Assembly: GCF_052857255.1 (NCBI RefSeq)
Contig: NC_135506.1
Span: 77,023,056 to 77,087,055 of the forward strand
Origin: Amblyomma americanum
Lineage: Eukaryota; Arthropoda; Arachnida; Ixodida; Ixodidae
Reading direction: 5' to 3'
Length of the DNA: 64,000 bases
The position numbers and the translations under genes were made by a program. A model generated the notes under the pieces. The model made no database searches, was not told the origin of the DNA, and saw only the letters and a program-made list of their open reading frames with translations. Position 1 is the first letter of the stretch. Every line of letters starts with the position of its first letter. Positions 1-64,000 of this stretch are shown piece after piece.

Positions 1-41
1 TGAAAGCATTGAAGTCGACTACCTGAAAATAAATGTGCAGA

Positions 42-515
42 TGTTTCAATTGCCATAGGTTTGGTCACTACTCACAGAGTTGTCCCGGCCGCAAAACTTG
101 TGCAAAATGTTAGAAGAACCACCAATCAGATGAATGTGTTGCTGCCCCGTGGTGCGCAAATTCTGAAGGAGACCATGCTGTATACTCCAGGACTTGTCCG
201 TTCTGGAAAAAAGAAGAAAAAATTACTCTGAAAACTACTGAAAACATTTCTTTCAAAGAAGCTAGAAGGCGATACGCTAAAACAAGCAGATTCTCCGTCA
301 CTGCAAAAACAAACTTCGGCAATGTGGTGCGTGGCCGCAGCACACCACACCAGGCTTCGGCACCTGTCCAGGCTACACGCGGTGAGCCTCTGGCGGGGCC
401 ACCCGCACCCTCGGGTGGAGTAGCTAACACTAATCTGCCAACGCCAAAAGAGGCCATGCAGATCACCAGGGTAGCGGGCCTCAACATATTTTCCCACAGA
501 TCGAGGTCTACGTAA
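42..515 (+). pseudogene. gag-like ORF1 remnant of an I/Jockey-type retrotransposon
   Basis: One reading frame (codons starting at positions divisible by 3) shows three successive zinc knuckles. The first, from position 42, has the spacing C-x2-C-x4-H-x4-C. The second and third are C/H-rich repeats ending near position 190. A basic stretch (KEARRRYAK) and a proline-rich tail ending at 515 follow. This is the C-terminal arrangement of the RNA-binding ORF1 (gag) protein of I- and Jockey-type non-LTR elements. A single TAG at 111-113 interrupts the frame between knuckles one and two. The N-terminal half lies beyond the left edge. The pol frame of the same element begins about 200 bp downstream, so the two belong together. 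The zinc knuckles are seen directly; the clade is inferred. Confidence 0.65.
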
Positions 516-689
516 AAGGTATGCGTGCATTCTGCACGGTCGTCCAGCGCCTCTGAAGAGGCAATGTACATGACCCAAGGCAGCCAGCCCGATGCCGTCC
601 CCGACATATGGACGTGCAGCTCCTTGGATCGATCAAAAAATTTGAGCCCCCGAGTAACGGGGCTAAATACAAGTTAATTTAATTTGTCT

Positions 690-783
690 TCAGAGACACA
701 CAACATAAAGATATGGCTTTCATAATACACTGGAAATGCAGAGGACACGTAAATAACTATAACGACATGAAAGACATTTTAAA
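690..783 (+). pseudogene. start of the retrotransposon pol ORF, cut by the hAT insertion
   Basis: An ATG at 713-715 opens a frame whose product contains HWKCRGHVNNYNDMK. This resembles the QWNCRG...NNY...L opening of the apurinic-type endonuclease domain in I/Jockey retrotransposons. The frame stops at the ATTTTAAA target-site duplication (776-783) of the element inserted at 784-2226 and resumes after it with the next endonuclease motif. It was therefore once continuous with the frame starting at about 2250. Confidence 0.6.
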
Positions 784-2226
784 TAGGGGTGTGCAAATAT
801 TGAAATTTTCGAATACGAATATAAAGAAAAAATGGCTTCGAATAACAAATATCTGGTAAGCACAAAAATAAATTCACAAAAGATAAACAACCAAAGATTG
901 CTGCTCATATTTTTTTCAAAATAGTGTAAGGCCTTTGCAACTGAAATAAACAAAACCAGACTGCCTGAGCACCGTATAAAAAAAAATCATGATGTGCGCA
1001 GAAATGTATACTACTTAATTGAACAGCATAACTGTATCCAACCTGCAATGTGGTCAGGCAAAATGAAATCCATAACATGACAAGACTGGAAACAAAAATA
1101 ACATGATGGCTAGTAAAACCTCATTAATTCGGAGTTCAAAGAGCCGACAGAAATGCCCGGGTTAGTCGAAGGTCGATTTATAAAATGCCTCGCGGCCCGG
1201 AAAAAAAAACTACCGAAAATGCGGTAGTCTTATGAGGCGGCTCTATCATGCAAACACCTGTAATCACGTGACGAGCACAGAGTTTCGGCGTGCTGGAATA
1301 CATCGCGAACGTAAGCGAGATGGGAACGCACATTGACGTCGGAATGGCGAGACTGCTTCTAAAAAGGAAAAAAAAATTAACCAGTGACGCGTCAGTCAGC
1401 ATCTGAAAGCGGCACAGTGCTGAGATTGGACTACTGGCGAACGCGCGGGCCGACAATTGCCATTGCCACGGTCGAGTGGCGAAGCTCAGAAACCAAAACT
1501 ACGCGGCCAAGTTAATTTTTTGACCTAGTGACAGGGGCCCTCCGAACGTTGTCACGCCTGCCGTTACGCCCACTTAAGAGGTGCATGGGTTAGAGTGCAC
1601 CATGCAATAAATAGGCGGGATTTTTACAGTATCGCTTGCCCTGTTATGACACCTCGACTCACCCCTTCGGGAGCCTCACGCGAAATTCCGCAAGTAGGCT
1701 TTCCCGCATAGCGTAGTTTCACCAAAACAAGATGGCGGTGGTCACGCTCGGAGAGTTAAGGTGACAAAACGAAAGCCATGGGTGTGGGCATTAATTAGAT
1801 CACATATTACAGAAGGATAAAAAATAAACGCGCTTTCGTGTTGCAATTGTTAGAAGCGGGTCGTCCCTCATCTTGTTCGCAGCACGTGTGGTATGTGGGA
1901 AAGTCCACTTGAGGAATTGTGCACAAGGTCAAGTCTAGCGGCTTCGGAATGCGATCGGTCCACGCGATAAACGATGAAGAAGAAAACAGGGTCTTTATAT
2001 TGTTTTCCTAGGAGTTTAAACTCTAAATTCAGATAATTTGCCCAGATATTGTGCTTTTGCCACAATCAAATTTACGAAAGTCGGCACGGTATGCGATCAC
2101 TGCAGAGTATTCGGGAATTTTCGAATATTCGGAAATTCACGAATATCATTCCTCTAATACGAATATCAACCGAATATGAAACTTATTCGATTGATATGCG
2201 AAATTTCGAATATTTGCACACCCCTA
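784..2226. mobile_element. non-autonomous hAT element, 1.44 kb
   Basis: The ends are inverted repeats: the left starts TAGGGGTGTGCAAATATT and the right end is its reverse complement with few changes. Both subterminal regions are rich in AATATTCG-type motifs. The 8-bp sequence ATTTTAAA lies immediately outside each end (776-783 and 2227-2234), the target-duplication length expected of hAT elements. No transposase reading frame was found inside, so the element would depend on a transposase made elsewhere. It sits in the first part of the pol frame of an older retrotransposon. The hAT at 18554-20874 has different but similarly styled ends (TAGGCTTGTGCGAATATT). Confidence 0.85.
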
Positions 2227-5144
2227 ATTTTAAACAATTTTTCTTGTTGCTCTATGTGTGCAGGAAACCAATTTAGGCCCTCAGCAGACAAAGGTGCTAA
2301 AGAATTACACTGCCTTCTGCCATGACCGAGAGGGAGCTGGCAGACTCTCAGGAGGGGTAGCCATCATTGTGCAACCTGGAGTAGCTAGCAGCTCGTGAGC
2401 GCAAATTGAAAACTTGTTTCAAAGCTGTAGCAGCCACTGTGGTTGCTTAACAAAACAATTACACTTTGCTGCATTTAACTTGAACCACACCTCGAAGTAA
2501 CGCAGCGTGAATTAGAGACCCTTTTAGAACATCTACAAGAACCATACTTGATAGTTGGAGATTTTAATGCGCACTCTTGTTTTTGGGGCCATGAGAAAAC
2601 TGATAGAAGAGGTCAGGTCATTAAAGATTTCATACTAACAATATTTATTTACTGAACACCGGTAGACCTACTTATTGCTCTCCTAGTTCAGGAAAAATGA
2701 GCGTTTTAGATTTGTCTTTGAGCTCTGTCTGTTTTTAGCGATTTTGAATGGGATGTTTTAGACAATCCCTATGGAAGCGATCATCTGCCAGATGAAATCA
2801 ACCTTTCATCCCCACACACCACGGCATTGGAAACTGCATTTAGCAGACACGCAATTTTTTAGAAAAGAAGCCACTTTAGAAAAAATTGTTTTAAAAAATC
2901 CTAATGTCAATGAAATAAACGAAAAGTTCGAAAATTGTATTCTTGCTGCCACGTACTTGGCTATCCCTCAGTCTTCAGGAGTAGTACAACAGAACTATAA
3001 AGTGTGGTGGACACGAGATTGCAAAGAGGCAAAAACAACAAATTAAAGCTTGGGGTATATTTCGTAGATACCCCACGCAGGAGAACCTTATAAATTTTAA
3101 AAATCAAGAGCTAAATCTCAGTACATACGTCCCAATGCTGAAAAAGCATCATGGCAGAGTTTTGTTTTCTCTATAAACAGCCAAGTCTCATCGAAAAAAA
3201 TGTGGGAGGCAGTACACAAACTAGATGGCCGCTACTCCCCATTCACAGTTCCTCTTCCGACAGCCCCTGGTGTACAGACAAATATAAAAGACCAAGCAGA
3301 TATATTAGGTGAACATTTTGCCACTGCATCTAGTTCCTCTCATTATATAGACTCAATTTTAAAATATAAAAATGCAGCCAAAAAACAAAGACTGCCGACA
3401 ATGAAGAGTGCTTACAAAGCATATAATAGCCTGATTACACGAGAAGAAATTAACAGCATACTTTCTTCCGGTAAACATACTACACCAGGATCTGATTCTA
3501 TTAATTACAAAATGCTTGCCCATCTGCCTGAACCCGCTACAGCCTCGTTTCTGAAATTTTTTTACAAAATAGGGGTATCAGGAGATCTACCGGACGCTTG
3601 GAAAAAAGCCATTATTGTACCATCGTTGAAGCCGGGAAAGGTACCTACCTCCCCTGGCAATTACAGGCCTATAGCCCTGACAAGCATACTTGCCATATCC
3701 TTTGAAAGCGTTCTGAACATTAGGTCAAAGTTTGTATTAGAATCCCATGATCTTCTTCACATCCATCAGTGAGGGTGTAAAAAAGCATGCTCTACAACCG
3801 ACCATCTTGTCTGCCTTGAGAACACAGTCCGAGAAGCATTTATACATAAGCAATACTGCCTTGCGGTCTTTTTTGATTTAGAGAAAGCCTATGACACCAC
3901 ATGTAGGTTTGGCATTCTGCGGGACCTTGGAGACCTTGCTGAAATGCTTGAGTGACTTTTTGTCCAACCGTTCATTTCAAGTACGCCCGAGTGCCACTCT
4001 TTCTAAGAACTTCATTCAATAGAACGGTGTGCCTCAGGGGTGCATTTCAAGCACTATGCTTTTCATAGTAAAAATAAATTCCCTACCAAAAATAATTCCA
4101 AAAGCCATCATGTATTCAATCTATGTCGACGATCTCCAGATTGCTTGAACATCCTCTAGCGTTTTATAGTCTGAGAGGCAAATACAGCTGACAGTAAATA
4201 AACTAACAACATGGGCAGATAAAAATGGTTTCAAGTTTTCCACACACAAGTCGGTAGCAGTTCTTTTCTTGCTTAGAAGAGGGCTGCACACTGATCCCAC
4301 CCTTTATCTGAATGAAGTCTCGCTACCAGTAAAAGTTGAGCCCAAGTTTTTGGGAATAACATTTGACAAAGACTCATATTCCTGCCACACATAAACGTCT
4401 CAAAAAGAAAGCTTCTCGATCCCTCATTGTACTAAAAGTACTCTCAAGAAAACACTGTGGTTCTGATAGGACTTGTCTTTTACAAATTTATCGCTCAGTA
4501 GTACACTCTCCTTTAGATTATGGATGCATAGACCCGCGTCTCCCCTTAATGAGTCAGTGAGGCCATCATACCTTAAACAACTGGATCCAGTACATAATTT
4601 AGGTTTGCAGCTTTCCACTGGAACATACAGGATGTGACCCATAAACAGTCTGTATGTAGAAACTAACGAACCATCACTTACATACAGAAGAACGATGCTC
4701 ACATGTTCATACATTCAAAAAATTTGTTTACTACCTAAACACATCTGTCACCAAATAGTAACAAAGTGCCTATCTAAAACCCTGTTTAAAAAAAAACTGC
4801 AAAGTACCAGGCCACTCCCCCTGCATTTTGAAGAGACGTGCCAAAATCTTGACGTACTAGATCAACTACCTGGCATTGCTCGAAGACGAGGTCCACTGCC
4901 TCCATGGTACAAATTTTTTGCAATATGTGATTTCACTCTTACACAGCTTCATAAAAAACAAACTCCGCAGCAACATATAATACAAGAATTTCTTGCACTT
5001 GAGGAAATATATGGTGACTTCATAGATTTTTATACTGATGGTTCAAAGACGGATGTTTATGTGGGAAGCGCAGATGATTGGCGTGCGTTTGCACCACTGA
5101 GCCTTGACAGTGCAAATGGATGCGCGGGGAATGAAAAGTCATAA
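2227..5144 (+). pseudogene. pol ORF remnant (endonuclease, reverse transcriptase, RNase H) of an I/Jockey-type retrotransposon
   Basis: The frames in order carry: the endonuclease start (QETNLGPQQTK near 2262); the catalytic VGDFNAHS motif near 2560; a reverse transcriptase with NYRPIALTS near 3660, FFDLEKAYDTT near 3870, NGVPQGCIS near 4025 and the YVDDLQI active-site box near 4120; and an RNase H start (FYTDGSKT) near 5030. The full gene would make one polyprotein that copies its own RNA at a nicked chromosomal site. Many stops and frameshifts break it, for example at 2396, 2656 and 3770, and no frame spans more than 190 codons. The sequence leaves the RNase H domain soon after 5060, so the 3' end appears truncated. 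The RNase H domain favours the I group over CR1 or L2. Confidence 0.8.
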
Positions 5145-6827
5145 TCACGACAGCCCAGAACCCTCGCCTAAACGGACCCGTAAGGCACGAAGGATACCCT
5201 GGGTATGGTCCCTACCCTGAGAAGCCTGGGAAGTGCAAATAAGCCAAGAGAACGCGCATTATGAAGTGCTTTCCAACTTTGTTCTCTGAATGACGGACAC
5301 CGAGCGATAGAGAGAAAACCTGCCTGGTGATCACAGGAGTGAGGCTTAGACAAGACAGGGTAGGAAAACCCGGGAAGCCGGCAAGTCAGCAGCCGATGGA
5401 AATGCTCGAGATGAGGCAAAGATGCAGGTGAGACGAAGCCCGCTACCGCCCGGCTTGCTGATCGATCCCCAGTACGTTGGCGGCACTCCAGGCGTTAAGA
5501 ACTAACCATTAACTGCGTTAGTTCACGACAGTTTACCCTTATATTTGATTAGATTTAGGTTTTAATACAGACGTCAACAATTAATAGTTTGCAATTAATT
5601 TTGCGGGTTAATGGAAGTGTACCGTAGGTAAGGTTAGGTTTAAGGCTAGGTTTGGTTTCTGTTAACATACTGCAAGGCTTCAGTGCAGCGATTTTTTGTC
5701 CGGGGTCACAAAAGAAAGCAATAGGCTGTTTTCCGGATCAGTCCAAAACTAACGAGCTTTCTCTCCTGCAGGACTATTAAAGCCTCCCTCAATGCAGCAG
5801 TATGATGCAGCTTCATCGGGCGAGCCAGCCACCGCACAACTCTCGTCTCTCCAGTCTCTAATCATTATGATCTCGCTCGTCTATAGTCTGATTCATACAA
5901 CAGGTGCAATGGCATGAAACGTACGGAAATAGTCCGCATTAAAAATAAACGAAAGCATGTTAGTCTGCGCTCATTTTGTGGCCAGACGGTTTAAGGCACG
6001 ACAAAGCGATTGAGTAGTCAGTAATGAGAGTGCATTTATATGAGCTCATGATCAACGTTTCATGAAATAAGCCTACAGGTAAAGCATTTATTTTTTGGAC
6101 GGCACAAGGAACGCTTTATTTTTTGGTAGCAGATGTAGGCAGTGCAAACAAGAAGTCCTAGGGTGTTTCCTGTGGGTACGTGCCCAGAGCCGGCGCTCTT
6201 GGTGTACGCCAGAACCAGTCTGCGCATGCGCAGGAGACGCCAGCGAACCTCGGTGAGTGTTAGATATCGGCGCCAGCGTGCACGTCGGAAGAGAAGTCCA
6301 GTTTACAACAATCGAAGGACCGTGGGGCTCTCGGTGATTCTTCATGGCTTGAAGCCTTTTCAGGTTCCCCGAACTCTACTTCACAGTTTGAGTTCTCCCT
6401 TCAGTGCCTCCCCAACCCCTTTCTTTCACAGCTTGAAATTCTTTGTCGGCTCGAGAGGGGGAGCAAGCCAGTGCCAGGAACATGGAGATGCATGCCCCTT
6501 TTCGACGCCCGGGAAGCGCCCTTGGAAAATGGAGTTCCATCTGTCTGGGGGGCATGCAGAGTTTCCGACCACAGCCATGCTATGAATACCCGTCACACAG
6601 CCAGTTTCAATGGCCATCGAGTAAGGGCCTTCGAAATTTTCAATTGCCTTTGAACTCGAAGTTGTGCCGCTGCTACATGGTAAATCTCAGCGTGGTGCCG
6701 CAATCGCTACTTTGGATTTTCCAAAAATAACAAAAATAATTGATAAATGTATACCAAATGCTGAAATATGCACATGTCATTTAAAACCCTTTTAACTGCA
6801 CGTATGCGACGGACAGATGCAGACACC
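5145..6827. other. no gene recognised; AT-rich intergenic or intronic sequence
   Basis: Only short overlapping frames without recognisable motifs occur. A TTAGG-like stretch (AAGGTTAGGTTTAAGG) at about 5629-5645 is too short to be a telomeric array. The region lies in the presumed downstream intron of the helicase pseudogene. Confidence 0.5.
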
Positions 6828-7806
6828 GGGCCTCTTCAATTATCCGCCTTTGGCAGCCCGTGGGCTGCCTGTGGGCTGCCAGAGCGCGGAGCCAGGTGCT
6901 CGATTTTCTCGGGTTGCTCCGCACACTTCCGATGGCTGCCCACAACACATTCGTTTTTCTCTGGCTGGGCAGTTTCAGGCTGCCAGCGGGCAGCCAGACT
7001 CGCCAGGACGATTTTGTGCAGGCAGTGCTCGGGCTACTAGCAGACAACGGAGAGGTGGTGTTGTAGCGGGAAGCGCGCGTGGCCATTTTTATATGGACTA
7101 GAAGGACCGCGGTTCTTCATGCGATGTTTTGCGTGATGCAGGCGCTTGTTTCGACTTGACGACGATGTATATCGTCTGTGTCGCCTCTAATGGTACCTTT
7201 TGCGATAGTTGTCGCTGTTTATCTGTTTCTTTTGCATACGTGTGTGTGATCGCAGTTTCAACGTCTCACCGCCTCGCAAGCACAAATGCGACGCTTCATT
7301 TTACGATTGCAAATAGTTCTGATTCACAAAATATTTTCGGCTGTTAATTTCGTGCGCCCGGCTGATATTGCGATGGAGTTCAGGGCCTTTCAAGAGAGCG
7401 GCCGTAGGTTCCAGCTTCGAGTACACACTCAGACACGCGCGTATATGCATGTGCTGAATGTGTTTGGCGAGGTGTTAGTTGATCGCAATACCACAGCTTA
7501 CGGTCTTCATTGCATCCTGCACAATGGAAAGGAAAATATGATTAGAGAAATGCTTGACTGATTGAAACATGTGCTTTATTAAAAGCCTTCATGAGCACAC
7601 TGCTCGATGCATCTCAGCGCGCGCATATACGAGGCGACACAGTTGTCACTTATGGCAGCCAATTTAGCTAGTGCTGGTTCTGTCGTCGCCAACTGTCGTA
7701 CAGGTTGATGACTACGATGACCATGTGACTATGATGCCGTTTGCTGTCAGGGGCGAACTTGCTGGCAGCCAGCGGGCTGCCCGAGCCCTGTTAATCGAAG
7801 AGGCCC
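6828..7806. mobile_element. 979-bp inverted-repeat element, copy 1
   Basis: The left end GGGCCTCTTCAATTA is matched by an inverted right end, read on the minus strand as GGGCCTCTTCGATTA. Inside both ends lie GC-rich motifs built around GGCTGCC/GGCAGCC. A diverged second copy lies inverted at about 15.58-17.61 kb; it matches 6.81-7.30 kb in two blocks separated by a 1.55-kb insertion. Frames at 7129-7347 and 7286-7561 have no recognisable domain, so this is treated as a non-autonomous DNA element. No target-site duplication could be fixed. Confidence 0.55.
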
Positions 7807-7877
7807 ACTGCTGTAGCCACTCTAATACAAGACGAGCCAAAACCAAGCCAGTCCAACTGCGTCAGAGCGCTGCAGGC

Positions 7878-8323
7878 TTAACACCTGAAAAATCGCCTTG
7901 ATATCTCAAAAACAAAGCTATTGGCTTTTCCCACAATGCCGTGGCGGTCTTTAAACTGTTGCAGCCACCCAGTGCAACCACAAAAGTTCTCTTCCCCAAT
8001 TGCCATGACAAACCATTTGGCCTTCTCAATTAACATGGGGCCATCCACAGGGATGTTTTTCGCTCGGACTTTGAGAAACCGCACACATACAGCACCTTTT
8101 CAACTTTGTCGAAAACAGCAGTGCGCACAAGACAAGCTCCCGAGCGACTTTGCTCACCTGCTTTGAGTGTGATGCCCTGCTTGTTTTTTAACAGTGCACT
8201 CAGAGTGCTCAGCGGATTGCCGAATGCGTGCACTCCGGACTTCTTTTCGCCATTCTCAATGCGCTGTCTCATCTCAAGCTTTGTTGCGAAGTCGATTCTC
8301 TCTTTTACATCCGTAGATGCCAT
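7878..8323 (-). pseudogene. Tigger/CENP-B-type transposase N-terminal fragment
   Basis: The minus strand encodes a start (MASTDVKERIDFATKLEMRQRIENGEKK) of the type that opens pogo/Tigger transposases with a helix-turn-helix. After a frameshift near 8080 comes a CENP-B-type second helix-turn-helix ending in WLQQFKDRHGI and G.A (VGKANSFVFE). These domains bind the terminal repeats of the transposon. The DDE catalytic domain that should follow is missing, so only about the first 140 residues remain. A separate and longer Tigger relic lies at 32.5-33.8 kb. Confidence 0.7.
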
Positions 8324-8929
8324 AGCTCACTAGATGACAGTAGCCATGCATGCTACAATCGACACGTTGAAAACAAAAACACGCACATGAAAAATGTGAC
8401 AGGCCCCACACTGGCCGATGGAGTCAACTGGAGTCGGTCAAGGAGGCACAAAGGAAAATGAATGAGAGAGACGAAGAAAACTCAGCGGAAATGCGCCGTT
8501 GGTGCTAGTTAGGCCAGTCGTGGGGCACAGCGGGTGCAACCACCTAAACCACCGCCTGGCTCGTGGCCTCCGCGATCGGCTCCGGTGGTGCGCCTGGCGT
8601 GGAGGCCACGTCTCACTCTTTCTAGTTCTCTCGTCTTCCTCACCAGTGAGGAGGCCTCACTTAGGGCCGGTTTTCTGCCTTTCCCAAGGAGGCATGGCTT
8701 GCAAACGTCACCGCTCGCCTCAGTACCGCGCGTTGTGCAACCCGAGATGCGAGTGTCTTTCGGGAAAGCGCACTTCCCAGGGACCTCGCGCGGTGCTCGA
8801 AATATCGAACGGCCGGCGAAACTGGAGCTCGATATACTATGCAACTGTCCTTTATGTTTACATAGTATTTTCAAGGGGATAATCTTTGTGTTCAATACAG
8901 CCAATAATTCGAAATATGCGGGTTCGACT
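8324..8929. other. no gene recognised; probable DNA-transposon debris
   Basis: Overlapping frames on both strands lack domains. The stretch at 8820-8935 (CTCGATATAC, then AATTCGAAATATGCGGGTTCGACTGTAC) resembles the ends of Tigger-related MITEs and leads directly into the MITE at 8930. Confidence 0.35.
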
Positions 8930-9635
8930 GTACTTGCGTAATGAACACACTTGCATAATGAACCCACATCCCCACTTTTGTCAGTGGAAATTATTTTTTT
9001 TTAAATGAATAGCTTTTCATACCGCATTCCTGTTCTCGCGCCGTCCGCAGCGCAGACCTTGGCAGCGCGACAATATGCTGGAAGCTGATAATACCACAGC
9101 ATGTTTATTTTTTGAGGAGAGCTCCAATGGAAGGCCAGGGGAGGGGGCTCTCTGAACTTGGCAGAGCACCAAGGCGCTGGTGGTGTTGGCTCGCTGGGCA
9201 CAATCTGTGCTACTGTGTGCTTAGAAAGCCGGCAAGTGCTCAAGCATCAGAGAGAAACGTAGCAAAAATGCCTAACCCCTCACTGTCCAGCGTGTTATTT
9301 TCAACTTGGCATAAACAACGCGCACCTGACCTTGATGGCCGGAGTTCAGTATGTTCGTTTTATCTCGCCGCGATTCACCATCGCGGCCGGGTATCGCACT
9401 GTGATATAGCAAACGCCTTCCAGCGTGAACGAAGCGTTCGCCACCGTCTGAATGCATGCTTTTGTTGATGGTGGGTGGGGGGATGGATGGATTGACGGAC
9501 GGATGGGTGGGAGGATGCATATGAAATTTTGACTCCACCAAAAAAATATGTTTAAACTTTTTAACCACATAATGAACTATCCCCCCAAATTGATGTCAAC
9601 TTTTCTGGAAGTGGGTTCATTACGCGAATATATAC
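8930..9635. mobile_element. Tigger-like MITE, copy 1
   Basis: The ends are inverted: the left contains TTGCGTAATGAAC and the right GTGGGTTCATTACGCGAATATATA. Sequence blocks are shared with 36937-37812, including GCAGACCTTGGCAGC, the TGACCTTGA...GTTCAGNATGTTCG block and the GGATGGAT-rich segment near the right end. No transposase frame is present. The CAGTATATA-type terminus is typical of pogo/Tigger elements that insert at TA. Confidence 0.65.
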
Positions 9636-9654
9636 TGCAGGTTAGGTTAGGTTT

Positions 9655-9798
9655 AGGTTTAAAGTCACAAAGCAATTTAGGCTATGAGGGATGTCGTAGC
9701 AGACGGCTCTGGATAATTTCCATGACCTGAGGTTCTTTAGAGTGCACTGACATCACGCAGGACATGGGGCTCTAGCATTTCGCATCCATCGAAATGCA
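9655..9798 (-). repeat. Ruka-like tRNA-derived SINE fragment
   Basis: This contains the tick SINE body read backwards: GGCTATGAGGGATG, TTCTTTAGAGTGCACTGACATC, and CATCCATCGAAATGC. The tRNA-like head is missing. It ends near 9798. Confidence 0.7.
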
Positions 9799-9887
9799 CG
9801 AAGACAAAAGGAGAATTGCTGTCCAATGATTTGAGTTCATCCTCTACCACTCTGCTTTTTGCACTTCTACCTGCCAGGTTGGATCAG

Positions 9888-10095
9888 TGGTTAGGGTGCT
9901 TGGATACTGGGCCGGAGGACATGGGTTCAATTCCAACCACAGTGGTCACGCTTTGATGAAGGTGAAATGGAAATGGCACCTGTGTGCTGTACAATGTCAG
10001 TGCACGTTAAACAACTCCAGGTGGTTGAAATTAATCCATAGCCCCCCACTACGGCGTCCCTTTCAGCCCAGATTCGGGATGTTAAAACCAAACCT
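9888..10095 (+). repeat. Ruka-like tRNA-derived SINE
   Basis: The forward copy starts with a tRNA-like pol III promoter region (GGATCAGTGGTTAGGGTGCT as A box; GGGTTCAATTCC as B box). The SINE body follows (GTGCACGTTAAACAACTCCAGGTGG). It lies just downstream of helicase exon 10162-10320 on the opposite strand. Confidence 0.75.
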
Positions 10096-10161
10096 TTTTT
10101 TTGCTTTTTGGGATATGTGGCAAAGGCAGACAATGCCCTTGCCAAACATCGCCATGCTTAC

Positions 10162-10320
10162 CTTTCGCAGTGCATCCTGGGGCACTAAGTTGTCAGCCAC
10201 AAGGTCCTCGAGAAAGTACTGAGTCAGAGGATGGATCTTTCCAGGAATCCTGATGATGGGCGCACCGTTGACGTACTCAGAAAACTTCTCCACATTGATA
10301 GTGGCACTCATCAGGACCAC
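10162..10320 (-). pseudogene. DHX30: DHX30-like helicase, exon with motif III
   Basis: This 159-bp exon (53 codons) is bounded by an AG acceptor (minus-strand CACCTAACAG before 10320) and a GTAAGC donor after 10162. It encodes VVLMSATIN, the SAT motif III that couples ATP hydrolysis to unwinding in DEAH/RHA helicases, then APIIRIPGK.HP and YFLEDLV, typical of the DHX30/DHX36/DHX9 group. The join with the preceding exon (ending ...NLR at 17704) is in phase and gives the expected LR-VVLMSAT run. This exon itself has no disabling change. Motifs IV-VI and the C-terminal domains were not found between 1 and 10160, so the rest of the gene lies outside the window. The copy is called a pseudogene because of damage in other exons. 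Confidence 0.8.
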
Positions 10321-13300
10321 CTGTTAGGTGAAGCGAGAAAAATGTCTGTCTGCAAAAAGCCCAGTAAAATTTCTTTATTTCAAAGTAATCAGGACCTCAC
10401 AAATATTCTAATTAAGAGGGTTTTCGATTTAACCAAGGACAGCCAAAAAATTCACAGGGACACCTAATTAAATAACGTGTTGGCCAAGCTACAGTATTAG
10501 AAGATGTTCATGCCTTTACCGGAGGTGACGTCATTTTCCTCCAGTCAGCTAGCAAAGTTCATGACTGACGACACATTTTCTTTCCGATGATTTTCTTTCT
10601 AATGCCACTGCATTAAAATAGGACCCAGGCAAAATATTTTACTGTGGGAATGCATCATCCTTATTGGACAAACTTTGCAATTACTTGAAGTAATTGGAGA
10701 CATTGGTAACCTAACCCTCTAACCATGGCACACCACACAAGGAAACTGTGCAGGCCAGCGTGGCACACAGTCAGCCGGTCACCGACAAGGAACAAGAAAA
10801 AACTAGAATTCCGCTGTTATGTTCTTGGATGCTGCATTTTCCTGGCTGCTACGTCTTCGTGAGCCAGTCCTGTCCAAGCTTCCATAGAAACCCGTGCAAC
10901 AGAAACTTGGCTGTTACATTGTAACTGTGGCAGCTTTCCCACATGCTACGTCACGAATGTCATTTCAAGGTAGTGGTTCATCCCGTGCCAGCATTCTGAC
11001 AGCCAACAATCGGGGCGCACAGAATGGCAATGGAGCCAAAGAGGTACTCTATACTCAATAGCAGGTTGGCCGTCACCATGTTCGGCGACCTGCGGCATGT
11101 TGCACCTATGTCAATGCTGAGCACACTCACAGTCAGCGTGAAGCTTGTCATGAGAGCTGGTGCAGCTTCATCACTGTTGAGACACGAGCACAAACTAATG
11201 AAGGCGCGAAAACAAAACTATGCCACAGCAAACGCCGCCCTGGCAAGGCTGTACGACGTGCAGTTGTGCGGGTAGGTGCCGTGGTGCTTTTCTGACGTCC
11301 GCCTTTTCCCTGTCACTAGGAGCTTAACAATGCAATTTCTAGGTTCCAACAGACAAGTATTGCGTAGGATTGAAGCGGCCGCCACAAAAACGACGCAGAA
11401 GAAGCACACAAGTGAATTAACTTTGCCCATACTCTGTGCCCGCACCCCAGATCTTCGAAATAACCATGTTGATGCAGGCCACCAGACCTGATTATTTGGT
11501 AAAATTTACAATAGAAATTATGCGGCCACAATAATTCCTAGAATTATCTGGGATAGAATTATCTGGCACAGAATTACCAAGCCTCAAACCGAAACAGAAG
11601 TGCTAGCGCACTTAATTCAAATTTGGACTAGCCATGCTAAATCGTCCGTCATTTTTTAAAATGTTTCTCTTAGTTTCCGGACCTCCATACAGTAGGCACA
11701 GTGCACTGCACGCTGCAGCATGTTTGCTTTTGCATCTGAACCTTGTTTCATCAGTGGCAGAGCAGCCACTGAACACGAAGCGAATGAAAGCAGTCACTGT
11801 CAGTTGTCTGTTTTTGTGTGACATGCCTGGATGAGGAGGTCTAAGACCCTAATTAGTATATGTTAATTTGCCAAATGCATATTTCCTTCCAGGTCAAATA
11901 TTTACCTGACCCTCATAACCCCTTAAATTAAAGCAGTACAAAAAATTCAGAATGTGCAGAAAACTATCAACCCCTTTCTCCAAAGGTGCTTCGCAACTGA
12001 AATGTGAATTGGGCCTTTTTTTTTGCATGAATTTAACCTTTCGATTTCAGCTGTGTTTAGAGAGTCCAAAAAAATCTGTCAGTGACTGAAATAAGACACA
12101 GGGCACCTGTTACTGCTCACTGATTTATTGATTAACTGGTGACTTTCTGCATACACTGTAGACGATCAGACAAACTGTCAGAATTAACTAGGCCAGTGCA
12201 AACACCACATTTACTCAAATGTAATGAAAGTTTTTTTCCAAGATTTTCTGTCCCTTAAAGTTCACCCTCATGTTGAAACCAAACACCGTGATTTGACTGC
12301 CCTAAAGCAGTGTTGCGGTGCAGCCATTGTGAAGAAATCGCAACTAGGTTTTGGATTCCACAGTTTTGGGGTATTACGTCTGTTGGCAACATGAGTACCA
12401 TGAAAGCCAAGTCCAAGTCTATCCAAAAGTCAAAACGTCACCCTTTGTGTTCATTGGGATACCGTGCCTTTCACGTTGTGGCGTCATGTTCTTTAAATGC
12501 GGGACCGTACGCATCGCACATCAATCACCACTCCGTGCAAGGCGCGGAGGGGGCACCCATCTGCATGTGCCTTGTGCTAGCTTACTGAGGTGGGCGCACT
12601 GTCCCGCTTGTTTAGCGAATTTCACGCTGACAACAGCTGCGACAGCCGCAGTCAGCCCAGGCTCGTCCCGCAGAGGACAAGAGAGCTGCGCATCCTCTGG
12701 TGCATGCTGCCGTGCCGGTTCCAGCATGTGCGCACTGAGGGTAGCGCAGGCTCAGGCACCTGGCAGGTACAGCTCTTAAGCTCTGGGCACTGTGTGCATG
12801 CGCAGACTGGCTCTAACACACGTGCAGGCGTGCAGGCATGCTATGCACATCCTTAGGAAGTGTTCATCGAGTTAGGCTATGGCAACGCGCACGATGCTAT
12901 CCCAGAGGAAGCATGATGAACTGAAACCACACCAAGCAAGGATTTTAGAAACAATACTCGCAAGCAATAAATACTTGAAGAATTCAAATACCAACATTCG
13001 GATCAAATCAAATATCGAATACTTTACTATTTGATTGAACATTTGAAATTACTGAATATTTGCTCATGTCTAGAAATAACCCCTTAGGCATTAATTATTG
13101 GGTGGGAGAAAATTTTCAAATTTTTTGAGAGAGCATACCAAGATTGTGCACTAAGAATTCCCAGCCTTTCGAACGATTACCTATGCCTTATCTCTAAGTA
13201 AACAGACCACTACATATTAGGCATTTTAAGCACACATGCTTGTGCAGAACAAGCAGTCAGGTGCATTCACTGGAATCATACCAGAGCTACCATAATACAA

Positions 13301-15579
13301 AGGGGCGTCCATCTTAAGGGGAGACATGGCTCTTCACAGCCGAAAATTAGAATAAAAAAAATCAAATTTTTTATATTTAGTTTTCGCTATCCTGAGATCT
13401 TTTCACAGCTATCTACATATTTTCCTTACAACACACTACCTAATTCGTGCGTTGTAGAATTCAAGATATGTGAATCCGGGCACTTAAATTGAGGTCAAAT
13501 CGCACTAAACATTGACTCCCAGCAGTTAGAGAAATATGCGCTGTGCTCGCAACATTTTGGCTTCGTTTGAAAGGCCGTGATTCAGGTTATTCCCATATTT
13601 CGGTTGGCGACAATAAGCAAACAATGGAAGCGGTAAACAAAGGTACAAAACTGTGCAAAACACGTACTGCTTATTGGTCTCCAAAATCACGTGACCAAAT
13701 TGACGACTTTTAGTTTGCTGGTGGCTTCAACCGCTTGCAACCCGGTGCGAGTTAGTCACACTGCGCTGTTCCACTGTCACGGCCGAGCTAGGTTTGTCAG
13801 TGCAAAATGAGGAATACATATTTTGAGATGTGCAACATCTTCAGCCTAAGAGGAAGCAAAAGATAGAGATCTGAAGCTGCTGGGCACACTGCATCATCGC
13901 AACCTGTTATCTACGATCAGCAACCAGCTCAGCACTCAGCACTACAGCGCTACAGCGAGGAGTGAGAACAGATCCTCTCAAGAGATTCCTGCTGCATACA
14001 GGCAGCATAATCGTGAGTGTGCAGATGAGGAAGTGATACCTAAGCAGCTTTTGTTGATAGCCAGCAAGGGCACGATAGATCGAGCCTTACAGCAATGCTA
14101 GTGGTGTGACGGCAGCGGTGGTCACAAACCGGCGTCCCGCAACGTGCGGAATCTCAAAGCTTGACGAAATAAACTTTGTTCTCAATCTTTTGAGGTGCAA
14201 GACAAGCGAAGAGCACAATTAATTACTTAGGGGTCGATAGCAATCACAGCATTGTTGTGAGATACACACATGCACACCTCTACTTTGGCAACAACTTCTG
14301 GGAAGTCATGATGCAAAGGCATTCATCTCTGGTACCAGCCTCCAGATCATGCCATTTCTTCTCCGGCAATTTCCTTGTTGCAAGCGCTATTACATCGAGC
14401 AGAAATGGTGGTACGCCCACCCCAGAAATAGCCAGAGCTCATTTCAGTGATTTTTAGTTGGCCTTGGTGGCACAAAAATATGCCAAAAATGTCTTTCCCC
14501 AATTTCTCACAACTGCCTTTCTGACACAATCATAATTTTAGAGGAGCAATATCTCCAGTTCTATAACAGCTATTACTATAATTCTATTTGTGAAAGAAAG
14601 ATAAATGCACAGACTCTGCAGTAATACTAACTTTAGACCACTAGATCATCAAGAAAATGCTCAAAATATATAATTTTCACCAGCCCCCAAAACGAGCTTT
14701 CTTCAAGTTTGACCAGTTGAAACTTTCTTCCAAATCGCCCTAGGATGCTCAAATATGCCTTACTGCACTCCTAATGACCTTAGATTATTTATAAATAGAA
14801 ATGTTCTTCGTAAAATCTCATGTTTGTTAACCAAGCTTCCACCAAAGAAAGACATGCTTTCCTTGATCTATGTACAAGTGACTGCTGCAGGAGAAAAACA
14901 ATTGCAGTTTTGGAATCAGCACATGAAAATGCACGGACAGTAAAAATTTGGTGTAAATCTGTCCATAAATTAAAAGAAAAATGTGTCTAAGAGAGGTTCC
15001 CCTTTTAAAAACGATTTTCCGCATTCAACTGGTACACCTGGCTCGAGATGCTTCTAGGCAAAGTTTTCCAGATTTAAAGGTGCCCTGCAACGTAAATCAA
15101 GCATGAGGTCTTCATCCTCTGTTAGCAAAGTAAAAGACACTGTGACGCCTGAATGCCCAAGGAGATCAGATATGCACATTTCGAGCCAATGGTGTCACAA
15201 CGTAGTGGCGATTTTTGGCCGCAGTAATCCAGATTGGGCACTGTCTTTCTGACCGGCTGGGCATCCAGTTTGAACCTAGTTGCTTTATACTCGCAAAATG
15301 GATCCAAAATATTATGTCTCCGAGTGCTGCAAGGTTTTCACATGCCACAGAAACTTATTCTCAGTGAAAGCGAACAGAAACTGACAAGAATAACGCTTAG
15401 GGAAACAGTTTCCATTTTGCTTCAAACTTCCTTGGAGACAAACACTGTTTTTCAAACCACTGTTTTTCAAGGCAGCAAAAAAAAAAAAGAAGGAAGAAAA
15501 GCCAGTGACACAACCTGCCCACAAATGTGAAGGGAGAAGCCGGACAGGAGGTGAGGTTGGAGAGGATGAGCTTCCTTTG
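10321..15579. other. long intron-like interval without recognised genes
   Basis: This interval lies between helicase exons. It is AT-rich with scattered repeat debris. At about 13314 the sequence TTAAGGGGAGACATGGCTCTT resembles one end of a piggyBac-type MITE (compare 27750 and 34630). AT-rich ATTCGAATA-type sequence at 12960-13070 resembles hAT subterminal DNA. Short frames, such as 10978-11193 minus and 12351-12779 plus, have no recognisable domain or splice context. Confidence 0.5.
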
Positions 15580-16035
15580 TAGACTTAGTGACCTCGTTTA
15601 TGTGTAAAGTCCCACATGTATGCAAAACCACTAGATTAACAGTGAGAACTACTGCAAAAGTTGCCACTGAACCCGACACAAACGATATTGCACCGTGTTC
15701 CAGCCAAAACAAGCGCCTGCACTCTGCAAAACATCACACAAAGAACCGCAGTCTTTCTAGTCCAAATAAATATGGCCACGCACACTTACCGCTAACATAC
15801 CACCTCTCCGTAATCTGCTAGTTGCCGAAGCGCTGCCAGCACAAAGTCGTCCTGGCGAGTGTGGCTGCCCGCTGGCAGCCCAAAACCCAGAAAAAAAACG
15901 GCCGTGGCTTAGCTTGGTTAAGCCTGGTGATTGCGAAGCAATAGTGTGTTATTCTCGAATCAGCTGGTAGTATGGCTGGTGGTAGTCTTGGGTTATGCTA
16001 GTGTTACAGCTTACAGTGAATCATCTAAGAGGAAG

Positions 16036-16551
16036 TCACCCGTCGAATCCGTGTATGCCGATAAACATTTCCCTCACCAGCATGCCCATTACAAAATCTT
16101 CCAGTATCGATTGGCCGACGGTGCGGTAACACTCCATTTTCTCCGCATCGTAAGATATGCCCACTCGGTGCTTGCAGTAGCGTTCGTTAAAGTACGGTAG
16201 CGTTACGCCATAATAAATGTTGGGGTTATTGTCCCCATCTAAAATGCGATACAGATTGTTGTACGTCTCCTCGTCGTCTTCACGATGCATTAGCGGTAGC
16301 TTGTATGTTTCAGCCACGTTGTAGATGGCCAAGTTGTCTGCATAACAACCCCATCGTTCGTCGGTCATCTTAAGTTTGCCCCACTTGTGCATCTGTGTGT
16401 CCGGCGTGTCGCTGGTTGCCCCGGGGTCCGGCAGTAGACCCATCTTGCATCTTACAATGTCATTCTTGTAGCGCGGTACGCGCTCGTACGCGTCGCCTAT
16501 AGAGACCTCGTCCAGGTAGCAAAACACGTTTTTATTGTTTTTGTTGAACAT
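16036..16551 (-). CDS. PIF-0/P74-like viral envelope protein fragment (endogenous viral element candidate)
   Basis: This is an uninterrupted 171-codon frame with no recognisable cellular domain. It has five cysteines (residues 11, 35, 69, 126, 141). The order of motifs is CYLDE near residue 11, RWGCYADN near 67-72, and FNERYCKHR near 121-129, followed by a cysteine and a hydrophobic GQSILEDFVMGMLV segment near 146-159. This order, especially the FNE.YC ... C ... G..V-G pattern, is what I associate with part of the PIF-0 (P74) per os infectivity factors of baculo-, nudi- and related large DNA viruses. The normal protein is several times longer, so this is at most a fragment. The same frame stays open about 60 bp upstream of the ATG. 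Its expression is unknown. Absence of stops suggests recent capture or constraint. Alternative: an unrelated cysteine-rich tick ORF. Confidence 0.45.
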   Translation of the reverse strand: MFNKNNKNVFCYLDEVSIGDAYERVPRYKNDIVRCKMGLLPDPGATSDTPDTQMHKWGKLKMTDERWGCYADNLAIYNVAETYKLPLMHREDDEETYNNLYRILDGDNNPNIYYGVTLPYFNERYCKHRVGISYDAEKMECYRTVGQSILEDFVMGMLVREMFIGIHGFDG

Positions 16552-16568
16552 GGTTCGAGTAGACCGCT

Positions 16569-17171
16569 TTATGGGGTTGAGCGGCGTCTTTGACGGATCG
16601 ACGTAAGTTTGTCCCTATGCCACAACCGGTCACACACTGTACACGCATAGCCGAACGGGTTGTTAGTAAAGCGTCTGTTGAATTCACGCGTTGCCGTCTC
16701 AAACTCCTTTACTCTTCTCGCATGTTCTTCACATCGTTCTACTGCAATGTGTCCTTCAGGTTGAGTCGGGCCAGCCTTGGTGAGAGATTTCTCCTGTCTT
16801 TTCTTCGAATGCTCTTGTCTCTGCTGAGGTGTTTCTTCTGCATGCTGTTTTCTTCGCTTTTCGTTTTCCTTCTCTCGAAACGCACGTTCCTTCTCGAGCC
16901 GCTGCTGCCGCTGTTCCGGGGTTTCTTGAACACGCCTCTGCCGTTTAGTCGCGTTCCAGCGTTCTGAACTAGTAGAAGGAGACTCACTGTCGGGCAAACT
17001 CATATTTTTTTCCTTTGCTTCTGCTGTTTCCACAGAGGAGGTTGCACGTTGTCGCCGAGCTGCATACTGGGCACGCCGCTTAGAAAGTCGTTCTCGTTCT
17101 TCTTCCGTCTCCGTAGCTCGCTGATGCTTCCTCTTTGCATTCTGCCGAGCTGCCTTGTTCGTAGGCACCAT
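16569..17171 (-). CDS. Helitron-type N-terminal protein: basic coiled coil plus C-rich motif
   Basis: The 200-residue frame is very rich in Arg, Lys, Glu and Gln. It begins with a basic segment (RLSKRRAQYAARRQRA near 28-43) and has repeated ETPEQRQ-type heptads near 83 and 112. It ends with NPFGYACTVCDRLWHRD near 172-188. The C-x2-C-DRLW motif is characteristic of the region upstream of the Helitron-like N-terminal domain in arthropod Helitrons. The Rep and helicase domains needed for rolling-circle transposition do not follow. After LTSI the sequence diverges, and the frame ends 17 bp before the ATG of the viral-like ORF. Both ORFs are on the same strand inside the 15930-17477 insertion. The motif is visible; the family is inferred. 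Confidence 0.5.
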   Translation of the reverse strand: MVPTNKAARQNAKRKHQRATETEEERERLSKRRAQYAARRQRATSSVETAEAKEKNMSLPDSESPSTSSERWNATKRQRRVQETPEQRQQRLEKERAFREKENEKRRKQHAEETPQQRQEHSKKRQEKSLTKAGPTQPEGHIAVERCEEHARRVKEFETATREFNRRFTNNPFGYACTVCDRLWHRDKLTSIRQRRRSTP

Positions 17172-17703
17172 CGTAACCTCTGGCTGTATGACTGCCTTGG
17201 CGAGAGGAGCGGAGCTGTTTTATACAGCTGGTGTGACATCACTCTGACCGTAGCGCCCCTGGTGAGAGGAGCGGGAGTTAGGCCGCCGTTGGTGGCTACC
17301 GCCTCGCCTCGCGACGGCGTGAGATGGGGCCCCGTTTTTACACAGCTGGTGTGACATCACTCTAGGTCACGTGGTATGACGTCACGCAGCGAGGTCACGC
17401 TAAAGGTCAATGGTGCCTACCACCGCCTCGCCACGGAACGGGCTGAAGTGCGACCTGAAGTAGTATTGCTTCGCAATAAAACAAACGCGTTCTGGGCAGC
17501 CACCGGAAGTGCACGGAGCAGCCCAAGAAAATCAAGCGCCTGGCTGTGCCCTCTGGCAGCCTGCAGGCAGCCTGCGGGCAGCCAGAGGCGGATAATCGAA
17601 GAGGCCCACTTAAGCGCATCCACATCTGTGGAGATTAGAGCCCGTACACAAGGGTTAGACATTGTTCAGGCTATAGAGAATAAACGAGTGTAGAGACACC
17701 CAC

Positions 17704-17931
17704 CCTGAGGTTGCAGTTCAGCTCCAGCACCCCCTGGAGGAGCACCAGCAGGAAGTCGGTGCAGACGTCCCTTTCATGCACCTCATCCACAATGACGTGC
17801 GAGATGCCGCGCAGCTTTGGACTGCCCTTGAGGTGCTCCAGGAGGATGCCCACAGTGCAGAAGAGCAAGCCCCCGTGGCTCGACAACAGCTGTTTGGAAA
17901 TCCACACTTGGAAGCCCACCGTCTCGCCCAG
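17704..17931 (-). pseudogene. DHX30: DHX30-like helicase, exon with DEVH box
   Basis: This 228-bp exon (76 codons) follows a TTGCAG acceptor before 17931 and ends at AGG|GTGGGT after 17704. It encodes GETVGFQV, GGLLFCTVGILLEHL and SHVIVDEVHERDVCTDFLLVLL. The DEVH box is motif II, which binds Mg-ATP, and FCTVG...L belongs to motif Ib. The run closely matches the DHX30 subgroup. Phase is 0 at both ends, so it joins exactly to 22529-22736 upstream and 10162-10320 downstream. Several positions where I would expect arginine are Trp, Glu or Gln (QVW, LLEHL, LLQGV), as loss of CpG-containing Arg codons might give. That is suggestive only, since no intact tick copy is at hand. Confidence 0.82.
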
Positions 17932-17970
17932 CTGCAAGGCAATAAACGCACTGCACTTGTAGGGGATGGC

Positions 17971-18200
17971 TTTACTGGGTTTAACATCCCAAAGTGACTC
18001 GGGCTATGAGGGACGCCATTGTTGAGGGCTCTGGAATATAATTTCGGCCACCTGGGATTCTTTAACGCGCACTGATATCGCACAGTACACGGGCCTCTAG
18101 AATTTTGCCTCCATCAAAATGCGGCCACCGCGGCTGCCTTCACACCCGCACGTTTCAGGTCAACAGCCGAGCGCCATAACCACTGAGCTACCGCAGAGGA
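17971..18200 (-). repeat. Ruka-like tRNA-derived SINE
   Basis: This is a nearly full reverse-orientation copy: GGTTTAACATCCCAAAG, GGCTATGAGGGACGCC, GTACACGGGCCTCTAG and the tRNA-like head read backwards (GAGCGCCATAACCACTGAGC). It lies 40 bp upstream of helicase exon 17704-17931. Confidence 0.8.
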
Positions 18201-18423
18201 GCACTTGAAGGATATGTGACACCATGAAGTCAGGAGACAAAATCGCCATTGCCGATTTCACAAACAGCTTCAATAAATAAAAATTTTATTTGACATAAAC
18301 TGCACACAAAATGTTGAATAATTATCTTGATCCAAAGCCGGGCTGTCACGGCTGGTGATGTATCCAGTGCAAAACTTTCACACTTTTACTAAACATTTGG
18401 ATAAGCAAGAAAATGATAAGATG

Positions 18424-18522
18424 TGGGGTTTAATGTCATGATGACACCTAAGCTGTGAGGGATACCGAAGTGGAAGGCTCCGAATTAACTTAGACCACCT
18501 GTGGTTCCTTAATGTGCCTGAC
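18424..18522 (-). repeat. Ruka-like SINE fragment
   Basis: This diverged body fragment (GTTTAATGTC, GCTGTGAGGGATACCG, AGACCACCTGTGGTTCC) lacks the tRNA-like head. It stops about 30 bp short of the hAT element. Confidence 0.6.
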
Positions 18523-18553
18523 GTTGCAAAACTTCTGTTTCATTACTAAAAAT

Positions 18554-20874
18554 TAGGCTTGTGCGAATATTCAATATTTTCGAATAATGCGATATTCGAT
18601 ATTAGCTTCGATTCGAATTTTGCTATTCAGAAATTTCGAACTATTCGTCTCAAACGAATAGCCGCATGCGGCAGGAGAAGGCGTTTTCGGAAGTTTCGGT
18701 TTTTAATACAGTAATACTTCTTCCAATCCAATCCAATCCAAACCAAGCCAGCAAAGCTCAGAACAAAGGCATACAAAAACGCATCTTGTCAGTGTGGCAG
18801 CATGTGGTGGTGTGGTCGATTGCATTTAGTGGGCGACTCTGTCTCTGCCACGGCGGCATTGGACCACTTCAGAAAGCACCATGGGGGACTTGCATGTGGC
18901 CAGCAATCCGATTTGGACCTTTTTGTAAAGATTCCACCGGGAACCGAAGCTCGATGTTTTAAATGCAAGGCAGTCCTGAAGACCACGACAAGTATGACAA
19001 CAACCCTAGCAACACATTTAAAGAGGAACCCTGACTTGCACAAGGACTACCAAGAGAAGTGGGACGCACACGAAGGCCTTCCAAGCTCAGGGGGGCAAGC
19101 AAGGCAAGTGGTCAACAACCATCCACAGCCAACTGTTTCAAGCCGAAAATGAAGGCGTTGGCCCCAAAAGCCCAACAGATGACGAAAATGATAGCTCGCT
19201 TCGTAACTCATGGTATGCACCCCTACAACATTGTCGAAGAACTGGGTTTCCTCGACATGATGAAGTTCGCAATGCCGGATTATGGCGTGCCATCTCAGAC
19301 AATGTTCTCGAGAGCGATTAATCCGGACTTCTACGCATCAAGCAAAGAGAAGGTGAAAAAGAAGCTCGGGGACATTTTTGTAAGTGGAGTGGAGTCGCTT
19401 TCAATCACAGCTGATGGTTGGACATCGTGGGCAAATGACAGCTACGTTTGTGTAACTTGTCACGTCATGGACAGGGACTTCATGCAACACGTGCATGCAT
19501 TGGCTTGCATAGAGATGACGAACTCTCACACTGCAGAAAACCTGGAGCTATTTATCACAGGTGTCATCGAGGAGTCGGAACTTCCGGCCCACGATATTGT
19601 GCCAATCTTCGTCATTACAGATAATGAAAGGAACTTTACTTCTGCAGTAGCGCGGCCATCCTGGAGTGGTGTGCAGTGTTTCGAACACACCCTTCAGATG
19701 TGTATCACTGATGCCAAAAGAGAAGTGTCAGGGTTTTTGCAGTTCTGTGCTAAGGCCTGAGCGATTGTGGCTAGATACAAACGAAGTCCCAAGGTCTGAG
19801 GACGGCTTCAGGAAATTCAGAGAAACATGCAGCTGGACCCTCTCGAGGTTATACAAGACGTCCCGACACGATGGAACAGTGAGCATGCCATGATGGCCAG
19901 ACTCGTGAAGCTCCGTACAGTCATCACTGTAGAACTTTCAGAATCTGATGCAGTTCCAAACTTGAACGCAAGTGAGTGGAAGCTTATGAATGCAGCAGTG
20001 CACATCTTGAAGCCACTTGACCATGCCACAACTGAACTGTCAGGGGACAGATATCACACGCTGTCACAAGTCATTCCCATGTTGCAGTGTACCAAGGTGG
20101 TTCTAGCTGAACATGTTTCCGAAGGTGGTGAGGCAGCATTGCTTGCCTCAAGCCTTTGCGTAGCATCAAGACGAGGTTACCTGATATCAAGATGTCATGC
20201 CTTCATGCATTGTCAATGTTGGTCAATCCTAGATAAAAAGATGTCTGTTATGCTGAACGACCCGCAAAGTAATGGGCGTTCACTCTACTCACAACGGCAG
20301 CAGAAGGGACTGTGCCAGTTGATCAACATGGTACAGCAACAAGTGAGAACAGCACCTGCTCTGCAGACCAATCACGGGGATCTATGTGGAGTGCTTTTAC
20401 ACACTTCAGCTTGCGTGCACATCATCAGTCAAGCCGTACAATCTCGGATGAGGTTGCTGGGTATTTGAAGGCCTCCTTCTTTCCCGGTTCCAAGACCCCC
20501 TTGTGTGGTGGAAAAGCAAGGGCAGCCAACTTTACCCAACCCTGGTTGCAGCTGCCCGTAGGTACCTTCCGATACCAGCCACCCAGACGAGAAGTGAAAG
20601 ACTTTTTTTGACTGCAGGAGCCGTTGTAAGCTGCAGAAGGGAGCACCTCAAACACCAGCATGCGGAACAGCCAGTGTTTTTGCACGAAAATTTGTAGACT
20701 TTCGTAAATAATCAAGTTGTTTACTTTCCTTGAATAAATCCCAGACCTTAGCCTTCGGCCTTTTTTTTTTTTACTTGCTACTATTCGAAGTATTCGCTTC
20801 GAAATTATTAGAGAATAATTGATATTTGCTTCGAATTCACTTCGAACGAAAAAAGCACTATTTGCACAAGCCTA
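18554..20874 (+). mobile_element. complete hAT DNA transposon, 2.32 kb
   Basis: The terminal repeats are TAGGCTTGTGCGAATATT at the left and its near-inverse (TATTTGCACAAGCCTA) at the right. The 8-bp direct repeat CTAAAAAT lies immediately outside both ends (18546-18553 and 20875-20882), as expected for hAT insertion. The interior holds one degenerate transposase gene in plus orientation. Both ends are rich in ATTCGAA-type motifs that could bind transposase. Confidence 0.92.
18802..20697 (+). pseudogene. hAT transposase (BED zinc finger), broken
   Basis: The product has an N-terminal BED-type zinc finger (C-F-K-C ... T-H-L-K-R, about 18955-19030). The catalytic core carries SITADGWTSWANDSYVC near 19400 and the FVITDN segment near 19610. 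PTRWNSEHAMMARLVKLR (19865-19920) is a strong hAT signature. The C-terminal dimerisation region includes YLPIPATQTRSERLFLTAG near 20565-20620. It would cut and paste the element through its terminal repeats. A frameshift between 19060 and 19150 and in-frame TGA codons near 19758 and 19797 break the core. A further shift near 20450 precedes the dimerisation domain. The frame ends at 20697. The closest relatives are probably the ZBED-like Ac/hobo group. Confidence 0.85.
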
Positions 20875-20882
20875 CTAAAAAT

Positions 20883-22528
20883 CTGATCCACTACTAAAAA
20901 AATTATTTTAGCTACAGACACAAATTTGTAGAAATGGAACAAAATGTTCGCATATTCTTTTAGTGAGGACACAAAATTGGATGTTCTTTTCAGCTTATAT
21001 GAAATGTTATTGCATAATTTAGCCCCGTCAAAACATTTTAAGCGGTGCCAGTACGTGTTATACAAGGAAATTGAGAAATGTCTGCAATTTTTCGTTACAC
21101 TGGCAGTTTTTCACTACTTGACGTTTTCCCACAGACTCGAAAGTGCAATGCGAAAAGAAAATGAAGATAAGAAATAAATTTAGGTGAAATCACCTACGAA
21201 ATGTTGGAGTAAACCCCCGTGACTCGAATTCATAAACATGGAGAACCATCTCACAATCGCAGTCGCCACTACTAGCTCTGCCGCGGCTCGCACGACGCTG
21301 TTACGAGTGGGGTGAAGAGTGGAAGAGACAGAGGAGTTGGTGACACCATGGGCCGGTAGGGCTGGCTGTGTTTGATGCATTTGACTTGACTGGCAGTCAC
21401 GTTTTACTAGTTTTTACTGTTGTTCTTCGTCAATAGTCGTTAGTGGTGCACATCCAGGAAGCGTCCAGCACTTGTCCATGGCCATGTTCAAGATGGCTGT
21501 CATTCTTTGCGCCGAAGAAACGAACTGCATGCCAGGCCACAAGTTTTGGGAAGGGTGATGCAGGTGTGGCTGCAGCGAGTCAAAATTTTCAGCTGTTCCC
21601 TGTGATGTTGTGGTGCAGTTGTTTGCGAAGTGCGGGATTTCACACTGGGTGACGATGGTAGCATGACGTGCTGTGGGACCGCAGCAGCAATGACAATGAC
21701 CGCACTAGTGAGGATGATAGCGCGAGTGTGAACGAGTAGTCAAGTAACAAATACATTTGTGTTGTGGAATGTGGCCATCGGCACACATTATTTTTCTTCC
21801 TGATGTGACATGGGGGGGGGGGTCGACTTATATTCGAATTGACATACAATCGTGTAAATGCAGTAATGAGCTTATACTGCACAGGTGAGATTTGACAGTG
21901 TTCAGATTGCATCCACATATGTGGACACACTTACCAGGATAATGAATTGCAGCATGAAAAGATGCAACACAAAGCAGCTAAATAAAAGGGTTTGAGTTTG
22001 TTGGGTTTTACGGTACATAAGCAATCAAGGCCGTCATAAGCTAAGCACAAGCTAAAAAAGAGGGGTGGTGGATTGAAACATGCAAGGACTTAGGTTCTCC
22101 GGCAACACAAAAAGCAAAGAACAAATCGGTTCCCTGAAACCCAGTTTGAGGACCCCTGGTTTAAGGCCCCAAAATTCCACAGCCGAGGCCAGCAAGTTGA
22201 TGTCACTTCTGCAGGGCCACCCTTCAGGCTCTTTTCCAGTGCAGCCCTGAAAGCACCCCAAAAATGAACAGACCTAAGGTTTACCTCAAAAGCTCACTTA
22301 GATTCTGTCAAACTCGCTTTTGAAAATTTCTGTGTCGGCACCTATCAGCAGTGTACCTTAAAATAATGGAGTGTTAGGTTAGTTGCTTATGCATATACAT
22401 TATAGCGCAAGACAACAAAGACGATACACTAGAAGACTGGACGAGCACTCATGCAGTCTTCAAGTCTGTCGTCTTTGTCTTGCACTATGACAGCATTCTG
22501 CGATGCCAGTAAACGAAAAACCACCAAC
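20883..22528. other. no gene recognised; probable MITE debris
   Basis: A run of ten or more G followed by TCGACTTATATTCGAATTGAC near 21812-21845 resembles a Tigger-type terminus. A short inverted repeat around AAGACA.CAAAGACGA at 22405-22425 and TCGTCTTTGTCTTGC at 22470-22485 forms a foldback just downstream of helicase exon 22529-22736. No coding frame was recognised. Confidence 0.4.
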
Positions 22529-22736
22529 CTCTTCGCCTCGCTCCTGTGCCACCTGCTTTGCTATGCTGATGGCTGCCGTCCTCCGCGGCTGGGTGACGAC
22601 TACGTTGCAGGCAGAGCCCTCACCTCTGCAGAAGAACTCCTCAGTGATGAACTGGGGCCCTTGCATCATCCTTCCCGAGCCGGTCTCGCCATAGACCACC
22701 ACCACTCGATAGCGCTCCATGTGAACAATGTTCTGC
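22529..22736 (-). pseudogene. DHX30: DHX30-like helicase, exon with a destroyed Walker A motif
   Basis: This 208-bp exon has an acceptor ending CTGCAG before 22736 and a GTTGGT donor after 22529. It encodes RVVVVYGETGSGRMMQGPQ, then CNVVVTQPRRTAAISIAKQVAQERGEE. TQPRR is motif Ia and is intact. Motif I should read GETGSGKTTQ-x-PQ; here Lys is Arg (AGG) and both Thr are Met (ATG ATG). The invariant lysine contacts the ATP phosphates and the first threonine coordinates Mg, so the product could not hydrolyse ATP normally. The two Thr-to-Met changes are what CpG decay of two ACG codons would give. The exon starts in phase 2, matching the AG left by the exon at 25402. Confidence 0.85.
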
Positions 22737-23630
22737 CTGCAGTACAAGCATGAATGTTAAATTCCGGAATGTAACATTCCCAATATAGTGGCAATTATCA
22801 GCAATGCCTGTACCATTACGTGTACCATTACCAACTTCACGACCACTCCCTCCCTCTTCAAGCGAGGCCGATTCCCAACGCTATGCCCATGGTTTAGCCA
22901 CGGCCATTGGCAACGATACAAAGAACACAATGGTACCAGCAACTCTTGAACCTTCTTCCATGTTAGCACACAGTATTATAAAAAAAATACCAGAACAAAA
23001 TCTGGTGCTACCATCATCAGGATGAACGCTCGAAAAAACCTACATGCGGTTTTACGTGTGGGTTTTACTGAATAAATGAGTTAGAAGTCTCACCCATGTC
23101 TGCCTCATTGTGAGTGTCTCAAACTTGTAGTGCTTTTGAAATGATTACACTGCTTGTGCCATGAACATTTACGATCTGCACTGAAACATTCAGAAGCAGA
23201 AGCAAACAACTCTGATGTAAGAGGGGAGGCAGGTTTCGGGACTTAAGTTTTTACTTTTCGACCAAGAGCAGTGAAATCTGGCATGCTTTTTGGAAAGTGC
23301 ACTAAATAAATAAATACAAATTTTCCCTATAATATATCATCAGTACTTTTGACAATATAAATTTTTATGTGCTTCATTGAGATGCCAAACTTGCAGTAAG
23401 CCTGGCATGACAACGAAACATGGTAGGAGCCTGCAGTCACCCTCAAGTGTTACACAAGTATATGTTATACAGTGACACTCTCCAAATAGCTTCAGTAGGC
23501 TGATTTTTTCTACACGAAAAGTTCTATCCCTGCTTCCATAATGCACTCATTATCACCATGCCAAAAGAGTGGCAGAGTGAAAAAATGGAGTAATTTAGAA
23601 ATGTAGGAATGTCACTGTTTTATGACTTTT

Positions 23631-23815
23631 GGGAGTTTAACGTCCCAAAGTGCTTCAGGCTATGAGGGATGCCGTAGTGAAGGGCTCCGGAACTTTCGAC
23701 CACCTGGGGTTCTTTAACATGCACCGACTTCGAACAGTACACAGCCCTCTTCAATTTCGCCTCCATCGAAATTCGTCCGCCGCGGCCTGGATCAAACCCG
23801 CGTCTTTCAGGTCAG
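23631..23815 (-). repeat. Ruka-like tRNA-derived SINE
   Basis: This is a well-preserved reverse copy of the body: GTTTAACGTCCCAAAG, GGCTATGAGGGATGCCG, GACCACCTGGGGTTCTTTAA and the B-box region (GATCAAACCCGCGTC). It is truncated before the A box. Confidence 0.8.
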
Positions 23816-23989
23816 TATAAAAAATTTAACAAGGAACACAATGCAACATACTACATGAAAATCCAAAGAAGCTATTTTCATGCTATGCTTTCTGCAAACA
23901 GGGCAGCCATGGTCAAGAAAAATTTATTGAGAAAACTGGTATTTTCCAAGGGTTTCAGCCAGTTTTTTGCTACCTCCGCTCACAAAATT

Positions 23990-24420
23990 GTTTTTTGAAG
24001 GCACTTCTGTGCTTTTCTTGGCTTTCTCGTGCTGTTTCCATTATGATTTCAACAGCTGAATGAGCACTGTGGCGTCAAAGTGTACTTACAGGTCACGTGA
24101 GAGATGGGAAACGCCCATATAATCGCTGTTTCCACATTCATTGTCATTCCGAATCTTGAGGAAGGCTGGCATCAACACAGCAGTAAATTAAAACGATAAA
24201 GCAGCGATTATATGGACGTTTTCCATGCCTCACATGACACAAAAGTACTCTGACGTCACAGCCATCGTTCGGTTGTTGAAACAGATACCGAAACAGCTCG
24301 ACAGAAAAAATTCGATTATAAATTATTTAGTGGTCGTAGATGAGCGCCACATGGTGATTCATGCATAGTAGTGTCTTCTGCATCATTGCAGAGAAGGAAA
24401 TATGCTAACAAAATTAGGTG
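23990..24420. mobile_element. TTAA-ended foldback MITE, copy 1
   Basis: The left arm (from about 24027) and right arm (to about 24300) are inverted copies of each other. The left carries CGTGCTGTTTCCATTAT and CATATAATCGCTG; the right carries CAGCGATTATATGG and CGAAACAGCTCG. The right end reads TTAGGTGTCTATACTCCTTTAA, ending in TTAA. Related copies lie at 34651-35183 and 35880-36180. No ORF is present. TTAA ends suggest mobilisation by a piggyBac-type transposase. Confidence 0.6.
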
Positions 24421-25401
24421 TCTATACTCCTTTAAGAGGAGTTACGAGACGACGCAACTTGTGGCACGAAAGCTCAACTTCAAAAATTCTTTTTTCGCTT
24501 CAAACAAAAATTAACTCTATAAAAATTTCAGAAATGAAACCCAATAAACTGTTATACGTAACCCGCTATTGCTTATATTTTTACTTGGACCACCTCACGG
24601 TGAAATTAACGAGCGTTTTTGGCTCAAAACACTTTTTCAACTTCAGTATTTTTTACTTTCGATGTACGCAGTTCTATCACCTGCAACATTTGTTTAGGTA
24701 CTAGACATCTAGACAATCTAAACGGCTATTTCCGAATTTCCATGAACAAGTTGATAAATAAAAAAACGACAGAAATGGTACATTTTCATGCATCTTTTCG
24801 ATTTTTTAAATATATTTCTGCCATATAAAGCTGCATAATCCGAATTTTATCGAAAACCAGAATTGTGCAAATATCAATAAAAAAAATTGTGAAGCATTCT
24901 CTAAAATTTGAATTTTTTAATAATTATTTAGCAGTGCCTGGTTGCTCGCCTTTTCTAAATATTCAAACTGCCCTCACCTCATGAATAAATTTTTTCCGGC
25001 AAAAATATTTTAGGCTTTGATTACACACATTAGGATAAGTCTCCATCCATTTTTTTGAACAAATTGAAAGATGGTCAAGTGCAATGTCTGGAACTTTTGG
25101 CGTGGAATGACACAGACCTAATGTACCTGACCTCGGCCATTGCTTTTTCGCGTGCTGGGAGAGTTGGAACAAGCCAAGAAGTTTGAATTCAGCGAATTTA
25201 AAAGAATGTGCAGTCCGAATTAAGTGGCTTTAAAATGCATTGAACATATAGCCAGTCAACCAAAACTTCCAAAGTTACCTGAATTCACCGAAAGTTCGAA
25301 TTACCGCAAGTTTAATGTACTTCAATCTGTCCTCAATGTCCTTTCATGCGGCACAAATAAGAGCGCAACTGATAACCGCCACCAAGCGCCAGGTTTCTCA
25401 C

Positions 25402-25618
25402 CTCTGCGGGAAAATGGGGAGAGCCTGTTTGGCTTGCTGCATCGTGGATGAGTAAAGGGAGGCCCCCTCAAGCCTGGACAAAAGCTCCCCGTCTCTTTGG
25501 GGCTGAAACTCGCTGGAAACAATGAGCAGCCGTCCGGTCATGATGTCATACACGACACGGTGTGAACTTGCGCGAGTGGCTTCGGTCTCTACGCTGCAGC
25601 CTTCTTCTCTCGCATCAT
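25402..25618 (-). pseudogene. DHX30: DHX30-like helicase, linker exon before the helicase core
   Basis: In one minus-strand frame this exon encodes DAREEGCSVETEATRASS, then VVYDIMTGRLLIV and MQQAKQALPIFPQ. It ends AG|GTGAGA, leaving two bases that join with G of the next exon to give Arg. The run ending LPIFPQR directly before the Walker A exon, and the D-x-(M)-TGR run, match the order seen in DHX30 between its second dsRBD and the helicase core. The acceptor is ambiguous. TTCCAG before 25618 keeps the frame open. A more pyrimidine-rich TTTTGCTCAG before 25648 would include an in-frame TAA near 25640. The exon fits in phase with the donor at 35322 upstream if 25618 is used. Confidence 0.6.
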
Positions 25619-26209
25619 CTGGAAGGTGCGCTGCATTTTACCGACCATCTGAGCAAAAGAAGAAAAAGTGATCTTTCACAAATAAATTAACGACTTGGAG
25701 AGAAAAGAATGGTTACACGTGAATTACGAGCATAAAAGACCACATGGTACAATTAAATCACTAAAGGATCCATGACCAACTTTGTCGCAGCCTTCCTTTT
25801 ATCAGCACAAAATGCAATTCTGGTTGCACGATTGCAGAGTTGCTAGACTATGTTAAATATCTGTAACGTGTAGCAGCCCAGAATTTCAGTATTTTCAAGT
25901 GAACAAACGATGCAAAGATTTGCCATTAATGTGAACTTATTGTTACACAGTACCAATACACCATTCACTACTAGATAATGCACAGAAACCAATAATTGAT
26001 TGCACTTCACCACTATTTTGACATGCTGCACAGTTATTCGCATAGTGCAGCATGCAGTACTTTTGTGACACAAATATGCACTGCTTCAGTTTTAGCCATT
26101 TTCTCGTCTTTGTCTTGAAGGGCTGAGGTATGAGTGTAGGATATATAACACAGCGGATCCGAAGCAAAAGAAAATGCCACCCGGAAGAAAATGCCGCCAG
26201 GGGCAGCAG

Positions 26210-26370
26210 CACTGTCTATCCACCTTATCCAGAAGACCAGGATAGGGCGGCCACAGGTGGAACAGGACAACGCTAATTGTGGAGCAGCTGGGAAAGGGCT
26301 TTGTAGTGCAGTGGATGTGATTGGGTTGTTGCCGATGACGATGACGACATTGCTGATGATGACAACTAAA
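26210..26370 (+). repeat. 3' end fragment of an RTE retrotransposon
   Basis: A frame with small breaks reads ...GRP(Q).. and then EQLGKGFVVQWM before a stop, followed by GATGACGATGAC-type repeats. This is the typical C-terminus and 3' microsatellite of RTE elements, also present in the longer copy at 38457-40413. Confidence 0.5.
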
Positions 26371-28936
26371 AGCTTAGGATCATAAGACTTTACAACATTT
26401 TAAATTTATGTGTGCGACCACTGGAAGAGGCCCCTAAGAAGTAGGCTTCCTCTACCTTGAAGGAAGACATGAATATGCACGGAAGCTATGTACATGACGC
26501 TGTCTACTCAGTTGTGTATGCTGCAACAAGCTCATTGTAACGGGCCAGAATGGAGCCCTTACACAAGGTTCACCATGAAAGTAGCTAGCCCAAACAAGCA
26601 CGGACAAGGAAGGGTCCTGTGAAATTGCTGTGATAGTATAATAAAAACAAGTGCCTCAGATAAACTATCTGAAATAAACGTCACTTACAGGAGATATTTG
26701 AATAATGGAAAGTTACTTCTGGAAGCATCTAGGAGCACACACCAAACCTTGCTGTCAGCACGGTGACCCAGTTTAGAGCCCCACGGGAGGACATTGTCTC
26801 CTAATCCTTCCTGATAATTATCCACGCTTCCCAATTTACCTTGCGTAGCCCTTCCTGTTAGTCAACAGTGCAAGTGAGCTGAAAAGCATCATAAGTGCTG
26901 TGCCATACAACAAAGTCCACTTGTTGTACCGTTTACGCAGTAACATAGACATGTGACAGCCCACCGGCCTGCCTTTGCGTATCAAGAAGCTTAAGGTCAC
27001 TCTAAACTTCAGGCACCCTTGATACCTCCTGCTGGCTTCAAAAATGCATAATTAAAAACAAAAACAAATGCCCAGCATGACAAGGATAACACCAAGCACT
27101 GGAAGCATAGCATGAAGACTCGCAACCAAAAGTACAAAAGAACTTCATGGCCCCTCCTTACAAAGGTATTGCTGCACCCAGACTAGTTATCAGAGGGGAG
27201 AAAAAATAGAAGCATGCAAACTACAGCTGGCTGCATAAGCTAGTAGATGAAGGCAGATTGGGGAAAAGGAGCCTGATTTCTCAAGCATGTGGGCTTGAAA
27301 GGAAGCATAGGAGTCTGCTGTTGTTTGCCCGACAAATGCTGCAAAAATATAACTTGAACAAACTTCCCAAACAAATTGGCTTTTGAATACGCTTTGTCAA
27401 GCACCATTAATCCAAATGAGTTTTAGTTAAACAAATTCAAACATGGTTCAGTTCAATGAAATAGAGAACACTGAAGAACTGCTTGGGGCTTGACATTTTA
27501 CTCCGGTTCATAAAGCACTCAATGTTCAATTCAGGTGTGCCAGCTGTCCTTTAAGCAAACAATTCCTTAAAGCACCCTGAGGTTTCTTTAAGCGGCATAT
27601 CACAGTACACATCATGCCTAAGAATTCCAGACTTCCCACAAAGTTTTCAAAAACGGTTTTCTTCTTTCTCAGAACTCCAGCAGCCAGCAAGCTTTCCCTG
27701 AGAAAAGTTGAATGGAGGCTAAATGGTGTCGCATTTTACGTTTAAAGGGGAAGACTGCTCTTAAAAGAATTTTTTCGTTTCTGCACCTAAATTAATCAAA
27801 ATGCACACCCTTGACTAGTCTCTAGTGCTGATTCAAAAAATATGACTGCTTTTATGATAGGTAGATTAGTTCTTAAAATACGTTTAATTAACACCCTACC
27901 ATTAACAGGAACAATGAAAAGAAAACGCACACCATAAAGGGTCACAAATAGTGCTTGGTTACACTCTAGAAAAAAAAGAAGATGCAATGCTGGAAACAGT
28001 TTTATCTTATCATCATAGGCGGTTTTAAAAGACATTGAAACTCAAGGTACAAATAGTGCCTAAAGTGTAATCAATTACAGCAAATTAAAAAAAAATTCTG
28101 AACCTTAATTAAAAATTCTGCTCCCAACATCGCGTGGTCTACACACCTACTGCATGCTAAAAGAATTATGGTCCTATCTGCCATAGATGCTCAGATATGC
28201 TAGTTAGGAATTCATTTTGAGAAAAACAAAGTGCCATTTCTGGCAAAATAATCGAAAATTCGGACGCCTGATTTTTGGGACAGGCTTGACTATTCGGACT
28301 TTTTCGCGGCACCGTGACATGGCCCATAGAGCCAATGTACAAGAGCACTTAAAATTTCGGACGCACCGCAACTGACTGCTCGATTTTTCGGACCTCATTA
28401 GCACTCGGCAGAAATATCCAAGTAAGACTTTCTGACGGGCTAATTGGTACATATTCATTTCTGGAGGCTGTGCGCTAATAAAAGACGTTCACAGGAGAAA
28501 GAAGACAACAGGAAAGAAGAGCAACTTTCAACTTTAATGACGACAAAAGAAGCCATGCGCACTTATATACCACCTGTTATCCAGAGATCCAAGCTGCCAT
28601 ATCCAATCTGCCATACACAAAGCTGCCATACACCATAAAAACCCACATGTAGTACGAGGTTTATTTCCCATAATTAGCGTCCTAAATTTCTGCCTCGTAC
28701 TATTTGCGGATCCAAACAAAAATTTTCGAAGTTACTCGAAGTTTTGATTTCGTTATTGCGGCGTGGCTACGGCTTGGCTTTGCTGTTGGTACGTGGCTAT
28801 GGCTTGGCTACATTACTCTCGACAAACGACATCACGATGTCGTTTTTTTGTTGCTGATGCATTGGGTGTGCCGGGGGGTCGTGGTGTGCCGTGTGCCTGT
28901 TGACAATGCACATGCTCGCATGTAAGCCACACTTCG
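26371..28936. other. no gene recognised; intron-like AT-rich sequence
   Basis: TTTAAAGGGGAAGACTGCTCTT near 27750 resembles a piggyBac-type MITE end. Stretches at 28240-28400 (AATTCGGACGCC, TTTTTCGGACCTC) resemble Tigger-related MITE termini. Reading frames are short and without domains. Confidence 0.4.
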
Positions 28937-29310
28937 TGAAGTGGATGTTTTTTTTGGGGAGCAAGATGTCAGGGTCTCGAAAACAGTACTCGGCTGCTTT
29001 CAAGTGAAGTGGTTTTAGCTGCGGAGAACATTGGCAACAGTGCAGCCGAGAGGCAGTTTGGTGTCACTGAGGGAAGCATTCGTGGATGGCAACGACAGAA
29101 AGAAGCCCTTTTCGAGTGAAGCGGAACGCGGCAAAGCTGTGAAAATGTATTGTGGATGCATGGGAGGCCATCCCAGATCTTGTACGTCGTTCTTTTAAGA
29201 AGTGCGGCATCTCGAACGCCCTCGATGGCACGGAAGATGAGTACATTTGGGATGATTTGTCGGACAAAGAAATGTCTGAAGAAAGCGCTGCTGAAGATGA
29301 AAGTGATTGA
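28937..29310 (+). pseudogene. pogo/Tigger deletion derivative: N- and C-terminal coding ends fused
   Basis: The start encodes KQYSAAFK and, after a frameshift, NSAAERQFGVTEGSIRGWQRQKEALFE. This is the psq/Brinker-type helix-turn-helix found at the N-terminus of many arthropod Tigger proteins. It is followed at once by AWEAIPDLVRRSFKKCGIS and ALDGTEDEYIWDD, a motif from the extreme C-terminus of the same proteins. About 300 residues of DDE catalytic core are missing between them. The piece therefore looks like an internally deleted element that kept both coding ends. Stops and frameshifts show it is not translated today. Confidence 0.6.
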
Positions 29311-29463
29311 AGTGCGGGATGCGATTTGAATAAATGGCTTCTCTGAGCTTATGTCACTCGTATTACACGCGGGTAAAACTTTTTTTCCATTTCGCGTCTC
29401 TAAAACTTAATCTCGCAATATATTCAGGTTCGTATTATATGCAGGTTTTTACGGTAATGTGTA

Positions 29464-30380
29464 CAGTGGAATCTCATTCATTCAAACTGCAGGAGAGACC
29501 GAAAGCTTGATCAAACAAAACGTTATTCATGCTTAAAGGGAGCCTCTTAGCTTGAGATGCTGGACTTCTGCGCGAGTCGGCACACTGCGCTCGCGTGGTT
29601 TCGAATTCGTACTGTTCTTGAATGACTTCCGCCGAACGAAGTTGAACAGCAGTCAAAGCTCGCAGAACTCATCTGTGCCGAGTCTTTCGTCTCGAATATG
29701 AGAAGAGGTAGCAGCGAAGCGCGTGGGAGGCATACGGCTTCACGGAAACGGCGAGCGTGGGAGGAGATGGTGGTGCATTTCAAAGCGAGGCAAGCATATC
29801 CACGGCAAAACGCACCGCAACCCTGGGTCTTCTATTGTAAAACAGTAAACAGCTGGCGTTTCGATGACAGGCAAGATGCCTCTCATTATAAGCAAGCCAC
29901 CGCAGAGTGCACACCGCCGGATACGATGTTGATTTTGGCTCTAGCCGCTAGGCTTAATGACGAAGGCCAACGCTGACAGAGCACTTGCTCCAGCCATTTC
30001 TCAGTTCTTATTGTTTCGCCATCTTCGCGTTGTTGTCCCGGGACCATCGCACTGCGGGTGCAGCGCAGTTCCTCTGGTGGCGTGTTCGCTCTCCCGTCTA
30101 CAGACTTTGTCCCAATCCGTGCGTTCATCGGTGACATGCCAAGGGCAGCACACCCAGGCCGAGCTCGTGAAAGCGACCGCCGCCCGTCATCTTTTGATAT
30201 GTCGCGCAGCAAAATTTTGTCATGAGGAGCTTTAGAATGTGTGCAATACAACTGACCTCTTCCTCCGGCATATTGGCAAGAAGTTTGTGATTTTTTCAGT
30301 AAAATTTGATTTTCTGGATTGCCTGAATTTTCGGTCGTTTTCGCGGCCCCTAGGGGGTCCGAAAAATCTGTCGTCGACTG
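29464..30380. mobile_element. TA-flanked pogo/Tigger-like MITE (tentative)
   Basis: TA precedes CAGTGGAATC at the left, and GTCGTCGACTG is followed by TA at the right. Short CAGT.GA ends with TA duplication fit Tigger-like elements. The terminal repeats are short and diverged. Frames inside (29698-29976 plus, 29886-30251 minus) lack domains. Confidence 0.4.
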
Positions 30381-30599
30381 TATTTCGCCTTTATTTACAT
30401 ACTGGCATTAGCAGATGCCTAATAGCCTCCTGGAATGTAATCAGTCTGACCAGAAGCATTGAAATGGTGCTTTTTCAGTGTGCACTGCAGATTTTCCACA
30501 CATTTGCATTTCTGTAAAGATTCAGTTCGTCTTTGGTTATCCTTCTCCTGCGTGCGCGTTTGTCTTGGGGCTAGGAGTTAGGCTGAGCTCTTGCAATAT

Positions 30600-32147
30600 A
30601 CATGTAGCAGTCCTTTCACTCCCCACATTGGATTTCATCATGGCTTCAGCCACAGACACAGTGAAGAGAGAGGAATGTTGTTCATTTTGGGCAAGTGCCC
30701 ATATCATCGATCACAAACTGTCGTTGTTTTGGGTGTTGCCTCGTTGGAAAATTCAAGCAGCCTCCTGTCCAAAAGCCTTTCATATATAGGAAGGGCTCGC
30801 AAACATGAAGACGCAGATTGTACCGGTGACGTGGCATAGCCTCACTTCTGGCCTCTGCCGCATTCTGCCGGCACCAAGAATCCCCGCCTGTTGGTCAGAG
30901 GGTGTGGCTGCGAGTGGAGTTGTTGGACATCACATGATGGTAGGTGGCCATCACAGCTTTGAGCGTGGCCTCTACATCACCTATACGTGAGTTTAGCACC
31001 CATGAATTATAGGAGCTCAATTTAGAGATCAAACCTTGTGTGAGCTTGCCTCTCTCGCCAAGCCATTCTCCAGCAGGACATTTCTGCTTGGCAACCACGT
31101 TGTGCAGAGCAGAGCCCATGCATTTTTACACGATTCACGCAATCTGCCTTCTGGACTCCAATGTATCCATACACTTCCGCTTCTTTCAAAGCAGGGAAGA
31201 TGAAACTGCCACCATAAGACAGCACTGTGGTATAAAGAAGGTTGTGCTGCTATAGGAACCACTGGAATAAGATCACGGCAGCTTCAACCTTCATTTTCCA
31301 GCCTTCTTGTTTGTGTTTTTCTGGCAGGTGTGGCTGTTTCCAGGCGGGGCAAGTTGGGTCACCTTCTTTTGGGCCCCGTTCACACGCGGCGCAAAAATTC
31401 TCAGTACAACAAAGTTGACAAGTCCAGTGAACAGTGTGATGAGTGTCTACGTGTCATCCGTGAGCCGTCGAATGACACAGTGATGTTGCCCGGATTCCCG
31501 AGATTCATGTAAGCTTCCGAAACTGCTCACGCACAGCAGGAAGTCAACTGTTCGGCCACATGGTCCATCGCGAACATCAATTTCTTCTCGACATATTTCT
31601 GCCAAGATTTTTATGTAGCGCAGCATGCTGATCTCCTATTAAGTGCAATGCATGCGCGGCGAGAATGTTCACCACAAACGGGCTCACTGTCTGGTCGGTC
31701 TTCATACACGGAAAGTTTCATCAACATGAAATGTTGCCACAGTCCGTACATGTCAGGATCAGTTTGGCAGCAAGGCCGTACTCTTTTCCGGTTTTATCAA
31801 TTGTCACGTTACCGTCGCACATTTTGCATTTCACCGTTCGCCAACTACCAACTCTTGTTAACCATCTCGTTCGCCAGCGACAATGGAGAATGCTGTGTCG
31901 CCAAACACGAAGGTTGTGAAATCTCCAGTTCTATCAAGAATGCCATCTTGTGCTCTGTTGCTGCAGCTGATGCCATCCACTGCAGTTTCTTCCAATCTTT
32001 CTTGTCCATTTCTTCCATCTCACAAAGCCGTAGCATTGGGGTATCATGATCAACGCGACCGCTGTCCGAAAACGTATCTGCGGCTGGCGCTGCCATCAGG
32101 CCTAGCCCAATCGGCACTTCGTTACATGCTGGCGAAGGCATATCCAA
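30600..32147 (-). pseudogene. Mutator-like (MULE) transposase relic
   Basis: On the minus strand, from high to low coordinates, frames encode an acidic N-terminal stretch (32147-31845). Next comes NITVSFDGSRMTRRHSSH near 31470, matching the V-SFDG-W--RGH-SH motif that holds a catalytic aspartate of Mutator-like transposases. Finally, near 30.9-31.0 kb, there is EATLKAVMATYHHVMS...PTG.DSWCR, matching the A--AT--H----DSWC segment. Many frameshifts and stops separate the pieces. It lies directly downstream of the Tigger relic on the same strand. No terminal inverted repeats were identified. Confidence 0.6.
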
Positions 32148-32475
32148 GATACTCTAGATGTACACAGCGCTCTTCTTGAGATTGCTAATGAGCGATTTTT
32201 CCCCCTTTTTTTCGTACCTGTGAGATGTGCGGAACTTCGGCGCTGGCGCTGACATTGTTGAGGCACACCAGCGAATGCACTTTGACAAGATTGCTATTGC
32301 TTGCGCTCCATAGACGTTTCCAGCAGATGACGCAAGGGGCATCAGCCAATTGGGTACAGTCGACTCCGGTTAGCACGAAGTCCACGGGGACGGCAAAAGC
32401 TTTGAATTGAACAAGATTCCAATTAGGCAAGAGCACATAAAAACATCCTTATTAGCAATGAAACCATGCCAGCGT

Positions 32476-33827
32476 TCACGAGAAATAGTCTGTCATCTTT
32501 CTCTCCTTATTGAATCCTGCAGCAGAAAGCATGTTTTGAAGACTATAAATGTGCCTAAACACTTCTGCTGGATTATTGTCTGCTGAAAAACGCTTCACAA
32601 CAGCGAGGCCCGCAGCTGCATCTGCAGCCGTCAGATACAGCGCGTCATGATCGCAGTCATGAACAGATTTGCTGGGCCGAACAATCAGCACAATTTCACT
32701 GTCCGTAAGAGTGTCGCATGTTTCGACTTCATTGTCCATGGCTATAAATTCTTTGAAATGAACGTCACCAAAAGCAACGTCAAAATCGGTGCCAACATCA
32801 GTGTCAAAATCGGCAACAAGTAGAGAGCACTCTACCGACTCACAGGAAGGAGTTGTCCATGCACAAAATCATTCACTCAAGGCGCTTGCTTTAAAGGACA
32901 TTAACATTCTTGATTATGCCCTGGTCCATAGGCTGCGAGACAGATGCGGTATTTGCAGGAAGGTATGCAAGGTGGATAGCACTTAAGATCATGCGCATTG
33001 CACTGGTCTACAAGAAAGAGCACTTTCCGGATGAATGACATAAATTTCCAAACCAGCTTCATCAGCCAATCTGAAAATTTCTGACATCATCTACGCCTTC
33101 TTGTTTGATGTGTAGTCAACAGGAAGCATTTTCACGCCTTTAAATCATCTTGGCTTGGCAGCTTTCCTCACCACGAGCAGGCGACATAGTTCTGTGCCAG
33201 TCATGTTGGCGGCACGAACAGCACTGAAACCCTATCCTTGCTCCGTTTGCCCCCGGAGCATTAATCCGTTTTGAAAGTAAGTCTTCTCAGGGACAAGCCG
33301 ATAAAAGTGAGCAGACTCATCTGCATTAAAGATATATTCCGGCTGGTACTCGGCCAAGAATCTCGGAAACTTTTCGTCCTTCCACATCGAGATTGTTTCA
33401 GGATATACTAACGCATTCTCTCCAAATACGCTCTTGAAAACCAGATCATGGCAGTCTTTAAAGCATGTCAGCCATCCATCAGATGAAGCAAAGTCGTCGA
33501 TCCCCAATATTACTCCGCTCCGAGAGGTTGGGCTTTCGCAACAATCTCCCCGCTGTTATTCCGTGCTCCTCGAATACATACCAATAGAACCTTCTCAAGC
33601 TCCGGATGGCAGCCTGAATGCATTCACTTACGCGACATCTTAAACATGTCGTGCTCAAAAGCGTCCCGTATTAAGTGCTTATTCTTATTGAAGTTAGAAT
33701 GCGTGTTAGGCTTAATGCCATACTTCCGCCCGATACCTTGCTTGGTGGTTCCTTCCTTTTCCACTTCTCTCAAAATCTCGACTTTCGTCGCCAAGTCAAG
33801 CATGCGATATGGTCCACGAGTCGCCAT
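32476..33827 (-). pseudogene. Tigger/pogo (CENP-B-like) transposase relic
   Basis: From 33827 downward the minus strand encodes MATRGPYRMLDLATKVEILREVEKEGTTK and a helix-turn-helix (QGIGRKYGI). The CENP-B-type second domain follows (GWLTCFKDCHDL). The DDE core starts with YIFNADESAHFYRLVPEKT near 33300, where the first catalytic Asp lies. Near 33200 comes a degenerate VRAANMTGTELCRLLVV block. The C-terminus (EIVLIVRPSKS... ending MTDYFS at 32476) is typical of Tigger proteins. At least four frameshifts or stops interrupt it. It would have moved Tigger-type DNA elements by cut and paste at TA. Confidence 0.75.
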
Positions 33828-34650
33828 GACTGGTACAACCGCTGCATGTGAAGTCCAAATTGTAATCGAAACGTGGAACCATCCGTGACAAACAAATGGC
33901 CAAAATGACTCCGTCGCCCTGCCATTGCACTGTGAAATATCAGCTATATCAGCTCACTTCAAGCCTCATCTGACCACTTTGAGATGAGCGGTGCTATAGG
34001 CACTTACAATGGCAGTGGTGTATTTTGCCGTTTTAAGAAAGTAGCCTCACGATAGTCACAATGGTACCAAAAATGACAGTCGTGATTATCGATTGAAAAA
34101 TAACTTAATTAAATGACATTTTAAGCTGTTTAACATCGAATTATTGAGTGATATTTCTACAGGAATACATGCAAAAATGACGGGATCAACATTTCACTTC
34201 TAATTAATCAGAAATTCTAATTGAGCAGCTTCAAATTATTGAAACCGCCTGCAGCAGCCTTCAGCAACCTGCATCGACTAGCGAATAGCATGGCACATTA
34301 TGACAGCAATTTGGCGGCATTTTCTCCCTTATCCAGTAAGCATAAAAGAGCAGCAATGACACAAAATTAAAAATGAAAAGCAGCTCTTTCAAATGAAGCC
34401 AAGATGGTGGCGATCACTACAGTAGAACGATAATAGCATGTCGTAGAAAAAGCCCTGTTCTTGTGTGAAAATCTACCCACAGAGAGCATGGATCGAAGTT
34501 TTATACTCATTTTACAGCTCAAATATTGACTCTCAAGGTTACAAAATTCAGACTACTACAAAAAAGCTGCAGATTTTGAAAAGTAAATTTTTAGAAAATC
34601 GATTTTTTTTGCAATGTTTTTTTGCTCCAAAGAGCTGCCTTCCCCCTTAA

Positions 34651-35183
34651 AGCGAGTATAGACACCTAATTTTCATGGCATGTTCTCTTCTCTACAATGA
34701 AGCAGAAGACACTACTATGCATGAATAACCATGTGCTATTCGCCTATGGCTGCCAAGTAATTTACAATCAAACTTTTCTGTCACGCTGTTTCTGTTTCCA
34801 TTTCAACAGCCAGACGATGGCTGTAACGTCAAAGTGCAATTATATGTCATATGAGCCATGGAAAAACGACTATATAATCGCTGCTTCATCGTTTTAATTC
34901 ACTAGAGCACTGAAACCATCCTTCCTCAAGAGCCGTAATGACAGCGAATGTAGAAGCAGTGATTATATTGCATGCCTCATGTGACCTATAACCACACTTT
35001 GACATCACAGCTACCATTCCGCTGTTTAAACCGAAACCAAAACAGCACGAGAAAGTAATTCGATCATAAATAAATTAGCAGTCGTAGGAAAATACCACAC
35101 GGTAATTCATGTATAATAATGCCTTATGCATCATTAAAAACAAAAAAACACACCCGAAAGTTAGGTGTCTATACCCCTTCAAA
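34651..35183. mobile_element. TTAA-ended foldback MITE, copy 2
   Basis: The element starts after TTAA (34647-34650) with AGCGAGTATAGACACCTAA and ends with TTAGGTGTCTATACCCC near 35178. The arms pair around a centre near 34915. On the left are CACGCTGTTTCTGTTTC and TATATAATCGCTGCTTC; on the right are GAAGCAGTGATTATAT and AAACAGCACG (all inverted matches). The whole unit could fold into one long hairpin. The flanking 34630-34650 sequence (CTGCCTTCCCCCTTAA) looks like the end of another TTAA-type element. Confidence 0.65.
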
Positions 35184-35321
35184 GTACCGACACAACTTCA
35201 GAACACACGGCAGAAACGGCCATAAAGACACAACGAATCCACTCATTGTGTCCTCATGCATGCATATCAGCCACATTTTCTGAACTTGCACAAAAGGGTT
35301 AAGGCGTGAGCAAAATTTTAC

Positions 35322-35660
35322 ATCCAATGCAGCACACATGAGTCGGCAGAAAGAGAGTCGGACACTGGTTGTCGGCCCTTGCCTCAAACTGTGTGACGAG
35401 ATCTTGCATGGCAGGCACAGAGCTCTCTAGCAGGGCCACTGACATGGGCGCCATGCGCTGGCTCATTCACTTCCTCAGCTCCTGGTCTGAGCATGTCTTA
35501 GGGCTCTGGTTGAGGTCAATGTGACCCCTCGTGACAAGATACTCAACAAGGTGGGAGGCCGTCAGTGCTTTTGCCTCCTTCTTGGTCCGAGCGCTGCCAT
35601 TGAACGAAAGGTTGCACGGCCACTTCACGGTCAACGTACATGTCTCACAGAGATGGTGTG
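35322..35660 (-). pseudogene. DHX30: DHX30-like helicase, second dsRNA-binding-domain exon with an in-frame TGA
   Basis: After a T-rich stretch ending GCCAG, the exon opens with HHLCETCTLTVKWPCNLSFNGSARTKKEAKALTA. This is the beta strand and terminal lysine-rich helix of a double-stranded-RNA-binding domain (LTVKWP ... F.G.. ..KKEAK..A). It continues to SDQELRK, meets TGA at 35467-35469, and stays open in the same frame for 48 more codons (MSQRMAPMSVALLESS...). A GTAAAA donor after 35322 would leave one base, matching the two bases at the start of 25618. Alternatively the exon could end at a GTGAAT donor just before the TGA (last base 35471), but then the phase with the next exon fails. I favour a premature stop, possibly from CGA. 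Confidence 0.7.
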
Positions 35661-35879
35661 CTGGCAAAAAAAAAAAAAATACAGATGACGCATTTATATA
35701 GTCTATGGAGACATTACATTTCAATGAAGCCATGCACCTTACAAGCCCAAACACCACGTTGGCTGGCTGTGCTTTGTGATGATGCGCAAGACATTAGCAA
35801 AAGTAAAATGCCATGTGGGATTTACTTACACCTAGTAAGCAGCTCATAACTGAATCTCTCCTCTCATGCTCTTTGAATT

Positions 35880-36180
35880 CAGCAGTGAAACGATGGATAC
35901 GATGTCAATGCTAGTTTAGGTCATGTGAGGAACACAAAAATATATTTTAGCCACTCCTTCATTTATTGTCAATCCAGCTCTTGAACAGGGTGGCACACGA
36001 GTAGCAATGAATCAAAACGTCAAAACAACAATTATACTGCTTTTTTTTTCAGGCCTCGCATGATAAACTAAAGTTCAATATAATGCCCATCATTTTGCTG
36101 TTGAAACAGAAACTAAAACTGCATGAAATAAATAATTCAATTATAAATTATTTAACAGGTGTAAGCGAATTCCATATGAG
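35880..36180. mobile_element. TTAA-type foldback MITE, diverged copy 3
   Basis: This shares the right-arm sequence of copies 1 and 2: the CAATTATACTGC segment, a CTCGCATGATAAAC block, TTGCTGTTGAAACAGAAAC and AATTATAAATTATTTAACAGG. The left arm (35885-35990) is its degraded inverse. The ends are not preserved well enough to define. Confidence 0.5.
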
Positions 36181-36936
36181 GATATATGTACAGTTGTGCC
36201 TCGTTAATACGACCCCTGTTAATATGGACGACTCAAATTATGGACAATTTTTCTTGGGACACAACCTCTTCAAGGTCTTTATGCCTGCCCAGATAGTGGA
36301 CAGGGGGGAATAATGGACAGAGTCCATTGGGGTCCACGTATTTTTGCCCCTTTAATATGGACAGTGATGAGAACAAAATCTCTACCGCCCCAAACAGACG
36401 ATGTATTTTCTGCATGTTGAGTGCAGGGCACCAGAGGAATACAGTGAAAAAGTGTAAATGACCGAGTGGTGGCATTTTTCTTTTGTGGTAGCATGTTTTA
36501 CAGTGCGAAGATGTCCAGTAAGCGCACCTTACCATTTTTCGTGTTCCAAGCATGGTTGTGAAGAAATCTCTCTCTGCAGGTTGTAGTACTACATACAAAG
36601 CCGCGTTCAGCTCCTGTCTGCCGACAGAGTCCTGGTAAATAGTAGCGGTTCGTGGGGTGTGGACAGATGTAGGAGTTAAGTCATGTTGCCATGAAACGCC
36701 ATGAAGTGTATCACAGATTACTAGGCATGTCAAGCTGCACCGCATTATATTAAGCGTAACGGTGACTAAAATAATGGGCTTGTGGGTACTAAAGCAACAT
36801 CTGATTTCAACTTCACTACCAGCCACTATGCACAGAAGCAGGCCTTATTCATAGCTAGTTATTTTTCTGAATACTTTTTTCTGCCATTCATTATTTCGAA
36901 TGACTCGCGTTAGTTTTTTTCGGGAATCAAAATGTG
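36181..36936. other. no gene; pogo/Tigger-like terminus and unassigned sequence
   Basis: The segment starting ACAGTTGTGCCTCGTTAATACG near 36191, with repeated TTAATATGGAC motifs up to 36365, resembles the terminal region of a pogo/Tigger element. A 197-codon minus frame (36233-36826) has no domain and overlaps this repeat, so it is not annotated. Confidence 0.4.
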
Positions 36937-37812
36937 CATATTAGCGCATTGAACCCACTCGCATATGAACCCCCCTCCCCTCTACTTTTGTCCGGGAAAA
37001 TTTGTTTTTAAACCATCAACTTTTGGTACCGCATTCCTCAGTTTTCAAGCAGATCGCAGTGCAGACCTTGGCAGCTCGCCAAGATGCTGCCCGGATAACA
37101 TCATAGCGCGTTGATATTTTGACGAGAGCTCCTATCAAAGATGAAGGGGCGGGGGGGGGGGGGGGTCTGCTCAGCCAAGACGTGCGGTCTTGACAGAAGT
37201 GCTGGCGGTGGTGGCTTGCTTGGCGTGCTGCTGCGCGCTAGCCTTAGAAAGCTGGCGGACGCTCGAGCAATGGAGAGGAGCACAGCAGTTTAAACCAGAA
37301 CCCTATAAAACATCCTCTACCTGAAGTGCTGTGAAGGAAGCAGGACCTTCAGACCCCAAAGCGATTTGGTAAGCACGAGATCGAAAGCGAAAATGATTAA
37401 CCCCTCACCACCCTGCATGTTTTTTTAACCTCACGTAAACAATGCAAACCTGACCTTGAGGGCCAGTGTTCAGAATGTTCGCTTTATCTCGCCACGATTT
37501 GCCGGCACCGCTGGCTATCACAAAATGGTCGGAATGCGCTGTTTTCCACCGAAGCATACATCGGCGTACAAGCAGGATAACCGGCATATAGTGGAAAACA
37601 CCTTAGAACTGAACGATTCAAAACAATGCCAGCACAATCACGTCTGACCGCATGCTTTTGTTGATGATGGATGGACGGACAGACCTAAGTACGGGCTGGC
37701 GGCGCATGATGAAATTTTGACTCTAAAAAAATACTTGAAACTTTTTCTCACGTAATGCACCCACCCCCCAAATAGACTCCGAAAAAAAGTGGGTTCATTA
37801 CGCGAGTATATA
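36937..37812. mobile_element. Tigger-like MITE, copy 2
   Basis: This is the second copy of the element at 8930-9635, in the same orientation. Left end blocks (GCATTGAACCCACTC, GAACCCCCCTCCCC) and the right end (GTGGGTTCATTACGCGAGTATATA) are inverted. Shared internal blocks include GCAGACCTTGGCAGC and GATGGATGGACGGAC. A poly-G run of about 15 lies near 37150. It lacks a transposase frame. Confidence 0.65.
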
Positions 37813-38456
37813 CGGCAAATATCTCACAGACATTCCCAAAGAAGAAAAAAATGTAAATGAAAATTTGGTGTTTATACTCCTTTAACTCTTTAACTACCAA
37901 CCCTGAGCTGTACTTGTCATGAAAGATTGTACCAATATCCCCAATGACTGAGTCACACTCGTCCTGCCCATGTTATGCTGCTCCCAAGACCGAAGACATG
38001 TTATGGTTGCCAAATGCGTTGCTTGCAATTTTCAGCACCAGAGGGAGACAGATCTCTGCGAACAAAACACATTTCGCACCTTTAACGTGTGTTTTAAGCC
38101 TGACAACAGTCATTTCCTAATGACATCACACATGAAAAATGCCAATGCCAGCACTGTCCTGAGAAAAAGAGTTGCTTTTTGAAGCAGTTCAGGCAGCAGC
38201 ATTACTGACGATTTAAAGTGTTTTCGACAGTGACCAACTTCGTTCAAAAGCTGGAGACGTCTTCAGATGACGGCAACAGCGACGCGCTCGGTAGTGCATG
38301 CTTACTAATGATGAAACCTTGCATCTGTTAAGACACAGCAACTTTTATGCACTCTGCAATGTGTTAAAGTGCATCAGATGAAATAATTACCACGCTGTAT
38401 AGTACGCTGTATAGTATTCGGCTTAAACTGAGGAAGATGATCTTGATGTTCATTCA

Positions 38457-40413
38457 ATGCACGATAATCTGACATCAATAATTATGGAGTGCGCAGTAGA
38501 AGTAGGCGGTAGGACAGTTCGAAAGGATACCGGGAAGCTATCTCAGGTGACGAAAGATCTGATTAAGAAGCGCCAAAACATGAGGGCATCTAACCCTACC
38601 GATAGAATAGAACTAACGGAGATATCAAAGTTAATAAATAAGCGCAAGGTAGCCGACTTAAGGAAGTTTAATATGGAGAGAATCGAGCATGCTATAAAGA
38701 ACGGAGGTAGCCTAAAAACAGTGAAGAGGAAACTAGGCATAGGTAAAAACCAGATGTATGCATTAAGAGACAAGCAGGGCAATGTCATTAACAATATGGA
38801 TAAGATAGTTAACGTAGCCGAAGAGTTCTACACAGACCTGTACAGTAGCCAATGTAATCAGAGCGCTAATGAGAAAGACAGCAGTGCACAGCAATGCGTC
38901 ATCCCGCCAGTAACGAAAGATGAAGTAAAGAAAGCCTTAGAAGCAATGAAAAGGGGAAAAGCAGCTGGGGAAGATAAAGTAACAGCAGATCTGTTGAAGG
39001 ATGGAGGGGACATCGTGCTTGAGAAACTAGCCACCCTGTATACGCAATGCCTTATGACCTCGACTATACCAGAAGCTTGGAAGAATGCAAACATTATCTT
39101 AATTCATAAGAAGGGAGATGCCAAGGACTTGAAAAATTACAGGCCGATCAGCTTACTATCCGTTGCCTACAAAGTATTTACTAAGGTAATCGCTAATAGA
39201 GTCAGGGCAACGTTAGACTTTAATCAACCAAATGATCAGGCAGGCTTTCGTAAAGGATATTCCACAATAGATCATATTCACACTATCAGTCAGGTGATAG
39301 AGAAATGCGCAGAATATAACCAACGTCTATATATAGCTTTCATTGATTACGAGAAAGCATTCGACTCAGTGGAAACCTCAGCAGTCATACAGGCATTGCG
39401 TAATCAGGGGGTAGAAGAGCCTTATGTCCAAATACTGGAAGATATATATAGCAACTGCACAGCTACTATAGTCCTCCATAAAGTCAGCAATAAAATTCCA
39501 ATAAGGAAGGGCGTCAGGCAAGGAGACACGATCTCGCCAATGCTGTTCACCGCATGTTTACAGGAGGTATTTCGAGGCCTGAATTGGGAACAGTTGGGAA
39601 TAAGAATAAATGGAGAATACCTAAATAATCTGCGATTTGCTGATGACATTGCCTTGCTGAGTCACTCAGGAGGTGACCTGCAAATCATGATCAATGAGTT
39701 AGACAGGCAGAGCAGATCGATAGGTCTAAAAATTAACATGCAGAAAACCAAGGTAATGTTCAACAGCCTAGCAAGGGAACAACAGTTTACAATTGGCAGC
39801 GAGAGCCTAGAAATAGTGACGGAATACGTCTACTTAGGGCAGGTAGTGACAGCTGATCCGGATTATGAGAGGGAGATAACTAGAAGGATAAGAATGGGGT
39901 GGAGCGCATATGGCAAATTCTTGCAGATCATGAGTGGCAGTTTACCAATTTCCCTCAAGAGGAAAGTGTACAACAGCATAATCTTACCGGTACTCACCTA
40001 CGGGGCAGAAACGTGGACGCTAACGAAAAGAGTTCAGCTTAAGTTAAGGACAACACAGCGAGCCATGGAAAGAAAAATGATAGGTGTAACGTTAAGAGAT
40101 CGGAAGCGGGCACAGTGGGTGAGGGAACAAACACGGGTTAATGACATCCTAATCGAAATCAAGAAAAAGAAATGGGCTTGGGCAGGGCATGTAATGCGAA
40201 GGCAAGATAACCGCTGGTCCTTAAGGGTAATGGAGTGGATTCCAAGAGAAAGTAAGCGTAGCAGGGGCGGCAGAAGGTTAGGTGGGCGGATGAGATTAAG
40301 AAGTTTGCAGGCAAAGGGTGGATGCAGCTGGCAAAGGATAGGGTTAATTGGAGAGACATGGGAGAGGCCTTTGCCCTGCAGTGGGTGTAGTAAGGCTGAT
40401 GATGATGATGATA
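38457..40413 (+). pseudogene. 5'-truncated RTE-type retrotransposon, reverse transcriptase ORF
   Basis: An open frame of 688 codons starts at 38457. It has the thumb/linker region (MRASNPTDRIELTEISKLIN) and a full reverse transcriptase: NYRPISLLSVAYKVF near 39140, FIDYEKAFDSV near 39340, VRQGDTISPMLF near 39510 and the FADDIALLSHS active site near 39640. A C-terminal RTE domain follows (GAETWTLTKR...W.GHVMR). It copies its RNA at a nicked target. The endonuclease domain is absent, so the copy is truncated at its 5' end, as usual for target-primed insertion. Near 40280 a single-base shift takes the frame out of register. The true C-terminus (WADEIKKFAGKGWMQLAKDR...ALQWV) continues in another frame to a stop near 40390. 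(GAT)n at 40398-40412 is the RTE-type tail. No stop occurs within the RT domain, so the insertion is young. Confidence 0.85.
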
Positions 40414-40482
40414 GTACACTGCAACCCATTACCATGCCATGCACGGAGGGAAAGCCACCCTCAAGAGCAGCTTTCTTTTTAA

Positions 40483-42819
40483 GGGGGGATGCTAGGTTGA
40501 ACAGCCAACTTTGGCACCACTGAACCAACTGTGATAAAATTTTCAGGGATGGTGTATCTTCTCATTAGACTACATTCAAAATTTCAGCTCCCTAGCTCAA
40601 ACAGAAAAGAAGTTATGGCTATCATAATAAGCAGTCATATGTGTCTGCTTAGGAAAACTATCATTTCGAAAACAATGGAGTAATACTAACTGTTAGTAAT
40701 TAGATATCTTCTAGAATGTGTATAGTGCAGGATAAGGCTGGCTACATGTTTTTATACCATTTGTGTAAAAGTTCTATTTTTTTGTTGTGATTATATGTCA
40801 GACATCTCGAAATATTTTGTTAGAAAATATTTAGCCACCTAAAGAGCACCTTACCTTGTTCCTGAGAAAATTCCAATCGAGAAACCACCTTGAAAGCAGT
40901 CTTTGGCAATGCAGTTTGGAAATGATAGTTTTCCTAACAGTTCTAACGGTTTTGTTTTCTCAAAAACTGCAAACTGAGAAAAATGAGCAAAGATTTCAGA
41001 ACATGCTATTTTATTTGGGGGTAAAAAAAAATATTACTCAAAGTGCCCTGCTTCATACGTCGGGCCCTCCTCTTCAACACGAGAAATTTAGAAGCCCCTT
41101 CCTATTGGTCCAAACAGTTCCACATGTGTTTGGTTTTTTTATCTTGAAGGCAGTTGAACAGTGCTGGACTACTGTACCAATTATCTACAAATAGCGACTG
41201 TCCTTTTCCGAGGTAGTCTTCAAGCAGCTCTAGAAAGATGAAGCCAGAAAATCCCATATCCTTGACCATGGTCATGTTTGTCGTCGCTCCAGTGTACACA
41301 ACTAATTTCAGAATGTAGCCGGTTTTGACATCACAAAGAACAAAGAACTTGACACCAAAGTGGTGCCTTTTCGAAAGAATGTATTGCCAAAATGACCGCC
41401 GCCCTTTCCATGACATCATAGACTCGTCTGTGCACAGGTCTTGGTGCGGAATTAGTATGCTACTCAGCTTGCTCTGAATTGCTTCCATAAATGGCCGCAC
41501 TGTTCTCAGCTGATCTGCGACATCTGTGGAGTTACTCAGATAGAGGAGCCACAGGAGGAGCAGGAAGTGGTTCAACGAAAAAATGGTTGCAAGAAATGGT
41601 GTGTGCAACATAGAATTTGTGCTTCATTAGTCTTGCAAGGCATTCTTTCTTATCAGCCTCGTCAGCAGAACGACTTCAAAGAAACAGTACGTTCCTGCTA
41701 CATGTCTCCACCAAAGCTTTCAGCCGTAACTTGCGTGCAACTCTTTGTGCGCTTGTCTTCACTTGCCCAAACGGAATCGTTTCACTCACGATGTGTGAAA
41801 CGATTGGCTCATCAAAAAACAGCTTGAAATAGTCATCATCTTGCGCATCCGGTTGAAGAGTTGCGCTCGCAGATGGTCCTGAAAGTGACGCGTCGAAAGG
41901 AAACAACGTAGGTGAGAAATCGCCTTTCTTCCACATAGTTTCCGTTTGCCGTGCACGCTTCAGGGACAATGGTCCCATCGTTTGAACATCCGAATCTGAC
42001 AGTGCGGAACTCACCTCTTCCTTGGATGAGACGCTGTCAGAGTCCGAGCTCGGCTCGTATCCAGAATCGGAAGAGCCACCGCTCCAAAGAGCAGACAAAG
42101 GACCCGCGCACTCAGCCATCCAAAAGTAACCACGCTCAGGGAGGATGTGCTTTCAGTGGCCTGCACAACGGAGATAAATGAAACGTTGTGTGATCAAGAA
42201 GACAGAGGGAGATGAAAAAATGCTAAAGCAAAGTTTGAGGGGCTTTACGTTTACTGCTGCAAGCCAGAAGTGAGGGTGCGGCGAGAGAGCGAAAGCAGCA
42301 ATCGAGTCATGTGTCCGCCTCTTTTTGGAGAGGCAACGACGTGTGCCCCTGAACTTGATGCCCCGTAGCAGATACGCCAACAGAAGAAAGATAAAAACCT
42401 TCAAACCAGCGGAGATGGCAGAACAACCCTTGAACCCATAACCACATGCGCGACGCATGATCCAGCGAATGCAGAGCGACCACGGCATTCAGCAAAGAAA
42501 TAGATGGAGTGACAGTCGCCCCATACTCTTCAATACATGTACCAAAACAGTGCGGGGCGAAAATACGAACTTGTAGAAAGTTTCAAAAGATGGTGGCCAG
42601 TTCAGGAGCGCTAGCTTTGCGCTCCAGCACGAAATTTTGAACGCACGATAAAGAACGGACCGGTACGTCAGTGACACTCAGTGACACTATGGGGGGGAAG
42701 CACGAAGACAAACCGGTACGTCCGTGACGGCGAAAGGTTTAAACCAGCAATCTAAAACAACTCAAAATTAAAAACACAATTTTTTTTCCGAAAATCCGTA
42801 TTTTAGTTCCACATCCCCC
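40483..42819 (-). mobile_element. piggyBac DNA transposon, 2.34 kb
   Basis: TTAA at 40479-40482 is followed by GGGGGGATGCTAGG. At the other end ACATCCCCC is followed by TTAA at 42820-42823. Inverted GGGGGATG ends next to duplicated TTAA are diagnostic of piggyBac-type insertion. A transposase gene on the minus strand lies inside. The left end begins about 70 bp after the tail of the RTE insertion. Confidence 0.82.
41102..42119 (-). pseudogene. piggyBac transposase, broken
   Basis: The frame starts at 42119 with an acidic, serine-rich region (GGSSDSGYEPSSDSDSVSS), usual at the N-terminus of piggyBac proteins. It continues with WKKGDFSPTLFPFDASLSGPS. The catalytic DDE region carries LCTDESMMSWKGR near 41420 (first catalytic Asp) and LFVDNWYSSPAL near 41170 (second Asp). 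The segment between about 41610 and 41680 is frameshifted and shortened, removing much of the domain that precedes the first catalytic residue. After 41102 the frame is broken, and the third catalytic Asp and the C-terminal cysteine-rich domain are not visible. The protein would excise and insert elements precisely at TTAA. Confidence 0.82.
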
Positions 42820-42823
42820 TTAA

Positions 42824-44780
42824 ACATTTGTCAACTCTAACCAGAAACCAATGAAGTAATACATTTTCAGAATTAGAAGTACACAGATAAATTTACGACT
42901 ACTTAAAAATTTTTTCAAAGCATCCGAAAATGACTCTCAAGAGGTCCTACTTTCACCACAGCAGTCGCCGGCCTAGACACTCAATAAGATTAATTCGCGC
43001 TAAAGAGAACGCAAATGAGACTGGACTCTATAAGCCCCACTGAAGTTCTTTATATCTTGAGCAATCAAGCATAAACCAACCTTTAGAGGAAGCCAAAGTG
43101 TCAATAAATGCCTTTGTACCTCCATTATCAGTCGCATTTTTCAAAACCTTGGTGGTTTTGAATCTAGTTTTCTGGATAATTTTTTTCATCAAACTCTAGA
43201 AAATGTATCAATGAAGTTTCACTGCATTTGCCATCACTACCTCACATTGAAGAGGCTTTCCATGAAGTACTCAATATTTCAGGATTTTCAAGGCTTTGCA
43301 AATGGCACTTCCAAAATCAATACTTTTCAGTAGTCTTACTACAGCCTCTTAGTACTATACACTGAACTTGCATGTACAGCCGGCAGTAAAAGTTTACGGG
43401 ATGTGGGTGTGTAGAAAAATCAATTCTGGGACCGTCACGTCTCGCGAGCCAACCACATGAAAGGACAGCACGTATGAGGGGCTGTGCATGCTCCATCCAT
43501 TAATACCAATACCCGGAGGTGGCATGAAACAGCACTGCGATGAATCTGATCCTCAGCACTCACAATCATCAAACTCTTGCTGCCGACTGAGCCAGCAGCA
43601 CCAAGATCCATGAAACACAAGCTTCCAAAGCTGCGTTTTGATGCGAGATTGACAGTAAAATACGCAACCAGCTGTCCTTCAAAGTGCATGCAGTTCTCAA
43701 TTCTGTCAAGAAAATGAGCACCTTAGAGTGCATATATATATGTACCTCTCTTGATGCCAGAACCCGCCGGAAAGCAAGAAAAAAATGACCACAAAAGTCC
43801 ATCCAACCCAATCTTATGAGGCCTTCCCTACAATAATTTCAGGCCCAATAGCATCCCACCATTCCATTCAAAAACATATTCTGAAGACCTGTGCCCTGAA
43901 CTGAAAGAATGGAGCCATGCACACATGGAACTTACTCTGTGAGAGGACCACAGTGTATGAAGGCAAGAGCGCCTCATCGCCTTTCAGGATGCACACAGAT
44001 GTTGTGTACCACAGACTTGGCTCGACCCAATTCTCGCTTCTCAGTCCAGGCGCTAAGTCTCTAACTTGGCACGTGCACTGAGAGGTTTTCCATTCGTGTC
44101 AGGTACTGAAAATGTAAAAGCAATCACATGAATTAGCAAAGAAGTTCCAAGAATGTTTGCGCACCTTTGAATTGGAGTCATCAATATTTACGTGCTGAAG
44201 CTATAAGGCATCAGGGCTGGACTTTAGAGGAAGTTTCTAGGATAAAAAATTTATGACTCATGAAAAACTTACTAAAAAAAAGTTACGACTGCGTGGATCC
44301 TTGAGTAATTACATAAAAATCCTAATGTCTTTAATGCTGCAATTTCTAACCACTGCAGCACTTTGTACACAACTGTGTACATGACCGCCAGAAAATAGTT
44401 AATTTTTTCACATTACAAAACTAGCTTTAATTAGGTCTAAATATACTGTTAAGGTGGTAAAACCCTTCCTTGAATTTAAATGAGGAGTGCAGTCTAAAAG
44501 GATATGCCCACTTTGCACAACAACAGCCATACCAACAAGCTGTAAAGCTAAAAAATTTAATTTCTAGAAAACATTCCCAGACAGAATAGGTGACGAGAGC
44601 TGCTTGTGCAAATTTAATTAGTGAGGATGGACTATAACAAAATGCCAAGAAAAATTGATGATGGCCTAGCTCTGTTAAGCCAGGATATGCGTAGCATAAG
44701 CACGGCGACATCTGGTTTGGAAGAGTTAATATATGAAAGGCGCTCATTCACTACATGCGTCCTTATTCACTGTTAAACCT
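42824..44780. other. no gene assigned; two weak exon-like frames on the minus strand
   Basis: Minus-strand frames near 43700-43435 (after acceptor TTCTTGACAG; contains SFGSLCFMDLGAAGSVGSKSLMIV) and near 44065-43940 (LRSENWVEPSLWYTTSVCILKGDEALLPSYTVVLSQ, ending at a GTAAGT donor) look protein-like. They do not join each other in phase, because a TGA appears. They do not fit the phases of the flanking helicase exons, which join perfectly without them. I do not recognise them. They could be remnants of another gene or chance. Confidence 0.25.
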
Positions 44781-44786
44781 GGAGCT

Positions 44787-44866
44787 GTCGTGGCGGAGTG
44801 GTAGCACCTCCGCCTCAAATGCCAAAGGCCCTGGTACAATCCCCAGTCTCGACACAGGGTTTTTTT
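44787..44866 (+). repeat. tRNA-like SINE head or tRNA pseudogene
   Basis: TGTCGTG and CTCGACA can form a 7-bp acceptor stem with one mismatch. An A-box-like GTGGCGGAGTGGTAG and a T-arm-like CTGGTACAATCCCCAG are spaced as in a tRNA. The T loop reads TACAATC instead of TTCGATC, a changed B box. A run of eight T follows within 8 bp, a pol III terminator. The altered B box argues against a functional tRNA; a tRNA-derived repeat is more likely. Confidence 0.5.
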
Positions 44867-44889
44867 TATTGAGTGAGAGTGCAGGAGGG

Positions 44890-45012
44890 GTTGATCACGC
44901 GGTTGGCCACGTGGTCGGTCACATAGCGCGGAGCAGCTGCCGGTGACGTGGCGCCGTGGCTGGTCACATGATTGGTCACGCGGTTGGTCGCGTGACCAGT
45001 CACGTGGTGCAG
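44890..45012. repeat. cluster of TCACGYG/GGTTGGTCACG palindromic motifs
   Basis: A 120-bp GC-rich stretch repeats GATCACGCGGTTGG, CCACGTGGTCGGTCAC, GGTCACATGATTGGTCACG and GACCAGTCACGTGG. It includes two or more E-box cores (CACGTG and CACATG). It directly follows the tRNA-like repeat and lies 175 bp downstream of the helicase exon at 45187. It may be part of a SINE/MITE body rather than a regulatory site. Confidence 0.45.
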
Positions 45013-45186
45013 TTTCCAGAAGATGCGCAGACCGGCGAGGCGTGCGAGGCATGCGCGGCGGCGGCGCGCCAGCTGTGCGCCGTGTGATGTCACTTTCCCC
45101 CGCGCATGCGCAGCACGGCTCTCCAGGAACCACGCGAAACTGCTCAGCCTCGGCACGGAGAAAGGAACAAAGCGTTAGCGACTCAC

Positions 45187-45466
45187 TCTAATGCAGAACA
45201 GGAGAAGGCACGACGACGCCACTCTTGACCATGGTCCCAGCTGCCTTGGAAGCTTCAGCTGGGCTTTTTTGCAGCTCCATTTCAGAAGCCCTGGCCATCA
45301 TGTCATTTGCCTGATCAGACATCAACTGCTGCGTGAAATCCAAAGCATCTCTTCTTTCCTGGTTTCGCTTGAGCTGTTGAGTTGAACCCTCGATGTCGGG
45401 AGCAGCTACACCCGGCCTTTTCAGCAGCTGTTGTGCAGAGCCAGCGGTGTTGAAAACTCCCAGATC
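45187..45466 (-). pseudogene. DHX30: DHX30-like helicase, inter-dsRBD linker exon with a terminal in-frame TAG
   Basis: The exon starts after TGTTCTCAG and ends at a strong GTGAGT donor after 45187. It encodes a low-complexity, Gln-rich linker: DLGVFNTAGSAQQL, FTQQLMSDQANDMM, then VKSGVVVPSPVLH. Immediately before the donor is TAG (45188-45190). The exon leaves one base, which pairs with the two bases at the start of exon 35660, so the product would read SPVLH-stop-THHLC...LTVKWP. That layout agrees with the stretch leading into the second dsRBD of DHX30. The stop is therefore probably a nonsense mutation (for example CAG to TAG). A natural gene end is unlikely, given the donor and phase match. 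The linker itself is not conserved enough to identify alone. Confidence 0.6.
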
Positions 45467-46625
45467 CTGAGAACAGACCGAAAGACAGCAGTGTCTACAC
45501 ATCTGCCATCCCATACTGCCTTGGTCGGATTTGATTCTTCTTTTGGATTTGCTTATCACAAAAGTAAAGCTGTACTAATGGCACCCTTTGGATATCCTTC
45601 TGCTAGGTGAGAAGAACAGTTGTCCTCACTTTTCACGACCTTCCGAGTCTTCCGGGCTGCCGCATCTGCTCCTGCTGTGCAACCCAAAAGCAAGCCATGT
45701 ACACAAAAGACATATGACCGGAGGTGTACATACAAAGTGCAATATTGCATGCTATGATTGTGATGCTACATTTGTAAGCGGACATCAATGATTTCCAAAA
45801 TGAGATGGAACAGCCCACCGCAAGTCCCCCCTGCAATGACACCCAGCTTGTGGGTGGGAGGAAGCTGGAAAGGGAGTGAAAATTAACATTCCTCCACTTT
45901 TGAACAGAGACAAGTCAGTCTGCTTGATGACAAGAGTGCATACTGTCATTTTTGGGGAGCCACCTCCTGTTCTGCCTTCTTCAAAAAGTTTGTCACCAAT
46001 TCGTTCAGCAACTGCTTACAAGATCGGCCAAAACAATCCTGCAATGCAGACTATCCACATTACAAACATACCCACCCATTTACCTTGTTACCAAGGATAA
46101 CCACGGACACGTTTGCAATAGGAAGCACAGTAGCATATGGCCCTGCAGAAATAATTTAGCCAAAGTAAAGTCTATATATTGCAGCTCCTAAGAAAGCATT
46201 TCTTAAAGACTCATCTACCTGAAGCACCGAGTTTGTACACTCAAACCTGCCGTCAATAATTTAGGCCCCAGAGTGAGCGCAATTTTTGGAGACAAAAGGT
46301 ATTGAGTTTTGCAATTGTTAACATTGCTTTCTACTTCAGTTGGAATCTGTGGAGCAGTGCACTAACACCTTCCGTGCTTATCCTCCTGGAAATTCCCTTT
46401 AGCATCATTCAAAAATTCGTTCATTCACAATTATGTGCCTCATTCCTTGGCGCAGAGGAAAAAATCTCTTTAAGGAGGAAGCTCACAAACGAAAGAGCCC
46501 AATTTTTTCGTGTGCTACACAGCTAGAACCATGGTGCCAAATGTTCTTGACCATGTTATAATGGAGACCATACAAACACACTCAAAGTACCTTGACTTGT
46601 TAGTGAAGGCTTTTTGAGTTGGGTA

Positions 46626-47468
46626 CCCTGTCAAGCGGGCACTTGTAAGGCCTTAGAAATTAAGGTCCTTTGCCCCAAAGCCGCGTCACGCGCATCTACA
46701 CGGCAAAGCGTTGAGACCTTTGCGATAAAGGTCCGTAGCAATAAAGGCAGCCGTCAGCGGCCTTAAAGTTGCTTAAAGGAGCAACCCAGACGGCAGCGCC
46801 AGCTAGCGAGCTCAAAGAATAAAAAATTGACGCAATTTTTAGTTTTAAAAACGTAAAAAATACCTAATTTATCTTATTTAATGGTTAATTTTGCATTACA
46901 GTGCAGTTAACCGTAGAGGAGGCTATGACTAAAGACATCCACACTGCTAAGAAAAGACTTGAACGCTTTTCAGCAGCCGCATCGACACACACATGCTTGC
47001 GCATCTTGCTTTGCAGTTTTTTCTTCATTTGCTCTTTGTTGTGTGCGTGTTTTGAGTTTGCTTGTGTGCACAAAGACACAAGCAACAAAGCACGCTTCTC
47101 GAACACGACGAGGAGCCGAACAGAAAAGTGCGCCTACCGTGGTCGAACCGAGAACGATGAAAAAAAAACGAAACTGTTTCAAAATATTCGTTTCTCACCG
47201 TCAGAACGCTCATTTGTAATCGTGATAGCTACTTTTTCCAACATAAATGAAAGCACTCTTAGCTGAAGTGCTACCGTCAGCTTTAATTTCATAATGTTTC
47301 TAGCGCCGCTTCACACACAGCGGTGACTTTTGGCATTCACGGAGGCCGCGTTCTAGCTCCTTTGGATTTGCCGTGTAGCAGCGTCGCGGCTCCTTTTCGG
47401 TTTTCCTCCTTTAGTGCAATAAGACAACTTTACGGCAAAGGCCGAAAAGAAGTCCCATGTGACAGGGG
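46626..47468. mobile_element. TA-flanked inverted-repeat DNA element, 843 bp
   Basis: TA precedes CCCTGTCAAGCGGGCACTT at the left. The right end, read on the minus strand, is CCCCTGTCACATGGGACTT and is followed by TA. Inside both ends AAGG/GGCCTTTGCC-type sequence repeats in inverted form. No transposase is seen; a frame at 46901-47266 has no domain. It looks like a non-autonomous TA-inserting DNA transposon. Confidence 0.55.
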
Positions 47469-47539
47469 TATAAGTCTACTTGGGTAATATGGTACTTGCG
47501 AAGTATGTACAAAAGTTCCGGAATGAATTGTAAACCATG

Positions 47540-47730
47540 AGATTTAACATCCCAAAGCAGCAGCACATTGTCTATGAGGGACGCAGTAGTGAAGGGCTCT
47601 GGATTAATTTAGACCACCTCAGGTTCTCCAACTTGCGCAGACATCGCAATGCACAAAGGCACCTTTTGCGTTTCGCCTCAATCGAAGCATAGCCACCAAT
47701 GCGGGAAATGGACCCAGAAAGATCGTGAGT
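47540..47730 (-). repeat. Ruka-like SINE, diverged
   Basis: A reverse copy with GATTTAACATCCCAAAGC, CTATGAGGGACGCAGTAGTGAAGGGCTC and TTTCGCCTCAATCGAAGC. Its tRNA-like head is degraded. Confidence 0.7.
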
Positions 47731-48280
47731 GCCTACATGGACCAATGTTTATAAAAGGATGATTAGAAGAGGCAGTGCCACAAACACTTTAAAACCACTG
47801 TTACAAGGAAACGTTTGCGTACAAGGTACTTTGCAAATGAGAATGAAACAGACCTCTTTCTGCAAATGAGAGGTCTATAGATTGTAATTCAAAACTTTAA
47901 ACTTGTAGTTCACTGGCAACGAAACTAAGAAGTCTTCATTGATATTTAGTCTGTAAATAGTTTCCAGCCAACGAGGTTAAGCTTATACTGAAACAGACAG
48001 GAAGTATCTGTGAGCCCATGAAAGTGCTTTTAGTTGGCAGTTTTTAGTTACACATGAGCTTTCTTGGGAATAAAATTACATTAGCTCTTTTGTTTGCTAG
48101 CTGCTTAAAAAAATGCATTAAAGGTAAAACATCTTGATTAGTGGATTCTTGGGATCTACTGTAGATCTTATATTTTTGAGTAATCAACTGTGATACAGAT
48201 GTTGCACTGTTTGCAACAGCATCAAAGCAAACTGAAAATACAAGGTCTGCTGTTACAGTGCACTCTGAATCATCGTTTAT

Positions 48281-48500
48281 GGGGGTTTAACGTCCCAAAG
48301 CGGCTCAGGCTATGCGAGACACCGTAGTGAAGGGCTCCGGAAATTTCAACCACCTGGAGTTCTTTAACGTGCACTGACATCGCACAGTACACGGACCTCT
48401 AGAATTTCGCCTTCATCGAAATTCGACCGCCGCGGCCAGGATCGAACCCGCGTCTTTCGGCCAACAGCCGAGCGCCATAACCACTCGACCACCGCTTCGG
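48281..48500 (-). repeat. Ruka-like tRNA-derived SINE, well preserved
   Basis: A complete reverse copy from GGGTTTAACGTCCCAAAGC to the tRNA-like head (B box as GGATCGAACCCGCGTC and A box region as GCGCCATAACCACTCGACC). It is the best-preserved copy in the window. It lies about 330 bp downstream of helicase exon 48832-49088 in gene orientation. Confidence 0.85.
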
Positions 48501-48831
48501 CACACTCTGAATCAAAATTTGAATTCCATCTGCTCAGGTTTGTCAAGGCACACATCTATGACCCTCGTTAAACTGACTCAGAGATTCTTAAGTGAGGATG
48601 GGATGCCACAAAGAAGTCAGCTATCTTCCAAGAGCTTCGTGCCTACTCTTCAACTCCTCACTAGTGAAGAAGGTGCTATGTTCAGCCACATGCAAACTCA
48701 ATACTAATGGCTACCCCAGTAGACATACTATATACAATGGCTTCCCAGACACCCTCGCTACCACTTTTGAGGGGGCCACATACATACTCAATGCAGGATT
48801 GGCCCCGCACAAGACCACTAACAACCAACAC

Positions 48832-49088
48832 CTTACACTGCCTCCCCTTTCTTAGAAGAATGGCCAGAGCATCAAATTTGGTGCTGGAAATGAAGTTGCT
48901 CTCTCTCCATCTGCTATCATCTTTGGTGACACGTGCCAAAAACCCTGGCATGCCACTCACACACAGAACATCACACATACGAGCCCTTGCATCCGCTAGA
49001 GACTCCTTCTTCAATGATGACAGAGCATCAACAGTCAGATGTTGCGGCCAAGAGACCGAGATTTCAGTCTTCCATTTTGATAAACCAC
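48832..49088 (-). pseudogene. DHX30: DHX30-like helicase, first dsRNA-binding-domain exon
   Basis: After a TGTCTTGCAG acceptor the exon encodes KTEISVSWPQHLTVDALSSLKKESLADARARMCDVLCVSG. This matches the beta-strand (V-WP---V), the lysine turn and the A-rich terminal helix of the first dsRBD of DHX30. It continues to RKGRQCK at a GTGTTG donor after 48832. It starts with two bases of a split codon and ends in phase 0, joining correctly to GAT at 45466. The frame contains no stop. In DHX30 this domain helps bind mitochondrial and cytosolic RNA. The exon or exons encoding the N-terminus upstream are not identified with confidence; a candidate lies at 56497-56594. Confidence 0.7.
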
Positions 49089-50069
49089 CTGCAAGACAGT
49101 ACAGTAGTGTCTTAACCTGTACCGCATCACCTGAAAATTTCTGAAGAATACTGACAGTTCATGCATGTTAGTACACATGTAAGTAGTCATCCAGAAAGCA
49201 GTCAGTGTCCACAACCACACAAACAACTAGCTAAAAATTTCAAACAACCATCAAACACAATCTATTTAAATGTGGGTGCAGTAACCTCACTGGGTGCAGC
49301 AACATAACATGAGCCTCACCTAGGTGAAGCTCAGGTTATGTGTGTGCACTTTTCTAGAGCTGGCGATTTCCATTTTGCGCAACAGATGTCCTGAAGAGGA
49401 TGCACATTACCCTTTTCACAAACTACTGAGCCAATGGTTTTGCTGCTCTGTCAAGGTTTAGAAAGTTCTCTGTGCAATGACAAAGCCATGCCAGGCAAGC
49501 AGTATGAACAGCACAACAAGAATTTACCAACCCTTAAACCTCTCCTAGCAATTTCACTTGCTAAAAACTTCAGAGACGACAAACAGCAAGATGTCGATCT
49601 TCAGCCACTTGCAATAGCCTTTCCAGTTCTGCCATAAACCCTTTCAGGCACCACTTGCCAATCCTCTTTCAGAAAACGTTTTTTTGTGTCTAAAGACTCA
49701 ATGCCAGTCTTAAGAATGCCAACTAGGTTAGCAATGCAAAACGCAAAATAGCTACTCCTTTGGAGGCATGTATTAAATTCCGTCCAGAGTTACACTAGAT
49801 AGAAATCGTAACGTTGAGACACCCGGATCTGTCAAACGAGTAATTGGCGGACCGCAGGATTACATTCTTTATTAAATTGACACATGATGCTAGAAAAGCA
49901 GGAAAAATATATTACAGCCGAAAAAAATATCTGCGGGAAAATGGCAAAGGACATGTCACCAGGATCACTGTTTTGAGAAATATTATTTACTGTGTTCACT
50001 CGCAAAAAAAAAAAGGAGCCACGCAGCGAGGGAGGCTTCAGAGGGCACGGCACCTGGCCTAGCGACAAC

Positions 50070-51152
50070 ATGTCTAAGCGGACGTTACTGCTGTTGCTGG
50101 TTTTACCATGGATTTTCGTGAACGCTACACCGGTCTGCAGTCCGGACGAGGCATCGCTTTTCTTTACGCCTTATCAAGAGTTTGGGATTGATGGCATCCG
50201 GCTCGTGGATCGTCTTTCGTCGACGACAGTGACGTCATCAGTGGACCGGTTACAAAAGGAGCCACGCAGCGAGGGAGGCTTCAGAGGGCACGGCACCTGG
50301 CCTAGCGACAACATGTCTAAGCGGACGTTACTGCTGTTGCAGGTTCGTTATTTGCCTAATGCTACTACTTTTAGAAGCGATAACCGCTTTTTGTTAGCCC
50401 TGCCGTGCCCTCGAAGCTACCTGAATTTTTTGGTTGACTCTTGGTCTATGGTGTTGACACTGTTGGTTTCAGGAGATGTTGAAGAAAATCCTGGGCCCAA
50501 AACTGCAGAAATGTTGCAATTAATCATTGATAATCAGGCTTCATCAGATGCTAAAATGGATGCATTAAGAGCTGAAATGACCGAAATGAAAGAGAAATGC
50601 GAAAAAATGACCGCTACACTTACCGTGATTGCAGACTTGAACAAGCGAGTACAAAGCCTAGAATCCCTTGTTCGTCATCAGGTGGATAAGTTGGTAGAAT
50701 ATGAAAATAGAAGCCGATCCAATAACCTCTTGGTTCTTGGTATCGATGAGGACAAGGGTGAATCAGACAGCGACCTGAAACAAGCTGTTATTGAGAATGT
50801 ATTCAAAGGAACCTTGGAAGTACAAGTGAACTTGATCGACAAAATTCATCGTATTGGCAAGAAAAAAGACGGTAGTAATCGGCCGGTAATCATGCATTTT
50901 TATGATTCACGGGAAAAACAGTCTATGATGCAAAACTGTGGCAAGCTGAAAGGCAGCTCGATAAGCATAAGTCAAGACTACGCTAAGGAAACTGCAGAAG
51001 TAAGAAAAAAACTATGCCAAAGCAGTGAAAAGGAACGAGCAAACGGCAACAAGGTAAAACTGGTACATGACAAGCTTAAGATCAACAATCATATCTACGT
51101 CTGGGATCGTGATAGAAATGAAGGGTGTCAAAAAGAGGGGAAATACTGCTAG
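50070..51152 (+). CDS. ORF1 protein with signal-peptide-like start, 2A sequence, coiled coil and RRM-like domain
   Basis: The 360-residue frame from ATG 50070 begins MSKRTLLLLLVLPWIFVNA, which looks like a signal peptide. At residue 82, exactly 81 codons on, the same MSKRTLLLL start recurs because of the 243-bp duplication. Residues 136-143 read DVEENPGP, preceded by LLVSG. This is the 2A ribosome-skipping motif: translation would release the upstream part and restart at the last Pro. Downstream lie a coiled coil (about 150-215, M-x2-L-x3-M/heptads) and an RNA-binding RRM-like domain (NNLLVLGIDE ... IHRIGKKKDGSNRPVIMHF ... REKQ) usual for ORF1 proteins. The frame is open to TAG at 51150. After about 51115 an alternative frame runs toward ORF2, so the native C-terminus may differ. 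2A sequences are known in some other non-LTR elements. Confidence 0.8.
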   Translation: MSKRTLLLLLVLPWIFVNATPVCSPDEASLFFTPYQEFGIDGIRLVDRLSSTTVTSSVDRLQKEPRSEGGFRGHGTWPSDNMSKRTLLLLQVRYLPNATTFRSDNRFLLALPCPRSYLNFLVDSWSMVLTLLVSGDVEENPGPKTAEMLQLIIDNQASSDAKMDALRAEMTEMKEKCEKMTATLTVIADLNKRVQSLESLVRHQVDKLVEYENRSRSNNLLVLGIDEDKGESDSDLKQAVIENVFKGTLEVQVNLIDKIHRIGKKKDGSNRPVIMHFYDSREKQSMMQNCGKLKGSSISISQDYAKETAEVRKKLCQSSEKERANGNKVKLVHDKLKINNHIYVWDRDRNEGCQKEGKYC

Positions 51153-51222
51153 CCAGGCATTGATTCAGTTGAAAACTTCAGAGAAGGCTTCTGACATGGA
51201 TAGCGATTCTTCTCGGTCATAG

Positions 51223-54015
51223 CTCAGAATTCTACTTGTAAACGCCCGCAGTATCGCAAATAAAGTAAGTGATTTAGAGTATCTTCTAATTTCTCAAAAC
51301 CCTGATGTATTGATGTTGACTGAGACATGGTTCCATAGTGCAATTAGTGACAGTAGTATTTTTCCTCCTGACTACAAGGTGTTTAGATGCGACAGGGATT
51401 CTAGAGGTGGTGGCGTGGCTATAGTTGTGAAAAGCACTATAAACGCAGTCGCTCTTGATTGCAGTCTCCCTGAAATGGTTTGGTGCAAGATCAGCTGTGC
51501 AGACATGTGGTATATATTAGGGACTGTGTATAGACCACCAGCCACCCCGCCAGAATTTTTGGATAGCTTGAATGAATTCCTTAGCTCCCATGTAAATGAA
51601 AACACAATACTAATATTGGCTGGTGACTTTAATTTGCCGCATATTGATTGGGAAAGTCTATCAGCGGGTAATGTAGAAATAAGAAGCGCCAATAAAATGA
51701 TGCAGATTATGTTTTCACATAACCTTAAGCAAATAGTTAAAGACTTCACAAGAGTTACACCAAAGTCCCAGTCATTGTTGGACTTGGTTTTCATATCCGG
51801 TAGAATACCTGACTATACTGTATCAGTTGAAAATGGTTTATCGGATCATAAGATGGTTTGCTTGAATGTACCGCTGCACACAAGAATCTGTAAGCAAGCA
51901 TATGTCGTGATGCATGTTAAGGATTATGGCCGTGCGAATGACACGTCCATCCTAGACGTTTTGGAAGAACAGTTTAATGAATTTGAAATAGCATCCAACC
52001 GCGAAAGTGTAGAACTATGGAACCGTCTTAAAGGGATAATCAAATACTGCATAGATCATTTTGTACCCACACGTATAAAGAAATCAAAGCAAAGAAATCC
52101 ATGGATAACTAGGCACATCATACACCTTAAGCGTAAGATAAAAAGACTAAGGAAGAAAAAAAGCAGGGCAATAGAACTTTCAATAACCAAACAAATGTTA
52201 AAATCTGCTTTGCTGGAGTCGAAGAAAACGTTCTTCAATAAAACGCTTACAAACTTCCTCAAATGCTCGCCACAAAAGTTTTGGCGATACTTCACAGATA
52301 GAAAGAATGCAATAGAACAGATAGTGGATGGCGACGTAGTCGTGAAAGAAAAAAAAGATATTGCAAACGTACTTAATCATTTCTTCCAATCAGTTTTTAC
52401 CAAGGATAGATGTGATGCAGACGATGATCCTTTAGACTGCGCAATACAATACCCAATGGAAGACCTAGGCATTAAAAGGGAGGGCGTGTTCCAGCATTTG
52501 CTTACGTTGGACGCAAAAAAATAGTGTGGCCCAGATGAAATGCCGTCGGCATTTCTTCAACGGTACGCTGAATGGATGTCGTATTATTTGCAGCTTTTAT
52601 TTGAAAAATCTTTGCCAGATCATTCAGTACCTCAGGACTGGCGCGCTGCCACCGTCATTCCGATATTTAAAGGTGGCAATAGGCTGTGTGCAAACAATTA
52701 TAGACCAGTCTCGGTGACTTCTGTGTGCTGTAAAGTCCTAGAGCATGCAATAGCAAAACATATTCTGTATTTTTTATACAAAAACGATTTATTATGCCCA
52801 GTTCAGCACGGTTTCCGATCTGGCCTTTCGACCGTGACACAGTTAATCGAAACTGTACATGACCTTTGTAAAGCTATAGATGAATGCCAACAGATAGATA
52901 TTGTGTGTATAGACTTTGCGAAGGCATTTGATAAAGTTGTACATCATAAATTACTTTCCAAATTGAGAAGCCTAGGAATTAGTGAAACTATAGTATTGTG
53001 GATTCAGGCATATTTAATGAATCGTTACCAAAAAGTTAGAATCGGTAACAGTGAGTCGGGGAAGTGTGCAGTTGTGTCAGGAGTGCCGCAGGGGTCTGTT
53101 TTAGACCCGCTATTGTTTTTATTGTATATTAATGATATTCCTTCTAACATTGTTCCGCCCGTAAAAATTAAACTGTTTGCCGATGACTGCTTAATTTACT
53201 CGCGTTTAGCCTGCGCTGAAGATCAGATCGAACTAAATAGATGTCTACAATCATTAAATTCGTGGTGCCAAAGTTGCGGCATGGTAATTAACTTCAAAAA
53301 ATCCACATACACTCACGTAAGTAAAAAACAGAACCTTATCAGATTTGAATATAATATAGGAGAAAATGCCTTGGTCGAGGTACAGAGTTTCCGATACTTA
53401 GGGGTGACAGTGACGCAAAATCTAGACTGGAGTTTTCACATTGATAATATCTATTCAAGAGCTTACCAAAAGCTCTGCTTTCTTAGGAGAAAACTACCAG
53501 ATGCGACTAAAGAAATTAAATTGGTCAACTATAAAACGTTTATACGACCAGTTCTGGAATATGCAAATGCTGTGTGGAGCCCACACCAAAAATGCTTAAA
53601 CAAGAAGGCGGAAAGAATTCAGCGCATTTCAGCACGTTTTATATGCTCCAAGTATCGCCGTACTGACTCAGTTACAGAGATGATGCAGCAGTGTGAACTG
53701 GAAACGCTGGAAATTAGAAGGATAAAACATCGACTCAAACTTTTTTTCCAGATAATGCAAGGAGCATTAAAAATAAATAAAGAACATTATGTGAAAGCGC
53801 CTCTAAAACGTGGTTCCCGAAAAAACCACAGCAGGGTACTACAACCTATTAACGCACGTACGGATGTATACCGGTATTCCTTTTTTCCTAATGCTATCGA
53901 ATTATGGAACAAACTGCCAAGTGATGTTGTGGAGAGTGCGAACGTGCAACAATTTGAGCTAGGTGTCGATATGTTTTTGAGAAATGGAGTACAAAGTTTG
54001 AATTCTGATTCGTGA
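51223..54015 (+). pseudogene. ORF2: endonuclease-reverse transcriptase with one internal TAG
   Basis: The frame opens after TAG at 51220-51222 with LRILLVNARSIANKV, the normal opening of an apurinic-type endonuclease. It carries LTETWFHS, RGGGVAIVVK, LAGDFNLPHIDW and LSDHKMV. The reverse transcriptase has NYRPVSVTSVCCKVLEH near 52690, CIDFAKAFDKV near 52910, SGVPQGSVLDPLLFLLYIND near 53080 and FADDCLIY near 53180. The C-terminal WNKLPSDVV...F block near 53920 is typical of CR1/L2. A single TAG at 52522-52524 interrupts an otherwise continuous frame of about 930 codons. It falls in the K-x-CGPDEMPS segment, where serine is usual. It has no RNase H domain. No ATG precedes the endonuclease, so native ORF2 may begin upstream of the TAG at 51220. 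Confidence 0.88.
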
Positions 54016-54113
54016 TTGCTTATTGAAGTGCTTATGAAATGTATTTGTTTTTGTCCCCTCCCTGTAATGACCCTCATGAAGGGTTAACAGTATGACCAAA
54101 TAAATAAATAAAT

Positions 54114-55059
54114 CATGAAAAATCATCCCAGTTGCAAATATCAAGAAAGTTCGATTCCCCTGAAGCAAAGAAATTGCAGCAACCTGTGGCACCCTCCCTG
54201 AAAAACCTGTGCATTCACAATGCGCACAACTACGCAAAGGCACCTAAAGGGTAAAATACACCCTCTGTAACAAGCAGTGTCTGCCTCTCTCATTACATTC
54301 ACATTCATGCAAAATCAACCTGTGCACTTTCAATCAGGGACTGCACAACAATAACAATGAATACATACGTTACTAAGAAAACAAACAAAAACAAATTAGG
54401 CCACAATGCACCAGATGCATGCATCTTGCAGTATGACTTCCTCGTTCCAGCTAAAAATTTTCCCTTGTGATGTCAAAATAATCTGCTAAGGTCACTTTCA
54501 AACACCAATTTTGATGTATTTTAGGTTTTAGTTGCAATCTGGTAGCATCACTGTTTGAAGACGCTACAGTGTGTTCTCACTGAGGAATGAATGGAAGTGT
54601 CTGTGGTGCAGCTTCACACAACCGTACAGCCAAACTCTTCAACTTTGGTGGCACTTTGAACCATTTGTAGGCATTGCACAGTCGCACCCATTGTGGAAAA
54701 TGCATCTTAACATGTCTACTGGATCATGGGTCACAGGCAGGTCATGTCATTTATCCATGCTATGCAGCAGATTTTATTGTGAAGCCTAAGGAGGAGGATC
54801 TCAGTATAAAATCTCTCTAACATGAGGCTTCATGGGACCTAGTACTAGTGGCCATACAGCAGAAAAAAATGATGTGAACCTCTGGTGACCAATGATGCAG
54901 TGAATGCATTAAGTGTAGAAATGTCCTTAGGAAAAGTGAACTATATGTTTGCCTTCACAATATGAGGTCCCATTAGACCAAATGTCCTGATGGGGAACTT
55001 AGGAGCGATGTCAGAACCTTATAACTGTTCTATGGAGACCTGAAACAGTGCTCCAAGAA
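54114..55059. other. no gene recognised
   Basis: AT-rich, low-information sequence between the retrotransposon tail and the poly-G tract. The 72-codon plus frame at 54571-54789 has no domain. Confidence 0.45.
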
Positions 55060-55067
55060 ACACCTTT

Positions 55068-55307
55068 GGGGGGGGGGGGGGGGGGGGGGGGGAGTGCATC
55101 TTTTATGCATTACAGTTCCTTTGTGCATTTGTGTGTGATTTGTTTTCCACACATTACAGTTCTTTTTTGCCATAAGGAAGACTGTGTTGAGTTTTGAACT
55201 TCATGTATGCATTACAGTTCCTTTGTGCATTTGTGTGTGATTTGTTTTCCACACATTACAGTTCTTTTTTGCCATAAGGAAGACTGTGTTGAGTTTTGAA
55301 CTTCATG
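55068..55307. repeat. 25-base poly-G tract followed by a 102-bp tandem duplication
   Basis: G25 occupies 55068-55092. The sequence from TATGCATTACAG at 55104 is repeated from 55206 with a period of 102 bp (shared landmarks: TTACAGTTCCTTTGTGC, GATTTGTTTTCCACACATTAC, GCCATAAGGAAGACTG). The copies are almost identical, so the duplication is recent. Confidence 0.75.
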
Positions 55308-55499
55308 TATATGCATGTTGTTTGCTACGAGCGTGTGTTTTGTCTCTATGAATTTCCTGTACGTATGCATCTACATTACTTGTTCATGTGTTGAGGTTGA
55401 AGTTTCATGAATGATTTTATCTTCTACAAGCAAAAGAGTACATGTTGCATTGTAAGTTACGGTTCCAGTTAAGTGAGCTGTCTTGTGTCTTGCCGTTGT

Positions 55500-55600
55500 G
55501 TATGTGTATTTTGTAACTGGACTGTGTCACGTAAATTAAGGTTATAAATACCAGTGTCTTCGTCAAATAAAGACTTGCAGACAAAGCAAATTTACACTAC
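55500..55600 (+). promoter_or_regulatory. LTR-like promoter/poly(A) cluster (tentative)
   Basis: TTATAAATA (about 55540-55548) lies close to AATAAAG (about 55566), with the short spacing of a TATA box and poly(A) signal typical of retroviral-type LTRs or compact transposon promoters. No matching second LTR or gag-pol sequence was seen, so a solo LTR is only one possibility. Confidence 0.25.
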
Positions 55601-56496
55601 CAATGTAACCATAAATACGTCAAAGGCTGGGCAAGACGTCCAAAATGCATGTTATTACATGGTGCATGTCATAAACAAGTAACAACAAATCAATGCTGCG
55701 CTGGAGTTGAATTAATCACTACAGATCACCACATCCAAGAAAATTCAAAACACGAAGTGAAAATAATAAAAGGAGTGTTGTTGCATCAATTACGAAGTGA
55801 GACCGGAGGATACTTAGAATGCGTTTACAGGGTGTGCACAGTGCATGTAATCGGCCATGAGTTATTCAAAGGAAATCAATGACGCAACACTGCCGCGGCT
55901 TGCTTGAGCTAGTCGTTATACATCATAAACAACACAGGAATGCCAGAATGATGCCGAAGTTACACGGCAATTAAAGCTACACACTTTCAATAAATCACAA
56001 TTGCTAAAGAATTCAATATTGTTGCGGGAAAGAATATATTTACAGCTATATGTACACAAACGAAGTAACAGCTACGAGCGGCACTCAGAACACAGCCAGA
56101 ACTTCGTTGTCGTCTTCGTCCATTCGTTAACTCGCTCAATGTCGTTGTCATCGTCTACCCGCTTCCATATAGAGGAAAATTAGCGAAATCTGCGCTCTTG
56201 ATCGTATCAGTCAAGAAAGACCGGTGGCATCAGTTTTTCAAGCGACTGAAACAGAGAAAATTCACTTCAGATACTATAGAAAAAGTCTATGCATTTTGTG
56301 TGGCAAGTTCTCTCTGCATTTATGGCCGCGGTTGGTTTTTCGAGCAGCAGTTTCTGAACCGTGGGCACTCGGTGTGTGATAGAGAGAACGCAGGCGGCCC
56401 GTGTTCTGTAGCGTGGAAATGGCTCAGGATAAACTGAACACGACTCGCGCGGTATTTGCGAAAATTTAGCGAACAGAATTCGCCAGCGCGACTCAC

Positions 56497-56594
56497 CTTG
56501 GCAAACCGGCGCGTCGTGACGCTGTGACCTTCGCCGCTTCTTTTCATTGACACAGAATCGAATTCTTGGAGCAGGCTGGCAGGGTTCGTGGTCC
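56497..56594 (-). other. candidate exon, possibly N-terminal for the DHX30-like gene
   Basis: A 98-bp minus-strand segment lies between TTGTCATTGTTTCAG and a perfect GTGAGT donor. Two frames are open: one reads NPASLLQEFDSVSMKRSGEG...TTRRFAK, the other DHEPCQPAPRIRF...DAPVCQ. The second leaves one base and would fit the two-base start of exon 49088. The first contains an LL-EF run like that preceding the first dsRBD of DHX30 but is in the wrong phase. Splice sites are seen; identity is uncertain. Confidence 0.35.
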
Positions 56595-57207
56595 CTGAAA
56601 CAATGACAACACCCACACACAATATAAGCGCTATTGGCGCCGAAGTGACGCCGCTGCTAGCTTCAAAGGTTAGAACGTCGCTAATGAACCGCACCGCTTT
56701 CGACTACAGCGGCAGAAATCTTCGGACTCTTGCCTGGGCGACACATGTGGTCCGAATACATGGTTCGAGCGGTCTTCTGCATTAGCCGGCATCCGCAACA
56801 ACGTGAGGCAGTCGAGTACAGCCGAACGCGGACACGTTCATCCCAAACTGTACTACACGCGACCTGACATACAGCTACCACGCGCGCCATGTGCGAAACC
56901 GCGTGACCACGTTGTATTTTTTTTTTTTTTTGGCCGGGGTTATCACGTGACCATAACAAAGTAGCGGCAGCCGACTGACGGAGCCATAGAGCTACTACTA
57001 AGTTCTGTCAGTTTCGTGGTTTCGTTCTGCGCACGGTGGTTTCCTGCACAGCAAGTTGCGCCGAAGTACCGCCGCGTCAGCACTTACAGAATGTTAAGCG
57101 TATCAGTGCGAGGCATCGACAGCGTCTCACTGATTTCACTTCCAATCAAATGGGCACCTAGCCCACCTCGGCGCTGACAGCAAGGGTTCAGTGAACTAGA
57201 ACATATA

Positions 57208-57938
57208 CAGTGTTGTGCGTTTTTATTGTGAGCACTTTAAAAAATTTCCCCGCCTCAACCGCTGGCTCATGCCGTGAAACTGCACACAGAGCATGCGTAT
57301 TATGGTCACTTTTGCATCGTAGTAAGTTTCACAACGGTGCTTACTTAGTTGAGCCGTGCATGATGCGAATACGTAATCGTCTACGTAGAGATCGGCAACC
57401 AAAACCCGCAGTCGACGCTTTTTCGCTGAAGGGCGGCAGTGGCGCCATCTGTTTTGGGCAGTGGAAACCGTCACGACAAGGCCACCGAGGCGAGCATTGC
57501 AAACAATATTCTTTAAAAGGTAAAGCCTCGTTAAATCATTTGTTCTGATGTTTTTCCGCTTAATTAGTCGAAAATGTTGTAAGCGCTTCAGTAGAAGCAG
57601 ACGAAACGACAGGAACGGCATATTCAAACGGCCCGCGCTCCTTGCAAAGCACACCTCGACGGCCTTGTCGGGACGCTTTGCGCTACCGCAAACAGACGGC
57701 GCCACTGCCATCTTTCAGCGAAAAAGCGTCGTCTGCGGGTTTTGGTTGCCGATCTCTACGTGGACGATTATGTTTTCGCATCATGCACGGCTCAACTAAG
57801 TAAGTACCGTTGTCAAACTTCCTACGATACAAAAGTTACCATAATACGCAAGCTCTGTGTGCAGTTTCATCGCAAATGAGCCAGCGGTTGAGGCGGGGAA
57901 ACTCTTGAAAGTCTTCACGATAAAAACGCACAATACTG
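57208..57938. mobile_element. 731-bp foldback (hairpin) element with TA target duplication
   Basis: Two arms of about 295 bp (57208-57500 and 57650-57938) are near-perfect inverted copies around a 150-bp centre. Examples are GTTGTGCGTTTTTAT / ATAAAAACGCACAA and CGTAGAGATCGGCAACCAAAACC / its inverse GGTTTTGGTTGCCGATCTCTACG. The outer ends read CAGTGTTGTGCG and CGCACAATACTG and are flanked by TA on both sides, so this is a Tc1/mariner- or pogo-type MITE. All overlapping frames here are shadows of the inverted repeat. Confidence 0.85.
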
Positions 57939-58149
57939 TACAGTGGCTCGAGCGGAGGCCCGGCTCACCGTTCGCCGCGTGCCTCCTTCCGGAGAAAGTA
58001 GCGGCGGCGCTGTCGTCGCTGGCACTTGAAGCGAGCGCGATCGTCGTCTGCTACTGCGCACAACGCCTGCTTTCTGCGCATCGCTTCGCATTGCTTCCGT
58101 CGCGGCACCTCGCCTCTTTCGTGCCTTATTCTGCGTCAGTGTCCTGGTG

Positions 58150-59034
58150 ATGCCGCCCAAGCGGCGGTTAAACCACTGTTGCGCGCCAGGCTTCACAACT
58201 GGGTACGCAAGAACAGCCCAAGAGCGGAAGTTATCTCTTTTCAAGGCTCCCGAAGATGAAACCCAAAAGCTTGTTTGGCAGCGAAATCTGCGCAGGCTTG
58301 ACATGCCGCTTGGCCCCGATTGTGCAGTTTGCGAACTCCACTTTGAACCGCACCTTATTTTGAGGGATTATGTCAACGTTATAGATGGAAAGGAAGTCAG
58401 ATACCCGAGGGGGAGTGCAAAGCTCGCTCCTAATGCAGTTCCAACCCTTCTTGCGAACTTGCCCGCCCATTTGAGCAAGGCAACTCCGACTCCAAGGCTT
58501 CAAAGAAAAAGACGGCAGCAAGAGGAGCCATGCGATACCAGATGTAAAGTTCGGACCGCGATCAAGAGAGAGATCATGGTGCGGACGTTGCAGTGGGCAA
58601 CGAAGAATGCGAAGGTGTTGCCTCAACGGACAAAGTTGTTAATGTCGGCGACCTGCGTGGACTCACACCTCCATCGAAATCTTGGGCGCTGCATGAGTAC
58701 CCTGGACATACCGGAGTGTGCTACGTGTGCTGTGAACTAAATGCTGCGACGAATGAAATTACTGTCGCAAGAGCAGTATTTTTCGAAACTGAGGCCGAAA
58801 GCACCGTGACGTGCAAGGTGCATCTTTTGGGCAAGCTAGTAGAAGAGAGTAATATTGTGTCATTTCAACAAGCTGAAGATGTCCTAAGGAGGGCAGCTAG
58901 TATTCCGATTTGTTGCGGAGCAGCAGAAGAGTCGTCGGTATCGTTGGAATTGACGAAAGGTCTTTTCGCACAAACAGAAACTAATGGAGGCATCTTCTTC
59001 AGCGTGAACTGCGTTGGGAAAGCACCAAAAGAAG
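58150..59034 (+). pseudogene. P-element/THAP9-like transposase, exon with THAP domain
   Basis: From ATG 58150 the frame begins with a THAP zinc-binding DNA-binding domain: HCCAPGFTTGY, KLSLFKAPEDETQKLVWQRNLRR, CAVCELHF and the closing AVPTL. Zinc is normally held by C-x2-4-C...C-x2-H; here the second cysteine appears to be Phe (CCAPGF instead of CC-P-C). A frameshift near 58590 moves translation to a second frame (VNVGDLRGLTPPSKSWALHEYPGHTGVCYVCCELN) that stays open to AAAGAAG, followed by a GTGAGC donor at 59035. The protein would bind terminal repeats through the THAP domain. The start is chosen because the THAP domain always sits at the extreme N-terminus. The position directly after a 731-bp foldback element is probably coincidental. 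Confidence 0.75.
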
Positions 59035-59408
59035 GTGAGCACAAGGTGAACACAACTGTTCTGCTAAAGTTTAATTTGAGGGAGAAAAATTGTTTTTAGC
59101 GCAACACAGCGCTTGTCTCGACCTGTATACAGAAGGCATTGTGTTCTCTATTGCTCTAAAAATTTTCCACCCTCAAACATATGAACGAATTAACTTGCCG
59201 TCAAATTAGCACCGCTCAACTTAGTTTGTGACATGACTTTAACAGGTTCAGTGAAATTTTAAGGCAATTCGTCATTTATAGTGCATGCGTCAAGGTATCT
59301 AATATTAAAGAATAATTCCGCGTTGCGTCTAGCTGGAATAGCTTTAAAAAAAATCTCAGTCTCGCTGGCAGCAGTCAATATCTATTTTATTCCATTTCAG
59401 GAGAGAGA

Positions 59409-59593
<185 letters not shown>

Positions 59594-59704
59594 TTGATTG
59601 TGAGAAGGATCCGAAAGTGTTCGATTAGGCTCTTGTAATACATAGCATTTATGTCTGTGAAGTGTTTTGATTCCTACCTAAAAAATTACATTGTCTTTTT
59701 CCAG

Positions 59705-61025
59705 GGCAACCTTGCTTGCGTTGCAAATATCTACGTAAATCTCTGCAAACAACAAAATGCCGCCGGCAGAAAAAGGTTCCCAAGCCTAGTTGCAAGACAT
59801 CCCGCCGACTCCGAGCTGCAAATATGAAGATCAGGAAGCTAGAATCCAAAGTTGAGACCTTGAGCGAAAGCATTTCAAGAATGATAAATGAAACTGCAGC
59901 CACAAGCGAGAAAATCCTGCAAGTCAGGTTAAAACACTTGTCTCCAAAGCAGCAACTAGCTGTAAGGCAATGTTTTGAGGCAGCGAAGCGAAAGAACATA
60001 CGAGGAATGAATTTCAATATGGAATGGATGCTCGAGTGTATTCTGCTAAATATGCTTAGTCCCAAGCTCTACTATTACATTCGGAGGCAAAACATTTTAG
60101 TACCTCCAGGAAAGACGACAATACGGAAGTACATCTCAAACTACATGGGTAGCTTTGGATTTAATGAAAAGGTGCTTGAAACATTAAAAAAAAGACATCA
60201 GGGATGGACCCTTTCAAGTGCCATGGGGGCTTAGTAATTGACGAGATGAAACTATCAGAGCATCTCTCTGCTGACACAGCGGGTAAAGTTGCTGGTTTCG
60301 TCGATCTCGGGCCCTACGCACCAAAAGGAGGAAAGCATGTCTTTACCAATTATGGCCTCGTGGTGATGTTTGCGCCTCTAACTGGAAGGTGGACCCAGAT
60401 CTTGGGTACATTTACGACAAACACCAATGTGAAAGGACATTTATTGTAAAAAAAATCATTCTCGAAGCTGTCATGCTAGCAGAAAAAGCAGGATTATTCG
60501 TTGATTACATTACTTATTGTGATGCGGCACCCTGGAACCGCAAGATGTGGAAAATAATGGGGATAAAAGGAAATTCACAGCAAATATCAGGGAAAGGACG
60601 CACCCAGTGCACGATACAAGATTCCTCCATTTTTTCTCCGATTTTCTTCATTTGACGAAAAATATTCGCAATAGACTGCTACAAACAAGCATCAACACAC
60701 CAGATGGAATGGTATGCATACCTCTGCATTAGAGAAGAGCATTTTGTGCATTTTTATCAGTTGCATATTATATGCAAGTCTTTTAATAATTACTAACAAA
60801 GTATGCGCTTTTACTTCAGGTATCACTGGAGCCACTTCGGAAAGCTTTCGAGCTTGACTCCTATAATGTCACCATGAAGGTAATGCCTCGGCTAACTAGG
60901 ACACACCTTGAGCCAAACAAGTTTGAAAAAATGAGAGTCGCCTATGCTTTTCATTTATTCAGTTCCGAGTCATTGAGAGGCCTTCAGCTCTTTGGCACAA
61001 GTAGAAACCAACTGCGGAAAAATTG
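59705..61025 (+). pseudogene. P-element-like transposase, central exons
   Basis: After a TTTTTCCAG acceptor the frame joins in phase with the THAP exon and reads QPCLRCKYLRK, then a coiled coil (MKIRKLESKVETLSESISRM), as in P-element transposases. Conserved blocks follow: RQCFEAAKRKNIRGM, SPKLYYYIRRQNILVPPGKTTIRKY, then DPFKCHGGLVIDEMKLSEHL with the first catalytic Asp, and ILEAVMLAEKAGLFVDYITYCDAAPWNRKMW. A GTATGC donor follows 60711. A second exon from 60820 reads VSLEPLRKAFELDSYNVTMKVMPRLTRTHLEPNKFEKMRVAYAF. Frameshifts occur in an A8 run (60186-60193), near 60435 and near 60580. The order of blocks follows P-element and THAP9 proteins. The gene cannot make a full protein as read here. Confidence 0.75.
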
Positions 61026-61228
61026 ATGCAACACAAAAATTTTTCAGGTTTGTACTTTGGATTTTTATAAAATATACCTATATATGAACTGATGCTTCGA
61101 AGGTGTATTTGAAACTTAAATTTATTGCTATGATTTCCATCCTTATGTTTTCAGTCTAATGGTATTTTCACTGGAAACTGTTTTCTTCTGGATTTTTGTT
61201 TATGTTTTCTATTTGTTTTCTTGTGCAG

Positions 61229-62241
61229 GAGAATGCAGTCACTGATCGAAATCATGACGTCACGCTTCCCTGCCGAAGCCCTGAAGCCAAATTCGCCGAA
61301 ATTACGAGAGCTTGAGGATTTTTTAGATTTCTTAAACCAGTGGGAGAAACATGCAGACACAAAACACTTTTTAAGTTCCTCAACAGCAGAAGGCCTCAGA
61401 GTGTCGATTAACAGCACTTTAGAGCTTCGGAAATATCTCACTTCCGAAGTAGGATACACTTATATCATGACATCTCGTCTTAGTCAAGACAAAATTGAAA
61501 ACCCGTTCGGCATCGTGAGGCAATCATCAGGTTGCAATGCGCATCCAACCCCTCAGCAGTTCCTGACCACAGTTAACTGCTTGAGCTATTATAATCTGGC
61601 CAGGAGCATTCCTGGTGCAAATGTAGCTAGTGAAGTATTGAATTCCCCCTCGACGGTACAGGACCAACGACAAGGTTTCCATAAACAGCAGTTGGTTGAT
61701 GTGCTGCTCAGCAATGGAGACATGGCAAGAGCAGAATCTGCAATCAATTGTATGCCTGTACAAAGCCACGATTATAACCTACAAAATAGTGACTCAAGAC
61801 CCATTAATTATGTGGCTGGATATGTGGCAAGGAATTGCGTTTTAAAGTCGAAGTGCCTTGACTGCACGAACGAGGTTTTTTTTCCCTGCTTCAGAAGGGA
61901 GGAACTTGGATGCAGCAAAGTTGACAGGTGGCTGTGACTTCGGTGGACTATTGTATTTCTCCGTGAAACTTTTCAAGTTTATTACTGACCTTGAGGACCT
62001 ATTTACAGGGTGTTTTAGCTCTAACAAGCTCCACCAAGACAGCATCATGGATATACTGGCTGTCATACATACCAAAGAGATGGCAGCTATCGGATGCGAT
62101 GAACACAGAAAAACACTAACAGCAAGTATGATTGGATTTTATGTAGTCACGCGTATGTACTTTTATATCAGAGGCTTAAATAAGGCCCGGGATGCAGCAC
62201 GCAGGAAGTCTCACCAACATTTAAAACTAAGTCGACTATGA
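61229..62241 (+). pseudogene. P-element-like transposase, C-terminal exon
   Basis: From the TTGTGCAG acceptor the exon encodes RMQSLIEIMTSRFPAEAL, FLNQWEKHA and HFLSSSTAEGLRVSINSTLELRKYL, then YIMTSRLSQDKIENPFGIVRQSSGCNAHPTPQQF. The LSQD-IEN-FG--R---G-N--P---QF pattern is the C-terminal signature of P-element and THAP9 transposases. YVAGYVARNC and CLDC follow. A one-base shift in a T8 run (61876-61883) moves the rest (GGLLYFSVKLFKFITDLEDLF) to another frame, ending at 62241. AATAAA at about 62302 may be the polyadenylation signal. No terminal repeats were found, so the locus could be a dead transposon or a domesticated THAP9-like gene. Confidence 0.78.
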
Positions 62242-64000
62242 AAGTGTATTGAATCTGTTGAACAATGATTAACTATGACATGCAGTGAGCATATGCTGCG
62301 TAAATAAAAGTGCACTGGTGGATATGACAACTGTGCTGTTCATTATTGTAGATATGATTCTTCAAATAACTTGTGTATACCGATAGCAAAGATCTAAAAA
62401 AGAAGAAAAAAAATTACACCAGCAATTAAACCAGGAATGCATGCATTCAATATAGGGCATTCGAGCGCGTTGCGTTCGTAAAAAAGCCGTCTCGGCGCAA
62501 ATAACGCAGGGAATTTGAAAGTTTTTGCCAAATATGGTGCTATTAAGGAAACAATTAAGTATACTACCATTGCCTTACACCTGCGACAAGCTTCCCTTTT
62601 TATGCGTTTTCGTTTTGGGGCCTATGATTATTGCTGAACCTAGACAGTACACTTTTTTTTTTATTTTGTCATTGAAGACGCTCAAAAGTGAGGACACACG
62701 CGCAATTAGGCACGTATTTTATGCGGAGTGCGCCATCAGTCACAGATAGAAGTTAGCCATATGTACGACGCCCAAGTATCCAGCTCAACCACGCGCGGGA
62801 AAACTGATATATGATGCAGTGCCCGTTTCCGGCCTGACAGCACAAATACAACTTGTTCCCACGACAGTATCGGAGCCTTGACATGAGTAAAACGAAGCTG
62901 CAAGAAACAAAAAGCACATGCAAGAACGTCTGGCCCTGGCTACTCTTACAACACCCCGTGGTAGTAAACTGAAGCCGCATCAAACGCCGCACGAAGCGCT
63001 TATCCTAGCACAACAGCGGCCCGAAGGCTGACGCGCTTTCAAGTGCGGTCGACTGCAGCGCCGCCGCAACTTGCTACCGCTCAAGGCACGCTCCGGCGGA
63101 GGCGGTCGCGCCACTGGGTATGTTCCAGTTCACTGTAGCAAGGGGATGCAAGGGAATGACTGGGATAACCGTATGGATGCATGAGGATGGGTACGCAATG
63201 GTAATGGGTGGATGATACCAGTGTCTCTATTTGAAGTCCACATAGAAACTCTACCGACTCAACATTGAAGACTGCCAGTAAGTTCCGGGCTGGATGAAAC
63301 GACGAGGTCTTACACATGTCGTACATGAATGCTAAGAGTCCGTCATAATCGTTTCCGCGTTGACTCGCCAAGACTGACATGTAGGAAGCGCTTGCGCTAT
63401 GTCAGTGCTATCCATGGGCCAGTTATTTTGCGGCAAGTTTAAACGCATATCGATCAGAGCAAGAGCAGCGCTCGAGAAAATGGTTTACGCCGTGCATCTC
63501 TTCGTGTCGATCGCTTGCTGCTCAAAAGGCTAAGGCTGCATTTACACTACTACCGTTATACCCCGAGTCATCAGAGTCCCGAGTTCAAAGCGAACGCAGA
63601 ACAAATGATTCCGGTGCCATTCGATGACTTCCACTTTCTTCTTGACTGTGCAGCTGTTTCTCATCGAATATAAAAAGGCAGCAACACTACTGGCAGCGAC
63701 AGAGACAATGGGAATACGGACCTCAAAACTGTAGCGTAAATAGACCCCTTTAGCAAGAAAGATGCGCCTGCTGCACACAACTGCAGCTAGTTCCGTCGCC
63801 ATTATGCAGGGGCCGTCCGGCAGTCGAATTGCGACAACGTCTGTATCGACGCTTTATATCACGTTACGAAGAGATCGCGACCTCATATACCGTATCGGGC
63901 GCAAACAGACTTCCTTGCGCTTGTGAACAAAGTAATGCTTACCTTCGTTATCTCGATCGTTTTTCTTCTGCACGACCCTCGTTTGACCTTGTGGCCGCGA
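62242..64000. other. no gene assigned; one pogo-like fragment suspected
   Basis: A minus-strand frame near 63600-63665 reads SCTVKKKVEVIEWHRN, which resembles the first helix of Tigger-type transposases, but no second motif supports it. The minus frame at 63081-63380 has no recognisable domain. The remainder is unremarkable. Confidence 0.3.

Follow-up and report, generated by a model that had tools for sequence, protein, structure and literature searches.

Layout of the inserted element and its reading frames

The window, the whole 64,000-nucleotide stretch of the Amblyomma americanum genome that was analysed, contains on its minus strand an exon of a DEAD/DEAH-box helicase gene at 17704–17934, corresponding to residues 116–192 of the predicted NCBI model LOC144108421 (P0002), in which Pfam recognises a DEAD domain. 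An inserted element lies in an intron of this gene on the same strand. It spans 15899–17481 (minus strand, with the 5′ end at the high and the 3′ end at the low coordinate), the two points at which similarity between loci ceases, and T-runs, read as A-runs on the plus strand, terminate or flank it at 17478–17481 and 15891–15898. Repeat search and locus comparison both located a 5′ subterminal palindromic inverted repeat, ATTGCGAAGCAATA, at 17464–17477 and its 3′ counterpart, TATTGCTTCGCAAT on the element strand, at 15930–15943 (both on the minus strand). These arms, 14 nt each, are 100% complementary at a spacing of 1520 nt. Allowing up to two mismatches, the 14-mer occurs three times in the 64-kb window, compared with a mean of 0.79 after shuffling and with three or more occurrences in 3 of 100 shuffles; both exact copies are the element ends. 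Locus comparison also revealed a 3′ palindrome, GGCTTAACCAAGCTAAGCC, at 15906–15924 (minus), 7 nt ahead of the terminal T-run, and the 5′ leader at 17218–17363 (minus) contains a 28-nt direct repeat twice (17218–17245 and 17336–17363). The original prediction had placed a unit at 15930–17477 between inverted hairpins; the perfect 14-mers at its two borders bear out the hairpins, but the 3′ limit fell about 31 bp short.

The element carries two reading frames on the minus strand. ORF1 (16569–17219, 216 codons) encodes the N-terminal part of a Helentron Rep/helicase protein, with basic repeats and the motif CTVCDRLWHRDKL, and is cut short by a deletion. In two longer relatives (L051 and L042), frames with the CTVCDRLWHRDKL motif continue into DUF6570 and Helitron_like_N; a Pfam search with ORF1 itself gave one sub-threshold family and nothing above threshold. 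The CTVCDRLW-bearing frame had been described as Helitron-type, a class assignment that we retain while correcting the frame to the N-terminus of the element's own Rep/helicase protein. ORF2 (16036–16614, 192 codons from stop to stop), the frame singled out as PIF-0-like, is the 3′ part of an accessory orphan ORF. Counted from its first ATG at 16551 it has 171 codons and begins 17 bp beyond the end of ORF1 on the same strand, as had been reported, and its product contains RWGCYADN and FNERYC. It consists of residues 88–275 of a 275-codon parent frame plus four codons out of ORF1 DNA, and by sequence comparison the stretch 16252–16614 (minus) matches residues 193–313 of LOC144108421. The lengths of the two window frames alone are merely mildly unusual, because first-order Markov resampling of the element in six frames gave frames of at least 192 codons in 57 of 2000 resamplings and of at least 216 codons in 19 of 2000.

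Near-full copies of the element occur eight times at 75.86–77.31 Mb of C10 (L001–L008, the window's own included). Since the flanks are common to all eight, the window copy appears, from this comparison, to be a single insertion into the DEAD/DEAH-box helicase intron that was multiplied by segmental duplication; the shared flanks led us to reject the eight copies as separate transpositions. In LOC144108421, helicase exons are followed by a stretch of 121 accessory-frame residues, the letters of which fit the sister C10 copy L034, and a second predicted NCBI model, LOC144098032 (P0001), joins about 53 accessory-frame residues to a group 7 allergen domain. Exons matching P0002 on the minus strand were seen at 17704–17934, 22523–22738 and 25401–25541, and also at 10990–11172; this helicase gene region (10990–25541, minus) belongs to the segmentally duplicated part of C10 at 75.86–77.31 Mb.

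A family of Helentron derivatives with a shared accessory ORF

Searching the A. americanum genome (2.56 Gb in 429 contigs), we found at least 76 matching pieces for the 1548-bp unit (40 of 1326 candidates scored) and at least 152 for ORF2 (150 of 223 candidates scored), counts in which a single place can hold several pieces; the ORF2 matches were 74–100% identical among the matches listed. With this copy number and its fixed termini, the unit is not a single-copy locus without ends, the outcome that had been named as refuting the original prediction. The same 14-bp subterminal repeats terminate other insertions of the family in the locus comparison, and the consensus across loci shows, at the 5′ end, T's followed by ATTGCGAAGCAATACTACTT and, at the 3′ end, TATTGCTTCGCAAT followed by CACCAGGCTTAACCAAGCTAAGCCACGGCCG and T's; the 3′ subterminal repeat is thereby separated from the element end by 31 nt and by a T-run whose length varies. 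The 3′-end pattern matched in 22 of the 23 non-C10 loci among L012–L038, with 20 distinct 3′ flanks; the exception, L017, fits a looser pattern only, and flanks are common to L018/L020 and to L029/L037. T-rich sequence was present at both ends in every locus row compared.

The relationship of the window copy to a longer parent is clearest from a 6.3-kb relative (L039/L040; C7:143065944 to about 143072252), in which a Helentron protein is followed by the accessory ORF at 275 codons. A frame of this length is present in L012 (the same as L039/L040) and L013 (the same as L050), and the accessory ORF lies downstream of helicase/endonuclease sequence in all four long loci examined (L039/L040, L042/L041, L044/L043 and L051/L050). 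Pfam assigned Helitron_like_N, DUF6570, PIF1, UvrD_C_2 and Exo_endo_phos to L042, and Helitron_like_N and DUF6570 to L051; the Pfam family PIF1 is a DNA helicase and bears no relation to the viral PIF-1. The reading frames of L042 and L051 are interrupted, and we therefore claim no active copy. The window element and L039 are colinear, differing in the 5′-leader repeats and in one deletion of about 4.55 kb, corresponding to the part between L039 positions 4995 and 9548 and marked in the window by a junction with a 5-bp overlap at 16599–16603 (minus). About the first 87 codons of the accessory ORF were lost with it, leaving both element ends, approximately 200 first Rep/helicase codons and the 3′ part of the extra ORF.

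Other derivatives are deleted differently. We distinguished about 16 deletion structures, with boundaries taken as BLAST edges (L038 has no 5′ match), and the accessory ORF is kept from many different points; one structure is common to L025 and L027, whose flanks differ. The earlier suggestion that the element may spread holds for the family; among 28 loci compared, the window's own deletion junction was found only in the segmentally duplicated C10 copies. All 34 accessory-ORF records checked have the Helentron 3′ end; three of them repeat others and four are C10 copies, so that they stand for 31 distinct places, compared with at least 152 matching pieces in the genome. The claim that the element carries an extra gene piece is supported in the form of an accessory ORF within a multi-copy family. 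As a separate observation, the last approximately 78 accessory-ORF residues and the Helentron tail recur on C1, mostly at steps of 42–55 kb (L045, L048, L049), at about 165.2–165.5, 334.8–335.9, 442.3–442.6 and 482.5–482.7 Mb, a pattern suggestive of tandem duplication of one locus that held a truncated insertion.

We are highly confident that the unit at 15899–17481 (minus) should be classed as a non-autonomous Helentron of the HINE type, internally deleted and carrying a captured orphan passenger ORF. The general plan described in excerpts of PMC4067079 comprises palindromic subterminal inverted repeats, a 3′ palindrome, T-rich insertion sites and a Rep/helicase/endonuclease partner, and Helentrons and HINEs such as DINE-1 of Drosophila and HINE-Mo of Metaseiulus share the 3′ palindrome and the T-rich sites with the tick element. 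As in HINE-Mo, the subterminal inverted repeats are palindromic, their 14 bp falling within the 12–15 bp expected of Helentrons and HINEs, and as in Helentrons the partner has Rep, helicase and a C-terminal endonuclease, captured extra ORFs being known in the group (excerpts of PMC4067079). The tick 3′ subterminal repeat, with its variable T-run, seems to lie a few bp nearer the end than the 38–60 bp given for mite HINEs, which counts against the assignment, and the tick element, unlike the HINEs described in those excerpts, keeps part of ORF1 together with an orphan ORF. Canonical Helitrons share the Rep/helicase protein, but the tick element has neither their 5′ TC and 3′ CTRR ends nor their A^T target (as excerpted from PMC4067079), and its long relatives possess an endonuclease domain and T-rich targets. 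The initial description as a Helitron-like insertion was thus right in proposing a rolling-circle element in a tick, and its type is revised to Helentron/HINE, the endonuclease lineage with a T-rich target.

To place the accessory ORF within the group, ten Helentrons were picked by helicase similarity (one 96% and nine 74–82% identical) and the sequence downstream of the helicase was fetched. A motif resembling the 3′ palindrome was present in nine of these ten (the miss being L052), and tblastn found the accessory ORF in none of them (best E 6.9). In seven of the nine sisters (L054, L055 and L057–L061) the fetched sequence arrives at the 3′ palindrome after 306–416 bp, and no accessory ORF precedes it. 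The remaining two (L053 at 151–555 and L056 at 246–734, element strand) have a different ORF of 135–163 aa with a hydrophobic C-terminus before the 3′ palindrome; the L053 frame matched nothing in Pfam or in the viral contigs. L052, with the 96% identical helicase, departs from Helentron sequence ahead of the place where the accessory ORF would be expected and is uninformative for that reason. Because the nine sister Helentrons are without it, the accessory ORF was probably gained by one Helentron subfamily, as judged from these sequence comparisons.

Coding origin and possible sources of the accessory ORF

The accessory ORF is coding in origin: when its segment was resampled 2000 times (first-order Markov, six frames), a frame of 275 codons was attained once, and its GC3 of 0.68 differs from the values of 0.52 and 0.44 in two Helentron frames. 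The same two results indicate that it probably came from another gene. Its 275-aa product contains eight cysteines and reaches a maximal 19-residue Kyte–Doolittle hydropathy of 1.12 (1.27 for the window ORF2 frame), with no transmembrane segment. To analyze selection on the copies, we compared 25 loci with the reference L050, letting L001 stand for the C10 copies and excluding the duplicates L020 and L037; most of these loci had been chosen by protein score, a criterion that biases the survey toward intact frames. Changes found in a single locus comprised 146 amino-acid-changing, 68 silent and 8 stop changes, compared with expected shares of about 72, 24 and 4%; those in two or three loci comprised 29, 11 and 1, and those in four or more 5, 3 and 0, respectively. 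Accessory-ORF changes across the 25 loci are thus near neutral, with a slight deficit of amino-acid changes among singletons (66% against 72% expected), on account of which some past constraint is possible. L045, L048 and L049, which have changes in common including a stop, may stem from one insertion. An open frame had been read as a sign of recent arrival. Of the eight C10 copies, all derived from one insertion, four have a single in-frame stop in ORF2, which weakens that argument, and with the near-neutral changes we rejected the open frame as a sign of either recent or functional status.

The original prediction likened ORF2 to part of the viral envelope protein PIF-0/P74, from its cysteine spacing and the order of RWGC.ADN and FNE.YC. 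This order of cysteine motifs, to which the 275-aa frame adds GCEATSCTPF (residues 72–81), is reminiscent of P74. Capture of an N-terminal PIF-0/P74 part from a naldavirus (a baculovirus, nudivirus, hytrosavirus, nimavirus or kin) would agree with a real coding frame of deviating GC3 and with the lack of a host counterpart among the predicted proteins searched, but the searches do not bear the identity out. Pfam gave no family for the window frame, four 275-aa copies or four pieces, with HMMER filters that hide weak matches. Among PDB sequences the whole accessory frame had no match and its N-terminal 110 residues had 14 weak, unrelated ones (E 0.079–1.8; flocculins, epimerases and the like). 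A collection of 5.8 billion proteins, including lengths of 261–831 aa, yielded only two matches within the limited reach of the searches, both A. americanum models. In viral contigs, a collection that may lack such viruses, a protein search with residues 6–176 of the 192-residue frame found nothing, and of 60 pattern-matching stretches none was confirmed by alignment. The DNA pattern RWGC.ADN gave 12 stretches (best tblastn E 0.22) and a pattern built on the tick motif, GCE..SC.PF, gave 32 (best tblastn E 1.5, best profile E 0.53); phages offered one place only (E 4), and none of 21 stretches in prokaryote genomes was confirmed.

Looking for viral genes in the tick genome itself, we found no Baculo_p74_N (PF08404), a weak test in which 14 controls gave one match below the cut-off, and no PIF2 (PF04631), an equally weak test that detected it in 0 of 14 controls; a ubiquitin-based search toward a naldavirus contig gave 9 loci. 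The AlphaFold2 model of the accessory ORF, built from 8 similar rows, is meaningless at a mean pLDDT of 29.8, probably owing to the scarcity of diverse relatives. PIF-0 has two C-terminal transmembrane domains according to excerpts of PMC6164829, whereas no 19-residue segment of the 275-aa frame exceeds 1.12, although a fragment could lack the transmembrane segments; the six cysteines listed there for AcMNPV PIF-0 compare with eight in the tick frame. The putative likeness to PIF-0/P74 is one of cysteine motifs, the searches described here turned up no homology, and we consider a naldavirus source unlikely.

That the source was a tick cellular gene, captured as an exon or as a retro-copied fragment, is plausible, and we hold this reading tentatively. 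Capture of host gene fragments has been described for Helentrons (excerpts of PMC4067079), the GC3 of 0.68 would suit such a source, and the start of the L039 accessory frame, at about 9280–9300, adjoins TACTAATACGTGATTTCAG, a 3′ splice-site-like string. On the other side, the Helentron 3′ end accompanies the frame at all 31 places checked, the protein searches, within their reach and length ranges, brought up no predicted relative from any source but A. americanum, and the matches listed include no distant single-copy gene. The probability that is left by the naldavirus and host-gene sources goes to other origins. Other Helentrons carry RPA or OTU genes, and the accessory ORF could likewise be a functional gene of one subfamily, useful for transposition. 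Its constant place in the four long copies and the occupation of that place by a different ORF in the subfamily of L053 and L056 are consistent with such a role; the seven sisters that reach the 3′ palindrome without it, together with near-neutral changes, argue for the contrary, though copies say little about their source copies. We regard a functional role as quite improbable.

Proposed route of dispersal and significance

For the captured passenger that we favor, the following course can be proposed. One Helentron subfamily would have captured a coding piece adjoining its 3′ end, and, because it is adjacent to the 3′ terminus, the piece would ride along and persist as a passenger as the element middle was lost through numerous different internal deletions. 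The deletion derivatives would keep both ends recognisable by the Rep/helicase/endonuclease of full-length copies and could be mobilised by these in trans. The window copy would have inserted once into the helicase intron and then been multiplied by segmental duplication. A more specific version, in which the subfamily captured the PIF-0-like N-terminal half of a naldavirus entry-factor gene and spread its pieces (at least 152, two of them now gene-model exons) while a second subfamily did likewise with a membrane-protein-like ORF, seems to us very doubtful.

A literature search on such combinations of transposons and viral genes found no paper, which does not prove their absence from print, and the word 'tick' does not occur in the text of PMC10271883. 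If the passenger were viral, it would show clearly, in a chelicerate, how a rolling-circle transposon can disperse a gene of a large DNA virus, and it would hint that ticks have a naldavirus. Irrespective of its source, the locus belongs to a multi-copy tick Helentron family in which many deletion derivatives take an orphan coding piece to various genomic sites, an intron in the present case, and parts of that piece are already exons in two NCBI gene models. Another transposon remnant may lie in the window at 18715–20468 (plus strand), where frames with a BED zinc finger are followed by transposase-like sequence that resembles hAT, its two later frames matching no Pfam family; the whole is probably a decayed hAT element.
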